Shown: positions 1-64,000 of the stretch, piece by piece
Numbering within the stretch: position 1 is the first letter of the stretch
Layout: each line of letters begins with the position of its first letter
NCBI GenBank assembly: GCA_026392465.1
Contig: JAPLCA010000026.1
Span: 186,001 to 250,000, forward strand
Reading direction: 5' to 3'
Length of the DNA stretch: 64,000 nt
Source: Propionibacteriales bacterium
Lineage (GTDB): Bacteria; Actinomycetota; Actinomycetes; Propionibacteriales; Nocardioidaceae
Position numbers and translations under genes: made by a program
The notes under the pieces: model-generated
The model's database searches: none
Seen by the model: only the letters and a program-made list of their open reading frames with translations
Told to the model about the DNA's origin: nothing

Positions 1-367
1 GCACGATGCCGGGGTCGACCCGCGCGACACGACGTTCGACGTCGATCTCGTGGACGCGGTTCAGGTGCTTGGCGAAGTCGACGACGATGCCGGTGCCCAC
101 CGCGTTGCCGGCGATGGAGGTGCCAGCGCCGCGGGAGGTGACGGGCACCCCGGTGGCACGCGACGCGTCGAGCACGGCGAGCACCTCCTCGACCGACCGC
201 GGCCGGACCACGACCTGTGGCACGACGCGGTAGAGCGACGCGTCGGTGCTGTACAGCGCGCGGGTGGTGCTGGAGTCGTCGACGTCGGCGACCTCGCGGC
301 GGCGGAGCTCGGCGACGACGTCGGCCGGGGAGGCGGCGACGCTGGGGCCGACCGTGTCGACGCTCAC
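1..367 (-). CDS. FAD-linked oxidase, N-terminal part only (D-2-hydroxyglutarate/lactate dehydrogenase type)
   Basis: The gene is cut by the left edge; 122 codons from a GTG start at 367 are visible. The reading frame contains the FAD-binding type 4 (PCMH) signature TSRGAGTSIAGNAVGTG followed by VVDFAKHLNR, which matches large YdiJ/GlcD-type flavoenzymes that oxidise D-2-hydroxyacids such as D-lactate or D-2-hydroxyglutarate. The start codon overlaps the stop of the upstream alcohol dehydrogenase, so the two are translationally coupled. Because the neighbour looks like a transhydrogenase that makes D-2-hydroxyglutarate, oxidation of that product back to 2-oxoglutarate is the most attractive role (inference). 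Whether the missing C-terminus carries an Fe-S domain cannot be seen. Confidence 0.8.
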   Translation of the reverse strand, partial: MSVDTVGPSVAASPADVVAELRRREVADVDDSSTTRALYSTDASLYRVVPQVVVRPRSVEEVLAVLDASRATGVPVTSRGAGTSIAGNAVGTGIVVDFAKHLNRVHEIDVERRVARVDPGIV

Positions 368-1671
368 CAGAGCTCGAGGGACGCGTCGAGGATGCCGGCG
401 ACGTCGTCCTCGGTGACGTCGCGGGGCGCGGTGGCCAGGAGCCGCTGCTGCTTCATCGCGCCGTCGACGAGGGGGTCGAGGTCGTTGCTCCCGAAGCCGA
501 CGGCGGACAGCCCGGCGGGGATGCCGACGTCGCGCATGATCGAGGTGAGCACCTGCGGCAGCAGGTCCGCGGGGTCCGAGGGCATGCTCGCGTCGGGGTC
601 CAGCAGGCGCGCGGCGCGCACGTGGCGCTCGGGCGCGGCCTCGAAGGTGAACCGGAAGGCGGCGGGCGCGGTGAGCGACACGGCCATGCCGTGCGGCACC
701 AGGCCGGCGTGCCCGGAGGCGCCGTCGTCGCCCGGGTACCCCTCGGGACGGAACTCGCGCACCTGGCCGGCGATCGGGTAGGCGTTCGCGTGCGGGATGT
801 GCACGCCCGCGTTGCCGAAGCCGAGCCCCGCGAACGTGGCGGCGGTGGCCACCTCGGTGCGCGCATCGAGGTCGTCGCCGTGGCTGACCGCGCGCCGGAA
901 CGAGCCGGCCATCAGCGCGAGCGCGCGCTCCGACCAGACGTCGGAGATCGGGTTCGAGCCGCAGTAGGGCACCCGCTCACCCGCCTGCTTGGCCTCGTAG
1001 GAGGTGTAGGGGCGTGCGGTGTAGCTCTCGAGCGCGTGGCACAGGATGTCGAGTCCCGAGGCGGCCGTCACCGACGCGGGCTGGGTGAGGGTGAGCTCGG
1101 GGTCGACGACGGCCAGCACCGGACGCAGCCGAGGGTGCGAGATGCCGGTCTTGACGTGCTGGTCGACGACGTCGAGCACGCAGATGGTGGTGCTCTCGCT
1201 GCCGGTGCCGGTGGTCGTGGGCACGGCCACGAGCGGGAGGAGCGGCCGGCTCGGGGCACGGCCCTGACCGACCGGCGCGTTGACGTAGTCCATCAGCTCG
1301 CCGTCGTTGGTGAGCAGGAGCGCGACGGCCTTGGCGGTGTCGATGCTGCTGCCGCCGCCGACCGCCAGGACGGCGTCGACGGGCCCGGCGTCGCGGGCGA
1401 AGGCGACGGCCTCCTCGAGGCTGCCGTCGGTGGGCTCCACCCGAGCGCCGTCGAACACGACGACGTCGAGACCGTCGCCGGCCAGGCGGTCGGCGATCTC
1501 CGCCGGTCGCCCGGTCGCGGCGACTCCGGCGTCGGTGACGAGCAGCACGCGGCGGGCACCGAGCTCGGCGAGGTCGTGCCCGAGCTCGTGCCGGGCGCCG
1601 ACGCCGAGCTTCAGGCGCGGTGCGCCGTACGTGAAGACGGTCTCGGGGTGGTGGGGGGCGAAGCCGGACAT
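364..1671 (-). CDS. Iron-containing alcohol dehydrogenase, hydroxyacid-oxoacid transhydrogenase type
   Basis: 435 residues of the group III Fe-dependent alcohol dehydrogenase fold: N-terminal NAD(P)-binding half with VGGGSSIDTAK near residue 125 and a C-terminal helical metal domain. Metal ligands are visible as the Asp and His of SGLDILCHALE and the two His of AGVHIPHANAYPI. The stretch VPYCGSNPISDVWSERAL is characteristic of the ADHFE1 branch, which moves hydride from 4-hydroxybutyrate to 2-oxoglutarate, giving succinate semialdehyde and D-2-hydroxyglutarate. It starts 10 bp after the GntR gene and overlaps the FAD oxidase by 4 bp, so the three form an operon. Family assignment is secure; substrate is inferred from the branch motif and neighbours. 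A generic alcohol or maleylacetate reductase is less likely. Confidence 0.85.
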   Translation of the reverse strand: MSGFAPHHPETVFTYGAPRLKLGVGARHELGHDLAELGARRVLLVTDAGVAATGRPAEIADRLAGDGLDVVVFDGARVEPTDGSLEEAVAFARDAGPVDAVLAVGGGSSIDTAKAVALLLTNDGELMDYVNAPVGQGRAPSRPLLPLVAVPTTTGTGSESTTICVLDVVDQHVKTGISHPRLRPVLAVVDPELTLTQPASVTAASGLDILCHALESYTARPYTSYEAKQAGERVPYCGSNPISDVWSERALALMAGSFRRAVSHGDDLDARTEVATAATFAGLGFGNAGVHIPHANAYPIAGQVREFRPEGYPGDDGASGHAGLVPHGMAVSLTAPAAFRFTFEAAPERHVRAARLLDPDASMPSDPADLLPQVLTSIMRDVGIPAGLSAVGFGSNDLDPLVDGAMKQQRLLATAPRDVTEDDVAGILDASLELW

Positions 1672-1681
1672 GCCGCTCCTG

Positions 1682-2422
1682 TCAGCTCGTTTCCAGACGT
1701 GTCGAGGACGTCGACGACAGTAGCATGCTACTGGCTGTCAGCGCCTGCGCTCGAGAGCGCCAGGCGCCGACGTCGACGGCGGGGTCGAGCTGGCGCGCGA
1801 GCAGCTCCGCGGTGTGCAGCAGGTGCTCGCTCATGAGCGCGGCCGCCCGACCCGCGTCCTGGTCGAGCACGGCCTGCACGACGGGCTCGTGCTCCTCGAG
1901 GATCTCCTGCGCCCCGCGGGAGCGGTGCAGGGTGACCGCGCCGCGCGCCTGGATCGAGGCCCGCAGGGCGAGCACCTCCTCGCCCAGCCTGCCGTTGCCG
2001 CTCGCCGCGTGCAGCACGGCGTGCAGCGCCCGGTCGTGCTCCTCGAAGGCGGTCTCGTCGTCGGCGGCCGCGTCGGCCGCCATGGCCAGCAGCAGCGCGC
2101 GCAGCTGGTCACGCTGCCGGTCGTCGGCGTTCAGCGCGGCGTAGGCGGTGGCGGGCACCTCGAGCAGTAGACGCAGCTCGAAGACCTCGAGCACGTCCTG
2201 CACGGTGACACCCCGCACCCGCACCCCGCGGTTGCGCTCGACGGCGACCAGCCCGGCGTCGGCGAGGCGCAGCACCGCCTCCCGGACCGGCGTGCGCGAC
2301 GTCCCGAGCTCCTCCGCCAGCCGGTAGATCGAGTGCTGCGACCCGGGCTCGAGGCGACCGGTCAGGATGTCCTCGCGCAGCCGGGCGAAGACGCGCTCGG
2401 CAGCCGTCGTCCGTCCCGCCAT
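1682..2422 (-). CDS. GntR family (FCD subfamily) transcriptional regulator
   Basis: 246 residues from the ATG at 2422. An N-terminal winged helix contains RLAEELGTSRTPVREAVLRL (residues about 35-54), followed by an all-helical FCD effector domain with the typical acidic/histidine pattern (EEHDRALHAVL; EHLLHTAEL). FCD regulators usually bind small carboxylic acids, which fits the hydroxyacid enzymes encoded immediately downstream. It is the first gene of the leftward operon. A 16-bp perfect palindrome lies inside its last codons, just ahead of the dehydrogenase start. Longer in-frame extension upstream is unlikely because it is arginine-rich and lacks a ribosome site. Confidence 0.88.
   Translation of the reverse strand: MAGRTTAAERVFARLREDILTGRLEPGSQHSIYRLAEELGTSRTPVREAVLRLADAGLVAVERNRGVRVRGVTVQDVLEVFELRLLLEVPATAYAALNADDRQRDQLRALLLAMAADAAADDETAFEEHDRALHAVLHAASGNGRLGEEVLALRASIQARGAVTLHRSRGAQEILEEHEPVVQAVLDQDAGRAAALMSEHLLHTAELLARQLDPAVDVGAWRSRAQALTASSMLLSSTSSTRLETS
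1718..1733. promoter_or_regulatory. Perfect 16-bp palindrome, probable GntR operator
   Basis: CAGTAGCATGCTACTG reads identically on both strands. It lies within the 3' end of the GntR gene and 47 bp before the alcohol dehydrogenase start. GntR/FCD proteins bind short palindromes of this size, so this may be an internal operator giving the two enzyme genes their own control. Binding is inferred only. Confidence 0.5.
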
Positions 2423-2586
2423 CGCCGCGCCTCCTCGCCCCGTCGGACCCTCCGGTGCTCGCAACCTACCGCGCCCGGTGCCGCGCGACCTTGTCCGGCT
2501 GCGGCAGGATGGGGCCGATCGGTCCGACCGGCCCGGTCGACCGACCACCCCGGCCCGGGGACCGCACGACCTCCCCGAGGAGACCC

Positions 2587-3708
2587 ATGAGACGGATCGC
2601 GACCCCGCTCCTGCTCGTCGGCGTGCTCGCACTGGGTGCCTGCGAGACGCGCACCCAGGCCGACCCACGTCCGAGCGCGGGTGCTTCGTCGTCGGCTGCC
2701 GGTGCGTCGGACGCGGACGTGACGGAGCACGAGTCGGGTCCGCAGTCCCCCATCATCTACGGCCTCGAGGTGCCGTCGGGCGCGACGCAGCTGGGGCCGC
2801 TCGTGCGCTACCGCAGCGCCGCGCTCATCGAGGCCTACCAGCCCGAGCTCGACGCCGCGGAGGCCGCGCAGCAGTCGGGCGAGGAGGACGGCGAGCTGCC
2901 CGAGGGGGTCGAGCCGACGCCGACCGAGACCACCACGCCGGCCACCCGTCCCAGCGACGACACCTTCTCGCTGATCGACGACGCCCCCCGCCCCGACGTC
3001 ACGATCTCCCTGCTGCGTGTCGACGGCTCACCGACGCAGGTGCTGCGCCGTCTGATCGCCCAGGTCAACGCCGTCATCCCCGACGCGAAGCTCGACGACG
3101 ACGACCTCTCGACGTACTGCCAGTCGCAGGACCGCCGGATCACGGGCTGCACGGTCGACGCCGAGGGCAAGACCGCCGACCAGCGCGACATCCGCATCAC
3201 CATCACCGCCGACCCCGGCGACGTCACGACCCGCACCGGCTACCCGGCGGCGAAGAAGCGCCCGGTCATGACGGTGCGGGCGCAGTACGTCGGCGACCCG
3301 CGCAGCGGCCAGCTCGAGCCGCGAGCGTCGACGGCCCAGGTCCCCCGCGACGTCGAGGGCGAGGACACGTCGGGGCTCATCTGGCCGAGCATGGACGTGT
3401 CCGCACCGCGCGACTCGCCCCTGCTCGACGGTCGCTGGCGCGTGCCGGCCACCGGCACCCTGCTGCTGAGCGGCGAGCGGCCACGGTTCGCCGCCGTGGT
3501 CGCCGACCGCGTGCGCGAGGCCGACGCGATCGCGGAGGACTTCGCGTCGAGCGTCGGCACGCCGACGAAGGACGTGGTCGAGGACCTCAACGAGATCAGC
3601 ACGACCTACACCGCTCGCGGCAAGGACGGCGGCGTGGCCCGGGCGACCTTCGTGCTGTCGGCGCGGGGCAGCTACGCGATGCTCTTCTACACGCCGCCGC
3701 GCTCCTGA
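2587..3708 (+). CDS. Secreted lipoprotein of unknown function
   Basis: 373 residues. The start is the ATG preceded by a GAGGAG ribosome site; a signal peptide with lipobox LALGAC gives lipidation at Cys19, so the mature protein should be anchored outside the membrane. After a Ser/Ala-rich linker there is an acidic Pro/Thr-rich stretch (about residues 100-125) and a soluble domain with two Cys (TYCQSQDRRITGC) that could pair. I recognise no enzyme motif. It stands alone between a leftward regulator operon and a leftward Nudix gene. Function unknown. Confidence 0.8.
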   Translation: MRRIATPLLLVGVLALGACETRTQADPRPSAGASSSAAGASDADVTEHESGPQSPIIYGLEVPSGATQLGPLVRYRSAALIEAYQPELDAAEAAQQSGEEDGELPEGVEPTPTETTTPATRPSDDTFSLIDDAPRPDVTISLLRVDGSPTQVLRRLIAQVNAVIPDAKLDDDDLSTYCQSQDRRITGCTVDAEGKTADQRDIRITITADPGDVTTRTGYPAAKKRPVMTVRAQYVGDPRSGQLEPRASTAQVPRDVEGEDTSGLIWPSMDVSAPRDSPLLDGRWRVPATGTLLLSGERPRFAAVVADRVREADAIAEDFASSVGTPTKDVVEDLNEISTTYTARGKDGGVARATFVLSARGSYAMLFYTPPRS

Positions 3709-3739
3709 CCCTGCGGCCGAGCCGGGGCGCGCGGCGACG

Positions 3740-4234
3740 TCAGCGGTAGTCGCCGAGGTGCGTGAGCGCGTGCTGCACGGCGGGCAGGAGCTGCCGGACG
3801 CCGTCGTCGACCTCGTCGAGCGGCAGCCAGGTGGCCACGTCGGTGGTGCCGTCGATCTCCACGACGTGCGGGGTCGGCAGCGGCGAACCGGGCTCCACGC
3901 CCGCGACACGGACGGCGTAGAGCAGGTGGACGCCGTGGTAGTCCTCGAAGCGGTCGTCGCGCCCCGGGGCGACGGTGTGCACGTCGTGGACGTCGACGAG
4001 GCGCCGCTCCAGCACGGTCAGGCCGGTCTCCTCGTGCACCTCGCGCACCACGGCGTCGTGCGGTGACTCGCCGTGGTCGACGCCGCCGCCGGGAAGCGCC
4101 CACCAGCCGGCCGGGTAGCCGGCCGGGGAGACGCGGGTCAGCAGCAGCCGTGGGGTGCCGGTCTCGTCGTCGGCGACGACGACGCCGTAGGCGCCGAGGC
4201 GCTGCGTGCGGCGCGTCTCGCGGTGCTCGTTCAT
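3740..4234 (-). CDS. Nudix hydrolase
   Basis: 164 residues from an ATG at 4234. The complete Nudix box is present: Gly50, Glu56, then REVHEETGL at residues 64-72 supplies the Mg2+-binding glutamates. The preceding WALPGGGVD is typical. Nudix enzymes hydrolyse nucleoside diphosphates linked to another group; the acidic GRDDRFEDYHG segment and small size do not identify a substrate. It is divergent from the acyltransferase gene, with 39 bp between the starts that must hold both promoters. Confidence 0.9.
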   Translation of the reverse strand: MNEHRETRRTQRLGAYGVVVADDETGTPRLLLTRVSPAGYPAGWWALPGGGVDHGESPHDAVVREVHEETGLTVLERRLVDVHDVHTVAPGRDDRFEDYHGVHLLYAVRVAGVEPGSPLPTPHVVEIDGTTDVATWLPLDEVDDGVRQLLPAVQHALTHLGDYR

Positions 4235-4273
4235 CGGGCTCCCTTCGGTGCGCTCCACTAGAGTCGGTGAACG

Positions 4274-5356
4274 ATGAGTGCCCTCGACCCGCTGCCCGTG
4301 ACGACCGCCGCTCCGAAGGAGCGCGTGGCCTATCTCGACAACGCACGGTACTGGGTGATGCTGCTCGTGGTGATCGGGCACTCCCTCACGCAGTTCGTGG
4401 CGATGGACTCCGCGCGCGGCGTGTACGTGTGGATCTACGCGTTCCACATGCCGTTCTTCATCCTCATCTCCGGCTACACGGCTCGCCGCTACATGGGCGA
4501 CGCACGTCAGGTGCGCCGCATCGTCAGCACCCTGGTCGTGCCGTACCTGATCATCGAGATCTCGATGCAGATGATCACGCGCCACTACACGGGTGAGCCG
4601 GAGCCGTACAAGTTCCTGTCGCCGCAGTGGCTCGGCTGGTTCATGGCGGCGTTGTTCGTGTGGCGGCTGACCACCCCGATCTGGCGTGCGCTGCGCTACC
4701 CGATCACGACGTCGATCGCGATCTCGCTGCTCGTGGGCCTCATCGAGGTGCCGAACGTGCTGGCGCTGCCGAAGATCCTCGGCTTCCTGCCGTTCTACGT
4801 CATCGGCCTGCACATGAGCCGCGAGCGCTTCGAGCGGCTCGCGGACCCGCGCATCCGCATCGGCTCGGCGCTGCTGCTCGCCGGCAGCTTCGTGGTCTGC
4901 TACCTCTACTCGGCCGACTGGACGCTCGACTGGCTGCTGTGGAAGCAGCGCTACGACGAGGACCCGCTCGGCGCCTCGCCCCTGGAGGGCATCACGCAGC
5001 GTGCGGAGCTGCTCGTCATCGGCCTGGTGCTGACCTTCGCGGCGCTCTCGCTCGTCCCCCGACGCCGGTCCTGGACCACGCGCCTGGGTGGGCGCACCTT
5101 CTACTGCTACCTGCTGCACGGTTACGTCATCCTGCTGCTGCGGTACCAGTTCGACGTGTTCAGCTCCCTCGAGAAGTACGGCGCGCCCGCCGTGGTGCTG
5201 ACGATGGTCGTGGCGACCGTCGTGGCGAACCTCCTGATGACGCAGCTCGTCGCCACGGTCTTCCGCCCCCTCTTCGAGCCCCGTCTCCGCTGGCTGTTCC
5301 GCCCCGACCCCGAGCCCAAGCCGGAGCCGGCCAAGACCCCCGCCCCCACCGCCTGA
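4274..5356 (+). CDS. Membrane acyltransferase, acyltransferase 3 (OafA-like) family
   Basis: 360 residues with about ten predicted membrane helices and a Pro-rich cytoplasmic tail. The N-terminus YLDNARYWVMLLVVIGHSL carries the conserved His36 at the end of the first helix, and FHMPFFILISGYTARR is the second hallmark of acyltransferase 3 proteins. These enzymes move acetyl or other acyl groups across or at the membrane onto sugars, peptidoglycan or lipids. No linked biosynthetic genes identify the acceptor. The ATG start lies 39 bp from the divergent Nudix start. Confidence 0.87.
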   Translation: MSALDPLPVTTAAPKERVAYLDNARYWVMLLVVIGHSLTQFVAMDSARGVYVWIYAFHMPFFILISGYTARRYMGDARQVRRIVSTLVVPYLIIEISMQMITRHYTGEPEPYKFLSPQWLGWFMAALFVWRLTTPIWRALRYPITTSIAISLLVGLIEVPNVLALPKILGFLPFYVIGLHMSRERFERLADPRIRIGSALLLAGSFVVCYLYSADWTLDWLLWKQRYDEDPLGASPLEGITQRAELLVIGLVLTFAALSLVPRRRSWTTRLGGRTFYCYLLHGYVILLLRYQFDVFSSLEKYGAPAVVLTMVVATVVANLLMTQLVATVFRPLFEPRLRWLFRPDPEPKPEPAKTPAPTA

Positions 5357-5375
5357 GACCGGGCGTCGCCGGGCC

Positions 5376-5650
5376 CGGCCCGCGAGGACGCACGATGCTG
5401 CGTTCGCGCGCTCGAGGTCGAACGCTTCTGCGTTGGTGACGGGATCCCGTAGCGAACGCAGCATCTTCGGCCCTTACGCACCCGAACGCAGATTCTTGCG
5501 TCCGGCGCGGCCCGCAGCCCGGACCCCGACCCAGCCCGCCCGCCAGCCGCCCGGTCGAGGCCCTTTCGGAGAACACCCCCAGCGCCCGCCGAGGCAGCGC
5601 ACCAGCAAGCCCAGACCACCTGCGCCAGCGCACCGCCGAGGTCACGACGA
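5376..5650. repeat. Large imperfect palindromic intergenic repeat, copy A
   Basis: Non-coding block between the acyltransferase and the rpoC terminator. Its core is the palindrome ACGGGATCCCGT (5439-5450). Around it lie inverted copies of a motif containing CTGCGTTCG / CGAACGCAG, and on the right an arm of about 165 bp that includes GCCGCCCGGTCGAGGCCCTT. The same arm occurs twice, in opposite orientations, at 36641-37018, so this is a dispersed repeat. Here the left arm is shortened to about 60 bp. No protein is encoded. It may be a MITE- or REP-like element; mechanism unknown. Confidence 0.75.
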
Positions 5651-5660
5651 CCGCCCCCAC

Positions 5661-5703
5661 GCACGACGACGGCCCCGGACCAACAGGTCCGGGGCCGTCG
5701 TGC
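5661..5703 (-). terminator. Terminator of the rpoBC transcript
   Basis: A GC-rich hairpin with stem GACGGCCCCGGACC / GGTCCGGGGCCGTC and a 4-5 nt loop, extended by a bulged outer stem, lies 10 bp beyond the rpoC stop. There is no long T-run, as usual in high-GC actinobacteria. Confidence 0.75.
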
Positions 5704-5713
5704 GATCAGTCCG

Positions 5714-8700
5714 TCAGGGCTCGTACGACGTGAAGTCGTAGTCCTCGAGCTGGACGGCGAGGCCGTCGGGCGAGCCGAAGCCGTAGTCGTAGGACTCGTA
5801 GCCCGTGACGGCGTAGGCGGCCTGGCGGGCCTCCTCGGTGGGCTCGACCCGGATGTTGCGGTACCGGTCGAGACCGGTGCCCGCCGGGATGAGCTTGCCG
5901 ATGATGATGTTCTCCTTCAGACCGCGCAGCGAGTCCGACTTGCCGTGGATGGCGGCGTCCGTGAGGACACGGGTCGTCTCCTGGAAGGAGGCGGCCGACA
6001 GCCACGACTCGACGGCCAGCGAGGCCTTCGTGATGCCCATGAGCACCGGACGGCCCGAGGCGGGGGTGCCGCCCTCGGCGACGACGCGTCGGTTCTCCGA
6101 CTCGAACGTCGCCCGGTCCGCGAGGTCACCGGGGATCAGGTGCGAGTCGCCCTGCTCGATGACCGTCACCCGACGCAGCATCTGGCGCACGATGATCTCG
6201 ATGTGCTTGTCGTGGATCGCCACGCCCTGGCTGCGGTAGACCTCCTGGACCTCGTCCACGAGGTGCTCCTGCGCCCGACGGACACCGAGGATGCGCAGGA
6301 CCTCCTGCGGGTCCGGCGTGCCGTGCGTGAGCTGCTGGCCGACCTCGACGTGCGAGCCGTCCTCGACGAGCAGGCGCGAACGCTTGCTCACCGGGTACTC
6401 CTGCACCTCCGAGCCGTCGTCGGGGGTGACGACGAGCTTGCGCGTCTTGTCCGTGTCGTCGATCGCGACGCGACCGGCCGACTCGGTGATCGGCGCACGG
6501 CCCTTCGGCTGACGAGCCTCGAAGAGCTCGACCACGCGCGGCAGACCGTGCGTGATGTCGTCACCGGCCACACCACCGGTGTGGAAGGTACGCATCGTCA
6601 ACTGGGTGCCGGGCTCACCGATCGACTGGGCGGCGATGGTGCCGACCGCCTCGCCGATGTCGACGAGCTTGCCGGTGGCCAGCGAACGGCCGTAGCACTT
6701 GGCGCAGGTACCGGCCGCCGCCTCACAGGTGAGGACCGTGCGGACGCGGATGGTCTCCACGCCGGCCGAGACGAGCTGTCCGATCTCGACGTCGCCGAGG
6801 TCGCCGCCGGCCTCCACCAGCACCTCGCCCGTCTCCGGGTGGGTGATGTCGGTGGCTGCGCTGCGCGAGTACGCCGAGGTCTCGACGTTCTCCGCCGGCA
6901 CGAAGGTGCCGTCGTCCAAGCGGGTCGCGATGACCTTCGGCAGACCACGCTCCGTGCCGCAGTCCTCCTCGCGGATGATGACGTCCTGGCTGACGTCGAC
7001 GAGTCGACGCGTCAGGTAGCCGGAGTCGGCGGTGCGCAGGGCGGTGTCGGCCAGACCCTTGCGGGCACCGTGGGTCGCGATGAAGTACTCGACGACGCTG
7101 AGGCCCTCACGGAAGTTCGCCTTGATCGGGCGGGGGATGATCTCGCCCTTCGGGTTCGCCACGAGACCACGCATGGCCGCGATCTGGCGGACCTGCATCA
7201 TGTTGCCTCGCGCACCCGAGTGGACCATCATCCAGATCGGGTTGTCGGCGTTGGCGGTGAACTTCTTCTCCATCTCGCCGGACACCTCGGCCGTGGCCTG
7301 CGTCCAGATCTCGATGAGCTCCTGGCGACGCTCGTCCTCGGTGATGAGACCGCGGTCGAACTGCTGCTGGACCTTCGCAGCCTGACCCTCGTACTTGGTG
7401 AGGATCTCCTGCTTGGACTCCGGCGTGACGACGTCCTCGATGGAGATGGTGACGCCCGAGCGCGTGGCCCAGTGGAAACCGGTCTCCTTGAGGTTGTCGA
7501 GCGCGACGCCCACGTCGATCTTGGAGTAGCGCTCGGCGAGGTCGTTGACGATGACCCCGAGCTCCTTCTTGCCGACCTGGTAGTTGACGTACGCGTAGTC
7601 GTCCGGCAGGGCCTGGTTGAAGATCGCGCGACCGAGGGTGGTCTCCCGCGACTCGACGGTGCCGTCGATGCCGGGGATGCGGATCCGCACCTTGCTCTGG
7701 AGCGTGATCTCCTTGCGGTCGAACGCCATGATCGCCTCGGCGACCGAGCTGAACGCACGACCCTCGCCCACGTGTCCCTCACGCTCGAGCGTGAGGAAGT
7801 ACAGGCCGATGATCATGTCCTGCGTCGGCATGGTGACCGGACGGCCGTCGGACGGCTTCAGGATGTTGTTCGTGCTCAGCATGAGGATGCGCGCCTCGGC
7901 CTGCGCCTCGGCGCTCAGCGGCAGGTGCACGGCCATCTGGTCACCGTCGAAGTCGGCGTTGAAGGCCGAGCAGACGAGCGGGTGGATCTGGATGGCCTTG
8001 CCCTCGATGAGCTGCGGCTCGAACGCCTGGATGCCCAGACGGTGCAGGGTGGGTGCACGGTTCAGCAGCACCGGGTGCTCGGTGATGACCTCCTCGAGCA
8101 CGTCCCAGACCTCGGCGCGCACGCCACGCTCCACCATCCGCTTGGCGGACTTGATGTTCTGGGCGTGGTTGAGGTCGACCAGACGCTTCATGACGAACGG
8201 CTTGAACAGCTCGATCGCCATCTGCTTGGGCAGACCGCACTGGTGCAGCTTCAGCTGCGGGCCGACGACGATGACCGAACGGCCCGAGTAGTCGACGCGC
8301 TTGCCGAGCAGGTTCTGACGGAAACGACCCTGCTTGCCCTTGAGCATGTCCGAGATGGACTTGAGCGGACGGTTGCCCGGGCCCGTGACGGGACGACCGC
8401 GACGGCCGTTGTCGAACAGCGAGTCGACGGCCTCCTGCAGCATCCGCTTCTCGTTGTTGACGATGATCTCGGGCGCGCCGAGGTCGAGCAGTCGCTTGAG
8501 GCGGTTGTTGCGGTTGATGACACGGCGGTACAGGTCGTTCAGGTCCGAGGTGGCGAAGCGGCCACCGTCGAGCTGGACCATGGGACGCAGCTCCGGCGGG
8601 ATCACCGGCACGGCGTCGAGGACCATGCCCTCGGGGTGGTTGCTGCTGCCGAGGAACGCCGAGACGACCTTGAGGCGCTTGAGGGCGCGGGTCTTCTTCT

Positions 8701-9559
8701 GGCCCTTGCCGGTGGCGATGATCTCGCGCAGCGACTCCGCCTCGGCCTCGAGGTCGAAGGACTGCAGACGCTTCTGGATCGCGGCGGCGCCCATGTAGCC
8801 CTCGAAGTACGCACCGAAGCGGTACGTCATCTCGCGGTAGAGCATCTCGTCGCCCTCGAGGTCCTGGACCTTGAGGTTCTTGAAGCGGTCCCACACCTCG
8901 GTGAGCCGGTCGATCTCGCGCTGGATGCGGTCGCGGCGCTGCTTGGCCTCACGCTCGGCGGCGTCCTTGACCTTGCGCTTGGCGTCGGCCTTCGCACCCT
9001 CGTCCTCGAGGGCCTTGAGGTCCTCCTCGAGCTTCTGCAGGCGCTGGTTGACCTCGTCGTCGCGACGGGCCTCGAGCTGCTTGACCTCGAGGTCGATCTT
9101 GGACTCGAGCGAGGACAGGTCGCGGTGACGCGCCTCCTCGTCGACGTGCGTGATCATGTACGCCGCGAAGTAGATGACCTTCTCGAGGTCCTTCGGGGCG
9201 AGGTCGAGCAGGTAGCCGAGACGGCTGGGGACACCCTTGAAGTACCAGATGTGGGTGACCGGCGCAGCGAGCTCGATGTGGCCCATGCGCTCGCGACGCA
9301 CCTTGGAGCGGGTCACCTCGACGCCGCAGCGCTCGCAGATGATGCCCTTGAAGCGGACGCGCTTGTACTTGCCGCAGTAGCACTCCCAGTCCCGGGTGGG
9401 ACCGAAGATCTTCTCGCAGAAGAGGCCGTCACGCTCGGGCTTGAGCGTGCGGTAGTTGATCGTCTCCGGCTTCTTGACCTCGCCGTAGGACCATCCGCGG
9501 ATGTCGTCGGCGGTCGCAAGACCGATCCGGATCTGATCGAAGAAGTTCACGTCGAGCAC
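5714..9559 (-). CDS. rpoC: DNA-directed RNA polymerase subunit beta'
   Basis: 1281 residues, the usual actinobacterial length. The N-terminal zinc-finger region (CYCGKY...CERCGVEV, near residue 60-75), the catalytic NADFDGDQ with Asp536, Asp538 and Asp540 holding the active-site Mg2+, and a second Cys cluster ([15 protein letters not shown], from about residue 945) are all present. It builds the catalytic core of RNA polymerase with RpoB. The GTG start at 9559 follows an AAGAAG ribosome site. It lies 88 bp after rpoB; a strong hairpin sits in that gap. Confidence 0.98.
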
Positions 9560-9614
9560 GGTGTCTTCTTTCCCTTACTTTTCGAAATTCAGTGGTGAGC
9601 GGGGAGTGAGGGTG

Positions 9615-9641
9615 GGGGCGCCGTCACGACGACGGCGCCCC
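9615..9641. other. Perfect hairpin between rpoB and rpoC
   Basis: GGGGCGCCGTC and GACGGCGCCCC form an 11-bp perfect stem with a 5-nt loop, a few bases after the rpoB stop. It resembles a terminator without a T-run. Since rpoC has no obvious promoter of its own it may act as a partial terminator or an RNA-processing signal (inference). Confidence 0.5.
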
Positions 9642-9647
9642 GCCGGC

Positions 9648-13133
<3,486 letters not shown>

Positions 13134-13241
13134 GAGGGGTCCTTCCAGAGGCTCGCAAGGGTGTCACGTGATGGACTTGTGCGCATGACTGACGCCCCCA
13201 GTCAAGGGGCAACGAGGGCGACGAGGCGGGCGCGAAGAATC

Positions 13242-13271
13242 AGTCTAGCCCTTCTGTCCACACGCGCGCAA
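13242..13271 (-). promoter_or_regulatory. Candidate rpoB promoter
   Basis: On the minus strand TTGCGC (13266-13271) and TAGACT (13242-13247) are separated by 18 bp and would give a leader of about 105 nt. The same -10 hexamer, TAGACT, is used at the rplJ promoter. The remaining 13272-13470 stretch shows no gene. Confidence 0.5.
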
Positions 13272-13470
13272 GCCTGGTCCTTGACAACCAGCCTGAGATG
13301 GGCCAAAGTATTCGGCCGCTCCACACGGTGACCTCTCGTGAGCCCTGCAACGCCAGGCCTCACGCCGGTGCCCGTCCCTTGCTCGTGTCCTGCTCGGTGT
13401 CTTGTTCGGTGCGGGACGGGGCGACGTCGAGCCGCCGACTCACGAGCTGCCGAGGGTGCGACGCGCCGGT

Positions 13471-14331
13471 TCAGAGCGCCTTGATGTCGTCGACCAGCCA
13501 GCGTCCGTCGCGCTCGACCATGGTCATCTCGACCCGGTTGCCGAAGACCGTCGGCACCTCGGACCCGTCGGCCAGGCGTGCCTGGTCGACGAACACGAGC
13601 ACGGTGGCACGGTCCCGGCGGCAGTCGTCGCCGCACGACATCGCGGCGGAGTCGCGGGTGGTCGCCTTGACCTGGATCTTGCGCTGCGGCGCGAGGTCGC
13701 GCAGGGCCGGCGAGATGCTCTCGAAGTCCTTCGCGAACGACGATGTCATGACGTCGCTGGAGTCGTCGAGGTACTGCTGGATCCGGTCGTAGCGGTAGGT
13801 GAAGATCGTCTCCGCGGCGGAGGCGGCCGCCTCGGCGGCCTTGTCGTGGGCGGCGTCGACCCCGTGCGTCTCGCGCCAGTCCGCCACCCCGCGGTAGCCG
13901 AAGAACGCGCCGAAGACGACCGCCACCACGGCCACGGCGACCAGGACGATCCGTGCGGGGTCGAGGCGACGGCGGCCTCCGCCCGGACCACCCTCCGTGT
14001 CCGTGACGTCCGCTGCCGGCTCGTCGACGCCGGCTGCCTCGACCGGCGCCGACGCCGCGGTGGGGCCGCCGACGTCGGAGCCCGTGCGCGAGTCGCTGCG
14101 GCGCCCCGCCCGCGGGGCGACGCGCGGCGCGGCCGGGCTCGTGGGCGGTGCGGCGTCCTGCTCCTCGACGGTGGGCTCGTCGACCGGTGCCTGCTCGGGC
14201 TCGACCGGCACACCGGGGCGCGCGAGCGGACGACGCACGACCTTCTTCGCCGGGATGGGCGGCCGCGCCGTGCCCGGCGTGGACTCCCCCGCGATCCGGC
14301 GGCGCTTCTTCGGTCCCTCGGGCGTGCTCAC
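13471..14331 (-). CDS. Mce-associated membrane protein
   Basis: 286 residues from a GTG that overlaps the previous stop. A long Pro/Ala/Arg-rich cytoplasmic segment (to about residue 115) precedes one membrane helix (RIVLVAVAVVAVVFGAFFGY) and an extracytoplasmic domain ending in DGRWLVDDIKAL, the pattern of Mce-associated (Mas/Mam) proteins that stabilise the Mce complex. A Cys pair (SCGDDC) lies in the outer domain. It is the last gene of the mce operon. Family assignment rests on position, architecture and the SNTF2-like ending. Confidence 0.8.
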   Translation of the reverse strand: MSTPEGPKKRRRIAGESTPGTARPPIPAKKVVRRPLARPGVPVEPEQAPVDEPTVEEQDAAPPTSPAAPRVAPRAGRRSDSRTGSDVGGPTAASAPVEAAGVDEPAADVTDTEGGPGGGRRRLDPARIVLVAVAVVAVVFGAFFGYRGVADWRETHGVDAAHDKAAEAAASAAETIFTYRYDRIQQYLDDSSDVMTSSFAKDFESISPALRDLAPQRKIQVKATTRDSAAMSCGDDCRRDRATVLVFVDQARLADGSEVPTVFGNRVEMTMVERDGRWLVDDIKAL

Positions 14332-14930
14332 TGACCCTCCTGAGACGCGGACGGCGAGGTCGACGGCGACGGGCTGGCGCCGCCCGACCCGGGATCGGTG
14401 GACGCGTCGAGCGGCACCACCGTGTCGAACTGGCTGACCCGCCAGTCGCCGTCGGACTTGGACAGCGTGACCTTCCACCGGAAGCGACGCTGCACCGCGG
14501 CCTCGTCCGAGGACGTCGTGATCGACGCGTCGACGGCGACGATCGCGATTGCCGAGTCGTCGTCGAGCGAGTCGACCGCGACGGCGAGCACGTTGGCGTC
14601 GCCGCTCTTCTGGTCCTTGGACTCCAGCGCCCCGAAGACCGCGTTCGTCACGCGCACGAACTCCTTGTCGTACGCCGGCGTGAGCAGCGGCTTCATCCGC
14701 TTCTGGTAGCCGGCGAGGTCGGCCACGTCGTAGGTGTTGTACGTGGTGGCGAAGTCGTTGACGCGCGCCACGACGGCGTCGCGCTCGGCGTCCTCGCCGC
14801 CGCCCGCGAACCGCGGCACGAGCAGCCCGGCCACTCCGACGAGCACGCCGAGGACGGCGATGACGACGAGGGGGGTCGAGCTCCTGCGCGCGGTCAGCGG
14901 ACCGCCGGTCCGAGCAGCAGCCACGTCCAC
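14328..14930 (-). CDS. Mce-associated membrane protein
   Basis: 200 residues, one N-terminal membrane helix (TPLVVIAVLGVLVGVAGLLV), then an outer domain with the sequence ATTYNTYDVADLAGYQKRMK typical of Mce-associated proteins and a Ser/Pro-rich tail. The start overlaps the mceF stop by 37 bp; GTG at 14930 is used here, but a GTG two codons later (14924) is better spaced from the GGAAAGGA site. Its partner gene follows with a 4-bp overlap. The two probably form part of the same Mce envelope complex. Confidence 0.8.
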   Translation of the reverse strand: MDVAAARTGGPLTARRSSTPLVVIAVLGVLVGVAGLLVPRFAGGGEDAERDAVVARVNDFATTYNTYDVADLAGYQKRMKPLLTPAYDKEFVRVTNAVFGALESKDQKSGDANVLAVAVDSLDDDSAIAIVAVDASITTSSDEAAVQRRFRWKVTLSKSDGDWRVSQFDTVVPLDASTDPGSGGASPSPSTSPSASQEGQ

Positions 14931-16108
14931 GAGTCCTTTCCGGAGGCGTCGGCCCCGGTTCCCACGGCGGCCCGGTCACGGTTGATCACGGTCTTGTCGG
15001 GTCCGCGCGGGACCTTGTCCTTGACGATACAGCCGGCGTCCACGTCGAACTGCATGTCGTAGATCTCGATCGGCTCGCGCCGCGGTCGCTGCCCGTTGTC
15101 GTCCTCGTCGCACGGCTTGGGGTTGCTCGTGTCGGCCGGGTTGCTCACCACCAGGCCGAAGCGCGCGTCCCACTCGCCCTCGGTGCTCTTGCTCGGTGCC
15201 ACCACGCTGAACGTCCCCTCGAGGACGTAGGGGTAGATGATGGCGAGCGCCTTGAGACTCTTGGAGTTGCGGGCCAGCGGCTCGCTCGCGCTGCGCAGGT
15301 CGGCGAGGATCGTCCGCAGCTGCGCGGCGTTCTCGGCCACCGTGTCGTTGACGGTCTTGGCCGCCGACGGTCCCTCGTCGACCAGGCGTCGCAGGTCGCC
15401 GTCGGACTCGACGAGCGTGTCCGAGAGCAGCGCCAGGTTCTTCGCGAAGGTCTCGAGCTGCGGCTGCTTGTCGATCTGCGTCTGCAGGACGCCGGAGGAG
15501 CTGCGGATGAGCCGCTGCGTCACGCCGAGGTTCTCCTGCGCCGCGGTGATGAACTCCGAGGACGTGTCGAGGATGCGCTCGAGGTCCGGCCCCGTGCCCT
15601 CGAACGCGGTGCCGAGCTCGTCGACGACGGTCTTCAGGCTGCGGGTGTCGATGCTGGAGACGAGGGAGTTCAGGTTGAGCAGCAGGGTCGTGGTGTCGAT
15701 CGGGATCCGTGTGTCCGAGCGCGGGATGGTCGTGCCCGCCTTCAGGTACGGCGCCTCGTTGGTGCGCGGGGAGAGGTCGACGTACTGCTCGCCGATGGCC
15801 GACTTGTTGGCCACGGTGGCCACGACGTCGGAGGAGATCTTCGGCGCGCTCTTGTCGATGTCGAGCACGACGTTCACGCCGTCCTCGGTGAACTTCAGCT
15901 GCTTGACCTTGCCGACCGCGATGCCGCGGTAGGTCACCTCGGCCCCGGCGAAGATGCCGCCGGAGTCGGCGAAGTCGGCCGTGACGGGGAACGTCCGGTC
16001 GACGAACAGCCGGTCGAGCTGGGCGTACTTGCCGCCGACGAACGTCGCGCCGACGGCCACGATGATCGCGAAGATCACCAGCTGGATCTTGGTCAGGCGA
16101 GTGATCAT
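14894..16108 (-). CDS. mceF: MCE family protein MceF
   Basis: 404 residues: an N-terminal membrane helix, an MCE domain (residues about 38-115, with AGAEVTYRGIAVGKV) and a long helical region that forms the tunnel or needle of Mce systems, then a C-terminal extension containing two Cys. It is the sixth MCE protein of the operon, matching the MceF position. Mce complexes carry lipids or sterols across the envelope, driven by the YrbE/MceG ABC core. The start ATG overlaps the mceE stop by 4 bp. Confidence 0.9.
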   Translation of the reverse strand: MITRLTKIQLVIFAIIVAVGATFVGGKYAQLDRLFVDRTFPVTADFADSGGIFAGAEVTYRGIAVGKVKQLKFTEDGVNVVLDIDKSAPKISSDVVATVANKSAIGEQYVDLSPRTNEAPYLKAGTTIPRSDTRIPIDTTTLLLNLNSLVSSIDTRSLKTVVDELGTAFEGTGPDLERILDTSSEFITAAQENLGVTQRLIRSSSGVLQTQIDKQPQLETFAKNLALLSDTLVESDGDLRRLVDEGPSAAKTVNDTVAENAAQLRTILADLRSASEPLARNSKSLKALAIIYPYVLEGTFSVVAPSKSTEGEWDARFGLVVSNPADTSNPKPCDEDDNGQRPRREPIEIYDMQFDVDAGCIVKDKVPRGPDKTVINRDRAAVGTGADASGKDSWTWLLLGPAVR

Positions 16109-17580
16109 CGCTGCACCACCGGTCCGAGCACCAGCCGCGCGACGTCCTCGGTCTGCGTGGCCATCAGCTCACTCGTCGTCGTCACCCGGCAGCTGCCGAG
16201 CAGGGAACAGATGCCGCCACCGCCACCGGAGGAGGACCCACCGCGGGAGGAGGCGGACGCCGAGGGGGACGGGCTGGCGGCCGGCGAGGGCTGCGAGCCC
16301 GAGCTGCCGGAGGTGCCCGGCAGCGACGGCAGGCCCGTGTCGCCCTGGCTGGTCAGGCCCTCGACGAGCTCGACGAGCTGGTTGGCCGGAGCACCGACCG
16401 CGCCGGACCCCGATCCGCCCGAGGTGGGCGCCGAGGAGCCGGTCGCCCTCGCCGAGCCCAGCGTGTTGCCCAGCGACAGCAGGCCCTTCAGGAGGTTCGT
16501 GAGCTGGCCCGTGTTGAGCGACAGGTTGATGTCGAGGTTCATGTAGTCGCCGTAGCAGGCGCCCTCGGCGACCTGTTTGCGCAGCAGGGCCTTGTTCTGC
16601 GTGGCCGGGACGGCAGGGTCGTAGGCGGTGCAGGGGCTGCTGGCACGCGCCGGCGAGCCGCCGGCGATCGCGTCGGTGAACGGGTAGGTGAAGATCAGCT
16701 GGCTCGCCGTGGCGAGGTCGTCGCCGGCGTTCGCGAGCTCGCGCAGCGTCGGCTCGAGGTCGCGGAGCACGGCCAGCGTGTCGTCCTTCGAGCGTCGGAT
16801 GACACCGGTGGCGGTGTCGCTCAGCCGGTCCAGCGACTGCAGCAGGCCGACCAGGTCGTCGCGCTGTGCGTCGAGCGTGCGCAGCGCCTCCGGCAGCTCG
16901 TCGAGCGCCTGGGTGATCGCACCCTCCTGCGCCTTGGTCGCCTTGGCCAGGTTGTCGACCTTCTCCAGGGCGGTCAGGATCTCGCCCTTGTTCTCGTCCA
17001 GCTGGCCGATGAAGGTCGTGGTGCTCTGCAGCAGCTGCTTGACCTCAGGCTCGTTGCCGTCGAGGGTCTTGTTGAGCTCCTTGACGATCGTGTTCGTCTT
17101 CTCGAGGCCGCCGCCGTTGAACAGCAGCGACGCCGCGCCGAGCACCTCCTCGATGTCGGGGTTGCGCCCCGAGCGGTCGAGCGGGATGCGGTCGCCGTTG
17201 CCGAGCGTGCCCTCCCCGCCCGTGGACGGCGGCGCCAGCGACACGAACTTCTCGCCCAGCAGGCTGGTCTGACGGATCTGCGCCTCGGCGTTGTCCGGCA
17301 GCTTCACGTCGCGGTTGATCTCCAGGGTGGCCGTGGCCGTCCACCCGTCGAGCCGGATCTTGGTGACCTTGCCGACCGCGATGTCGTTGACCCGCACGGC
17401 GCTCTGCGGCACGAGGTCGAGCACGTCGCGGAACTGGACGGTGACGGTGTAGGGGTCGGACCCGAGGTCCGCACCACCGGGCAGCGGCAGCTCGTAGGGC
17501 GAGAAGCCGCAGCCCGACAGGAGCACGGCGCTCCCGGCGGTCACAGCGGCGGCCCGCAGGCCGCGTCGGCGCACGCTCAT
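16105..17580 (-). CDS. mceE: MCE family lipoprotein MceE
   Basis: 491 residues. Unlike its neighbours it has a lipobox (LLSGC, Cys24) rather than a simple membrane anchor, as expected for the MceE (LprK-like) subunit. The MCE domain has RDVLDLVPQSAVRVNDIAVG, followed by a coiled helical region and a low-complexity Ser/Gly/Pro tail with repeated Gly-Ser stretches. The start is fixed by the lipoprotein signal and the 4-bp overlap with mceD. Confidence 0.92.
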   Translation of the reverse strand: MSVRRRGLRAAAVTAGSAVLLSGCGFSPYELPLPGGADLGSDPYTVTVQFRDVLDLVPQSAVRVNDIAVGKVTKIRLDGWTATATLEINRDVKLPDNAEAQIRQTSLLGEKFVSLAPPSTGGEGTLGNGDRIPLDRSGRNPDIEEVLGAASLLFNGGGLEKTNTIVKELNKTLDGNEPEVKQLLQSTTTFIGQLDENKGEILTALEKVDNLAKATKAQEGAITQALDELPEALRTLDAQRDDLVGLLQSLDRLSDTATGVIRRSKDDTLAVLRDLEPTLRELANAGDDLATASQLIFTYPFTDAIAGGSPARASSPCTAYDPAVPATQNKALLRKQVAEGACYGDYMNLDINLSLNTGQLTNLLKGLLSLGNTLGSARATGSSAPTSGGSGSGAVGAPANQLVELVEGLTSQGDTGLPSLPGTSGSSGSQPSPAASPSPSASASSRGGSSSGGGGGICSLLGSCRVTTTSELMATQTEDVARLVLGPVVQR

Positions 17581-18752
17581 CGCTCCACCCCCAGCATCTG
17601 CGACAGCGACGTGTCGGTGCGGTCCGGCGACGGCGCATTGGCCACGGCGGCGCGCGGCAGCGGCAGTCCGCCGGTGATCGGCTTGAGGAGATCGTCGAGG
17701 ACCCCGCCGAGGACGTCGCACGGCTCCTTGACGTCGATCGGCAGGTTCTCGCTGATGTTGCAGAGCAGGTCGCCCGGGTCCTCCACGGCCCCCAGCAGCA
17801 GCTGCAGCACGTCGGCGTGGTTGTCGAGCGTGCCCGTGTTGCCGTTGTAGGCGAGCGCGACGTTCGACAGGGCCGTCGGGGCGCTCACGGTGAACTCCTC
17901 GAGGTCCTTCTGGTGGTCGCCCAGCACGCGCGCGACCGTCGACAGCTGCTTGACGTTGCCCCGCAGCTCCGAGCGGTTCTCGCGCACCAGGCGGCGGACC
18001 TCGACGAGCGCGTCGCCGAGCGCCTTGATGGTGGCCTGCAGGTCCTCTCGCTCGCCGGCCAGGACGGTCGAGACCTGGGCGGTGCTGTCGAAGAAGTCGC
18101 GGACCGACTGGTCGTTGGTCTGCAGCAGCTGGACGAACTGGTCGACCTCGCGCATGCTGCCGAACAGTTCGTCCTTGTTGTCGGAGAGCGTCTGGCTGAG
18201 CTTGCCGAAGTTGCGCAGTGTCTCGTTGACCTGGGCGCCCTGGCCGTCGAGCTGCTTCGCCGTGTCGCGGACGAGGTCGCTGACGGCGCCGTTGCGGTTG
18301 GCGCCGTCAGGCCCGAGTGCCACCGAGAGGTCGTCGAGGGACTTGTAGACCTGGTCGAGCTCGACCGGGACCGCCGTGCGGCTCACGCCGAGCCGCGCGC
18401 CGTCCTTGAGCACCGCTCCCCCGTCGTAGGCCGGGGCGAGCTGGACGAACCGGTCACCGACGATCGACGGGGAGACGACGACGGCCTTCACGTCGTCGGG
18501 CAGCTTGACCGAGGCGTCGTAGGAGATCGTCGCGCGCACCGTCTTGCCGCGGGGCACGAGCCGGTCGACGGTGCCGACGGCCACGCCGAGGATCCGCACG
18601 TCCGACCCCTCGTACAGCGAGTTGGTCTGCGTGAAGTCGACGGTGATCGTCTTCTTCGCGTCGCGCTGGCCGAAGACGACCACGAGACCGACGACGAGCA
18701 CGAGGGCGACGAGCACCGTGAGGATGCGTGCCGCACCGGCGAGCCTGCTCAT
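17577..18752 (-). CDS. mceD: MCE family protein MceD
   Basis: 391 residues with an N-terminal membrane helix, an MCE domain (NSLYEGSDVRILGVAVGTVD) and a long alpha-helical region rich in heptads, ending with a Cys pair (LCNISENLPIDVKEPC) that is common in this subunit. Overlaps mceC and mceE by 4 bp each, so translation of the operon is tightly coupled. It contributes one subunit to the predicted hetero-hexameric MCE ring. Confidence 0.9.
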   Translation of the reverse strand: MSRLAGAARILTVLVALVLVVGLVVVFGQRDAKKTITVDFTQTNSLYEGSDVRILGVAVGTVDRLVPRGKTVRATISYDASVKLPDDVKAVVVSPSIVGDRFVQLAPAYDGGAVLKDGARLGVSRTAVPVELDQVYKSLDDLSVALGPDGANRNGAVSDLVRDTAKQLDGQGAQVNETLRNFGKLSQTLSDNKDELFGSMREVDQFVQLLQTNDQSVRDFFDSTAQVSTVLAGEREDLQATIKALGDALVEVRRLVRENRSELRGNVKQLSTVARVLGDHQKDLEEFTVSAPTALSNVALAYNGNTGTLDNHADVLQLLLGAVEDPGDLLCNISENLPIDVKEPCDVLGGVLDDLLKPITGGLPLPRAAVANAPSPDRTDTSLSQMLGVER

Positions 18753-19699
18753 CCTGCGCCTCCGATCTTGATGTACGTGTCGAACCACGGGCCGTTGCCG
18801 AGCGCGTTGGCGAAGACCCGCAGGAAGCCGGGCATGACGGTGAGCGCGCGGTCGAGGCTCTGCTCGTTGCGGGCCAGCATGGTGGTGACGGTGCGCAGCT
18901 GGCGCAGCGCGGGCTGCAGGTCGGCCTCCGTGTCCTTGACCAGGCCGGTCAGCTGCGCGGAGATCTCCTGCGTCGACACGAGGAGACGGTGGATGGCCTC
19001 GCGGCGGGCGCTGATCGCGTCGAACAGCACCGAGGAGTCCTTGACGAGCGCCACGAGCTGGTCGTCGCGGGCGTTGATGACGCCGGTGACCTTCTTGAGG
19101 TTCTTCAGCAGCGTGTTGATCTGCTGGTCGCGCGCCGCGAGGTTGCGGGAGAGGTCGGAGACGCCACGGATGGCGCCCCGGAACTCCTCCGGCGTCTGCG
19201 CGGCGACGTCGGAGAGGGTCTCCAGCGCCTGCGAGATCTGGTCGACGTCGAGCGCCTCGGTGGTGGTGCTGAGGTCGGAGAACGCCTGCACGACGTCGTA
19301 GGGCGGCGTGGTGCGCGACTCCGGGATCGTGCCGCCCTTCTCGAGGCGACCCGCGCCCGACGGCTGCAGCGCGAGGAACTGCGCGCCGAGCAGCGTGCGG
19401 ATGCGGATCTCGGCCCCGGTGTCGCGGCCGAGGCGCGTGCCCTTGTCGACCTTGAACGTCACCTTGACCTTGTTGCCCTCGAGCTCGATGTCGCGGACCT
19501 TGCCGACGGGGACGCCCGCGACGCGGACCTCGTTGCCGGACTTCAGGCCGCCGATCTCGGAGAACTCGGCGTGGTAGGTGTCGCCGGCGCCGATGATCGG
19601 CAGCCGGTCGGCGCGGAAGGCGGCCACCAGCAGCATGGCGATCACGGCGAAGCCGATGAAGCCGATGATGACGGGGTTGCGCTCGCGGAACGGCTTCAT
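18749..19699 (-). CDS. mceC: MCE family protein MceC
   Basis: 316 residues, the shortest MCE subunit here. One membrane helix (residues about 10-28), the MCE domain with IGGLKSGNEVRVAGVPVGKV, then a helical tail without the extensions seen in the others. Position third among six and ATGA overlaps on both sides define it as MceC. Confidence 0.9.
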   Translation of the reverse strand: MKPFRERNPVIIGFIGFAVIAMLLVAAFRADRLPIIGAGDTYHAEFSEIGGLKSGNEVRVAGVPVGKVRDIELEGNKVKVTFKVDKGTRLGRDTGAEIRIRTLLGAQFLALQPSGAGRLEKGGTIPESRTTPPYDVVQAFSDLSTTTEALDVDQISQALETLSDVAAQTPEEFRGAIRGVSDLSRNLAARDQQINTLLKNLKKVTGVINARDDQLVALVKDSSVLFDAISARREAIHRLLVSTQEISAQLTGLVKDTEADLQPALRQLRTVTTMLARNEQSLDRALTVMPGFLRVFANALGNGPWFDTYIKIGGAG

Positions 19700-20799
19700 G
19701 ACGCGGCCTTCCCGTACTCGTTGCCGCCGGTGCGGCAGCGGTCGCCACCGGCCTTGAGCGAGCCGAGCTGCTTCACGAGACCGTCGAGCAGGCCGTCGAG
19801 CGGCGTGCCGGTGAGCTGGCTGACGTCGACGTTGAGCTCGCAGACGTAGAAGTTGAACAGGCTGCCGTTGGACGCCAGGTTGCCGAGCTTCTCCATCTTG
19901 ATCGGCAGGATCTGCAGCGCCGACTCGAGGGTGTCGAGGTTGCGCTTCTTCGACAGGTTGCCGGTCAGGCGACGCAGCTGCGTGACGTCGGCCGTGAGGT
20001 CGGGGCGGCCCTCGACGAGCAGGTTCGAGGTCTCCGTCGTGAGGTCGGAGATGGAGTCCAGCGACCCGAGGATGGCCTGACGGTCGCCCTTGAGCCCGGT
20101 GATGAACTGCTGCAGCGTGTCGATCGTGGCCGTCAGCTGCTGGTCGCGGCTGCCGATCGTGTCGAGCACGTCCGAGAGGTTCACGACGACGTCGCCGATC
20201 AGCTGGTCACGGTCGGCGAGCGTGCTGGTGAGCGAGGCCGTGCGGGCCAGCAGGTTCTGGACGTTCCCGGACTCGCCCTGCAGGGTCTGCACGATCTCGA
20301 AGGCGAACTTGTTGGTGTCCTCCGGCGAGAGCGCCTGGAACACCGGCTTGAACCCGTTGAGCAGCACGTTGAGGTCGAGCGCTTCCTCGGTGCGGTCCTG
20401 CGGGATCGTCGACCCGGGCGCGAGCCGCGAGGTGTCGCCGTCGCCGCCCTGGAACAGCGCCAGGTAGCGCTGGCCGACGAGGTTGCGGAAGCGCAGCTGG
20501 GCGATCGTGTCCTTCGTCAGCGGCGTGGTCGAGCGTACCGAGAAGGTGACGATGGCCTCGTCGGTGTCGTGGATCTTCACCGACTTGATCGAGCCCACCG
20601 AGACACCGGCGATGCGCACGTCGTCGCCCTTCGCGACGCCGGTGACGTCGGAGAACACGGCCTTGTACTCGTTGCTGGCACCGAGGCTGCCGTTGCTCAG
20701 CGTGAGCATGAGCATGGCGGTGGCGGTGCCGGTGACGACGAAGAACACCGCGAGCTTGACGATCGCGCTGATCGACTCCTTGTCGAGCATCCTGCTCAT
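19696..20799 (-). CDS. mceB: MCE family protein MceB
   Basis: 367 residues. Start ATG at 20799 follows GGAGGTG with good spacing. A membrane helix (residues about 12-32) precedes the MCE domain (DVTGVAKGDDVRIAGVSVG) and a helical region; the C-terminus holds two Cys (YVCELNVD...DRCRTGG) typical of MceB. A 37-bp gap separates it from mceA, the largest gap among the MCE genes. Confidence 0.9.
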   Translation of the reverse strand: MSRMLDKESISAIVKLAVFFVVTGTATAMLMLTLSNGSLGASNEYKAVFSDVTGVAKGDDVRIAGVSVGSIKSVKIHDTDEAIVTFSVRSTTPLTKDTIAQLRFRNLVGQRYLALFQGGDGDTSRLAPGSTIPQDRTEEALDLNVLLNGFKPVFQALSPEDTNKFAFEIVQTLQGESGNVQNLLARTASLTSTLADRDQLIGDVVVNLSDVLDTIGSRDQQLTATIDTLQQFITGLKGDRQAILGSLDSISDLTTETSNLLVEGRPDLTADVTQLRRLTGNLSKKRNLDTLESALQILPIKMEKLGNLASNGSLFNFYVCELNVDVSQLTGTPLDGLLDGLVKQLGSLKAGGDRCRTGGNEYGKAAS

Positions 20800-20836
20800 C
20801 GGGTCACCTCCCCGGCGCGGACGGGCTGACGGCGGT

Positions 20837-22300
20837 TCACGGCGCCTTCACCTCCGCGCCTCGCAGGATGGGGCTGAGCAGCAGCGACGCGGCGTCGGGC
20901 ACCTGGTCCTCGTCGACGCCGGCCATCGCGGCGGCGAGGCTGCGTGCCTCGGCACGCTGCTGGGGGGTGTCGGTGTCGGCCAGGCTGGGGTTGAAGAAGC
21001 CGGCCTCGTCGAGGCTCGACACCGCCGCACGCTGGTAGTCGGCCTCGGTGCCGAACTTGCCGTTGTGGCTGTTCCTCACGCCGATCAGCTTGAACACCTC
21101 CGGGGACACCTCGAACGGATCAGACTTGCTGTAGGGCCACTTCGACGGGTCGTCGGCGTTCTGCTTGAAGATCTTCAGGTCCTCGCAGACGGCACCGATG
21201 GTGTTGGGCAGCTTCCCGCGCTTCTTGTCAGGCGCGTCGATGTACTCGACCTTGCTCGGGTCGGCCTGGGGCGCCTCCGCGATCTGACGGTTGCTCGGGA
21301 TCCGGGCGTTCTCGTCGAAGCCGAAGTACGTGGGCTGCTGCGGCAGGGTCTCGAGGTCGATGTGCACCGTGTTGTTGCGCAGCACGCTGTTCAGCTTCGG
21401 CAGCACGGTGGCCATGCCGCCGGTGAAGCACGGGAAGCTGCTCGCGTACTCCGCGGTGACGCCGAGGATGACGCGGTTCTGCTTCGCCAGGACCTCGAGG
21501 TTCTCGCCGTTGGCCTTCGTGAAGTCGGTCAGCGTGTTCGCCAGGCGCGTGCCCTCGCTGTAGAACGCCGCGAGCTGCGTGCGCTTGGCGACCACCGTGT
21601 TGCCGGTGACCACCGTGTTGCGCAGCAGCCGGCCGAGGGTCGGCATCTGCGCGGCGTAGCCGTCGGAGACCTTGCCGAGCTTGGTGAGGTCGGTGACGAG
21701 CGTCGGGACGTCGGGGTTGAGGGCGGTGAGGTACTCGTTGGCCTGGACCAGCGTCTGGCCGAGCTTCTCGCCACGACCCTCCAGCGCCTGCGACACCGCG
21801 GTCAGCGTCGAGGACAGCTCAGCGGGCTCCACCGCCTGCAGCAGCGGGTAGAGGTCGTTGAGCAGCTGCTCGACCTCGATCGGCACCTCGGCCCGCTGGA
21901 TCATGTCGCCGGCCTTGAGCTTCTCCGGTCCGGCGTCATCGGCGGGGATGAGCGCGATGTACTTCTCGCCGAACAGCGTCTTCGGGACGATCTCGGCCGT
22001 GACGTCGGCCGGCACCTCGTCGATGAGGTCGGGCTTCATGCCGAGCACGATGCGCACCCCGCCGTCGTGCGGCTCGACCTTGCGGACCTCACCGACGATC
22101 ATGCCGCGCAGCTTCACGTCGGCGTTCTCGGGCAGGTTGAGGCCTGCGGTGCCGGTGTCGACGGTGACGTCGTCGGTGGCCACGAAGGTCTTGGAGAAGA
22201 ACGCGAACGTCAGCCAGATGAAGAACAGCATGATCGCGAGCAGCGCGGCCCCGAGGAGCTTGAGGCTGGTGGGGCGCTCGGCGAGGGGTGTGGCAGCCAT
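20837..22300 (-). CDS. mceA: MCE family protein MceA
   Basis: 487 residues, the first MCE subunit. Membrane helix at about residues 15-37, MCE domain (LNLPENADVKLRGMIVGEV), helical tail and a C-terminal extension of about 150 residues with YFGFDENARIPSN and conserved Cys typical of MceA. The ATG at 22300 is 1 bp from the yrbEB stop. In mycobacteria MceA-type proteins line the lipid path; cargo here is unknown. Confidence 0.92.
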   Translation of the reverse strand: MAATPLAERPTSLKLLGAALLAIMLFFIWLTFAFFSKTFVATDDVTVDTGTAGLNLPENADVKLRGMIVGEVRKVEPHDGGVRIVLGMKPDLIDEVPADVTAEIVPKTLFGEKYIALIPADDAGPEKLKAGDMIQRAEVPIEVEQLLNDLYPLLQAVEPAELSSTLTAVSQALEGRGEKLGQTLVQANEYLTALNPDVPTLVTDLTKLGKVSDGYAAQMPTLGRLLRNTVVTGNTVVAKRTQLAAFYSEGTRLANTLTDFTKANGENLEVLAKQNRVILGVTAEYASSFPCFTGGMATVLPKLNSVLRNNTVHIDLETLPQQPTYFGFDENARIPSNRQIAEAPQADPSKVEYIDAPDKKRGKLPNTIGAVCEDLKIFKQNADDPSKWPYSKSDPFEVSPEVFKLIGVRNSHNGKFGTEADYQRAAVSSLDEAGFFNPSLADTDTPQQRAEARSLAAAMAGVDEDQVPDAASLLLSPILRGAEVKAP

Positions 22301-22301
22301 G

Positions 22302-23138
22302 TCAACCCGCCAATCTGACGGTGACGGTCGTGCCCCAGATCGCCATCGAGGCGAGCAGGTCGACGACGTTGACCGCGACGATCGAGGTACGGACGGCACG
22401 TCCCACGGCGACGCCGACGCCGGCGGGTCCGCCAGAGGCGTAGTAGCCGTAGTAGCAGTGGATGAGGATGACGACGACGGCGAAGATCAGCACCTTGCCG
22501 AACGACCAGAGCACGTCGCCCGGGGGCAGGAACGTCTGGAAGTAGTGGTCGTACGTGCCGGTGCTCTGGCCCAGGAACTGGGTGATGGTCAACCGGGTCG
22601 CGAAGTAGGAGGACAGCAGGCCCACCACGTACAGCGGGATGACGGCGATGAGGCCGGCGAGCACGCGGGTCGTGACGAGGAACTGCATCGACGGCACGGC
22701 CATGACCTCGAGCGCGTCGACCTCCTCGGAGATCCGCATGGCGCCCAGCTGGGCGGTGAAGCCGCAGCCGACGGTCGCGGCCAGAGCGATGCCGGCCACG
22801 ATCGGCGCGATCTCGCGGGTGTTGAAGTAGGCCGAGACGAAGCCGGACAGGGCCGACGTGCCGAGCTGATCGAGCGCGGCGTAGCCCTGGATGCCGACCT
22901 CGGTGCCGGTGAAGAAGCACATCGCGACGATGACGCCGACGGTACCGCCGATGACGGCGAGCGCGCCGGAGCCCAGCGTGACCTCGGCGAGCAGCCGCAG
23001 GATCTCGCGGCTGTAGTTCTTGACGGTGAACGGCACCGCACGCAGGACGCGCAGGTAGAAGAGCAGCTGCGTGCCCATGCCCTCCAGGGCGGCTGCGGGG
23101 CGCTCGTAGAGCGCGCTGACCTTGGTCGCCATGCTCAC
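22302..23138 (-). CDS. YrbEB, MlaE-family permease of the Mce transporter
   Basis: 278 residues with about five to six membrane helices of the MlaE family, including SEEVDALEVMAVPS, the conserved motif of the permease coupling region. Together with YrbEA it forms the transmembrane core that the MceG ATPase energises. The GTG at 23138 overlaps the yrbEA stop (GTGA); an ATG two codons later is also possible. Confidence 0.93.
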   Translation of the reverse strand: MSMATKVSALYERPAAALEGMGTQLLFYLRVLRAVPFTVKNYSREILRLLAEVTLGSGALAVIGGTVGVIVAMCFFTGTEVGIQGYAALDQLGTSALSGFVSAYFNTREIAPIVAGIALAATVGCGFTAQLGAMRISEEVDALEVMAVPSMQFLVTTRVLAGLIAVIPLYVVGLLSSYFATRLTITQFLGQSTGTYDHYFQTFLPPGDVLWSFGKVLIFAVVVILIHCYYGYYASGGPAGVGVAVGRAVRTSIVAVNVVDLLASMAIWGTTVTVRLAG

Positions 23139-23911
23139 ATCCCCTTCGGCGGCACGAGCTGGATGTAGATCGCCGAGACGAAGAAGTTCACGATGAACAG
23201 CAGCAGGAAGGTGATCACCACGGCCTCGTTCACCGCGTCACCCACGCCCTTCGGCCCGCCCTTGGCGTTCATGCCCTTGTAGGAGGCCACGATCGCGGCG
23301 ATGTAGCCGAAGATGACCGCCTTGACCATGCCTTGGTAGATGTCGGGCAGCTGCGCGAGCGCCGTGAACGACGCCAGGTACGCCCCTGGTGTGCCGTCCT
23401 GCAGGACGACGTTGAAGACGTAGCCGCCCGCCACGCCGACGATGGTCACCAGTCCGTTCAGGAAGACGGCGATGAGCATGCAGGCGAGCACGCGCGGCAC
23501 GACGAGGCGCTGGATCGGGTCGATGCCGAGCACCATCATCGCGTCGAGCTCCTCGCGGATCTTGCGCGAGCCGAAGTCGGCGGCGATGGCCGAGCCGGCG
23601 GCGCCGGCGATCAGGAGGGCCGTGGCGATCGGGCCCGCCTCGCGCACGACCGCGAGCACGGCCGCGGAGCCGGTGAAGGACTGGGCGCCGAACTGCTTGA
23701 TGAGTCCGCCGACCTGCAGCGCGATGACCGCGCCGAACGGGATCGAGACGAGGGCGGTGGGCACGATCGTCACGGTGACGATGAACCACGCCTGCGTCAG
23801 GAACTCCTTGAGCTGGAACGGACGCCGGAACAGCGCGACGGTGACGTCGAGCATGAAGGCGAACAGGCCACCCGCGACGCGTGCGGGGGCCGTCAGCTTC
23901 GTTGCGCTCAC
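23135..23911 (-). CDS. YrbEA, MlaE-family permease of the Mce transporter
   Basis: 258 residues, MlaE family. The conserved coupling segment REELDAMMVLGIDP, glycine-rich helices (LLIAGAAGSAIAADFGSRK) and length match YrbEA. GTG start at 23911 overlaps the ATPase stop by 4 bp. It pairs with YrbEB to make a heterodimeric permease. Confidence 0.93.
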   Translation of the reverse strand: MSATKLTAPARVAGGLFAFMLDVTVALFRRPFQLKEFLTQAWFIVTVTIVPTALVSIPFGAVIALQVGGLIKQFGAQSFTGSAAVLAVVREAGPIATALLIAGAAGSAIAADFGSRKIREELDAMMVLGIDPIQRLVVPRVLACMLIAVFLNGLVTIVGVAGGYVFNVVLQDGTPGAYLASFTALAQLPDIYQGMVKAVIFGYIAAIVASYKGMNAKGGPKGVGDAVNEAVVITFLLLFIVNFFVSAIYIQLVPPKGM

Positions 23912-24867
23912 GCGGTGGCACCCGGTGCGAGGCTCATGTTCTCCTCGAACGAGCCGGGGGGCGGCGTGATCCCGTGCTCGCGGCACCAGGCGCCCGGCTC
24001 GCGCTGCCCGGCCCGCGGACGACCGTCGGAGGGCTCGAGCTGGCGCGGGATCGGCGGCAGCGGCGGCATGTCGAGCTCGGCCTCCGCAGCCAGCTCGGCG
24101 GCGTCCTTCTCCTCGGACATGCCGATGGGGCCGACGCGCTGGGCGTTCAGGAACTGGGCCACGACCGGCTCGGTCGAGGACAGGAGCATCTCGCGCGGGC
24201 CGAACATCGCCAGGTGCTTGTGGTAGAGCAGGCCGATGTTGTCCGGGACCGTCCGGGTGGAGTTGATGTCGTGCGTGACGATGAGGAACGTCGCGTCGAT
24301 CTGCGCGTTCAGGTCGATGAAGAGCTGGTTGATGTAGGCCGTGCGCACCGGGTCGAGGCCGGAGTCGGGCTCGTCGATGAGCAGGATCTCCGGCTCCAGG
24401 ACGAGCGCACGCGCCAGGCCGGCGCGCTTGCGCATGCCGCCCGAGATCTCGCCGGGCAGCTTCATCTCCGCCCCGGCCAGACCCACGATGTCCATCTTGT
24501 CCATGACGATCTGGCGGATCTCGGACTCGGACTTGCGGGTGTGCTCGCGCAGCGGGAACGCGCAGTTGTCGAAGAGGTTCATCGAGCCGAACATGGCGCC
24601 GTCCTGGAACAGCACGCCGAACAGCTTGCGGATCTCGTAGAGATCCTTCTCCTTGCACGTCGCGATGTCGACGCCCTCGATCCAGATGTGGCCCTCGTCG
24701 GGCTTCAGCAGACCGATCAGCGACTTCAGGAACACCGACTTGCCGGTACCCGACGGGCCCAGCATCACCGAGATCTCACCCGCAGGAAGCGTCAGCGAGA
24801 CGTCTCCCCAGATCAGCTGCGACCCGAAGCTCTTCGTCAGGTTCTCGACCTTGACCTCGACGCCCAC
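23908..24867 (-). CDS. mceG: Mce transporter ATPase (MceG/Mkl, MlaF family)
   Basis: ABC ATPase with Walker A GPSGTGKS, a signature ISGGMRKR in place of LSGGQ (typical of MlaF/Mkl), Walker B EILLIDEPDSGLDP and the His switch THD. A C-terminal extension of about 70 residues rich in Pro and Glu follows, as in mycobacterial MceG. I chose the GTG at 24867 (319 residues) because GGAGGAGGGG lies just upstream; a GTG at 24882 would add five residues. In M. tuberculosis the mkl gene also lies between rplL and rpoB, but without the rest of an mce operon; here it heads the operon. Confidence 0.93.
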   Translation of the reverse strand: MGVEVKVENLTKSFGSQLIWGDVSLTLPAGEISVMLGPSGTGKSVFLKSLIGLLKPDEGHIWIEGVDIATCKEKDLYEIRKLFGVLFQDGAMFGSMNLFDNCAFPLREHTRKSESEIRQIVMDKMDIVGLAGAEMKLPGEISGGMRKRAGLARALVLEPEILLIDEPDSGLDPVRTAYINQLFIDLNAQIDATFLIVTHDINSTRTVPDNIGLLYHKHLAMFGPREMLLSSTEPVVAQFLNAQRVGPIGMSEEKDAAELAAEAELDMPPLPPIPRQLEPSDGRPRAGQREPGAWCREHGITPPPGSFEENMSLAPGATA

Positions 24868-24910
24868 GGACCCCTCCTCCACTCCAGCGCGACCCGGACA
24901 CTCACCACGG

Positions 24911-24945
24911 GGTCCGGGTCGATGTGACCCGGACCACCTATTGTA
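24911..24945 (-). promoter_or_regulatory. mce operon promoter with inverted-repeat operator
   Basis: On the minus strand a good -10 hexamer TACAAT (24940-24945) precedes a perfect inverted repeat GGTCCGGGTC-gatgt-GACCCGGACC (24911-24935) that would cover the transcription start. A third half-site, GACCCGGAC, lies at 24891-24899. This layout suggests a repressor that blocks the start site (inference). No convincing -35 box is visible. Confidence 0.5.
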
Positions 24946-25279
24946 ACGACACCGTGCGACGCCGGTTACGAGAACTCCCTCATGAGTTGACTCGTCAGTA
25001 ACGTGTCGCAGGTCTCAGCGACCGTACCTCATGCAACTCAGGGTGACAAAGGTGGCATCCGTCACGTGGACGGCACCGTCATGACTCGTGCGTCGTGTCG
25101 TCACCGGGCCGCCGCCGAGGCTCGTCGAGGGACTTTCGGCCCTCGCGCACCGGGTTCCCGGGCCGCGCACGTCGTCGTCCCGCGCGGGCCGTGTGGGTTC
25201 TCGTGGAGGTGAGCGAGCCGCGGTGTGGAAGCTCGTGAGTTCACGTTCGGGACGAGCGGCCCTACCGGGCGGACGCGAA
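24946..25279. other. Non-coding gap between mceG and rplL
   Basis: 334 bp without a supportable gene. Apart from the upstream part of the mce promoter (including an imperfect dyad around GAGTTGACTC near 24983) I see no conserved element; short open frames here have no ribosome sites or recognisable products. Confidence 0.6.
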
Positions 25280-25320
25280 GGACCCCCGCCGCACCCGGTG
25301 TCCCGGGGCGACGGGGGTCC
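25280..25320 (-). terminator. rplJL terminator
   Basis: GGACCCCCG / CGGGGGTCC stem with an internal GC-rich loop that can pair further (CCCGG/CCGGG), 40 bp after the rplL stop on the same strand. It separates the ribosomal operon from the mce promoter. Confidence 0.65.
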
Positions 25321-25360
25321 TCGTCGACGTCGCTGCGGACGTCAGGCTGACAGCCTCAGA

Positions 25361-25756
25361 TCACTTGAGGGTGACCGTGGCGCCGGCGGCCTCGAGGGCC
25401 TCCTTGGCCTTCTCGGCGGCCTCCTTGTTGACCTTCTCCAGGACGGGCTTCGGAGCGCCCTCCACGAGGTCCTTGGCCTCCTTCAGGCCGAGGCTCGTGA
25501 GACCGCGCACCTCCTTGATGACCTGGATCTTCTTGTCGCCGGCCGACTCGAGGACGACGTCGAACTCGTCCTGCTCGGCGGCGGCGTCACCGGCGTCGCC
25601 ACCGGCAGCCGCGGGGGCGCCGGCAGCGGCCACGGCCACGGGGGCAGCGGCGGTGACCTCGAAGGTCTCCTCGAAGGCCTTCACGAACTCGGAGAGCTCG
25701 ATGAGGGTCAGTTCCTTGAATGCGTCGAGCAGCTCGTCGGTGCTGAGCTTCGCCAT
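25361..25756 (-). CDS. rplL: Ribosomal protein L7/L12
   Basis: 131 residues. N-terminal dimerisation domain ([22 protein letters not shown]), Ala/Gly-rich hinge and C-terminal factor-binding domain with [16 protein letters not shown]. It forms the stalk of the large subunit that recruits translation factors, bound to L10 encoded just upstream, 56 bp away. Confidence 0.98.
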
Positions 25757-25812
25757 GAGTGGCGTCCTTTCGTTGGTGAGACCCCGAGGGGGTCCCGATG
25801 TGAATCGGGCGT

Positions 25813-26442
25813 TCAGCCCTCGGTGCCCGCGTCGTCAGACGCAGTGGATGCGGACTCGGCGGCAGCCTCGTCCGCGGGCGCCGCCTCGGCCACGGGGGCC
25901 TCGTCGGCAGTGTCGGCGGCAGGCGCCTCCTCGGCCTTCTTCGCCTCGAGGGCCGCCACAAGGCGGGCCGTCTGGGCGAGGGGGGCGTTGAAGAGCGACA
26001 CGGCGTTCTGAAGGCTGCCCTTCATCGCGCCCGCGAGCTTGGCGAGGAGGACCTCGCGCGACTCGAGGTCTGCCAGCTTCTTGACCTCGTCGGCGTCGAG
26101 CGACTTCCCGTCGAGGAAGCCTCCCTTGATGACGAGGGTGGTGTTGGCCTTCGCGAAGTCACGCAGACCCTTCGCTGCCTCGACGACATCACCCTTGATG
26201 AAGGCGATGGCGGTCGGACCCGTCAGCAGGTCCTCGGACAGCTCGACCCCGGCCTCGCGGGCCGCGATCTTGGTCAGCGTGTTCTTGGCGACGGCATAGC
26301 TCGCACCCTCACCGAGCGAGCGCCGCAGTTCCTGCAGCTGCTTCACGGTGAGACCGCGGTACTCGGTGAGGACGATGCCGTCCGACTCGCGCAGGCTCTG
26401 CGCGAGCTCGGCGACGGCGGCGACCTTCTCCGCGTTTGCCAT
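25813..26442 (-). CDS. rplJ: Ribosomal protein L10
   Basis: 209 residues. The RNA-binding domain ([28 protein letters not shown]) is followed by a long Ala/Glu-rich tail of about 45 residues, common in actinobacteria. L10 anchors the L7/L12 stalk and in many bacteria represses its own mRNA by binding the leader; such a leader is present upstream. Confidence 0.97.
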
Positions 26443-26601
26443 GGGTCTCCTTCAGGTGGTCGTTGCCTACGACCGACGCCATGCAGGGATGCGCACGTCG
26501 GGAGGCTCTGGGAACCCACCACCATGAGGACACCTGCGCGGGCCGCCTCGTTCGAGGCACTTCACGGGACCCAGGTGGGACCCGACCAGCGGTCTTCGGC
26601 T
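26443..26601 (-). ncRNA. Probable L10 leader (rplJL autoregulatory RNA)
   Basis: About 160 nt of untranslated leader between the mapped-by-eye promoter and rplJ. It opens with the hairpin GACCAGCCGAAGACCGCTGGTC, whose loop-side GAAGACC resembles the L10-binding element of Gram-positive leaders, and contains further hairpins (CCTCGAACGAGG). A covariance-model search for the L10 leader would confirm or refute it. Confidence 0.5.
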
Positions 26602-26606
26602 GGTCC

Positions 26607-26635
26607 AGTCTACGCACGAGCCCCCGCAGCACCAA
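26607..26635 (-). promoter_or_regulatory. rplJ promoter
   Basis: Minus strand TTGGTG (26630-26635) and TAGACT (26607-26612) with an ideal 17-bp spacer. The -35 box lies inside the terminator hairpin of the upstream lipoprotein gene. Confidence 0.65.
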
Positions 26636-26654
26636 ATCCGGTGCGGCGGGGGCT
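26619..26654 (-). terminator. Terminator of the lipoprotein gene, overlapping the rplJ promoter
   Basis: A 36-nt hairpin: outer stem AGCCCCCGC / GCGGGGGCT and inner stem GCACC / GGTGC around a 6-nt loop. It lies 23 bp after the lipoprotein stop. Confidence 0.7.
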
Positions 26655-26677
26655 CACGGCGGGGTCCGAGGACGACG

Positions 26678-27496
26678 TCACATGGCGCCGGCACCCATCT
26701 TGCTGAGGTCGACGTCGGAGATCTGGTCCTGCGCGGGCGCCTCGATGGAGACGTCCTCGCCCCACTTGCTGTAGTCCATCGTCATCGCCGTGCCCGCGAG
26801 GTCCATCGTGATGCGTCGCGGGAGGTTGTCCGGGCCGATGTACATCGTGTAGACGATCTCCTTCGGCAGCTGCGACGAGGCGCCCGCGCCGGCCGCGCCC
26901 AGCTGGGAGACGATCTTCTGGGAGTCGACACCCACGACGTACGGCTTCGCCTCGACGCCGTCGATCTTCTTCGCGGCGCCCTTCTGCTCGAAGCTCGTGA
27001 TCGAGCCCTGCAGCTGCTCGATCTGCTTGGAGGGGTCGACGCTGTCCAGCAGCCCGCTGAACTGCTTGCCGATCGGGTTGCTCGTGTCGTTGAGGTCGAT
27101 CTTCGCGAACTTGTTCTGCGTCATCGGACCCATGTTCATGTAGAAGACGCCGCCGACCAGCCGCATCTCGATGTCGCCCTGCGCACCGGCGGACATCTTC
27201 ATCGACATCTTCGTGTCGGCGACGTCCTTCGCGACCGCGACGTCACCGCTGGCCTTGACCTCCTGGCCGCTGACGCCGAAGTCCATCTCGACGTGGCTGG
27301 TCTTGGCGTCCTGCTGGGCCTGGGAGACCTCGGTGAAGAAGTTGTCCTGGGTGAGCGTGGTCGACGCCTTCTCGCCGACGGAGGACGAGTCGCCCTTCGC
27401 CTGGGAGGAGTCGTCGCCGCCGCACGCGGCGAGCGAGGTGCCGGCGGCGAGCACGAGGGCCAGCGCCGCGGTGGTCTTCTTGAGGCGAAGGTTCAT
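26678..27496 (-). CDS. LppX/LprG-like lipoprotein
   Basis: 272 residues with a signal peptide and lipobox LAAC (Cys25). The mature part has alternating beta strands with VFYMNMGPM, IVYTMYIGPDNLPRRITMD and ends DYSKWGEDVSIEAP, the signature of the LolA/LppX_LprAFG fold, lipoproteins with a hydrophobic cavity that carry lipids in actinobacteria. With an mce operon nearby, a role in lipid handling is possible, but the two units are separately transcribed. An inverted repeat GCGTACC-N13-GGTACGC lies at 27504-27530, just before the start. Confidence 0.8.
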   Translation of the reverse strand: MNLRLKKTTAALALVLAAGTSLAACGGDDSSQAKGDSSSVGEKASTTLTQDNFFTEVSQAQQDAKTSHVEMDFGVSGQEVKASGDVAVAKDVADTKMSMKMSAGAQGDIEMRLVGGVFYMNMGPMTQNKFAKIDLNDTSNPIGKQFSGLLDSVDPSKQIEQLQGSITSFEQKGAAKKIDGVEAKPYVVGVDSQKIVSQLGAAGAGASSQLPKEIVYTMYIGPDNLPRRITMDLAGTAMTMDYSKWGEDVSIEAPAQDQISDVDLSKMGAGAM

Positions 27497-27626
27497 GTTT
27501 GGAGCGTACCTGGCGTCCGATGGGGTACGCGAGGTGGCGAGGCGTCTCCCGCAGGGGCATCCTGACGTGCGCGACGAAGCCCGAGGTCCGACGCAACGGC
27601 GTCGTGACGGACAGCGAGGAGGACAC

Positions 27627-28799
27627 GTGATCGAGGTCGTCGGAGGCACCACCGACCAGCAGGAGCAGGAGCTCGCGCGCTACGCGGTGCTTACCGAGCC
27701 TGTCGGCCGCGACCTGCAGGCGCTCGTCGACCTCGCCGCGCAGGCCTGCGACGTCCCCAGCGCGGCCATCAACATCATCACGCGCGACCAGCAGCACCAG
27801 ATCGTCGCCACCGCAGGCATCGCGCCCTCGGTGTGCTCGCGGTCGGACTCGATGTGCGCGGCCGTGATGGCGGAGCGCGACGCCGTCGTGGTGCCCGACG
27901 CCACGGCGGACGAGCGCTTCCGGGCCAATCCGTTCGTCACCGGCGTCATCGGTGCCGTCCGGTTCTACGCGTCGGCGCCGCTCGTGACGCCCGACGGCGT
28001 GCACCTCGGGCGGCTGTGCCTGTTCGACGAGTCGGCTCGCGAGCTCACCTCGGAGCAGGAGACGTCGCTGCGTACCGTCGCGGAGCAGGTCATGGACGTG
28101 CTCGAGCTGAGGCTGCGCACCCGTGAGCTCGAGCGCGCCAACCACCACCTGGCGCTGTTCGCCGGCCAGGTGAGCCACGACCTGCGCAGCCCGCTCACCG
28201 CGATCCTCGCCAACGTCGAGCTGCTGGAGACCGAGCCGGTCGTCGCCACGCACGGCGACCTCGGCACGGTCGTCCGTGCGGTCTCCGACGCCGGCCGCCG
28301 CATGAACCGCATGATCGAGGAGATGCTCGAGTTCGCCGTGCGCGGCGGGCGCCTCTTCCTCGTCGACACCCCGCTGGAGCACGTGTTCACGCTCGCCCTG
28401 ACCGACCTCGAGCCCGTGGTGCGCCAGGGCGGCGCGACCGTGAGCGTCGGGATGCTGCCGACCGTGCGCGCCGACGCGGACATGCTCTACTCCGTCGTGC
28501 TCAACCTGCTCACCAACGCGTTGAAGTTCACGCGACCGGGGGTCGCCGCCCAGGTGACGGTCAGCGCGCGACGCCACGACGACGCCTGGCGGGTGACGGT
28601 GGCCGACAACGGCCGTGGCATCGAGCCCGACCGGCGTCGGGAGGTCTTCGACCTCTACGACCGCGGCGACGACCCCGACAGCCACGGCATCGGGCTCGCC
28701 ACCACGCGCCGGCTCGTGCAGGCCCACGGCGGCCGGGTCGGCGTGGAGGGCACCCCTGCCGGTGGCGCGGCGGTGTGGTTCGAGCTGCCTGCGGGGTAG
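27627..28799 (+). CDS. Soluble GAF-domain sensor histidine kinase
   Basis: 390 residues from a GTG with the site GAGGAGG. Residues about 25-160 form a GAF domain (PSAAINIITRDQQHQIVATAG; APLVTPDGVHLGRLCLFD); the H-box is VSHDLRSPLTA with His184; the ATPase domain is intact (NLLTNALKF, DNGRGIEPD, GIGLATTRRLV). No membrane helix is present, so it senses an intracellular signal. No response regulator is adjacent; the nearest is the OmpR-type gene at 32185, whose own kinase looks degenerate. Confidence 0.88.
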   Translation: MIEVVGGTTDQQEQELARYAVLTEPVGRDLQALVDLAAQACDVPSAAINIITRDQQHQIVATAGIAPSVCSRSDSMCAAVMAERDAVVVPDATADERFRANPFVTGVIGAVRFYASAPLVTPDGVHLGRLCLFDESARELTSEQETSLRTVAEQVMDVLELRLRTRELERANHHLALFAGQVSHDLRSPLTAILANVELLETEPVVATHGDLGTVVRAVSDAGRRMNRMIEEMLEFAVRGGRLFLVDTPLEHVFTLALTDLEPVVRQGGATVSVGMLPTVRADADMLYSVVLNLLTNALKFTRPGVAAQVTVSARRHDDAWRVTVADNGRGIEPDRRREVFDLYDRGDDPDSHGIGLATTRRLVQAHGGRVGVEGTPAGGAAVWFELPAG

Positions 28800-28827
28800 C
28801 CCCGACCGGTTCCCAGACGTGGAGTGC

Positions 28828-28873
28828 GTGGGGAACTCGTGGGGGACTTCTGTGGATCTGGGCTCCGTAGCGT
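28828..28873 (+). promoter_or_regulatory. Direct-repeat promoter of the CalY/TasA-like gene
   Basis: Two 11-bp tandem units, GTGGGGAACTC (28828-28838) and GTGGGGGACTT (28839-28849), are followed by GTGGA (28852-28856), nine bases, and CGTAGCGT (28866-28873) whose TAGCGT can serve as -10. The GTGGA-N9-CGTAGCGT arrangement is repeated exactly before the Ig-like gene. OmpR-family regulators bind 11-bp-phased direct repeats. Confidence 0.55.
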
Positions 28874-28919
28874 CGTCGACATCACCTCGACCACGCAGCA
28901 CCGCACAGGAAGCCACACC

Positions 28920-29447
28920 ATGAACACCAAGAAGGTTCTCCTCCCCCTCGCCACCCTGCTCGCCGCCGGCGCCGTCGCGATCGGCTCGGGCGCGACGTTC
29001 ACCTCGAGCACGGCCAACACGATCAGCTCGGTGACGTCGGGCACCCTGACGCACACGAACTCCAAGAACAACGCGGCGGTCTTCTCGCTGTCGAACATCA
29101 AGCCCGGCGACGTCGTCAACGGCAGCCTCACCATCACCAACACCGGTTCGCTGCCGGCCTCGTTCAGCCTGACCGAGACGTCCTCGACGAACGGCTTCGC
29201 CGACAACGCCCTCTCGCTCACCATCACGAACACCACGACCGGCACGAAGGTCTACGACGGCAACTTCGGTGGGCTGACCGACGGCCAGAAGAACCCGCTC
29301 GGCACCGTCGACCCCGGCGTCGCCAGCTCGTACACCTTCTCGGTGCGCCTCGCCGACACGGCGGACAACACGCAGCAGGGCAAGACCGCCTCGGCCGCGT
29401 ACAGCTGGGACTCCACGCAGCTCGCCGCCACCACCACCAACCAGTGA
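28920..29447 (+). CDS. CalY/TasA-like secreted protein with SipW-type signal
   Basis: 175 residues from an ATG with an AGGA site. The N-terminus (KKVLLPLATLLAAGAVAIGS then GATFTSSTANT) is a SipW-dependent signal, and the mature protein has the beta-sandwich pattern of the camelysin/TasA family: LSNIKPGDVVNGSLTITNTG and YTFSVRLAD. TasA forms extracellular fibres in Bacillus biofilms; here a surface or fibre role is inferred. A dedicated signal peptidase is encoded next. Only one family member is present. Confidence 0.82.
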   Translation: MNTKKVLLPLATLLAAGAVAIGSGATFTSSTANTISSVTSGTLTHTNSKNNAAVFSLSNIKPGDVVNGSLTITNTGSLPASFSLTETSSTNGFADNALSLTITNTTTGTKVYDGNFGGLTDGQKNPLGTVDPGVASSYTFSVRLADTADNTQQGKTASAAYSWDSTQLAATTTNQ

Positions 29448-29453
29448 GACCAG

Positions 29454-29488
29454 CCCGGACGTGACGTGGAGGGAGGGTCACGTCCGGG
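29454..29488 (+). terminator. Hairpin after the CalY/TasA-like gene
   Basis: CCCGGACGTGAC / GTCACGTCCGGG, a perfect 12-bp stem with an 11-nt loop, starting 6 bp after the stop. It would limit read-through into the peptidase gene so that the secreted protein is made in excess. 29489-29619 shows no other gene. Confidence 0.65.
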
Positions 29489-29619
29489 TCGCCCGGCACG
29501 CGGTGAGGGCCGCGCGCCGGGCCCGGGCCGCGGAGGCCCGCACCCCGCTGCGCGCCTCCGCCGGCCCCCTCCACCATGAGCGCCGGCCACGACCATCCGC
29601 CACGAGCAGGGAGAGCAGC

Positions 29620-30249
29620 ATGAGCACCTCAGCGCACCACCGCGTCGAGCGACGCACCGCACGCCGGGCCACCTCCTGGGCGGTCAACGCGCTCCTGGTC
29701 GTGGCGACCCTCGCGGGTCTGGCCTACCTCGCGCCGAGCCTGCTCGGCTACCAGCGCTACGTCATCACCGGCGGCTCCATGACCGGGACGATCGACAAGG
29801 GCTCGATCGTCTTCGAGAAGGCCGTGCCGGTCGGGGACCTCGCCGTCGGCGACGTGATCACCTACCAGCCTCCCGCCGACAGCGGCGTCCCCACCCTCGT
29901 GACGCACCGCATCATCGAGATCGGCACCGCCGAGGGCGGCGGGCGGCTGCTCCGCACGCAGGGCGATGCGAACCCGCAGCCCGACCCCTGGCGGTTCTCG
30001 CTGACCGCGCCCACCCAGCCCGTCGTCCAGCACCACGTGCCCCACCTCGGCTGGGTGCTCGTCGCCCTCGCCGACCGCGACGTGCGCGTGCTCCTCCTGG
30101 GCGTCCCGGCGGGTCTCGTCGCCCTCGTCAGCGCCGTCGAGCTCGCCAGGGCCCTGCGCGAGGGTCGGCGTGGACGCGACCGTCGGACGGAGACGGACCG
30201 GGCGCCGGCTCCGGCACCCGCGAGCGTCGTCGTGCCCGCCCACTCCTGA
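29620..30249 (+). CDS. sipW: SipW-type signal peptidase I
   Basis: 209 residues. One membrane helix (about 22-40), then the catalytic GGSMTGTIDKGS with Ser53 and, instead of a lysine general base, VTHRIIEI with His96: the Ser/His dyad of the ER-type/SipW branch rather than the Ser/Lys of ordinary LepB. A second helix lies near residues 148-168. In Bacillus SipW processes TasA-family proteins; the genes on both sides encode likely substrates. ATG start preceded by GGGAGAG. Confidence 0.87.
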   Translation: MSTSAHHRVERRTARRATSWAVNALLVVATLAGLAYLAPSLLGYQRYVITGGSMTGTIDKGSIVFEKAVPVGDLAVGDVITYQPPADSGVPTLVTHRIIEIGTAEGGGRLLRTQGDANPQPDPWRFSLTAPTQPVVQHHVPHLGWVLVALADRDVRVLLLGVPAGLVALVSAVELARALREGRRGRDRRTETDRAPAPAPASVVVPAHS

Positions 30250-30257
30250 CCGCCTTC

Positions 30258-30312
30258 GTGGAACGCGCGTGACCTGCGCGTGACCGTCCCGTGGAGTCCA
30301 CCTTCGTAGCGT
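30258..30312 (+). promoter_or_regulatory. Direct-repeat promoter of the Ig-like surface protein gene
   Basis: Four units beginning GTG follow one another at exactly 11-bp intervals: GTGGAACGCGC (30258), GTGACCTGCGC (30269), GTGACCGTCCC (30280), GTGGAGTCCAC (30291). The last is followed, as at 28852, by nine bases (counted from GTGGA) and CGTAGCGT (30305-30312). If TAGCGT is the -10, transcription would start at or beside the ATG at 30320, giving a leaderless mRNA. Confidence 0.6.
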
Positions 30313-30319
30313 TGGAGAC

Positions 30320-32170
30320 ATGCCGATGAACGCCCGCCACCTCGCTCCGGCGCCTGTCCGGCGTCGGCTGCCCCTGGCAGGCCTCGCGGTGGTCCTCGTC
30401 GCCGTCGCGGTCTCGGCGACCGGCTTCTCCTCGGCCACCCTCACCTCCCGCACGGTGAACTCCGCCAGCACCGTGACCGCCGCGGCGGACTGGACGCCGC
30501 CGACCGTGGCCGTCACTCCTCCGACCGGCGGGAGCGTCAGCGGCACGGCGACGATCGCCGCCACCGCGAGCGACGCACAGTCGGGCGTCGCGCAGGTGGT
30601 CGTGCAGTACCAGGCCGCCGACGCCGCCTCCTGGACGACGCTGTGCACCGACACGACGGCGCCGTACTCCTGCACCTGGGACACCCGCACGGGCACCACC
30701 CCCGACGGTCCGTACGACCTGCGCGCGGTCGCGACGGACCGCGCGGGCTACAGCACGACCTCGGACCCCGTGCGCACCTACGTGGCCAACAGCTTCGCGA
30801 TCGCCCTGTCGCCCGTCGCCGACGCCGTCAGCGGCAGCGTCGCGGCGACCATGACCGTCTACAACGCGGGACTGCCGATCGGCACGCCGCGCCTGGAGTA
30901 CGCGCCAGCAGGCTCCGGCCGCTGGACGACGGCCTGCACGGGGGTGCTGCTCGCCTCGAACGTCGCGACCTGCCAGTGGAGCACCACGAGCCTCGCCGAC
31001 GGGTCCTACGACCTGCGCGCCTCGGTGGTGGCAGGGACGACGACGTACACGTCCGCCGTGCAGACCGACGTGCTCGTCGACAACACCCGCCCCGCGGTCA
31101 CCATGGTCGACCCCGGCACCCCCCTCAACGGCGTGCGCACCTTCGCGGCGACGGCGTCGGACGCCGGCGCGGGTGTCGACACGGTCGACCTGCAGTACGT
31201 GGCAGGGACGTCGGGCACCTGGCGCTCGCTGTGCACGATCACCGCCGCACCATGGTCCTGCCGCTTCGACACGACCACGCTGGCCGACGGCAGCTACTCG
31301 GTCCGCGCGGTCGCGACCGACGGCGTCGGCCTGCAGACCACGTCGGCGGTCGTGCCCGGACGGGTCGTCGACAACACCGTCTCGTCCGTGTCGATGACCG
31401 ACCCCGGCCCGTACCTCACCGGGACCGTGACGCTCGCCGCGAGCGCCAACGCTCCGGCCGGCGCCACGTCGGTGCGGATCCAGCGGGCCGCCACGGGCAG
31501 CGGGGCGTGGACGGACGTGTGCACCGACATGACCGCGCCCTTCACCTGCACCTTCGACACCAGGACGGTCGCCGACGGCAGTATCGACCTGCGCGCCGTG
31601 CTCCTGGACGCCCGCGGCACGACGACCGTCTCGAGCGTCGTCGCAGGTCGGGTCGTCGACAACAGCCCGGTGCGCGCCGTCGACGTGCAGGCCGCCAACG
31701 GCGGAGGCACCGTGGGCCGGGTCGACAACGGCGACACCGTCACGCTCACCTACAGCGAGAAGGTCTCCCCTGCCTCCGTCGTGGCCGGGTGGGACGGCAC
31801 GGCGCGAGCCGTCACGGTGCGGCTGCGCGACGGGGCCGTCTCCTCCGTCGGTCTCGGCTCGAGGGACGACACGCTCGACGTCACCGGCATGAACCTCGGC
31901 AGCGTCAACCTGCGGGCCGACTACCTGAAGAACGGCAAGACCGTCCAGTGGAGCGGCACCGTCACTGCCAGCACCGTGACCGTCGGCGGCGCCACGCGCA
32001 CCGTCGTGACGATCCGGGTCGGCGCGGTGACGTCAGGCACGGGACTGCGGACCGTGACCGCCGCGGCCACGATGGTCTGGACGCCGTCGGCCAACGCGAC
32101 GGACCTCACCGGCCAGCGGTGCTCCACGGCTCCGGCGACCGAGACCGGCACTGCCGACCGAGACTTCTGA
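30320..32170 (+). CDS. Surface protein with four Ig-like repeats and a SipW-type signal
   Basis: 616 residues. The signal (LPLAGLAVVLVAVAVSATGF then SSATLTSRTVNS) resembles SipW substrates. Four repeats of about 95 residues (roughly 54-150, 150-247, 247-344, 344-440) each carry a Cys pair about ten residues apart (TLC..YSC, TAC..ATC, SLC..WSC, DVC..FTC) and end DGSYDLRA-like and VVDN-like. A C-terminal beta domain follows, ending TMVWTPSANATDL. No sortase motif is seen. The first ATG fits a leaderless start; a second ATG at 30326 is better placed behind GGAG. Confidence 0.82.
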   Translation: MPMNARHLAPAPVRRRLPLAGLAVVLVAVAVSATGFSSATLTSRTVNSASTVTAAADWTPPTVAVTPPTGGSVSGTATIAATASDAQSGVAQVVVQYQAADAASWTTLCTDTTAPYSCTWDTRTGTTPDGPYDLRAVATDRAGYSTTSDPVRTYVANSFAIALSPVADAVSGSVAATMTVYNAGLPIGTPRLEYAPAGSGRWTTACTGVLLASNVATCQWSTTSLADGSYDLRASVVAGTTTYTSAVQTDVLVDNTRPAVTMVDPGTPLNGVRTFAATASDAGAGVDTVDLQYVAGTSGTWRSLCTITAAPWSCRFDTTTLADGSYSVRAVATDGVGLQTTSAVVPGRVVDNTVSSVSMTDPGPYLTGTVTLAASANAPAGATSVRIQRAATGSGAWTDVCTDMTAPFTCTFDTRTVADGSIDLRAVLLDARGTTTVSSVVAGRVVDNSPVRAVDVQAANGGGTVGRVDNGDTVTLTYSEKVSPASVVAGWDGTARAVTVRLRDGAVSSVGLGSRDDTLDVTGMNLGSVNLRADYLKNGKTVQWSGTVTASTVTVGGATRTVVTIRVGAVTSGTGLRTVTAAATMVWTPSANATDLTGQRCSTAPATETGTADRDF

Positions 32171-32184
32171 GGAGGACCGACCGT

Positions 32185-32895
32185 ATGCTTCCTGAGATGT
32201 CGCCCACCCTGCTGGTCGTCGAGGACGACGACCAGATCGCCGCCCCGCTCGTCCGCACGCTGGAGCGCGAGGACTACACCGTCGAGCGCGTGGCGACCGG
32301 CGGGGAGGCCCTCGAGCGGCTCGCCGCCGAAGCCGTCGACCTGGTCCTGCTCGACCTGGGACTGCCCGACGTCGACGGGCTCGAGGTCTGTCGACGAGCG
32401 CGCGCGGCCGGCTACGAGGGCGGCGTCATGATCCTGACGGCGCGTGGCGGCGAGCTCGACCGCGTGGTCGGTCTCGACGTCGGCGCCGACGACTACCTGC
32501 CCAAGCCGTTCGCCCTCGCCGAGCTCCTGGCGCGGGTGCGTGCCCTGCTGCGCCGCACCGCCCGCACCACGCCGGCCGGTCGGGAGGTGCCGGCCGTCAG
32601 CGGGGTCCGGGTCGACCGCGACACGCGGCGGGCCTGGGTGCACGACGCCGAGCTCGGGCTGACGGTCAAGGAGTTCGACGTGCTCGCCCTCGTCGAGTCC
32701 GCGGGTGGCAGCGTCGTCACGCGCGAGCGCGTCATGGACGAGGTCTGGGACGAGAACTGGTTCGGCTCCACCAAGACGCTGGACACGACCGTCGGGCGGC
32801 TCCGTCAGAAGCTGGAGGAGGCCGGCGCGCCCGCGCGCCTCGTCACGGTGCGTGGCGTGGGCTTCCGCTGGGAGACCGGTGCCGCCGATGCGTGA
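32185..32895 (+). CDS. OmpR-family response regulator
   Basis: 236 residues. Receiver domain with acidic pocket EDDD (13-16), phosphoacceptor Asp57 in LVLLDLGLPD, Thr85 and Lys107 (YLPKPF); C-terminal winged helix with TVKEFDVLALVESAGG and TLDTTVGRLRQKLE. The ATG at 32185 has GGAGGA eight bases upstream and starts 14 bp after the Ig-like gene. It overlaps the kinase gene by 8 bp. The 11-bp-phased repeats at the two cluster promoters are the natural candidates for its targets. Confidence 0.92.
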   Translation: MLPEMSPTLLVVEDDDQIAAPLVRTLEREDYTVERVATGGEALERLAAEAVDLVLLDLGLPDVDGLEVCRRARAAGYEGGVMILTARGGELDRVVGLDVGADDYLPKPFALAELLARVRALLRRTARTTPAGREVPAVSGVRVDRDTRRAWVHDAELGLTVKEFDVLALVESAGGSVVTRERVMDEVWDENWFGSTKTLDTTVGRLRQKLEEAGAPARLVTVRGVGFRWETGAADA

Positions 32896-33829
32896 GCGGC
32901 TGGTGGCGGCGTTCGTCGGCCTGGCCCTGCTCGTGGTGCTGCTGCCGACCGCGTTCGACCTGGTCGCGGACGGTGTGCTCGCCCACGTCGCCGCCGCGGT
33001 CGTGGCCGTCGCACTCGCCGTGGTGGTGGGCGTCGTCGCCGCCCGGCACGTGGCGCGGCCGTTCGAGGAGCTCGGCCAGGCCGCCGCCGACATCGGCGCG
33101 GGCCGCTTCGACACCTCGGTCCCCCGCTGCGGCGTCCGCGAGGCCGACGACCTCGGCCGCACGCTGCGCGAGACCGCCCATCGGCTCGACGCCCAGGTCG
33201 ACCGCGAGCGCGCGCTCGCCGTGACCGCGTCCCACGACCTGCGCACCCCGCTCACCGCGCTGCGTCTCTCGCTGGAGGACCTGACCCGGTGGGAGCAGGT
33301 CCCGGCCGAGGTCGCGGTGGAGCTCGAGCGGGCGATCGGCGAGGTCGACCGGCTGGGCGCCGCGGTCACCGACCTGCTGCAGGACCGGCGCGACGCGGCT
33401 GCCGGCGAGGGGCCCGAGGTCGACCTCGTCGCGCTGACCACCAGCGTCGTGGACCGCTGGCGCGACCCGCTGTCGGACCAGGGCCGCGGGCTCGTGCTGG
33501 AGGCGGCGACGCCCGTCCGCGCGTGCGTGGCCCCCGAGCCCGTGCGCCGGGTCGTCGACGCCCTCGTCGCGTACGCCGCCACCCGGGGCAGCGGGACGGT
33601 CACCGTCGACGTGGCGGCCGTGCGTGACGTCGTGCACGTGCGCGTCGGCCACCCCGGCGGACGCCGGGTGCCGGTGGGCATCCTGCACGGCGACGACACG
33701 GCCGTGGAGGACGCGGGGCTGACGGCCGCCGCGACGACCGCGGAGGCCGTCGGCGGCTACCTCACGGTCCCGGACGCGCCCGGCTCGCAGCTGCAGCTGA
33801 TCCTCCCCCGGCGTCGCGCGTCCTCCTGA
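32888..33829 (+). CDS. HAMP-containing sensor histidine kinase with a degenerate ATPase domain
   Basis: 313 residues. Two membrane helices (about 6-24 and 32-50) joined by a very short loop leave no outer sensor domain; a HAMP region follows. The H-box is intact (ASHDLRTPLTALR, His116). In the catalytic domain the N-box Asn is missing (RRVVDALVAYAA instead of NLLxNA), there is no DxGxG box, and the G2 region reads LTAAATTAEAVGGYL. It may therefore not bind ATP normally and could act mainly as a phosphatase or need a partner kinase (inference). Confidence 0.85.
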   Translation: MRERLVAAFVGLALLVVLLPTAFDLVADGVLAHVAAAVVAVALAVVVGVVAARHVARPFEELGQAAADIGAGRFDTSVPRCGVREADDLGRTLRETAHRLDAQVDRERALAVTASHDLRTPLTALRLSLEDLTRWEQVPAEVAVELERAIGEVDRLGAAVTDLLQDRRDAAAGEGPEVDLVALTTSVVDRWRDPLSDQGRGLVLEAATPVRACVAPEPVRRVVDALVAYAATRGSGTVTVDVAAVRDVVHVRVGHPGGRRVPVGILHGDDTAVEDAGLTAAATTAEAVGGYLTVPDAPGSQLQLILPRRRASS

Positions 33830-33880
33830 CCGGCGACCACCGGACGGGCAGCCGCACGTTCCACACGTGCCGTCACGCAC

Positions 33881-33913
33881 CGGACCCCCTCAGCCGTCGG
33901 CTGAGGGGGTCCG
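33881..33913. terminator. Bidirectional terminator between the kinase gene and rplA
   Basis: CGGACCCCCTCAGCC-gtc-GGCTGAGGGGGTCCG is a perfect 15-bp stem with a 3-nt loop between convergent genes. Confidence 0.8.
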
Positions 33914-33932
33914 GTGGACGGACGACGTGGGC

Positions 33933-34649
33933 TCAGGCCTCGTCGGCCGACGTGAAGTTGCGCAGGTGCGACGGGTCGACCGGCACGCCGGGACCGTTGG
34001 TCGTGGAGACCGTGACCTTCTTCAGGTAGCGACCCTTGGAGCTGGCCGGCTTGAGACGCAGGATCTCCTCGATCGCCGCGCCGTAGTTCTCCGCGAGCTG
34101 CTCGGCCGAGAACGAGGCCTTGCCGATGATGAAGTGCAGGTTCGCGTGACGGTCGACGCGGAACTGGACCTTGCCGCCCTTGATGTCGCTGACGGCCTTG
34201 GCGACGTTGACGGTCACCGTGCCGGTCTTGGGGTTCGGCATCAGGTTGCGCGGGCCGAGGACGCGGCCGAGACGACCGACCTTGCCCATCATGTCGGGCG
34301 TGGCGACGACGGCGTCGAAGTCGAGCCAGCCGCCGTTCACCTTCTCCACGAGCTCGTCGGCACCCACGTGGTCGGCGCCGGCCTCACGGGCGGCGTCGGC
34401 GTTGGCGCCGGTGGCGAAGACCAGGACCCGGGCGGTCTTGCCGGTGCCGTGGGGCAGGTTGACGGTGCCGCGCACCATCTGGTCGGCCTTGCGGGGGTCG
34501 ACCCCGAGACGCACGGAGACGTCGACGGTGGAGTCGTAGTTCTTGCTGCCCGACTCCTTGGCCAGCGTGGTGGCCTGGAGGGGGGTGTAGAGGGCGTCGC
34601 GGTCGATCTTCTCGGCGACCGCGCGGTACGCCTTGCTGCGCTGTGTCAT
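33933..34649 (-). CDS. rplA: Ribosomal protein L1
   Basis: 238 residues with the L1 signatures [20 protein letters not shown] and [16 protein letters not shown]1 binds 23S rRNA at the E-site stalk and in many bacteria represses its own operon. It follows rplK by 83 bp on the same strand. Confidence 0.98.
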
Positions 34650-34732
34650 GTCTGGCTTCCTTCGGTGTGCACCAGGTGTGGTCTCGCGGGCCCAGCTGGC
34701 CCTGCCACGTGCTGCTGGTCGGGTGGGGGTGG

Positions 34733-35161
34733 TCAGTCGGTGGTGACGCCCATGGAGCGGGCGGTTCCCTCGACGATCTTCATGGCCTGGTCGATGTCGT
34801 TCGCGTTCAGGTCCGGGAGCTTCGTCGTGGCGATCTCACGGATCTGGTCCTTGCTGAGCTTGCCGACCTTGTCCTTGTGCGGGACCGACGAGCCCTTCGC
34901 GAGGCCGGCGGCCTTCTTGATCAGCTCGGCCGCGGGCGGCGTCTTCGTGACGAACGTGAACGAGCGGTCCTCGTAGATGGTGATCTCGACGGGGACGACG
35001 TTGCCGCGCATGGACTCCGTGGCGGCGTTGTACGCCTTGCAGAACTCCATGATGTTGACGCCGTGCGGGCCGAGCGCCGTGCCGACGGGCGGCGCGGGGT
35101 TGGCCTGGCCGGCCTGCAGCTGCACCTTGACGAGCGCTGCGACCTTCTTCTTGGGAGGCAT
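34733..35161 (-). CDS. rplK: Ribosomal protein L11
   Basis: 142 residues: [20 protein letters not shown] at the N-terminus and the rRNA-binding C-terminal domain with [18 protein letters not shown]11 forms part of the GTPase-associated centre and is needed for RelA stimulation. Located between nusG and rplA, the conserved order. Confidence 0.98.
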
Positions 35162-35234
35162 TCTTCTTCGGGTCCTTCTGGTGGATGGGTGGTGCGGGTC
35201 GAGGAGGCGGACGTCGGCCGGGCCGACGTCACGG

Positions 35235-36047
35235 TCACACCTTCTGGATCTGGGTGAAGCTCAGCTCGACCGGGGTCTCGCGACCGAAGATCTCGACCAG
35301 GGCCTTGACCCTCTGCGCGTCGAGGTTGATCTCCGTGATCGTCGCGTGCAGCGTGGCGAACGGACCGTCGACGACCATGACGGAGTCGCCCGTCGTGAAG
35401 TCGGCGAACTCGACCTTGGGGGACGAGGCCGTCTGCTGCTGCTCGGGGGCGTCGGCCGCCTGCTGGGCGACCTCGGCCTCCACCGCCGGGGCGAGCATCT
35501 GCTCCACCTCGGCGAGGCTGAGGGGCACGGGCTGGTGGGAGTTGCCCACGAAGCCGGTGACCGACGGCGTGTGGCGTACGACGCCCCACGACTCGTCGGT
35601 GAGGTCCATGCGGACCAGCACGTAGCCGGGGAGGACGGTGCGCTTGACGAGCTTGCGCTGGCCGTTCTTGATCTCGGCGACCTCCTCGGTCGGGACCACG
35701 ATCTCGAAGATGTAGTCCTCGGCGTTGAGGGAGGTGATGCGGTTCTCGAGGTTCGCCTTGACCCGCTTCTCCATGCCGGAGTACGTGTGGACGACGTACC
35801 AGTCACCGATCTGGCTGTGCAGGCGCTCGCGGAACTCCGCCAGCGCGTCGACCGGAGCGGCGTCCGCCTCGACGTCGGCGTCGACCTCGGCCTCGTCGGC
35901 CTGGCCGGCGTCGACCGTCTCGTCGGGTGCGTCGAGCGTGTCCACGTCGTCGGTGGTCTCCTCGACCTCGGGCGCCTCGTCGGCGGCCTCGACGTCGGAG
36001 AGCTCCTCGACCTCGACGGGGCTCGTCTCGGGGGACTGTTCAGTCAC
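35235..36047 (-). CDS. nusG: Transcription termination/antitermination factor NusG
   Basis: 270 residues. An acidic N-terminal extension of about 80 residues (Glu/Asp/Val-rich), usual in actinobacteria, precedes the NGN domain ([35 protein letters not shown]) and a KOW domain ([21 protein letters not shown]). A Gln/Ala-rich insertion near residues 195-210 separates the two. NusG binds RNA polymerase and couples it with Rho or ribosomes. Confidence 0.97.
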
Positions 36048-36077
36048 AAGGTTCCTCTGCGGGTGTGCGTCTGGGAT

Positions 36078-36299
36078 TCACGCGAAGACGGCGAACATCG
36101 CCTTGCCGAACCCGTAGTCCAGGCCGGCGACGAACGCCATCATGATCAGGACGAAGACGAGCACGACGAAGAAGTAGTTGACGACCTGCGGTCGCGTGGG
36201 CCACACGACCTTGCGCAGCTCCGCGACGACCTGGCGGTAGAAGGTCAGCGGGGAGGTGCGCCGCTCCTTCGTGGCCGACGTCTCGTGGCTCTCGCTCAC
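36078..36299 (-). CDS. secE: Preprotein translocase subunit SecE
   Basis: 73 residues from a GTG with the site GAAGGGAA. Short cytoplasmic region with RQVVAELRKVVWPTRPQV, the conserved amphipathic helix, then a single membrane helix (NYFFVVLVFVLIMMAFVAGL). SecE clamps SecY. It lies between tRNA-Trp and nusG, the usual actinobacterial order. Confidence 0.96.
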   Translation of the reverse strand: MSESHETSATKERRTSPLTFYRQVVAELRKVVWPTRPQVVNYFFVVLVFVLIMMAFVAGLDYGFGKAMFAVFA

Positions 36300-36347
36300 G
36301 GTGTTCCCTTCGTTGGATCGTGCTGGTCTGGTGGTGCGTCGTGCTGG

Positions 36348-36420
36348 CACGGCACGAGGGACTTGAACCCCCAACCTTCGGTTTTGGAGACCGATGCTCT
36401 GCCAGTTGAGCTAGTGCCGT
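36348..36420 (-). tRNA. tRNA-Trp (CCA anticodon)
   Basis: A full cloverleaf: acceptor ACGGCAC/GTGCCGT, D-arm with AGCTCAACTGGCAGAGC, anticodon loop CTCCAAA with CCA, T-loop GGTTCAAGTCC. Discriminator G is followed by an encoded CCA (36345-36347), unlike the other two tRNAs in the window. Confidence 0.96.
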
Positions 36421-36640
36421 CTGCCGGTGACCCTGGCCGACCGCACCCGTCCTGCAGGCAGGGACGAGGGCATGACGAGACAGCGTGACTTTCTCACCGG
36501 CCCGACCAGTGTACGGGGTCGTGGGCGGCGGAGTCGAACCGCCTCGGGACGGACGGGCCGCTGCGCTGCCCGCGGGTTCGTCGACGTCGCTGGTGCGATG
36601 GCTGCGGTGGGTCTCGTCCTGCTGCTGCGCCGCCTGCCTC

Positions 36641-37018
36641 CGTCGTGACCTTGGTGGGGCGCTGACTGCGTCTGTCTGTGCTCGCTGGTGCGCTGCCTCG
36701 GCTGGCGCTGGGCTCGGTCTCCGAAAGGGCCTCGACCGGGCGGCTGGGTGGGGGCCGGCTTCGGGTCTCGGGCTGTGGCCCGCGTGGACGCAGGAATCTG
36801 CGTTCGCGTACGGAAGATCGAAGGATTCTGCGTTGACTACGGGATCCCGTCGTGCACGCTGCCGCGTTCGCCCTCGAACGCGTGAATGCAGAATCTTGCG
36901 TCCGACGCGGGCCACAGCCCGAGGACCCAGCCCACTGTGCACCCAGCCGCCCGGTCGAGGCCCTTGCGGAAGCCACCCCCAGCGTGAGCCGAGGCAGCGC
37001 AGCAGCAAGGCCACCCGG
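36641..37018. repeat. Large imperfect palindromic intergenic repeat, copy B
   Basis: About 380 bp of non-coding DNA organised as an imperfect palindrome around ACGGGATCCCGT (36839-36850). The left arm read on the minus strand and the right arm read on the plus strand both contain GCAGATTC/GCAGAATC-TTGCGTCC-like blocks, GCCGCCCGGTCGAGGCCCTT and GCCGAGGCAGCGCA, and both match the right arm of copy A (5483-5650). 36421-36640 before it holds only the region upstream of tRNA-Trp, with no gene. Confidence 0.75.
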
Positions 37019-37077
37019 CGTGAACACAATGTGCGCGACTGGCCGGTAACCGGCGGGCGGGCGTATGACTGGGGATC

Positions 37078-38517
37078 GTGACCCACTCCACGACCGAGAG
37101 CGCGGTCGGGGCCTCCCCCGCGCCGAACGTGTCCCACTCCATCACCGTCCGCCTGGAGGTGCCCGCCGGGGGCACCGCCGTCGGCCACCTCACGACCACG
37201 GTCGAGCAGAACGGCGGTGTCGTGACCGCGCTCGACGTCGCCGCCTCGCGCGGGGACGCGCTGCGCATCGACCTGACGATCGCCGCCGGCGACACGCACC
37301 ACGCCGACCGCATCGCGGACGCGTTGCGCGCGATCCCCGACGTCGAGGTCAAGAAGGTCTCCGACCGCACCTTCCTCATGCACCTCGGCGGCGTCATCGA
37401 GACCGCCTCCAAGCACGCCCTGCGCAACCGTGACGACCTCTCGATGGTCTACACGCCGGGCGTCGCCCGCATCTGCCAGGCGATCGCCGCCGACCGCGAG
37501 GACGCGCGCCGGCTCACCATCAAGCGCAACAGCGTCGCCGTCGTCACCGACGGGTCGGCCGTGCTCGGGCTCGGCAACATCGGCCCGCACGCGGCCCTGC
37601 CGGTCATGGAGGGCAAGGCGGCGCTGTTCAAGACCTTCGGCGGCATCGACGCCTGGCCGCTGTGCCTCGACACGCAGGACGTCGACCAGATCGTTGAGAT
37701 CGTCGCCGCCGTCGCCCCCGGGTTCGCGGGCGTGAACCTCGAGGACATCTCGGCGCCCCGCTGCTTCGAGATCGAGGCCCGGCTGCGCGAGCGCCTGGAC
37801 ATCCCCGTCTTCCACGACGACCAGCACGGCACGGCCATCGTCGTGCTCGCGGCCCTGCGCAACGCGCTGCGCGTGGTCGAGAAGTCGCTCGAGGACGTCC
37901 GCGTGGTGCTCGTCGGCGCGGGCGCCGCCGGGACCGCCATCCTGCGGCTGCTGCTGGGCGCCGGCCTCAGCGACGTCGTCGTCTGCGACGTCGACGGCAT
38001 CGTCTCGACCGAGCGCGGCGACACCGACCCGACGCTCTGCTGGATCGGCGAGAACACCAACCCGCGCGGGGTCACCGGCACCCTCAAGGACGCCCTGCGC
38101 GACGCCGACGTGTTCATCGGCGTCAGCGCTCCGCGACTGATCGACGCCGCCGACGTGGAGACCATGGCCGACGACGCCGTCGTGTTCGCCCTGGCCAACC
38201 CGGACCCGGAGATCGACCCGTCCCTGGCCCGCCAGCACGCGCGCGTCGTGGCGACGGGTCGCTCGGACTACCCCAACCAGATCAACAACGTGCTGGCGTT
38301 CCCCGGCATCTTCCGCGGCCTGCTCGACGCGCACAGCCACGGCATCGAGGTGCCGGTGCTGCTCGCGGCCTCGGAGGCCATCGCCGCCTGCGTCGAGGAC
38401 GACGAGCTGAACGCCGACTACATCGTCCCGAGCGTGTTCCACCCGGAGGTCCACCACCGGGTGGCGGACGCCGTCGAGAAGGCCGCCCGCGCGGTCGAGA
38501 AGGCGGACGGAGCCTGA
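37078..38517 (+). CDS. NAD(P)-dependent malic enzyme with N-terminal ACT domain
   Basis: 479 residues from a GTG. Residues about 20-95 form an ACT regulatory domain (ITVRLEVPAGGTAVGHLTTT). The catalytic part has SMVYTPGVARIC, FHDDQHGTAIV and the Rossmann motif VLVGAGAAGTAIL. Malic enzyme decarboxylates malate to pyruvate, giving NADH or NADPH. The ACT domain suggests allosteric control by an amino acid (inference). It lies directly after repeat copy B, which must leave room for its promoter in about 60 bp. Confidence 0.92.
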   Translation: MTHSTTESAVGASPAPNVSHSITVRLEVPAGGTAVGHLTTTVEQNGGVVTALDVAASRGDALRIDLTIAAGDTHHADRIADALRAIPDVEVKKVSDRTFLMHLGGVIETASKHALRNRDDLSMVYTPGVARICQAIAADREDARRLTIKRNSVAVVTDGSAVLGLGNIGPHAALPVMEGKAALFKTFGGIDAWPLCLDTQDVDQIVEIVAAVAPGFAGVNLEDISAPRCFEIEARLRERLDIPVFHDDQHGTAIVVLAALRNALRVVEKSLEDVRVVLVGAGAAGTAILRLLLGAGLSDVVVCDVDGIVSTERGDTDPTLCWIGENTNPRGVTGTLKDALRDADVFIGVSAPRLIDAADVETMADDAVVFALANPDPEIDPSLARQHARVVATGRSDYPNQINNVLAFPGIFRGLLDAHSHGIEVPVLLAASEAIAACVEDDELNADYIVPSVFHPEVHHRVADAVEKAARAVEKADGA

Positions 38518-38544
38518 GCGGCGCGGGACGGCTACCGTGGCTGC

Positions 38545-38835
38545 ATGAGTGCCGCGAACGCCGTCCCGTCGCCCGGCCGGACCCTGCGCGTGCTCGCGCT
38601 CGCGCTCTGCGCGTCGCCCCTGTTCGTGCTGGTCGCGGTGGTCCTGGTGCTGCCGCCCTCGGACGGTGGGCTCTCCCTGCCGGTCGCCGCGGGCGTGCTG
38701 GCGCTCGTCGCCGCGGCCGGTGTGCCGTCGATGCTGTTCCACGTGCTCGTGCGCCGCTCCACCGTCGATCGCGTGCGCACCGGGCTCGAGTCCGGCGGCG
38801 CTCGCTCCTCCCTCGAGGAGGGGCTCGCCGCGTGA
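38545..38835 (+). CDS. Small membrane protein of unknown function
   Basis: 96 residues with two hydrophobic segments (VLALALCASPLFVLVAVVLV and LPVAAGVLALVAAAGVPSML) joined by a short polar turn, and a charged C-terminal tail. Its stop overlaps the adenosine deaminase GTG by 4 bp, so the two are co-translated. No family recognised. Confidence 0.7.
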   Translation: MSAANAVPSPGRTLRVLALALCASPLFVLVAVVLVLPPSDGGLSLPVAAGVLALVAAAGVPSMLFHVLVRRSTVDRVRTGLESGGARSSLEEGLAA

Positions 38836-39842
38836 GGCCCGTCGCCACGCTCCCGAAGGCGCACCTGCACCTGCACTTCACCGGCTCGATGCGGCACACC
38901 ACGCTGGTCGAGCTCGCCGCCCGCGACGGCATCCGCCTGCCGCCGGCGCTCGTCGAGGAGTGGCCGCCGCAGCTCGTGGCCACCGACGAGAAGGGCTGGT
39001 TCCGGTTCCAGCGGCTCTACGACGTCGCACGGTCGGTGCTGCGCACCGAGGCCGACGTCCGCCGGCTCGTGCTCGAGGCCGCCGAGGACGACGCGCGCGA
39101 CGGCTCGGTGTGGACCGAGATCCAGGTCGACCCGTCGGGCTACGGGGCCCGGTTCGGGGGGATCACGGCGTTCACCGACCTCGTCATCGACGCCGCGCGC
39201 GACGCGTCCGAGCGCACCGGCACGCACATGGCCGTCGTCGTGGCGGCCAACCGCACGCGCCACCCGCTCGACGCACGCACCCTGGCGCGTCTCGCCGCAC
39301 AGTACGCGGGCCGCGGCGTCGTCGGCTTCGGGCTCTCCAACGACGAGCGACGCGGCGAGACGGCCGCCTTCGCGCCCGCGTTCGCCATCGCGGAGCGAGC
39401 CGGCCTGTCGCTCGTGCCGCACGGGGGCGAGCTGCTCGGCCCCGCGCACGTGGCGCAGTGCCTCGACCACCTCCACCCCACCCGCATCGGGCACGGCGTC
39501 CGGTCCAGCGAGGACCCTGCGGTGCTGTCGCGCGTGGCCGAGGCGGGGGTCGCGCTCGAGGTGTGCCCGACGTCGAACGTGTCGCTCGGCGTCTACGCCA
39601 CGCTCGAGGAGGTGCCGGTGCGCACGCTCGTCGAGGCCGGGGTCGACGTCGCGCTCGGCGCCGACGACCCGCTGCTGTTCGGCTCGCGCCTCGCGGGGCA
39701 GTACAACGTGCTGCGGGCCGCGCAGGACTTCAGCGACGACGAGCTCGCCGCCCTGGCCGCGATGTCGGTGCGCCGCTCGCACGCCCCCGACGACCTCAAG
39801 GCCGACGCGCTCGCCGGGATCGAGCGGTGGCGGACGTCGTGA
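38832..39842 (+). CDS. Adenosine deaminase-like aminohydrolase
   Basis: 336 residues of the metal-dependent hydrolase fold. Zinc ligands and catalytic residues of the adenosine/adenine deaminase family are visible: HLHLH (11-15), LVPHGGE, RIGHGV, VCPTSN and GADDPLLF. It should deaminate adenosine, adenine or a related purine; substrate specificity cannot be read from the sequence. GTG start overlaps the small membrane protein and its stop overlaps the next membrane protein, forming a three-gene unit. Confidence 0.87.
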   Translation: MRPVATLPKAHLHLHFTGSMRHTTLVELAARDGIRLPPALVEEWPPQLVATDEKGWFRFQRLYDVARSVLRTEADVRRLVLEAAEDDARDGSVWTEIQVDPSGYGARFGGITAFTDLVIDAARDASERTGTHMAVVVAANRTRHPLDARTLARLAAQYAGRGVVGFGLSNDERRGETAAFAPAFAIAERAGLSLVPHGGELLGPAHVAQCLDHLHPTRIGHGVRSSEDPAVLSRVAEAGVALEVCPTSNVSLGVYATLEEVPVRTLVEAGVDVALGADDPLLFGSRLAGQYNVLRAAQDFSDDELAALAAMSVRRSHAPDDLKADALAGIERWRTS

Positions 39843-40150
39843 GCCCGCAGGACCAGGAACCTGCCGAGCGGCACCCCGCCGCCGAGCGCGCGTACGCGAC
39901 GGGGCTCGCGTCGGTCGTCGGCGGCCTGCTCGTGGTGCCGCTGCTGCTCGGCCCCTGGGCGTGGTACCTGGGGGCCGGCGTGCTGCGCGACGTCGAGCGA
40001 GAGCCGGGACGCTGGGCGGGCGCCGGCCGCGCCCGCGCCGGACTCGTCCTGGGCGCGGTGGCGACGACGGCGCTCGGGCTCACCGTGCTGGCGCTGGTCG
40101 GCTGGGCCGCGGTGGAGCTGGTGGCGCTGCGCCGCGACACCGGGTACTGA
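39839..40150 (+). CDS. Small membrane protein, DUF4190-like
   Basis: 103 residues from a GTG overlapping the deaminase stop. Two membrane helices (ATGLASVVGGLLVVPLLLG and AGLVLGAVATTALGLTVLAL) with the loop GPWAWYLGAGVLRDVEREPG resemble DUF4190-type proteins. Convergent with murB, 52 bp apart. Function unknown. Confidence 0.7.
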   Translation: MSPQDQEPAERHPAAERAYATGLASVVGGLLVVPLLLGPWAWYLGAGVLRDVEREPGRWAGAGRARAGLVLGAVATTALGLTVLALVGWAAVELVALRRDTGY

Positions 40151-40202
40151 GAGGCCGTCCGTCTCCGCACGTGTGCAGGGCCCGGCGAAGCGGCGCGAGG
40201 CC

Positions 40203-41228
40203 TCAGAGCGCGCAGCCGACGAGCACGGGCTCGGGCACGAGGGTGACGCCGAACGCGTCGCGCACGCCGTCGCGGACCTCGCGGGCGAGCGCGAGGACGT
40301 CGGCGCTCGAGGCCCCGCCGCGGTTGGTCAGGGCCAGCGTGTGCTTGGTGGAGAGGCTGGCGCGACCGTCCGCCACCGTGTGGCCGCGCTCGAACCCGGC
40401 GGCCTGGATCAGCCACGCCGCGCTCGTCTTGACGCTGCCGTCGGGCTGCGGGAACCGGGGCGCACCCTCGGGGAGCCGCTGAGCCGTCTCGACGTCGAGC
40501 ACGGGGTTGGTGAAGAACGAGCCCGCGCTCCACGTGTCGGGGTCGTCGGCGTCGAGCACCATGCCCTTGGAGCCGCGCAGGGCGAGCACCGTGCGGCGCA
40601 CGTCGGCGAGCGGGGCGCGGTCGCCGACGTCGACGCCGAGCCGCGTGGCGAGCTCGGCGTAGGCGATGGGGGCGGACAGGTCGCCCAGGCGCAGCTGGAA
40701 GGCGACGACCAGGACGACGTAGCGCCCCGGCTCGGCCTTGAACCGGCTGTGCCGGTAGCCGAAGCCGCAGTCGACGGCGAAGATCGTGCGCACCTTCTGC
40801 TCGGTGCGGTCGTACACCCGCACCCAGGCGATGGTCTGGGCGACCTCCTGGCCGTAGGCACCGACGTTCTGTACCGGGGTGGCACCGGTGGAGCCGGGGA
40901 TGCCCGAGAGGGCCTCCAGGCCGACCCAGCCCGACTCGACCGCGAGGGCGACGAGGTCGTCCCACGGCTCCCCCGCCTGCACGACGACCTGCGCGCCGCT
41001 GCACGCGTCGGCCTCGACCTGGACACCGCGGGTGCGGACGAGCACGACGGTGCCGTCGAACCCGGCGTCGTCGACGACCAGGTTGCTGCCCCCCGCCACG
41101 AGCAGCAGCGGGGTCCCGGCTGCGTCGGCGGTCCGTACCGCGTCGACCAGCTCGGCCTCGGTGGTCACCTCCACGACGTCGCGGGCCGGACCGCCCAGGC
41201 GCAGCGTGGTGACGTCGGCGAGCTCCAT
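40203..41228 (-). CDS. murB: UDP-N-acetylenolpyruvoylglucosamine reductase
   Basis: 341 residues. FAD-binding PCMH domain with LVAGGSNLVV and SGIPGSTGATPVQNVGAYGQ, then the MurB C-terminal domain with FGYRHSRFK, GSFFTNPV and the catalytic Ser/Glu context. It reduces UDP-GlcNAc-enolpyruvate to UDP-MurNAc in peptidoglycan synthesis. Single gene on the minus strand between the rpmG unit and the deaminase unit. Confidence 0.95.
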   Translation of the reverse strand: MELADVTTLRLGGPARDVVEVTTEAELVDAVRTADAAGTPLLLVAGGSNLVVDDAGFDGTVVLVRTRGVQVEADACSGAQVVVQAGEPWDDLVALAVESGWVGLEALSGIPGSTGATPVQNVGAYGQEVAQTIAWVRVYDRTEQKVRTIFAVDCGFGYRHSRFKAEPGRYVVLVVAFQLRLGDLSAPIAYAELATRLGVDVGDRAPLADVRRTVLALRGSKGMVLDADDPDTWSAGSFFTNPVLDVETAQRLPEGAPRFPQPDGSVKTSAAWLIQAAGFERGHTVADGRASLSTKHTLALTNRGGASSADVLALAREVRDGVRDAFGVTLVPEPVLVGCAL

Positions 41229-41280
41229 GCGTCGAGCCTAGGACCTCACCGCCACCACGCCGCCCGACGGCCCCCAGCTC

Positions 41281-41347
41281 CCTCGTTTCGGAACGTCATC
41301 GCCCCTTCCATCGCGCGGAACGGGCGATGACGTTCCGAAACGCGAGG
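41281..41347. repeat. Short palindromic repeat (REP-like), copy 1
   Basis: Perfect 20-bp arms GTTTCGGAACGTCATCGCCC (41285-41304) and its complement (41322-41341) around a 17-nt loop, with flanking CCTCG/CGAGG extending the stem. An almost identical element lies at 58160-58227. It sits between the rpmG terminator and the murB start. Confidence 0.85.
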
Positions 41348-41370
41348 ACTTGCTCACCCGTGGAACGCAC

Positions 41371-41400
41371 GAGACCCCCGACCTGGCGGTCGGGGGTCTC
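41371..41400 (-). terminator. rpmG terminator
   Basis: GAGACCCCCGACC-tggc-GGTCGGGGGTCTC, a perfect 13-bp stem 14 bp after the rpmG stop. Confidence 0.8.
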
Positions 41401-41414
41401 GGGAGGAACGAGGT

Positions 41415-41585
41415 TCAGCGGGTCTCGCGGTGGACCTGGTGGGTCTTGCAGCGCGGGCAGAACTTCTTGAGGTCGAGACGATCGGGATCGTTGCGACGGT
41501 TCTTCTTGGTGATGTAGTTGCGCTCCTTGCACTCGGTGCAAGCCAAGGTGATCTTGGGTCGAACGTCGGAGCTCTTGCTCGCCAC
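41415..41585 (-). CDS. rpmG: Ribosomal protein L33
   Basis: 56 residues from a GTG at 41585. Two Cys pairs (CTEC and CPRC) make a zinc ribbon, so this is the zinc-binding form of L33, and [18 protein letters not shown] is the family core. It lies just downstream of tRNA-Thr and tRNA-Met, as in many actinobacteria. Confidence 0.95.
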
Positions 41586-41629
41586 GGGTCTGCCTCTTCT
41601 GGTCTGGGGGTGGTGCTGCCGGGATGCGG

Positions 41630-41703
41630 TAGCTGGGGCGGGACTCGAACCCGCGACACCACGATTATGAGTCGTGTGCTCTAACCACCTGAGCTACCCA
41701 GCC
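41630..41703 (-). tRNA. tRNA-Met (CAT anticodon), elongator type
   Basis: 74-nt cloverleaf: acceptor GGCTGGG/CCCAGCT, D-arm GCTCAGGTGGTTAGAGC, anticodon stem ACGAC/GTCGT-like around CTCATAA, T-arm GCGGGTTCGAGTCCCGC. The 5' G-U pair and anticodon arm lacking three G-C pairs argue against an initiator. CCA is not encoded. Confidence 0.95.
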
Positions 41704-41730
41704 ACGGAGGGACGAGTTCTCGTCTCTCAG

Positions 41731-41803
41731 AGCCCCTTTACGGAATCGAACCGTAGACCTTTTCCTTACCATGGAAACGCTCTGCCGACTGAGCTAAAGG
41801 GGC
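41731..41803 (-). tRNA. tRNA-Thr (GGT anticodon)
   Basis: 73-nt cloverleaf: acceptor GCCCCTT/AAGGGGC, D-arm GCTCAGTCGGCAGAGC, anticodon arm TTTCC-ATGGTAA-GGAAA with GGT, T-arm CTACGGTTCGATTCCGTAA. It precedes tRNA-Met and rpmG on the same strand, probably one transcript. CCA not encoded. Confidence 0.95.
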
Positions 41804-41876
41804 AAGCCGAGAAGCAACACTACAGGTAGTCCCGTGCAGGACGAAATCGGGGGTGCCCCTCTCGAGCGGGACGACG

Positions 41877-42908
41877 TCAGGGCCTGGCAGCGCGCGCCAG
41901 ACGGGCCGGCCAGAGCGGTCCGCCGTAGATGAAGCCCGTGTACGCCTGGACGAGGTCGGCACCGGCTGCGAGCCGGTCGCGGACGTCGTCGGGCGTGCTC
42001 ACCCCGCCCACGCCGACGAGCGCGAGACGCTCCCCCACCCGGCCGCGCAGACGGCTGAGCACCTCGGTGGCCCGGTCGGCCAGCACGGGGCCGGAGAGGC
42101 CGCCCGCGCCTGCTGCGTCGACCGTCGCCCGGTCGGTGTGCAGCGACGCGGGACGCTCGATGGTCGTGTTGGTCGCGCTGATGCCGTCGAGACCCAGCTC
42201 GAGCGCCAGGTCGGCCACGGCGTCGACGTCGGCGTCGGCGAGGTCGGGCGCGATCTTGACGACCAGCGGCACGCGCCGACCCTGCGGGAGTCCCTCGGTG
42301 ACCTCGCGCACGGCGGCCAGGATCGGTCGCAGGGCGTCCACGGACTGCAGGTCGCGCAAGCCCGGCGTGTTGGGGCTGGAGACGTTGACGACGAGGTAGC
42401 TCGCGTACGGCGCGAGCAGCCGTGCGCTCTCGACGTAGTCGGCGACGGCCTCCTCGGCCGGGACGACCTTGGTCTTGCCGATGTTGACGCCGATGACGGC
42501 GTCGGCCCCGACCGCGGTGCGCCGCAGACGGTGCAGCCGGGCCGCGACGACGGCCGCGCCGTCGTTGTTGAAGCCCATCCGGTTGACGACGGCGCGGTCG
42601 TCGACCAGCCGGAAGAGTCGCGGTCGCGGGTTGCCGGGCTGGGGGCGGGCGGTCACGGTGCCGACCTCGACGTGGCCGAACCCGAGGCCGAGCAGCCCGG
42701 GCACTGCGCGGGCGTTCTTGTCGAAGCCGGCAGCCAGCCCGAACGCGTGCGGGAACGTCAGCCCCATCACGGTGCGCGGTGCCGGCGGCACCGCGGCGAA
42801 CGGTCGGGCGAGCCGGCCCCCGAGGCGGATGGCCCGGAAGGCCTGCTCGTGCGCGACCTCCGGGTCCATGCGGGCGAAGACCGTCGAGAACAGCGCGTCG
42901 TAGACCAC
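41877..42908 (-). CDS. pyrD: Dihydroorotate dehydrogenase (quinone), class 2
   Basis: 343 residues from a GTG. The amphipathic N-terminus that docks on the membrane, [20 protein letters not shown] and the catalytic-loop [14 protein letters not shown] (Ser as base, marking class 2) are all present. It oxidises dihydroorotate to orotate with electrons going to quinone in pyrimidine synthesis. Stands alone after the aldehyde dehydrogenase terminator. Confidence 0.96.
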
Positions 42909-42956
42909 GACCGTCAGCCTAGTGCCGGCCGCGGACCGACCCTGCCGCGACGGCGT

Positions 42957-42989
42957 CGGTCCCGCCCTCCCTGTTGAGGAGCGGGACCG
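42957..42989 (-). terminator. Terminator after the aldehyde dehydrogenase gene
   Basis: CGGTCCCGC / GCGGGACCG stem with a 15-nt loop about 70 bp beyond the stop at 43057 and before pyrD. Confidence 0.6.
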
Positions 42990-43056
42990 ACGTGCAGGAG
43001 ACGCCGCCGGGCGCGTCCCATGACGCGCGACGGACCCCGCGTCTCGCGGACCGAGA

Positions 43057-44403
43057 TCAGGCGATCGTGCGGATCATCTTCTTGTTGACGAACTCGTCGA
43101 TGCCGAAGCGACCGAGCTCGCGCCCGAAGCCGGACCGCTTGACGCCGCCGAACGGCAGCTCGGCGCCCTCGGCCCCGACCCCGTTCACGAACACCATGCC
43201 GGCCTCGATCCGGTCGGCGACCCGCTGCGCCTGGTCGGGGTCGTCGGTGAAGACGTAGGAGCCCAGCCCGAAGGGCGTGTCGTTCGCGAGCTCGACCGCC
43301 TCGTCCTCCGAGCCGACCTTGAACACGATGCCGACGGGCCCGAACAGCTCCTCGTGGAACGCGTCGTCGCTGGGCTTCACACCGGTGAGCACACCGGGCG
43401 GGAAGAAGGCGCCGTCGCGCTCGCCGCGGGTCTCGAGGTGGGCGCCCTGCTCGACGGCGCGGTCGACCTGGTCGGCCAGCCGCTCGGCGGCCTCCTTCGA
43501 CGAGAGCGGCGCGATGGCGTCGGCGGCCTCGAGCATCTGGGCCGTGAACTTCTCCAGGAAGGAGTCGTACAGCTCCTCGACGACGATGAACCGCTTGCCC
43601 GCGTTGCAGGCCTGGCCGGTGTTGTCCAGCCGCGCGTTGACGGCCTGCTCGACGGTGGCGTCGAGGTCGTCGGCACCCAGGACGATGAACGGGTCGGACC
43701 CGCCAAGCTCCAGCACGACCTTCTTGAGGTGGCGGCCGGAGATCGCGGCGACGGCGGCACCGGCGCGCTCGGAGCCGGTCAGGGACACGCCCTGCACGCG
43801 CCGGTCGCCGATGACGTCCTCGACCTGCTCGTTGGTCGCGTAGATGTTGACGTAGGCGCCCTCGGGGAAGCCGGCGTCGAGGAAGATCTTCTGCAGCGCC
43901 TCGGCCGACTCCGGGCACTGCGGCGCGTGCTTGAGCAGGATGGTGTTGCCGAGCGCCAGGTTCGGGCCGGCGAAGCGGGCGATCTGGTACGACGGGAAGT
44001 TCCAGGGCATGATCCCGAGCAGCACGCCGACGGCGCTGCGCTTGACCACGGCCGAGCCCTCGCCCTCGAGCAGCTCCAGCGGCTCGTCCGCCAGGAAGCG
44101 CTCGGCGTTGTCGGCGTAGAACTCGTAGATGGCGGTGCAGAAGTCGACCTCGCCGAGGCACTCCTCGAGCGGCTTGCCCATCTCGCGCTGCGCGATCTCG
44201 GCCAGCTCCTGGCGGCGCTCGGCGTGCAGCTCGCCGACCCGGCGCACGAGCGCGGCGCGCTCGGCCACGGTCGAGCCCTTCGACCAGGTGCGGAACGCCT
44301 CGTGGGCCGACGCGATCGCGTCCTGCACCTCGGCGTCGGTGGCGGTGGGGTACTCCTTGACGACCTCGCCGGTGGCGGGGTTCGTGACGGCGTACAGGCT
44401 CAT
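43057..44403 (-). CDS. Succinate-semialdehyde dehydrogenase-type aldehyde dehydrogenase
   Basis: 448 residues, short class of the aldehyde dehydrogenase family. MPWNFPSYQ, catalytic Glu in LELGGSDPF and catalytic Cys in [11 protein letters not shown] are present. It resembles GabD-type enzymes that oxidise succinate semialdehyde. It lies 85 bp after potC, at the end of a leftward run of transporter genes, so the substrate may be the aldehyde made from the imported amine. A second, longer member is at 53717. 4-Aminobutyraldehyde is an alternative substrate. Confidence 0.87.
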
Positions 44404-44488
44404 CGGTGCTCCTTCGAGGGGGTGGCGGTGTCGGCAGGGCCGACGTTACGGGGTGCGGCGTTGCCCGGCCCGGTGACGAGGAGGGCGC

Positions 44489-45289
44489 TCATCGCACCGT
44501 CTCGGCCTCGCCCGCGATCCGCTGGGCGATCCAGATCGGCACGACGGAGACGACGATGAGCACGACCGCGACGACGGCCACGACAGGCGCCTGGTTGGGC
44601 CGGAACAGGTTGTTGAGGATCCAGATGGGCAGCGTCGTGGTGCCAGGACCGGCGGTGAACGTGGTCACGATGATCTCGTCGAAGCTGAGCGCGAAGGCGA
44701 GCAGGCCGCCGGCCAGCAGGGCCGAGCGCAGCTGCGGGAACGTGACGAGCCGGAACGTCGTCCAGAGACCGGCGCCCAGGTCGGCGGAGGCCTCCTCGAG
44801 GTTGCCGCCCATGCGCCGCAGTCTCGCGACGACGTTGTTGAACACGGTGACGATGCAGAAGGTCGCGTGCGCGACCACCAGCGTCGCGACGCCGAGCTCG
44901 ATCGCCAGGATCCCGCGGAACGCGTTGTTCAGCGCGACGCCCGTGACGATGCCGGGGAGCGCGATGGGCAGGATCACCAGCAGGTTGACCGTGTTGCGCC
45001 CGAAGAACCGGAAGCGCTGCAGCGCGAACGCCATGAGGGTGCCGAGCACCAGCGCCACCGCCGTCGACGCGAGCGCCACCTCGACGCTCGTGAGCACGGC
45101 GTCACGGGCCCCGGCGCTGTGGAACGCCCGCACCCACCACTGTGTCGTGAACCCGTCGGGCGGCCAGGTCATCGAGGGGTCGGGGTTGAAGGAGTTCGCG
45201 ACGACCACGAGCAGCGGTGCGTACATGAGGACGAGGACGAGGGCGGTGGCGGCGAGCAGGGCTCGACGCGAGACCGGGCTGAGGGTCAC
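44489..45289 (-). CDS. Polyamine/GABA-type ABC transporter permease (PotC-like)
   Basis: 266 residues with six membrane helices and the coupling loop EEASADLGAGLWTTFRLVTFP (EAA motif). Matches the PotC subunit of spermidine/putrescine transporters. Starts with GTG, 9 bp after the PotB-like gene. Works with the permease, binding protein and ATPase encoded upstream. Confidence 0.88.
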   Translation of the reverse strand: MTLSPVSRRALLAATALVLVLMYAPLLVVVANSFNPDPSMTWPPDGFTTQWWVRAFHSAGARDAVLTSVEVALASTAVALVLGTLMAFALQRFRFFGRNTVNLLVILPIALPGIVTGVALNNAFRGILAIELGVATLVVAHATFCIVTVFNNVVARLRRMGGNLEEASADLGAGLWTTFRLVTFPQLRSALLAGGLLAFALSFDEIIVTTFTAGPGTTTLPIWILNNLFRPNQAPVVAVVAVVLIVVSVVPIWIAQRIAGEAETVR

Positions 45290-45298
45290 GGTGCGCTC

Positions 45299-46216
45299 CT
45301 AGAGGTTGTCCAGGGCGCCCGTGCGGCGGACCGCCGCGAGGTACCCGAGCATGATGACGATGGGCACGAGCGCGATGGCCGCGGCGAGCGGCAGGTTGTT
45401 GGCCGCGCCGACGTTCGTGTAGACGAGGTTGCCGAGCATCTGGTTCGCGCCGCCGACGATGTTGACGCTGATGTAGTCGCCCAGCGTCAGCGAGAAGCTG
45501 AAGATCGAGCCGGCGACGACCGCGGGAAGCAGCAGCGGCATGACGACCGTGCGGACCGTCGTGCCGGCCGACGCGCCGAGGTCGCCGGCTGCCTCGAGCA
45601 GCGAGTCGGGCACGCGCTCCATGCCCGCGAAGATCGGCAGGATCACGTACGGCAGCCAGATGTAGGCCTGCGTCATGACGACGGCAGTGAGCCCGTAGCC
45701 GGGGCTGTGCGCTCCGAACGGGTTCAGCACCCAGTCGACGAGACCGCCCTCGCTGAGCAGCGAGCGCCACGCGAACGCCTTCACGAGGTAGCTGGCCCAC
45801 AGCGGCGTCAGGACCGCGACGACGAGCAGCCGCCGGGCTCGCGGCGACGCGACCTTGGCCATGTAGAAGGCGATGGGCAGCGCGATGGCGACGTCGATGA
45901 CGGTCACGAGCGCCGCGACGCCGAGCGTGCGGAGCGTGACGGTGCGGTAGAGCGACTCCGTCGCGACCTCGCGCAGGTTGTCGAGCGTGAGGCCGCGGTC
46001 GATCTCGCCCGTGAAGGCGTCGACCGACCACAGCGCGGTGACGAGCAGCGCGGCGAGCGCGACCACGTAGACGAGCACCAGCCAGGTGAGCGGCGCGGAG
46101 AGGAGCAGCCCGAGCCGCAGGCGCGGCCGCGTGGCGAGGAAGGAGGAGGCCCGGCGGGCGACCGCCCCGGTCCCGGAGGACGGGGCGGTCGCCGTGGGCG
46201 CGGTCGGCTGGGTCAC
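45299..46216 (-). CDS. Polyamine/GABA-type ABC transporter permease (PotB-like)
   Basis: 305 residues. A Pro/Thr-rich N-terminus, six membrane helices and the EAA coupling loop LLEAAGDLGASAGTTVRTVV. The PotB subunit position between binding protein and PotC is conserved. GTG start immediately after the binding-protein stop (1 bp gap). Confidence 0.88.
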   Translation of the reverse strand: MTQPTAPTATAPSSGTGAVARRASSFLATRPRLRLGLLLSAPLTWLVLVYVVALAALLVTALWSVDAFTGEIDRGLTLDNLREVATESLYRTVTLRTLGVAALVTVIDVAIALPIAFYMAKVASPRARRLLVVAVLTPLWASYLVKAFAWRSLLSEGGLVDWVLNPFGAHSPGYGLTAVVMTQAYIWLPYVILPIFAGMERVPDSLLEAAGDLGASAGTTVRTVVMPLLLPAVVAGSIFSFSLTLGDYISVNIVGGANQMLGNLVYTNVGAANNLPLAAAIALVPIVIMLGYLAAVRRTGALDNL

Positions 46217-46217
46217 G

Positions 46218-47393
46218 TCAGCCCTTGATCTCGGTCCAGGCCTTGGTCCAGTCCGAGTAGTCGGTGCACTCGACGTCGGTGCGACCGTCGAGGCACTTCG
46301 CGATGGGCGTGCGCCAGTACCAGATCTTGTCCGAGTAGGCCTCGTCGCCGGCGTGGTACGTCTCGCAGAAGCCCTCGCTGGCGTACTCGCAGGCCTCCTC
46401 GGAGTTCGGCGACTCGCCGAAGTACTCGGTGGCCTGGGCGTTCGTCTTCGGGTCCTCGATGTGGTTGAGCCAGGCGTAGGCGCAGTTGGGGTGCTTCGCC
46501 TTGGCGGCGATCATCCAGGTGTCGTTCCAGCCGGTGACGCCCTCCTCGGGCACCGTCGTCTTGACGTTGTCCTGGTCGATCGTGTTCGCGATGACCTGCC
46601 ACGTGGTGCCGACCACCGAGTCGCCGGTCTTGAACGCCGACGCCTCCTTCAGGTAGTCCGACCAGTACTCGCCGACGTTGGCGCGCTGCTCCTTGAGCAG
46701 CTTCACCGCCGCGGCGAGCTGCTTCTCGTCGAGCGCGTACGGGTTCTCGATCTTCAGCTCCGGCTGCTTGGCCATGAGGTACATGGCGGCGTCGGCGATG
46801 TAGATGGGCGAGTCGTAGGCGGTCACCTTGCCCTTGTACTGCGAGCCCTTGTCGAACACGACGTCCCACGACGTCGGCTCGTCCTTCACGACGTCGCTGT
46901 TGTACATGAGGAGGTTGGCGCCGTAGCCGTGCGGCACGCCGTAGTTCTTGCCGTCGACCGTGTTCCACTCCTGGTCCTTCAGGAAGTCGAAGACCTTGGC
47001 GTAGTTGGGGACGAGGTCGGTGTTGACCTCAGCCGCGGCCTTCGCGGCGACCATGCGCAGCGTGAGGTCGCCGGACGCGGCGACGACGTCGTAGTCGCCG
47101 GACTTGGCGAGGTTGAACGCCTCGTCGGACGTGCCGTAGACCTTGCTGGTGACCTTGCAGCCGGTCTCCTTCTCGAAGTCGGTGACCCAGTCGGCGTCGG
47201 GGTCGTTGCTGCCGTCCTCGACGTAGCCGGGCCACGCGAGGATCGAGACCTGACCCTCGTTCTTCCCGAGCTTCGTGGGCGCGCCGGTGGCGGCGTCGTC
47301 GTCGCCTCCCCCGCCGCAGGCGGCGAGGGCGAGGCTGCAGGTGACGGCGGCGGCGAGTGCGCCGACGCGTCCTCTCCTGGTCGTGGGGATCAT
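46218..47393 (-). CDS. Substrate-binding lipoprotein of the Pot-type transporter
   Basis: 391 residues, signal peptide with lipobox LALAAC (Cys26), then a PotD-like periplasmic-binding fold (VSILAWPGYVEDG; DVVAASGDLTLRMVA). Several Cys in the C-terminal half (NCAYAWLNH; EEACEYASEGFC; KCLDGRTDVEC) are more than usual for PotD and may form disulfides. Ligand is probably a polyamine or GABA, judged by the linked catabolic genes. Confidence 0.88.
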   Translation of the reverse strand: MIPTTRRGRVGALAAAVTCSLALAACGGGGDDDAATGAPTKLGKNEGQVSILAWPGYVEDGSNDPDADWVTDFEKETGCKVTSKVYGTSDEAFNLAKSGDYDVVAASGDLTLRMVAAKAAAEVNTDLVPNYAKVFDFLKDQEWNTVDGKNYGVPHGYGANLLMYNSDVVKDEPTSWDVVFDKGSQYKGKVTAYDSPIYIADAAMYLMAKQPELKIENPYALDEKQLAAAVKLLKEQRANVGEYWSDYLKEASAFKTGDSVVGTTWQVIANTIDQDNVKTTVPEEGVTGWNDTWMIAAKAKHPNCAYAWLNHIEDPKTNAQATEYFGESPNSEEACEYASEGFCETYHAGDEAYSDKIWYWRTPIAKCLDGRTDVECTDYSDWTKAWTEIKG

Positions 47394-47428
47394 CTCGGTT
47401 CCGTCCTCTTCGGTGGGTGTGGTGGGGG

Positions 47429-48460
47429 TCAGGCGAGCGTCACGAGGTCGGCGTGACGCCAGGAGGCGACGACGTGGTCGCCCCGCTCGACGGCGGCGGG
47501 CGCCGTGGAGGGCTCGAGGACGACGAGGCGAGCGCCGTGCTCGGTGTCGACGACGACGCGGCGGCCGATGCCGAGGTAGATGGTCTCGGCGACGACGCCC
47601 CGGACGCGGTCGTGCTCCGGGGTCGTCGCACCCGCGTCGGGCTCGGCGGCGAGGTGGATCTTCTCGGGGCGCAGCGCATAGCGGCCGTCGCGGCCGAGGA
47701 CGGCGCGCGCGACCTCGGCGTCGAACAGGTTGGAGGTGCCGACGAACGAGGCGACGTAGGCGTCGACGGGTCGCTCGTAGACCTCCCGGGGGCTGCCGAG
47801 CTGGACGATGCGGCCCTCGTTGAACACGGCGACCCGGTCGCTCAGCGTGAGCGCCTCCTCCTGGTCGTGCGTGACGAAGACGAAGGTGATGCCGAGGTCG
47901 CGCTGGAGCTGCTTCAGCTCGACCTGCATCTGCTCGCGGAGCTTGAGGTCGAGCGCGCCGAGGGGCTCGTCGAGCAGCAGGACCCTGGGACGGACGACCA
48001 CCGCCCGGGCGAGGGCGACGCGCTGGCGCTGCCCGCCGGAGAGCTGGGTGGGTCGACGGTCGGCGACGTGGTCGAGGCGCACGGTCGCGAGGGCCTCGAG
48101 GGCGCGACGGCGACGCTCGGCCTTGCCGACCCCCCGCACGCGCAGCCCGTACGCGACGTTCTCAAGCACGCTCATGTGCGGGAACAGCGCGTAGTCCTGG
48201 AAGACGGTGTTGACGTCGCGCTCGAAGGGTGCCGTGCCGGTGACGTCGCGGCCGGCGAGCTCCACCGTGCCGCCGGTCGGCTGCTCGAAGCCGGCCACGA
48301 GACGCAGCACCGTGGTCTTGCCCGACCCGGACGGTCCGAGCATCGAGAAGAACTCGCCGTCGGCGATCTCGAGGTCGACGCCGTCGACGGCACGCACGTC
48401 GCCGAAGTGCTTCTGGAGCCCGGTCAGGCGGATCGCGGGGGTGGCGCCGGTGCTGCTCAT
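47429..48460 (-). CDS. ATPase of the Pot-type transporter (PotA-like)
   Basis: 343 residues. Walker A GPSGSGKT, Q-loop VFQDYALFPHM, signature LSGGQRQRVALARA, Walker B VLLLDEPLGALD, H-loop THDQEEA, and a C-terminal TOBE domain. First gene of the transporter operon, divergent from the GntR gene with a 185-bp shared control region. Confidence 0.93.
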   Translation of the reverse strand: MSSTGATPAIRLTGLQKHFGDVRAVDGVDLEIADGEFFSMLGPSGSGKTTVLRLVAGFEQPTGGTVELAGRDVTGTAPFERDVNTVFQDYALFPHMSVLENVAYGLRVRGVGKAERRRRALEALATVRLDHVADRRPTQLSGGQRQRVALARAVVVRPRVLLLDEPLGALDLKLREQMQVELKQLQRDLGITFVFVTHDQEEALTLSDRVAVFNEGRIVQLGSPREVYERPVDAYVASFVGTSNLFDAEVARAVLGRDGRYALRPEKIHLAAEPDAGATTPEHDRVRGVVAETIYLGIGRRVVVDTEHGARLVVLEPSTAPAAVERGDHVVASWRHADLVTLA

Positions 48461-48552
48461 CGGTCTCCTTCGGCGGGCGTCCCGACGTCGTGCGCGCCGG
48501 GGCGGAAGGGGTGCTGGACCCTGTCCGCGCCGAGAAACCTATGGCTTCAGAT

Positions 48553-48592
48553 GTTAAATGTAAACAGTCTTCTGTCACCATCCGGTAAACAG
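48553..48592. promoter_or_regulatory. Putative operator region between potA and the GntR gene
   Basis: GTAAACAG occurs twice on the plus strand (48560-48567 and 48585-48592), 25 bp apart, and the first copy is part of the dyad TGTTAAATGTAAACA (48553-48567). This AT-rich patch stands out from its GC-rich surroundings and contains a -10-like TAACAT on the minus strand, consistent with control of potA by the adjacent GntR protein. Confidence 0.45.
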
Positions 48593-48645
48593 GTGCCACC
48601 GTCGTCCGGCACCGACCGAGCCTGGACGACGACCCGAGGAGATCC

Positions 48646-49389
48646 ATGGCCGCCGTCCGACGTCGCTCGACCCGAGCACGCACGGCCGTGTTCGCGCCCA
48701 TCGGCGACCTGGGCCGGGCCGTGCGCGTGGAGCAGCGACTCGCCCAGGCCATCCGCTCGGGGATCCTGGAGGACGGCGAGCGCCTGCCGAGCGAGTCGGA
48801 GCTGGCCGCGATGCTCGGCGTCGCCACGGTCACCGCCCGTGAGGCCCTCGTGTCGCTGCGCGCGCAGGGGCTCGTCACGACGACGCGAGGCCGCGGCGGC
48901 GGGTCGTTCGTCACCCGTCCCCTGGGCGCGGCCGACGAGATGCTGGAGCGACGCGTCGCGGCGATGACCCGCGTGGACATCGCCGACCACGGCATCCACT
49001 ACGCCACGGTCCTCAGCGGCTGCGCCGAGCTCGCCGCTGAGCGCGCGAACGTCGAGGAGGTCGAGGACCTCCGCGAGATCCTCCCCGACCCGACCACGAC
49101 CGACGCGACCGCGCTGCGAGCCGCCGACACCGAGCTGAACCTGGCCATCGCCGCCCTCTCGCACTCCGCCCACCTGGCGCGCGAGGTGATGCGCCTGGAG
49201 ATGGAGCTCGGGGCGCTGCTGCGACTCGGCCTGCGCGACCCCGAGCGGCAGGCGGAGCTGCGCGAGCACCACGCGACGCTCCTGGCGGCCATCGCCGCCC
49301 ACGACGGGAACGAGGCGCGCGCCCTCGTGCGCCGCCGTGTCCGACGACTCCTCGGCGAGCTCGCCGAGCTGCACGCGAGGATCAGGTGA
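48646..49389 (+). CDS. GntR family (FCD) transcriptional regulator
   Basis: 247 residues. Winged helix with ERLPSESELAAMLGVATVTA at residues about 45-64 and an FCD-type helical domain (ELNLAIAALSHSAHLAREVM). It is divergent from the Pot-type transporter and is followed 4 bp later by the Cache-domain gene, suggesting joint control of polyamine/GABA uptake. Confidence 0.87.
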   Translation: MAAVRRRSTRARTAVFAPIGDLGRAVRVEQRLAQAIRSGILEDGERLPSESELAAMLGVATVTAREALVSLRAQGLVTTTRGRGGGSFVTRPLGAADEMLERRVAAMTRVDIADHGIHYATVLSGCAELAAERANVEEVEDLREILPDPTTTDATALRAADTELNLAIAALSHSAHLAREVMRLEMELGALLRLGLRDPERQAELREHHATLLAAIAAHDGNEARALVRRRVRRLLGELAELHARIR

Positions 49390-49393
49390 GCCG

Positions 49394-50071
49394 ATGACCG
49401 ACCGCACCCCCGTCCCCACGCCCGGCACGACCGGTCTCGGTGCGTGCGTGCAGGCCGTCGAGGCCCTGTTCCACCCGCTGCTGCGCAGCCTGCGCGAGAG
49501 CGGCGACGCGCTCGCGCCCCTGTTCGACGGCGACGTCTCGGCCGCGGAGGTCCTCGACGCCGTCCGTCCGCACGCGCTCGAGGTGCTCGCCGACGCGCAC
49601 ACCGTCGGCGCCGGGTTCGTCGTCTCCCCCGGCCTGCTGACCGACGAGGAGTACCTGCTGGCCTGGTGGCAGGGTGACGACCAGGGCCGCATCCCCGACT
49701 CGATCGCGCTCGTGCAGTCGACCGACTACAGCCGCCAGGAGTGGTTCCGCACGCCGCAGCGCAGCCATGCGTCGCACGTGACGGGCCCCTACATCGACTA
49801 CGTGTGCACGGACGAGTTCATGCTCACCTCCACCGTGCCGGTGGAGCGGGACGGCCGGATGCTCGGCGTCATGGGAGCCGACGTGCTCGCCGAGACCGTC
49901 GAGCGGACGCTGCTGGACACGTTCCGCGCCGCGCACGCCACGCTCGTCAACGACCACGACCGCGTCGTGCTGTCCTCACAGGTCCACCTGTTCGCCGGCG
50001 AGCCCGTCGAGCGCGCGGCGTTCGCCACCCACGTGCCCTGCGAGGGCCTGCCGTTCACCGTGCTGGCGTGA
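49394..50071 (+). CDS. Stand-alone Cache (PDC-type) sensor domain protein, no membrane anchor
   Basis: 225 residues with the Cache/PDC core DYSRQEWFRTPQRSH, GPYIDYVCTDEFMLTSTVPV and GRMLGVMGADVL. Such ligand-binding domains are normally extracytoplasmic parts of chemoreceptors or kinases, but no signal peptide or membrane helix is visible here, and no output domain. Encoded just after the GntR gene, it may bind the same substrate and partner that regulator (inference). Its 3' end overlaps the LysR gene by 17 bp tail to tail. Confidence 0.8.
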   Translation: MTDRTPVPTPGTTGLGACVQAVEALFHPLLRSLRESGDALAPLFDGDVSAAEVLDAVRPHALEVLADAHTVGAGFVVSPGLLTDEEYLLAWWQGDDQGRIPDSIALVQSTDYSRQEWFRTPQRSHASHVTGPYIDYVCTDEFMLTSTVPVERDGRMLGVMGADVLAETVERTLLDTFRAAHATLVNDHDRVVLSSQVHLFAGEPVERAAFATHVPCEGLPFTVLA

Positions 50072-50972
50072 CCCCGTCGACCCCGGTGACCCCCGTGTCG
50101 TCGGGGTAGGCCGCGACGACGAAGGTGCGCAGCCGGTCGGCCAGTGCAGCCAGAGCCGCCTCGGCCGGGTGCGTGGACGACCAGGCGACGAACAGCCGCA
50201 CGGCCAGCTCCACGCCGCCGGACCGCACCCGCAGGCCGCACAGGCCGTACCGGACGTCGTCGGACACGACGGCGACACCGCGACCGGCCGCCGCGAGCGC
50301 CTGCGCCACCGTGCCGCTGCTCGCCTCCACCAGCGAGGCCGGCCACCGCTGCTCGCGCTCGACGGCCGTGTCGAGCACCTGACGGGCGGCGAACGTCGGC
50401 GGCACGGTGACGACGTCGTGGTCGAGCAGCTCGGCCAGCCCGATGCTCTCGCGGTCGGCCCACGGGTGGTCGGCGCGCACGTACGCCCACACGGGAAGCT
50501 CGGGCAGCGGCGCCGACCGCAGCGGACGCCGCGGGCGCCGCGTCGTGACCACCAGGTCGGCGCCCTGTCGCATCGCGTCGTCGACGTCGAGCGCGGCCGT
50601 CTCGACCACCGACGGCGTGGGGTCGTCGTCGCGCAGGCTGGCGAGGAACGGCGAGACGACGTCGGCGAGGGTCGTGGCCGGCGCGGCGATGGTGACCCGG
50701 TCGAGGCCGCCCTCCGCCTGCACACGGGCGGCGGTGCGCAGCGTCTCCGCGGACGCCAGCACGTTGCGGGCCAGCGGCAGGAGCGTGCGACCGGCAGCGG
50801 ACAGCACCAGCCGTCCGGCCACCCGCTCGAACAGGTCGACGCCGAGCTCGCGCTCGAGCTGGCGCAGCTGGCGCGAGAGGGCCGGCTGCGTGACCCGCAC
50901 CCGCTCGGCGGCCGCACTGACGGTGCCCGCGTCGACCACGGCGACGAAGGACGCCAGCGTCCGCAGCTCCAT
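50055..50972 (-). CDS. LysR family transcriptional regulator
   Basis: 305 residues. N-terminal helix-turn-helix (TVSAAAERVRVTQPALSRQL) and a substrate-binding domain. I chose the ATG at 50972 because AGGA lies eight bases upstream; an in-frame ATG at 50981 is possible. It is divergent from gabT with 142 bp between, where direct repeats of CGGCAT lie, so it probably controls the GABA operon. Confidence 0.87.
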   Translation of the reverse strand: MELRTLASFVAVVDAGTVSAAAERVRVTQPALSRQLRQLERELGVDLFERVAGRLVLSAAGRTLLPLARNVLASAETLRTAARVQAEGGLDRVTIAAPATTLADVVSPFLASLRDDDPTPSVVETAALDVDDAMRQGADLVVTTRRPRRPLRSAPLPELPVWAYVRADHPWADRESIGLAELLDHDVVTVPPTFAARQVLDTAVEREQRWPASLVEASSGTVAQALAAAGRGVAVVSDDVRYGLCGLRVRSGGVELAVRLFVAWSSTHPAEAALAALADRLRTFVVAAYPDDTGVTGVDGVTPAR

Positions 50973-51114
50973 GACGAGCATCCTATGCGCGGTAGGCATG
51001 GAGGCGATCGTGGAACGGCATTGGACGGCATGGATGGGACAGGTCGAGACTGGGCACGCCGCACCACACGACTGCCTGCCTGGACCCGTCAGGCCGACCG
51101 CGAGAGGACCCGCC

Positions 51115-52452
51115 ATGTCCGTGCCCCAGAGACGTCACCTCACCACGCCGCTGCCCGGACCCCGGTCGCGGGAGCTGATGGCCCGCAAGAGCGCCGCCGT
51201 CGCGGGTGGCGTGGGCACGACGATGCCGGTCTTCGCGGCCCAGGCAGGCGGCGGGGTCGTCGTCGACGTCGACGGCAACAGCCTCATCGACCTCGGGTCC
51301 GGCATCGCCGTGACGACGGTCGGCACCAGCGCGCCCCGCGTGGTCGCGGCGGTGCAGGAGCAGGTCGCCGCGTTCACCCACACGTGCTTCATGGTCACGC
51401 CCTACGAGGGCTACGTCGCCGTCGCGGAGGCCCTGAACCGGCTCACCCCCGGCGACCACGAGAAGCGCACCGCGCTGTTCAACTCGGGTGCGGAGGCGGT
51501 CGAGAACGCAGTGAAGATCGCTCGTGCGCACACCGGCCGCCCGGCGGTCGTCGTCTTCGACCACGCCTACCACGGCCGGACGAACCTGACGATGGCCATG
51601 ACGGCGAAGTCGATGCCGTACAAGCAGGGGTTCGGTCCGTTCGCCTCCGAGGTGTACCGGGCGCCGCTGTCATACCCCTTCCGCGACGGCGGCCTCGACG
51701 GTGCGACGGCCGCGGCCCGCGCCCTCGACGTCGTCGAGAAGCAGGTCGGTGCAGCCAACCTGGCCGCGGTGGTCGTCGAGCCCATCCAGGGCGAGGGCGG
51801 GTTCATCGAGCCCGCACCCGGCTTCCTGCCCGCCCTGGCGACCTGGTGCCGCGAGAACGGCGTCGTGTTCGTGGCCGACGAGGTGCAGACCGGCTTCGCG
51901 CGCACGGGCGACCTGTTCGCCAGCGACCGCGAGGGCGTCGTGCCCGACCTGATCGTGACCGCCAAGGGCATCGCGGGCGGCCTTCCGCTGTCGGCCGTCA
52001 CCGGGCGTGCCGAGATCATGGACGCACCGCACGCCGGCGGCCTCGGCGGCACGTACGGCGGCAACCCGCTCGCCTGCGCGGCGGCGCTCGCCGCGATCGA
52101 GACGATCGAGGAGGATGGTCTCGTCGAGCGTGCCCGCGCGGTGGAGAGGCTCCTGAAGGAGCGGCTGCACGCCCTGCAGGGGCGCGACGAGCGGGTGGGC
52201 GACGTCCGCGGACGTGGTGCCATGATCGCCGTCGAGCTCGTCCGGCCCGGCACCACCGAGCCCGACCCCGACCTCGCGCGCGCCGTGTCGGCGGCGGCGC
52301 ACGCCGAGGGCGTCATCGTCCTCACCTGCGGCACCTACGGCAACGTGCTGCGTCTCCTGCCCCCGCTGGCCATCGACGACACGCTGCTCGGCGAGGGGCT
52401 CGACGTGCTCGAGGCGGCCTTCGCCTCCACGCTGGTGGGCGCGGCCCAGTGA
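51115..52452 (+). CDS. gabT: 4-aminobutyrate aminotransferase
   Basis: 445 residues, class III PLP-dependent aminotransferase. PLP-binding Lys284 in LIVTAKGIAGGLP, FVADEVQTGFARTG and FNSGAEAVENAVKIAR are present. It converts GABA and 2-oxoglutarate to succinate semialdehyde and glutamate. First of three overlapping genes with the glutamate and semialdehyde dehydrogenases, which together oxidise GABA to succinate and ammonia. Confidence 0.92.
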   Translation: MSVPQRRHLTTPLPGPRSRELMARKSAAVAGGVGTTMPVFAAQAGGGVVVDVDGNSLIDLGSGIAVTTVGTSAPRVVAAVQEQVAAFTHTCFMVTPYEGYVAVAEALNRLTPGDHEKRTALFNSGAEAVENAVKIARAHTGRPAVVVFDHAYHGRTNLTMAMTAKSMPYKQGFGPFASEVYRAPLSYPFRDGGLDGATAAARALDVVEKQVGAANLAAVVVEPIQGEGGFIEPAPGFLPALATWCRENGVVFVADEVQTGFARTGDLFASDREGVVPDLIVTAKGIAGGLPLSAVTGRAEIMDAPHAGGLGGTYGGNPLACAAALAAIETIEEDGLVERARAVERLLKERLHALQGRDERVGDVRGRGAMIAVELVRPGTTEPDPDLARAVSAAAHAEGVIVLTCGTYGNVLRLLPPLAIDDTLLGEGLDVLEAAFASTLVGAAQ

Positions 52453-52475
52453 CCACATCGACCGAGGAGCACACC

Positions 52476-53716
<1,241 letters not shown>

Positions 53717-53720
<4 letters not shown>

Positions 53721-55183
53721 GCACGCCGCCCGACCTCGATCTCACCGACCTCGACCCCGGCAGCGCCGTGCTCGGGGGCGGGCAGTGGCGCAAGGGCGGC
53801 AACGGCACCTTCGACGTCGTCGACCCGGCCGACCTGACGGTCGTGGCGCGGGTGTCCGACGGGGACCTGGGCGACGCGACCGCCGCCGTGGACGCTGCCC
53901 ACGCGGCCTTCGCCACGTGGCGTCGGACCGCACCGCGCGAGCGGTCGGTGGTGCTGCACCGCGCGTTCGAGCTGATGCACCGCGACCGCGACCGCCTGGC
54001 CGCGCTGATCGTCCGCGAGAACGGGAAGTCGCTCGCCGACGCGCGCGGCGAGGTCGTGTACGCGGCGGAGTTCTTCCGCTGGTTCGCCGAGGAGGCGGTG
54101 CGACCGCACGGCGACTACGGCTCCTCCCCGGCCGGTGGCACGCGCACGATCGTGACGCACCGACCGGTGGGCGTGGCCGCGCTCGTGACCCCGTGGAACT
54201 TCCCTGCAGCGATGGCCACCCGCAAGATCGCGCCGGCGCTGGCAGCGGGCTGCACCGTGGTGCTGAAGCCTGCGGCGGAGACACCGCTCACGGCGCTCGC
54301 CGTCGCGCGCCTGCTCGCGGAGGCCGGCGTGCCCGACGGCGTCGTGAACGTCGTCCCCACCACCGATGCGGCTGGCGTCGTCGGCCACTGGCTGGCCGAC
54401 CCGCGCGTCCGCAAGATCTCGTTCACGGGGTCCACCCGGGTCGGCTCGATCCTCCTGGGCCAGGCGGCGGAGCGCGTCGTGAACGCGTCGATGGAGCTGG
54501 GCGGCAACGCGCCGTTCGTCGTGGCCGACGACGCCGACCTCGACGCCGCCGTGGCCGGGGCGATGCTCGCCAAGTTCCGCGGGGGCGGTCAGGCCTGCAC
54601 GGCCGCCAACCGCTTCTACGTGCACGCCGACGTCGTCGACGCCTTCGTCCAGCGGTTCGGGGCCGAGGTCGAGCAGCTGACGGTCGGCCCGGCCCGGTCG
54701 GCCGCGGCGGTCGGCCCGCTCATCTCCTCCGCCGCCGTCGAGACGCTCGCCGACGCCGTGGGCGACGCCGTCGTCGCCGGAGCCCGGATCAGCCACCAGG
54801 CACCGGTCCCCGACGCGCCGGGACACTTCTTCGCGCCGACGGTGCTCGTCGACGTCCCCGCCGACGCCGCGATCCTCGACCACGAGCTGTTCGGGCCGGT
54901 CGCGCCGATCGTCACGTGGCGCACCGACGAGGAGCTGCTCGCCCTGGTCAACGCGAGCGAGATGGGCCTCGCGTCCTACGTCTTCTCCCGCGACCTGCAG
55001 CGTGCGATCCGCCTCGGCGAGGCCTTCGACGCCGGCATGGTCGGCGTGAACCGCGGGCTCGTCTCCGACCCCTCCGCACCGTTCGGCGGCGTGAAGCAGA
55101 GCGGCCTCGGCCGCGAGGGCGCCCGCGAGGGTCTGGCGGAGTACACCGAGACGCAGTACCTCAGCGTCGACTGGCCGGGCTGA
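53717..55183 (+). CDS. gabD: Succinate-semialdehyde dehydrogenase
   Basis: 488 residues from a GTG overlapping the previous stop by 4 bp. TPWNFPAAM, catalytic Glu in MELGGNAPF and catalytic Cys in GGQACTAANR, and length typical of GabD. It completes the GABA shunt by oxidising succinate semialdehyde to succinate. Paralogous to the shorter enzyme at 43057. Confidence 0.92.
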
Positions 55184-55223
55184 CCCGACGATTCAGGCCG
55201 GCGTGGCGGGGAACGATGCAGGC

Positions 55224-55466
55224 ATGAGCGAACCGCAGACCGTCACCCCACGCCACCTCCGCAACCTCCTCGCCGCGTCGCCGGACTGCTTCCTCGGCCT
55301 CATCGAGGGCGAGGTCAGGGTCGTGGACGGGGACGACGACGAGGGTGCCCTCGAGATCGTCTCCGCCGCCGACCTGCGCGACCGGGTCGGCGACGACCCG
55401 GACGACGACGTGCTCGCGGACGAGGCGGAGTCGCTCACCGTCGCCACCCAGCAGCTCGGCGGGTAG
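55224..55466 (+). CDS. Small acidic hypothetical protein
   Basis: 80 residues, strongly acidic (runs such as DGDDDEG and DDPDDDVL). No membrane helix, no signal peptide, no family recognised. It lies 40 bp after gabD on the same strand and might be read through from that operon. The ribosome site is weak, so the start is uncertain. Confidence 0.55.
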   Translation: MSEPQTVTPRHLRNLLAASPDCFLGLIEGEVRVVDGDDDEGALEIVSAADLRDRVGDDPDDDVLADEAESLTVATQQLGG

Positions 55467-55517
55467 CCCAGCCTCCCACGATGCGACGGCGAGCGGAACC
55501 GCTCGGTCGTCCCGCAC

Positions 55518-55721
55518 TCAGAGCTTCTCGAAGACCATCGTCGCCTGGATGCGGTCGCCGCCGCCGAAGCCACCGCTCGCGGCGGAGGCGGTGGTGATGG
55601 TGTGCAGGCGGTAGCCCTTCTCGGCCTGCGCGTTGATCGCGTTCTCCAGCTCGGCGAGGTTTCCCGACCTCGAGCTGAGCAGCTTCTCCTTGAGCGTCAC
55701 CTGCAGCACCACGTAGTTCAT
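55518..55721 (-). CDS. DUF4177-like small protein
   Basis: 67 residues. MNYVVLQVTLKEKLL, ELENAINAQAEKGYRLHTI and ATMVFEK follow the DUF4177 pattern of a beta-alpha-beta fold of unknown function. Start ATG at 55721. Single gene, convergent with the small acidic gene. Confidence 0.7.
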   Translation of the reverse strand: MNYVVLQVTLKEKLLSSRSGNLAELENAINAQAEKGYRLHTITTASAASGGFGGGDRIQATMVFEKL

Positions 55722-55865
55722 CGTCGACACCTCTCGTCGCGGGAGCGCGGCGGTCGCGGTCCCCAGCGGATGTCTACCGCCGCCAGGGGTCCGAGCGTGG
55801 CCGAACGGGCGAAGAGCCGGCGAGTCTCGGCGTGCCCGTCTCACTCCAGCCCCGACCCCAACCCG

Positions 55866-55899
55866 CGTGAACTCGCGCGAGGCGCTGAGGTGGTCGATG
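55866..55899. repeat. 34-bp direct repeat, left copy (fragment of the Lrp gene)
   Basis: Matches 56458-56491 inside the Lrp-type gene at 33 of 34 positions (one G/C difference). On the minus strand it still reads IDHLSASREFT in one frame, but the flanks do not resemble the gene. The two copies lie 592 bp apart and enclose the small secreted-protein gene. Confidence 0.75.
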
Positions 55900-56004
55900 G
55901 GACGGGTGGCTGGCGGAGGCCCGGGGTCTACTTCTGGAACCTTCTCCCTCGCGGGACCCGTGGCAACCCTCACCGTCCAGTCGGCCAGCTGAGCATCGAC
56001 AATT

Positions 56005-56274
56005 CTACCCTCGTACCGTCGTCACGACGTATCCGAATCGGTTGGCCACGACGGCCCTTCCCGTCCTACCGCCGACGTTGACGTCGAAGGCATACGTCCC
56101 TCGCCAGTCGTACTTCGTGTTCTTGCTATGACTCGAGCAGCTCCAGTGAAACTCGTAACCCGCTCCTACGCCCCGCTTGTCGTAGGTGCAGTCTGCTGCC
56201 GGGGCAGACGCCGCTGGAAGGAGTGCCAGCATCAACACCAGTGACCCACTCACTGCGGCGCACCTCTTGAACAT
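56005..56274 (-). CDS. Small secreted protein of unknown function
   Basis: 89 residues: signal peptide (CAAVSGSLVLMLALLPAASA, cleavage near residue 26), mature part of about 63 residues with two Cys (DCTYDKRG; WSCSSHSKN) and several aromatic residues. Base composition is clearly lower in GC than its neighbours, and the gene lies between the two 34-bp repeats, so recent acquisition is plausible. A small extracellular effector or inhibitor is only a guess. Confidence 0.65.
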   Translation of the reverse strand: MFKRCAAVSGSLVLMLALLPAASAPAADCTYDKRGVGAGYEFHWSCSSHSKNTKYDWRGTYAFDVNVGGRTGRAVVANRFGYVVTTVRG

Positions 56275-56385
56275 GAGTTCCTCCTATACCTTCTGCCGCA
56301 GCGTCGTGACCACTCCCTGCGACTCAGTCCGGTCCACATCGTCAAGGGCAGACCAGACTCACGTCGACCGTCAAGATTCAGGAGC

Positions 56386-56919
56386 TCAGTCGGGACGGAC
56401 GTCCCACGTCGATGCCGACCCGCGCACGTGCTCGAAGACGAGGCTCGTCTCGGTCGACGTGAACTCGCGCGACGCGCTGAGGTGGTCGATGACGAAGGCG
56501 CGCAGCGCGTCCGGCGACGGGAGCGCCACCTGGATGAGGAAGTCGTCGTCGCCGGCGAGGAAGAAGACGTTGAGCACGCCGGGCAGGGCGGCGAGCCGGG
56601 GTGCGACCGTCCCGATGTCGGCGCGGGCCGCGGGCTGCAGCCGCACGGCGATCATCGCCTGGATCGGTCGGCCGACGGCGGCGGGGTCGAGGTCGGCGTG
56701 GAAGCCGCGGACCACCCCGCTCGACACCAGCCGTCGCAGACGCAGCGAGCAGGTCGAGGGCGCGATGCCGACCCGCTCGGCCAGCACGTTGTTCGGCACG
56801 CGGGCGTCGTCGGCGAGCACGTCGAGGAGCCGACGGTCGATGTCGTCGAGCACGACCGCCCGCGGTCCGGGCGCGCCAGGGTCCGACCCGTTCGACGGAC
56901 CGCCCGTGACACCACCCAT
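56386..56919 (-). CDS. Lrp/AsnC family regulator, probable AldR
   Basis: 177 residues with an N-terminal helix-turn-helix (VPNNVLAERVGIAPSTCSLR) and a C-terminal amino-acid-binding (RAM) domain (GVLNVFFLAGDDDFLIQVAL). Divergent from alanine dehydrogenase, as AldR is in mycobacteria, so it probably activates ald in response to alanine. The gene keeps an intact end although part of it is duplicated at 55866. Confidence 0.88.
   Translation of the reverse strand: MGGVTGGPSNGSDPGAPGPRAVVLDDIDRRLLDVLADDARVPNNVLAERVGIAPSTCSLRLRRLVSSGVVRGFHADLDPAAVGRPIQAMIAVRLQPAARADIGTVAPRLAALPGVLNVFFLAGDDDFLIQVALPSPDALRAFVIDHLSASREFTSTETSLVFEHVRGSASTWDVRPD
56458..56491. repeat. 34-bp direct repeat, right copy (inside the Lrp gene)
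   Basis: Coding for IDHLSASREFT in the Lrp-type protein. Source copy of the fragment at 55866-55899. Confidence 0.75.
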
Positions 56920-56953
56920 GGACGAACGATAGTCGGCGACAGCACTCCATCTC

Positions 56954-57024
56954 GACGATCGTGCGGACTTTTCTCCAGCACAGCACCGGAATCCCCAGGA
57001 TGGTCACCACCAGTCGATCGTCGA
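56954..57024. promoter_or_regulatory. Inverted repeat between the Lrp gene and ald
   Basis: TCGACGATCG (56954-56963) and CGATCGTCGA (57015-57024) are inverted copies separated by 51 bp. Lrp-family proteins bind spaced sites and wrap DNA, so these may be AldR sites. Confidence 0.35.
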
Positions 57025-57033
57025 AGGAGTGCC

Positions 57034-58149
57034 ATGCGCGTCGGAGTGCCGAAGGAAGTCAAGAACCACGAGTACCGCGTGGCCCTCACGCCCGTGGGCG
57101 TCCACGAGCTGGTGGCGCACGGGCACGACGTCCACGTGCAGCGGGGCGCGGGCCTCGGGTCGTCGATCACCGACGAGGAGTACGAGCGGGCGGGCGCACG
57201 CCTCCTCGACCGGGCGGAGGACGTCTGGGGCGAGGCCGAGATGGTCCTCAAGGTCAAGGAGCCGGTCGCGTCGGAGTACCCGCTGCTGCGCGACGACCTG
57301 ACCCTCTTCACCTACCTGCACCTCGCCGCCGACCGCCCCCTCACCGAGGCGCTCGTCGACGCTGGCACCACCGGCATCGCCTACGAGACCGTGCAGCTGC
57401 CGAGCGGCGGCCTCCCGCTGCTGTACCCGATGTCGGAGGTGGCCGGGTGCCTCGCGCCGCAGGTCGGCGCGCACTCGCTGCTCAAGGCGCAGGGCGGACG
57501 CGGCGTGCTGCTCGGTGGCGTGGGCGGCGTCGCCAACGCCAAGGTCGTCATCATCGGCGCCGGCGTCTCCGGCCAGAACGCCGCCAACATCGCGCTCGGC
57601 ATGGGCGCCGACGTCACCCTCCTCGACACCGACCTCGAGAAGCTGCGCATGTCGTTCTGGCGCTACAACAACCAGGTCCACGGGCTCGCGTCGTCCACCT
57701 ACGTGCTGGAGGAGCAGGTCCGCCAGGCCGACCTGGTCATCGGTGCGGTGCTCGTGGCCGGCGCGGCCGCCCCGAAGCTGGTGAGCAACGACCTCGTCGC
57801 GCAGATGAAGCCGGGGTCGGTGCTCGTCGACATCGCCGTCGACCAGGGCGGCTGCTTCGAGGCCACCCGCCCGACCACCCACGACGACCCGACGTTCCAG
57901 GTGCACGGCTCGACGTTCTACTGCGTGGCGAACATGCCGGGCGCCGTCCCGCACACGTCGACCTACGCGCTCACCAACGCGACGCTGCCGTACACGGTCG
58001 CGCTCGCCGACCGCGGCTGGCGCGACGCGCTGCGCGCCGACCCCAGCCTCGCCCTGGGCCTCAACACCCACGCGGGCACGGTCACCAACGCCCCCGTCGC
58101 GCAGGCCCACGGACTCACGCCGACGTCGCTCGAGGACGCGCTCGCCTAG
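57034..58149 (+). CDS. ald: Alanine dehydrogenase
   Basis: 371 residues. MRVGVPKEVKNHEYRVAL, Lys75 in VLKVKEP and His96 in LFTYLHLAAD match the pyruvate-binding and catalytic residues of known Ald enzymes, and VVIIGAGVSGQNAA is the NAD-binding motif. It interconverts alanine and pyruvate plus ammonia. ATG preceded by AAGGAG. Confidence 0.95.
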   Translation: MRVGVPKEVKNHEYRVALTPVGVHELVAHGHDVHVQRGAGLGSSITDEEYERAGARLLDRAEDVWGEAEMVLKVKEPVASEYPLLRDDLTLFTYLHLAADRPLTEALVDAGTTGIAYETVQLPSGGLPLLYPMSEVAGCLAPQVGAHSLLKAQGGRGVLLGGVGGVANAKVVIIGAGVSGQNAANIALGMGADVTLLDTDLEKLRMSFWRYNNQVHGLASSTYVLEEQVRQADLVIGAVLVAGAAAPKLVSNDLVAQMKPGSVLVDIAVDQGGCFEATRPTTHDDPTFQVHGSTFYCVANMPGAVPHTSTYALTNATLPYTVALADRGWRDALRADPSLALGLNTHAGTVTNAPVAQAHGLTPTSLEDALA

Positions 58150-58159
58150 CACCGTCCCT

Positions 58160-58227
58160 CCCCCCGTTTCGGAACGTCATCGCCCCTTCTCGCGACGAGA
58201 ACGGGCGATGACGTTCCGAATCGGGGG
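58160..58227. repeat. Short palindromic repeat (REP-like), copy 2
   Basis: Arms of 25 bp with one mismatch, beginning CCCCCGTTTCGGAACGTC (58161) and ending with its complement at 58226; the loop itself folds (TTCTCG-cga-CGAGAA), so the whole 68 bp is nearly a perfect palindrome. Same core as 41281-41347. Lying between the convergent ald and HxlR genes it can also serve as a terminator. Confidence 0.85.
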
Positions 58228-58245
58228 CGCGCAGCCCGCGACCCC

Positions 58246-58710
58246 TCAGCCCGAGACGACGAGATCGTCGAGGGCCACGACGTGGCCCGCGGCGCAGCGC
58301 ACCTCCGGCTCGACCTCGGCGCCGCATCCGGCGTGCGTGAAGCGGGGCGAGTGCGTGGGGTCGGTGTGGCGACGCCCCCACGCCGCGAGGGCCAGCAGCA
58401 CGGGCAGCAGCTCCTCGCCGCTCGCCGTGAGCACGTACTCCTGGCGCGTGCGCTGCCCCTCCTCGCGGTAGGGACGGCGCTCGAGGAGCCCGGCCTCGCG
58501 CAGCTCGCGCAGCCGCGCGGACGCGACGGCGTCGCTGATGCCGACCCGGTGGGCGAGGTCGTCGAAGCGCGTCGTGCCGTAGGAGACCTCGCGCAGGAGC
58601 AGCAGGGCCGACCGCGTGCCGACCACGGCGAGGGCGCGGTCGATCGGGCAGTGGTCACCGGGCGAGGGTCGGTCGGGCGCGGCGAGACGTCCTTCGAGTC
58701 GAGCGGGCAT
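58246..58710 (-). CDS. HxlR family regulator
   Basis: 154 residues. CPIDRALAVVGTRSALLLLR opens the HxlR winged helix, with the conserved Cys21 near its start, and FDDLAHRVGISDAVASARLREL is the recognition region. A C-terminal extension with two Cys (HAGCGAEVEPEVRC) is present. Divergent from an MFS exporter; probably its repressor, perhaps sensing reactive electrophiles through Cys as other HxlR members do. Confidence 0.87.
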   Translation of the reverse strand: MPARLEGRLAAPDRPSPGDHCPIDRALAVVGTRSALLLLREVSYGTTRFDDLAHRVGISDAVASARLRELREAGLLERRPYREEGQRTRQEYVLTASGEELLPVLLALAAWGRRHTDPTHSPRFTHAGCGAEVEPEVRCAAGHVVALDDLVVSG

Positions 58711-58731
58711 GGGACGACCCTACCGCCTGAC

Positions 58732-58767
58732 TTGGCAGAAGCGAAGCCAGGCACTACGGTCCTGGCT
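58732..58767 (+). promoter_or_regulatory. MFS promoter with overlapping palindrome; leaderless start
   Basis: TTGGCA (58732-58737), 17-bp spacer, TACGGT (58755-58760). The inverted repeat AGCCAGG-N9-CCTGGCT (58745-58767) covers the -10 and runs to the ATG at 58768, so transcription should start at the start codon and the HxlR protein could block it. Confidence 0.6.
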
Positions 58768-60168
58768 ATGTCCAGCACAAGCCAGGGGTCGAGAGCCGTC
58801 GTGCTCGCGACCATCGGCGCCGCCTTCATGTCCAGCCTCGACCTCTTCGTCGTCAACGTCGCGTTCGACGACATCGGGCGCGACCTCGGCGTCGGCCGGC
58901 CGGGAGGCCCGAGCGCCGCCGACCTGAGCTGGGTGCTCAACGCGTACGCCGTCGCCTTCGCTGCCCTCCTGGTCCCGTTCGGTCGACTCGGCGACCGGTA
59001 CGGGCGCAAGCGACTCTTCGTCGGCGGGCTCGCGCTGTTCGTCGCGGCCAGCGTCGCCTGCGCGACGAGCCCCGACGTGTGGATGCTCGTCGCGTTCCGC
59101 GTGCTCCAGGCAGCCGGCGCCGCCGCCATGACCCCCACCAGCCTGGGCATCCTCATGGCCGCCCTGCCGCCGGAACGACGCGTGGGTGCGGTGCGGCTCT
59201 GGGCCGCCACCGGCGCCCTGGCAGCAGCGTTCGGCCCGACGGTCGGCGGCGTGCTCACCCAGGTCTCGTGGCACTGGGTCTTCCTCATCAATCTGCCCGT
59301 CGGCCTGGTGCTGCTGTGGCTCGCCGTCACCGCCGTGCAGGACGGTCCGGCCGACGACGACGCGACCCGCCCCGACCTGGCCGGGGCCGCGGTGTTCGCC
59401 GGCGCCGTCGGGCTCCTCGCCCTCGGCCTCACGAAGAGCAACGACTGGGGCTGGCTGGACCTGCGCACGCTCGGGTCGCTGGGCGCGGCGGTCGTCCTCG
59501 GCGCATCGTTCTGGGCGCAGTCGCGACGCCACCCGTCGCCGGTCATCCACCCGGAGCTGCTGCGCGTGCGCTCGTTCCGCTACGCCAACCTGGCGATGCT
59601 GGTCTTCAACGTCGCCTTCGCGGCCCAGCTGCTCGTGGGCATCCTGTGGCTGCAGCAGATCTGGGGCTACTCGTCGCTGCGCACCGGGTTCGCCGTCGCC
59701 GTCGGTCCGGCCATGGCGCCGGTCACGGCCGCCCTCGCGCACCGGTTCCTCGCCGACGTGTCCCCCGCACGCCTGGTGGCCGCGGGCTCGGTGGTGTGCG
59801 CGCTGGGCAACGTCTGGCTGATCTCGGTGATGGGCCCGGAGCCCGCGTTCGCGTCGACCTACCTGCCCGGCTGGCTCCTCGGCGGCGTCGGCGTGGGTCT
59901 CGCCCTGCCCAACCTCATCGCCGGCGGCACCCGCGAGCTCGCACCCCACCAGTCCGCGACGGGCAGCGCCGTCGTGACCATGTCGCGGCAGATCGGCTTC
60001 GTCGTCGGCGTCAGCGTGCTGTTCGCGATCGTGGGCGGCGCGCAGGGCATGGCCGCCCGCGACGGCTTCGTCACGACGTGGGCGGTCTCGGCGGGTGCAC
60101 TGCTGGTCGCAGCCGTGCTCGCCCTCGGGATGACCAGCCGGGCCCCGGAGCCGGTGCGGACGGCGTGA
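58768..60168 (+). CDS. MFS drug exporter, DHA2 (14-helix) type
   Basis: 466 residues with about 14 membrane helices. Motif A appears as GRLGDRYGRKRLF; the N-terminal SLDLFVVNVAFDDIG is the D1-type motif of DHA2 exporters, and motif C-like GPTVGGVL follows. These pumps expel drugs or dyes by proton antiport. Divergent partner is an HxlR regulator. Convergent with the LacI gene, 21 bp apart. Confidence 0.9.
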   Translation: MSSTSQGSRAVVLATIGAAFMSSLDLFVVNVAFDDIGRDLGVGRPGGPSAADLSWVLNAYAVAFAALLVPFGRLGDRYGRKRLFVGGLALFVAASVACATSPDVWMLVAFRVLQAAGAAAMTPTSLGILMAALPPERRVGAVRLWAATGALAAAFGPTVGGVLTQVSWHWVFLINLPVGLVLLWLAVTAVQDGPADDDATRPDLAGAAVFAGAVGLLALGLTKSNDWGWLDLRTLGSLGAAVVLGASFWAQSRRHPSPVIHPELLRVRSFRYANLAMLVFNVAFAAQLLVGILWLQQIWGYSSLRTGFAVAVGPAMAPVTAALAHRFLADVSPARLVAAGSVVCALGNVWLISVMGPEPAFASTYLPGWLLGGVGVGLALPNLIAGGTRELAPHQSATGSAVVTMSRQIGFVVGVSVLFAIVGGAQGMAARDGFVTTWAVSAGALLVAAVLALGMTSRAPEPVRTA

Positions 60169-60189
60169 TCCAGCGACGCCCGCCGACGG

Positions 60190-61206
60190 CTACGACGGGG
60201 GCCGGGCCGAGGTGCTGCGCGGGATGAGCGTCGGGGCGACGACGACGTGACGGACAGGGGCACCCGCCCGCGTCTCGTCCAGGAGCTCGAGGGTGGCGGC
60301 CGCGATCTGGTCGAACGGCACTCTCACGGTCGTGAGCGGCCGGGGCAGGCGGGCCGAGACCGGAACGTCGTTGTAGCCCACGACCGAGACGTCCTCCGGC
60401 ACCGAGAGCTCGAGCGCCTGGGCCGCGGCCAGCACTCCGATCGCCGTGTTGTCGTTCACCGCGAACACCGCCGTGGGGCGGTCGGGCGACGCCAGCACGC
60501 GACGCGCGACGTCCTCGCCGGACTCCATGCTGAACGCCGACTCGTGCACCAGGTCGCCGACGTCGGTGACCCCCACCTCCGCCAGCGCACGGCGGAAGCC
60601 GGCCTGCCGCCCGACGGCGCTCGACGCGTACGACGGACCCGCCACGAGCGCGATGCGACGGTGCCCGAGGTCGACGAGGTGCCGGGCCGCGAGGTAGCCG
60701 CCGAGCTCGTCGTCGCCCACCGCGGACGGGGTGCTGCCGTCCGCGCGCAGCGCAAGGACGACCGGGACGCCGCGGTCGCGCAGACGTGCGGTGAGGTCGT
60801 CGCCCAGGCGGGCCGTGGTGAGCACGAGGCCGTCGACCCGCTGGTCGAGCAGCCGCTCGACGGCCTCCTGCTCGGTGGCCGGGTCGTCGTCGGTGGTGGC
60901 GACGATGGCGAACTGGTCGCGTCGGGCGCAGGCGGCCGCGACCTGCTCGAAGGTCATCGCCATGACGGTGTCAGTGAGGCGGGGCACCAGGACGCCCACC
61001 GTGCGGGTCTGCTGACGACGCAGGGCCGAGGCGAACCGGTCGCGGCGGTAGCCGAGACGCTGGGCGGCGTCGCGCACCCGCTGGGCCGACGCGCTGTGCG
61101 ACGTCGGAAGCCGCTCGTCGAGCACACGGGAGACGGTCGACTTCGAGACCCCGGCCTCCCGTGCGACGTCGAGGATCGTGGGCGGACGCAGCGGCGACTC
61201 GGTCAC
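60190..61206 (-). CDS. LacI family transcriptional regulator
   Basis: 338 residues from a GTG. Helix-turn-helix TILDVAREAGVSKSTVSRVL, hinge helix region and a sugar-binding-type effector domain (VDGLVLTTARL; AVFAVNDNTAIGVLAAA; SVVGYNDVPVSARL). Divergent from the Nramp-like gene. Near-identical GGGAACGTTCCC operators precede both downstream structural genes, and a variant precedes its own start, so it should control all three. Confidence 0.9.
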   Translation of the reverse strand: MTESPLRPPTILDVAREAGVSKSTVSRVLDERLPTSHSASAQRVRDAAQRLGYRRDRFASALRRQQTRTVGVLVPRLTDTVMAMTFEQVAAACARRDQFAIVATTDDDPATEQEAVERLLDQRVDGLVLTTARLGDDLTARLRDRGVPVVLALRADGSTPSAVGDDELGGYLAARHLVDLGHRRIALVAGPSYASSAVGRQAGFRRALAEVGVTDVGDLVHESAFSMESGEDVARRVLASPDRPTAVFAVNDNTAIGVLAAAQALELSVPEDVSVVGYNDVPVSARLPRPLTTVRVPFDQIAAATLELLDETRAGAPVRHVVVAPTLIPRSTSARPPS

Positions 61207-61240
61207 GCTCGCTCCTCGGTGCTCGTCGGGCGGGGTCGGT

Positions 61241-61252
61241 GGGATCGTTCCC
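61241..61252. promoter_or_regulatory. LacI-type operator, autoregulatory
   Basis: GGGATCGTTCCC, one base off the consensus GGGAACGTTCCC, 35 bp upstream of the LacI gene start. Confidence 0.55.
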
Positions 61253-61318
61253 GCCCAGCATAGGAGCACGCGGGGCCGCCACCGGTGCGCCCGACCGCGA
61301 GAGAATCCGCCGGGACGG

Positions 61319-61369
61319 TTGACAGCGTGTTCCCCGTCACACACGATGGGAACGTTCCCGTGAACGTTG
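61319..61369 (+). promoter_or_regulatory. Promoter and double LacI operator of the Nramp-like gene
   Basis: TTGACA (61319-61324) followed by GCGTG, -10-like CACGAT after 17 bp, then the palindrome GGGAACGTTCCC (61348-61359) and a second partial site GAACGTTG whose centre is 12 bp further. The same layout precedes the lyase gene at 62821. Confidence 0.7.
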
Positions 61370-61482
61370 TCACATCGGCCACCGCCCCTGGCACCGTCCC
61401 GTCCACCTCGGGAGCAGCGGCCGGACCGACCGGCCGGACCCCCCGGACGAGCCGTCCGCGGGGTAGACAGAGAAGGACGCCC

Positions 61483-62748
61483 ATGACCGACACCGCACCC
61501 GTCCGCACCGACCCGGTGGGGCCCGCCGACGAGCAGCCCCGCCGGTCCCGCCGCGGGCTCACCGCCACCTTCGCCCTCATGGGGCCCAGCTTCATCGCCG
61601 GCGCCTGGCAGTTCGGGCCCGGCAACCTCGCGTCGGCCGTGCAGGCCGGCAGTGCCCACGGCTACACCCTCATCTGGGTCATCGCCCTCTCCACGGTGCT
61701 CATGATCGCCTTCACCGACATGAGCGTGCGCCTCGCCGTCGTCTCCCCCGGCTCCCTGGTGCAGACGATCAAGGACCGTCTCGGCCGTCCCGTCGGCGCC
61801 GCGGCCGGCATCGGCGTCTTCCTCATCAGCCTCTGCTTCTCCGTCGGCAACGCCGTGGGCTCCGGCCTCGGGTTCTCGATGCTGTTCGGCGGGTCGCCAA
61901 CGCTGTGGACGCTCGGCTGCACGATCGTCGTCGCCGCCGTCGCCTGGGCTCCGAACTACTACAAGCTGTTCGAGCGGGCCATGCTCGGCATGGTGGTGCT
62001 GATGGGCATCGGCTTCGTCCTCGGCGCCTTCCTCTCCCAGCCCGACTGGGTGTCGGCGGCCGACGGCCTGTTCCCGACCCTGCCGTCGGACGCCGGCCTG
62101 CTCGTCATCGCTCTCGTCGGCACGAACTTCTCCATCAACGCCGCCTTCTTCACGGGCTACGCCTCCCGCGAGCGCGGCCTGAGGGCCGAGGACTACCGCA
62201 CGACGACGATCGCCGACACCATCCCCGGCATCCTCGCCCCGGGCATCATGACCGCACTGGTGATCGTCACCGCCGCAGCCGCCCTGCAGAACACGGGCAC
62301 CGCCGCAGCCTCGTTCCCCGAGCTCGCGAACGTCCTGCGCCCCGTGGCCGGCGACTTCGGCAGCGTGCTCTTCGGGCTCGGCTTCTCGGCCGCCGCGTTC
62401 TCCTCGATGGTCGCCAACGCGACCGCCGGCGGCACGCTGCTGTCCGACGGCCTGGGCCACGGCAACACGATGGAACGGCTGGGCGTGAAGATCGGCATGC
62501 TCACCGTGCTGACGTTCGGGCTCGTGGTCACCCTGGTGGCGAGCGGCTCGCCCGTCGAGTTGATCATCACCGCGCAGGCCCTCACCGTCGTCGTGGCACC
62601 GATGCTCGGGCTGCTGCTGTTCGTCATGACCACCCGGCGCGACCTGATGGGCCGTTTCGTGAACCGGTGGTGGCAGAACGCGCTGGGCGTCGCGGGCCTG
62701 GTGGCCATCTTCGCCCTCTGCTACCGACTGCTGACCACCCTGCTCTGA
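61483..62748 (+). CDS. Nramp-superfamily transporter lacking the canonical metal-binding motifs
   Basis: 421 residues, about 11 membrane helices. The helix 1 motif reads FGPGN (44-48) where metal-transporting Nramps have DPGN, and the helix 6 region reads GTNFSINAAFF (213-223) where MPH is expected. Both the Asp and the Met/His metal ligands are therefore missing, although the surrounding pattern (MGPSFIAGAWQ; ASAVQAGSAHGYTLIW) is clearly Nramp-like. Under LacI control with a lyase, it may carry an organic substrate rather than Mn2+ (inference). ATG preceded by AGAAGGA. Confidence 0.85.
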   Translation: MTDTAPVRTDPVGPADEQPRRSRRGLTATFALMGPSFIAGAWQFGPGNLASAVQAGSAHGYTLIWVIALSTVLMIAFTDMSVRLAVVSPGSLVQTIKDRLGRPVGAAAGIGVFLISLCFSVGNAVGSGLGFSMLFGGSPTLWTLGCTIVVAAVAWAPNYYKLFERAMLGMVVLMGIGFVLGAFLSQPDWVSAADGLFPTLPSDAGLLVIALVGTNFSINAAFFTGYASRERGLRAEDYRTTTIADTIPGILAPGIMTALVIVTAAAALQNTGTAAASFPELANVLRPVAGDFGSVLFGLGFSAAAFSSMVANATAGGTLLSDGLGHGNTMERLGVKIGMLTVLTFGLVVTLVASGSPVELIITAQALTVVVAPMLGLLLFVMTTRRDLMGRFVNRWWQNALGVAGLVAIFALCYRLLTTLL

Positions 62749-62758
62749 CCGTCCTCCG

Positions 62759-62793
62759 GTCGGCCCCGCTCCTCGCACAGGAGCGGGGCCGAC
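62759..62793 (+). terminator. Terminator after the Nramp-like gene
   Basis: GTCGGCCCCGCTCCT-cgcac-AGGAGCGGGGCCGAC, a perfect 15-bp stem, so the lyase gene needs its own promoter. Confidence 0.8.
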
Positions 62794-62820
62794 GTGCGTC
62801 GAGTCGCCTGACCACGGACC

Positions 62821-62878
62821 TTGACAGCGTGACCACGGTCGCTCACACTGAGAACGGGAACGTTCCCGCGAACGTTCC
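62821..62878 (+). promoter_or_regulatory. Promoter and double LacI operator of the lyase gene
   Basis: TTGACAGCGTG (62821-62831), -10-like CACACT (62844-62849) after 17 bp, then GGGAACGTTCCC (62856-62867) and GAACGTTCC (62870-62878), centres 12 bp apart. Same order and spacing as at 61319-61369. Confidence 0.7.
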
Positions 62879-62908
62879 AATCCGACCATTCGCGACGAAG
62901 GAACCACC

Positions 62909-63823
62909 ATGACGCTCGACCTGCGCGGCCTCACCCCCGCTCCCGTCACCCCGTTCACCCGCGACCTCGAGGTCGACTACGACGCCGTGGCGTCGCTGAC
63001 CCGCTGGTACGCATCCATCCCCGGCATCACCGGACTGGTCTACCTCGGCCACGCCGGCGAGGGCACCTACCTGACCCAGGAGGAGCAGGTCCGCGTCATC
63101 GAGGTCGCCGTCGAGAACGCCGGCGAGGTCCCCGTGATCGCCGGCATCACCGGCGAGGGCGACAAGGTCGCCGGCCTGGAGGCCAAGCGGGCGATCGACG
63201 CGGGCGCCTCGGCCGGCCTGCTCTACCCGTCGCACGGCTGGCTGCGCTTCGGCTACCAGCAGGGCGCCCCGCAGGAGCGGTACCGGATCGTCCACGAGGA
63301 GTCCGGTCTGCCGCTCATCCTGTTCCAGTACCCCGACGCCACCAAGGCCAGCTACGACCTGGAGACCCAGCTCGAGATCGGCGCCCAGGCCGGTGTCTTC
63401 GCCACCAAGAACGGCGTGCGCAACATGCGGCGATGGGACACCGAGATCCCGGTGCTCCGCCAGGAGCTGCCCGACCTGCAGATCCTCTCGTGCCACGACG
63501 AGTACCTCCTGCACACGATGTTCGACGTCGACGGCCTGCTGGTCGGCTACGGGGGCATCGCCCCGGAGCTGCTCGTCGAGCTGATCGCCGCCGGCAAGGC
63601 CCAGGACTACCCCGCCGCCCGCGCTCTGCACGACGCGCTGCTGCCCGTGACGAAGGCGGTGTACCACCGCGGCTCCCACATGGAGGGCACCGTGGCGCTC
63701 AAGCTGGCACTCGTCGAGCGCGGCAAGCTCGAGCACGCCGCGGTCCGTCCTCCGCTGCTCGACCTCGCCCCCGAGGCGCAGGGCGAGATCAGCCTCGCGC
63801 TCAAGCACGCCGGGATCATCTGA
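62909..63823 (+). CDS. DapA-superfamily lyase/aldolase with altered active site
   Basis: 304 residues, TIM-barrel of the dihydrodipicolinate synthase / N-acetylneuraminate lyase superfamily. The Schiff-base lysine is Lys167 in VFATKNGVRN. The usual catalytic YNVP segment reads FQYP (139-142), so the catalytic Tyr is replaced by Phe, and the usual GTTGE loop is GHAGE (47-51). It is thus not a true DapA; a 2-keto acid aldolase or dehydratase acting on an unusual substrate is likely. It shares LacI operators with the Nramp-like transporter. Confidence 0.85.
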   Translation: MTLDLRGLTPAPVTPFTRDLEVDYDAVASLTRWYASIPGITGLVYLGHAGEGTYLTQEEQVRVIEVAVENAGEVPVIAGITGEGDKVAGLEAKRAIDAGASAGLLYPSHGWLRFGYQQGAPQERYRIVHEESGLPLILFQYPDATKASYDLETQLEIGAQAGVFATKNGVRNMRRWDTEIPVLRQELPDLQILSCHDEYLLHTMFDVDGLLVGYGGIAPELLVELIAAGKAQDYPAARALHDALLPVTKAVYHRGSHMEGTVALKLALVERGKLEHAAVRPPLLDLAPEAQGEISLALKHAGII

Positions 63824-64000
63824 ACCGACCCACACGCAGCGGCCGGTGGCTCCGGGCGCCGCGCCCCGCCTCGCCGTGGTGGACACGTCGGAGCGGGGCC
63901 CGGCCCCCGGGCCCACCGGCCCTCGTCACGCTCCGGGACTCGCTCACGCGGGCTCGGCCCGTCGAGGAGGTCGGACTTCTCCACGACGTCGAGCTCGCAC
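63824..64000. other. Right-edge stretch without an assignable gene
   Basis: A hairpin GGGCCCGG-ccc-CCGGGCCC (63896-63914) could terminate transcription of the lyase gene. To its right the minus strand has a frame reading ELDVVEKSDLLDG with coding-like third-position GC, perhaps the end of a gene entering from outside, but no stop codon places its end and I do not call it. Confidence 0.4.

Follow-up and report, generated by a model that had tools for sequence, protein, structure and literature searches.

An Nramp-like protein with a replaced metal site is predicted to carry an organic solute and to share a two-gene LacI regulon with a DapA-type lyase

The window (the whole stretch of DNA that was analysed, 64,000 nucleotides of contig JAPLCA010000026.1 of a Propionibacteriales bacterium) contains near its end a gene for an Nramp-like transporter of 421 amino acids (61483..62748, + strand; ORF translation, Pfam and alignment), whose motifs are FGPGN in TM1 and NFSIN in TM6. 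The initial annotation had placed a LacI-type regulator and a lyase beside it, and both are confirmed: a divergent gene with a GTG start codes for a LacI-family regulator of 338 amino acids (60190..61206, − strand; ORF list and Pfam), with a helix-turn-helix domain (PF00356, 47.1 bits) and a periplasmic-binding-like domain (PF13377, 124.3 bits), and on the other side lies the gene of a DapA-superfamily lyase-like enzyme of 304 amino acids, here called DapL (62909..63823, + strand; Pfam and alignments). The transporter gene is preceded by a promoter-like element, TTGACA-17-CACGAT (61319..61347, + strand), and by a tandem operator-like site, GGGAACGTTCCCGTGAACGTT (61348..61368, + strand). Similarly, a promoter-like element TTGACA-17-CACACT (62821..62849, + strand) and the operator-like site GGGAACGTTCCCGCGAACGTT (62856..62876, + strand) are found upstream of dapL. 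Both −10 elements were assigned by eye, and both operators come from a pattern search of the genome. In both regions TTGACA is followed, after a spacer of 17 bases, by a weak −10 (by eye) and next by GGGAACGTTCCCG(T/C)GAACGTT. In the gap between the transporter gene and dapL, a 14-bp perfect inverted repeat with the loop CGCAC (62760..62792, + strand; seen by eye) forms a terminator-like element, which has no T run.

The two motif stretches of the translated transporter read ...AWQFGPGNLAS... and ...VGTNFSINAAFF.... The protein matches the Pfam family Nramp (PF01566) with 235.8 bits, for a cut-off of 29.8, over residues 49-395 and positions 1-356 of the 357 of the model. It passes the broad NCBIfam model Nramp_1 (89 vs 50 bits), misses the cut-off of the MntH subfamily (140.1 vs 430 bits), and has Nramp-family proteins as its only matches in searches of solved structures. 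The canonical MntH of the same genome, which is retained elsewhere (G000:C38:165726-166772), and those of related genomes served as the reference for the alignment of the site. In TM1, Gly45 replaces the Asp of DPGN; in TM6, Ser217 replaces the Met, Asn219 the His and Thr214 the Ala; in TM3, Asn123 replaces the Glu, and the acidic positions of that helix are occupied by S120 and N123. The ligand signature is DxxN + A/CxxM in canonical proteins and GxxN + TxxS here. The initial annotation read these substitutions (FGPGN for DPGN, FSIN for the MPH segment) as the loss of both metal-ligand motifs. The substitutions are as described and the statement holds for D, M and H; it does not hold for N, as Asn48 of DPGN is kept, together with Gln365 of TM10, and the word "lost" presumes a direction of change. 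We have counted these two remaining residues of the old site against an organic carrier.

A shift of Asp, Met or His residues that would rebuild the metal site was sought in the alignments of the clade, and no conserved Asp, Glu, His, Cys or Met that could play this role was found in TM1 or TM6. The polar and aromatic residues that are fixed in these two helices are W42, Q43, N48, T214, N215, S217 and N219, so to judge from its residues the site seems suited to binding an uncharged or anionic solute through hydrogen bonds. The frame is open and conserved, which rules out a pseudogene, and the occurrence of the same three genes in independent genomes rules out an assembly artefact.

A scan of a collection of named species returned 131 relatives, the best 80 of which were analysed; with six sequences obtained earlier, they make 86 rows and 84 distinct sequences, because two pairs come from the same contigs (L004/L055 and L006/L056). 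QFGPGNL is present in 84 of the 85 rows that have letters at this place (82 of 83 distinct sequences), the remaining row having GFGPGNL, and S217, N219 and N123 are invariant in all 86 rows (84 distinct). The two peptide patterns used in the scan sit elsewhere in the protein, so these counts are not built into the search. The motif substitution, fixed across 86 rows (84 distinct), is not a matter of chance.

The hosts of these best 80 of 131 relatives belong for the most part to the Actinomycetota and in some cases to the Alphaproteobacteria (Rhizobium, Brevundimonas, Paracoccus). One of the records, L075, is titled Planococcus sp. and has 67% G+C in this stretch, a value which we take to be at odds with that genus; an error in the name or in the contig is probable. 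Within the genus of the window, 4 of 49 genomes have an ortholog of the transporter. In the order sample, 6 of the 293 genomes have a relative with an E value of 1e-35 or below: two belong to the genus of the window, two have the full set of three genes (G600 and G627), one (G665) has a relative of 38% identity and no DapL, and one (G684) has a C-terminal fragment. The phylum sample (396 genomes) gave 10 matches at 1e-40, among which only that of the window itself is of the FGPGN type; the other nine are 28-31% identical and have a GPGT or GPGS motif. DapL is found at 1e-50 in 3 of these 396 genomes, its own included. The small number of matches in the three samples means that the system is patchy. 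The G665 protein (L053, 7521-9847) has FGPGS and FSIV motifs and a divergent LacI-type gene; judging by its motifs and neighbours it may form a further sub-branch with another partner. In G684 (L054, 8995-9663), the carrier is reduced to a C-terminal part of 222 residues and looks truncated, and carboxylase- or decarboxylase-like genes are found nearby (by eye).

The three genes are strongly linked. Among the best 80 of 131 relatives, a DapL homolog is found in 78 loci, the two misses (L124 and L126) being contig ends, and a LacI homolog in 77, so that the survey of homologues for linkage to LacI and DapA-like genes, proposed in the initial annotation, gave a strongly positive result. When 85 neighbourhoods were clustered, no other gene family recurred around the transporter in more than 8 of them, while the same clustering recovered DapL in 74 and LacI in 67; neither a metal gene nor a dehydratase, kinase or dehydrogenase recurs with the triad in these neighbourhoods. 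As a control, 36 other Nramp loci (canonical, NRMT-like and PxpT-like) have neither DapL nor this LacI within up to 1.5 kb on each side (0/36). The linkage and this control rule out a chance neighbourhood. The usual gene order, in most of the 78 loci, is LacI-dapL-transporter; the order LacI-transporter-dapL is that of the genus of the window, and the transporter and dapL genes are convergent in L051 and divergent in L052. A remote LacI-DapL-carrier triad, of about 26-32% identity, is seen in L136 and L137 (G156 and G284), with LGPGS and SSASV motifs and no tandem operator.

With up to three mismatches allowed, the operator occurs at exactly the two places described above in the 3.69-Mb genome (each also matches the other strand), and shuffled windows gave 0 matches. 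Among the 70 intergenic regions between LacI and dapL in other loci, 67 contain the half-site AACGTTCC. The strict tandem operator lies upstream of dapL in 68 of 78 loci and is absent there in the other 10; it is found in none of the 78 dapL-transporter gaps, and at three other places in 1.53 Mb. L052, L053, L136 and L137 lack it, although L052 has the triad nonetheless. Since the operator precedes the transporter gene and dapL alone in the genome of the window, the predicted regulon consists of two genes, those of the carrier and of the lyase, and includes no metal gene. The main text of a survey of LacI regulons (PMC4052901) contains neither Nramp nor AACGTT, and our literature search returned no paper on the FGPGN clade, the triad or the regulon; in PMC12445098, Nramp designates a mouse genotype.

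DapL resembles dihydrodipicolinate synthase (DHDPS, DapA) in that it belongs to PF00701 and keeps the position of the Schiff-base lysine: K167 aligns with the DHDPS lysine and is invariant in 44 rows. The residues that matter in DHDPS include the tyrosine of YNxP, a substrate-binding arginine and the threonine of TTGE. In alignments, all three positions are replaced in DapL, unlike in DHDPS: the tyrosine by F139 (Y141 lies two residues further on), the arginine by A144, and TTGE by HAGE (H48/A49). DapL also scores below the cut-off of the NCBIfam dapA model (112.8 vs 206.15 bits). The possibility that it is the housekeeping dapA is ruled out by the presence of a separate PF00701 gene in the genome, with 262.5 bits. 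On this sequence basis, we conclude that DapL is an enzyme distinct from DHDPS. Searches of solved structures return DHDPS-family matches for DapL, YagE among them, and NCBIfam models indicate no substrate for DapL, for two remote relatives or for the MFS and TRAP partners described below.

Loci that have DapL and another transporter are informative as to what the Nramp-like protein does. Orthologs or homologs of DapL turned up in 67 plasmid records, and 17 loci, the basis for what is said of DapL partners outside the Actinomycetota, were chosen for reading; several of them are close kin (one, L146, came from the transporter search rather than from the DapL search). An MFS transporter is present in 13 of the 17 (L140-L144, L148 and L150-L156), a TAXI-TRAP system in two (L145 and L157), and an Nramp-like carrier in one (L146, Neorhizobium petrolearium); the partners in L153 and L155 were assigned by tblastn, because the annotation is incomplete or absent. 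In the last locus, on a Microvirga ossetica plasmid (L149, 4995-10770), caprolactamase-like genes (HyuA/HyuB) come after the DapL ortholog and the annotation shows no transporter within 5 kb, which may hint at a link to a lactam or an amide. Ten of the 17 loci have a LacI protein that is 54-64% identical to that of the window, and all ten have the strict operator; the other seven have five LysR and two distant LacI proteins (29-33%), and the strict operator in none. On Klebsiella and Rahnella plasmids, two operators and two MFS genes flank LacI-DapL (L143, 7346 and 8917; L148, 6380 and 7918), so that the regulon there may include a second transporter.

The MFS of the plasmid DapL loci is found beside the Nramp-type carrier in 0 of 80 loci; three other MFS genes (26-29% identity) are kilobases away in Nramp-type loci. 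Mapping the partner labels onto a tree of 39 selected DapL rows requires 8 changes, and the starred branches force at least three (Nramp) or at least four (MFS) changes of partner. The active-site motifs of DapL, compared in ten rows, are nearly identical within each main group, whatever the partner. On the remote DapL branch, the partners are an MFS (Priestia), a TAXI-TRAP system (Paenisporosarcina) and a divergent Nramp-like protein with LacI (G156 and G284). That the same lyase, often with the same LacI and operator, goes with an MFS or a TAXI-TRAP system argues that the Nramp-like protein fills the slot of an organic-acid importer. The best match of six MFS proteins (5 loci) is the aromatic acid/H+ symport model, at 213-240 bits for a cut-off of 418.55, so that their own substrate is also a guess.

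We therefore propose, with high confidence, that the protein is an Nramp-type carrier of organic solutes, whose gene and dapL form a predicted LacI regulon of two genes. Our confidence is slightly higher still for the narrower statement that an organic compound rather than a metal is carried; this compound is probably a carboxylate, and it is possible, as a tentative assignment only, that it is a 2-keto-3-deoxy sugar acid or a related 4-hydroxy-2-oxo acid in particular. The initial idea of an Nramp-related branch that carries an organic compound is thus supported by the residues of the site, by the linkage and by the exchange of partners; the sugar acid or keto acid that it named is a tentative substrate. 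In the mechanism that we infer, the LacI-family repressor would sense the compound or a derivative of it and leave the tandem operators, and its release would free two genes, for an importer of what is likely a carboxylate and for DapL. The latter would be a lysine (Schiff-base) enzyme whose probable role is to cleave, dehydrate or deaminate the acid brought in by the carrier, toward central metabolites. DapL may act directly on this acid, because no dehydratase, kinase or dehydrogenase recurs nearby, and for want of a recurring dehydratase the imported compound may already be an acid of the 2-oxo-3-deoxy type.

It is improbable that the carrier is instead an exporter of the product of the lyase or of a toxic intermediate. 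The direction of transport cannot be read from the sequence and the MFS partners could export, but a TAXI-TRAP system with a binding protein replaces the carrier in two loci (L145 and L157), and TRAP systems with a binding protein are importers. Porin genes downstream of the MFS gene in four Gram-negative loci also argue for import.

That the protein imports a divalent metal (Mn2+, Mg2+ or Fe2+) through a rebuilt site, and supplies it to the lyase or to the cell, is marginally less probable than export. Both Pfam and the broad NCBIfam Nramp_1 model name a metal transporter, Asn48 and Gln365 are retained, EcoDMT mutants with NRMT-type sites, in which the Asp is kept, still carry Mn2+ (PMC8806188), and Mn2+ import is reported for YcsG (PMC10448178). 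On the other hand, no conserved residue stands in for the ligands in TM1 or TM6, and the Asp is described as universally conserved in SLC11, its mutation strongly compromising transport by EleNRMT (PMC8806188). Moreover, the predicted regulon is limited to one carrier and one lyase, other transporter families replace the carrier in loci with an orthologous DapL, and the genome has its canonical MntH. The transport of a metal-organic complex (of the metal-citrate type, for example), whose organic part would be the substrate of the lyase, would reconcile the Nramp ancestry with the linkage, but it is very unlikely, since no metal gene recurs with the triad and the MFS and TAXI-TRAP loci, from their annotation, give no pointer to metal complexes.

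If the protein is indeed an organic-solute carrier, it joins PxpT as an independent second example of an organic compound being carried by an Nramp-type protein; non-metal relatives of Nramp are not wholly new, PxpT having been linked to 5-oxoproline in 2026 (PMC13274462). The natural replacement of the carrier by other transporter families is internal evidence for an organic substrate, and the analysis also points out an uncharacterised lyase and its LacI regulon. The relatives are annotated as "Nramp family divalent metal transporter". As the broad NCBI model passes the carrier and the relatives so annotated, it is probable that the clade as a whole bears a wrong annotation and is counted as metal uptake.

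A broader proposal, which we find slightly easier to doubt than to accept, is that a large part of the Nramp-related outgroup forms a family of carriers for organic acids and that metal transport is a later invention. Nramp-related groups that lack the metal motifs have been described, most of them as uncharacterised (PMC12873925, PMC10606218), and entirely so for groups other than NRMT-like and MntG according to PMC12873925. The same source places these motif-less proteins as basal and paraphyletic to canonical Nramps, so that a later gain of the metal site is possible, and it has been proposed that the outgroup may connect Nramps with carriers of substrates other than metals (PMC4072509). 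If this is true, the branches of the family would include the FGPGN clade, with a new DapA-type enzyme whose active site is replaced, the 5-oxoproline carriers, and haloarchaeal relatives that lie beside genes of the sugar-catabolism type; metal transport would have arisen on an organic-solute carrier and would not be the original trade of the family. With the carrier of the window, the origin of metal selectivity in Nramps becomes testable.

In a transporter tree of 38 rows, drawn rooted on the canonical group and with long branches flagged, the FGPGN clade (99/99) is separate from the canonical and NRMT-like groups. It is joined with the haloarchaeal relatives, L053 and the remote triad at 100/99. 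Six PxpT-like rows (97/92), which stand for the PxpT branch in this tree, form a group apart from the clade, next to the FGPGN and haloarchaeal grouping with weak support (81/64). The haloarchaeal relatives, on plasmids (L147, L158 and L159), have VGPGS and TFSIA motifs; in the three of six records that were read, the carriers adjoin Gfo/Idh/MocA, FAH, sulfatase or heparinase II/III-type genes, a context which suggests the uptake of sugars or uronates by another branch. The group is called PxpT-like on the strength of a single row, L038, whose carrier adjoins a PxpA-like gene judged by eye; others adjoin HyuA-like and YcsI-like genes. We take the neighbours of the L039 and L045 carriers, seen by eye, to be YcsI/DUF1445-like genes and, in L039, also a HyuA-like one. 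Among the 80 loci of the clade, a PxpA-like match is found in one (L113, 42%), kilobases off and on the far side of the LacI gene.

The carrier of the window shares with canonical Nramp/MntH the PF01566 match, the Asn of TM1 and the Gln of TM10, and differs from it by the absence of the Asp, Met, His and TM3 acidic residues. The NRMT proteins (EleNRMT, Mg2+) are also PF01566 relatives and, like it, have a Thr at the TM6 Ala position, but they keep the TM1 Asp in their signature DxxG-TxxA/T (PMC8806188), which is GxxN-TxxS in the window. The PF01566 proteins termed "G-motif" or "orphan outgroup" resemble it in that their metal site has diverged and the residues of the proton pathway are absent (PMC12873925, PMC10606218). 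Regarding gene content, sugar-acid regulons contain a transporter and a dehydratase beside a DapA-family aldolase (PMC12445098). The xylonate xynABC genes of Salmonella and the YjhI and YfaX regulons of E. coli have in common with the triad a regulator, a transporter and a DapA-family aldolase; as reported in that source, these modules have a dehydratase and IclR-type regulators, with an MFS transporter in Salmonella, whereas the triad has LacI, no recurring dehydratase and an Nramp-like carrier.

Another parallel is with PxpT and YcsG (MntG), which are Nramp-superfamily proteins tied to catabolic genes, with a link to a catabolic regulator in Corynebacterium glutamicum. Growth on 5-oxoproline depends on PxpT in this organism (PMC13274462), while Mn2+ import is reported for its B. 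subtilis relative YcsG, which has 50% identity to it (PMC10448178). The comparison is made through the PxpT-like relatives. These relatives have, as the carrier of the window, a Gly at the Asp position and an Asn at the TM3 Glu position, but they are only 28-31% identical to it and mostly have GPGT and VPYN where it has GPGN and SIN. The partners also differ: in print, those of PxpT are pxpABC and the GntR-type PxpR, whereas those of the carrier of the window are DapL and LacI.
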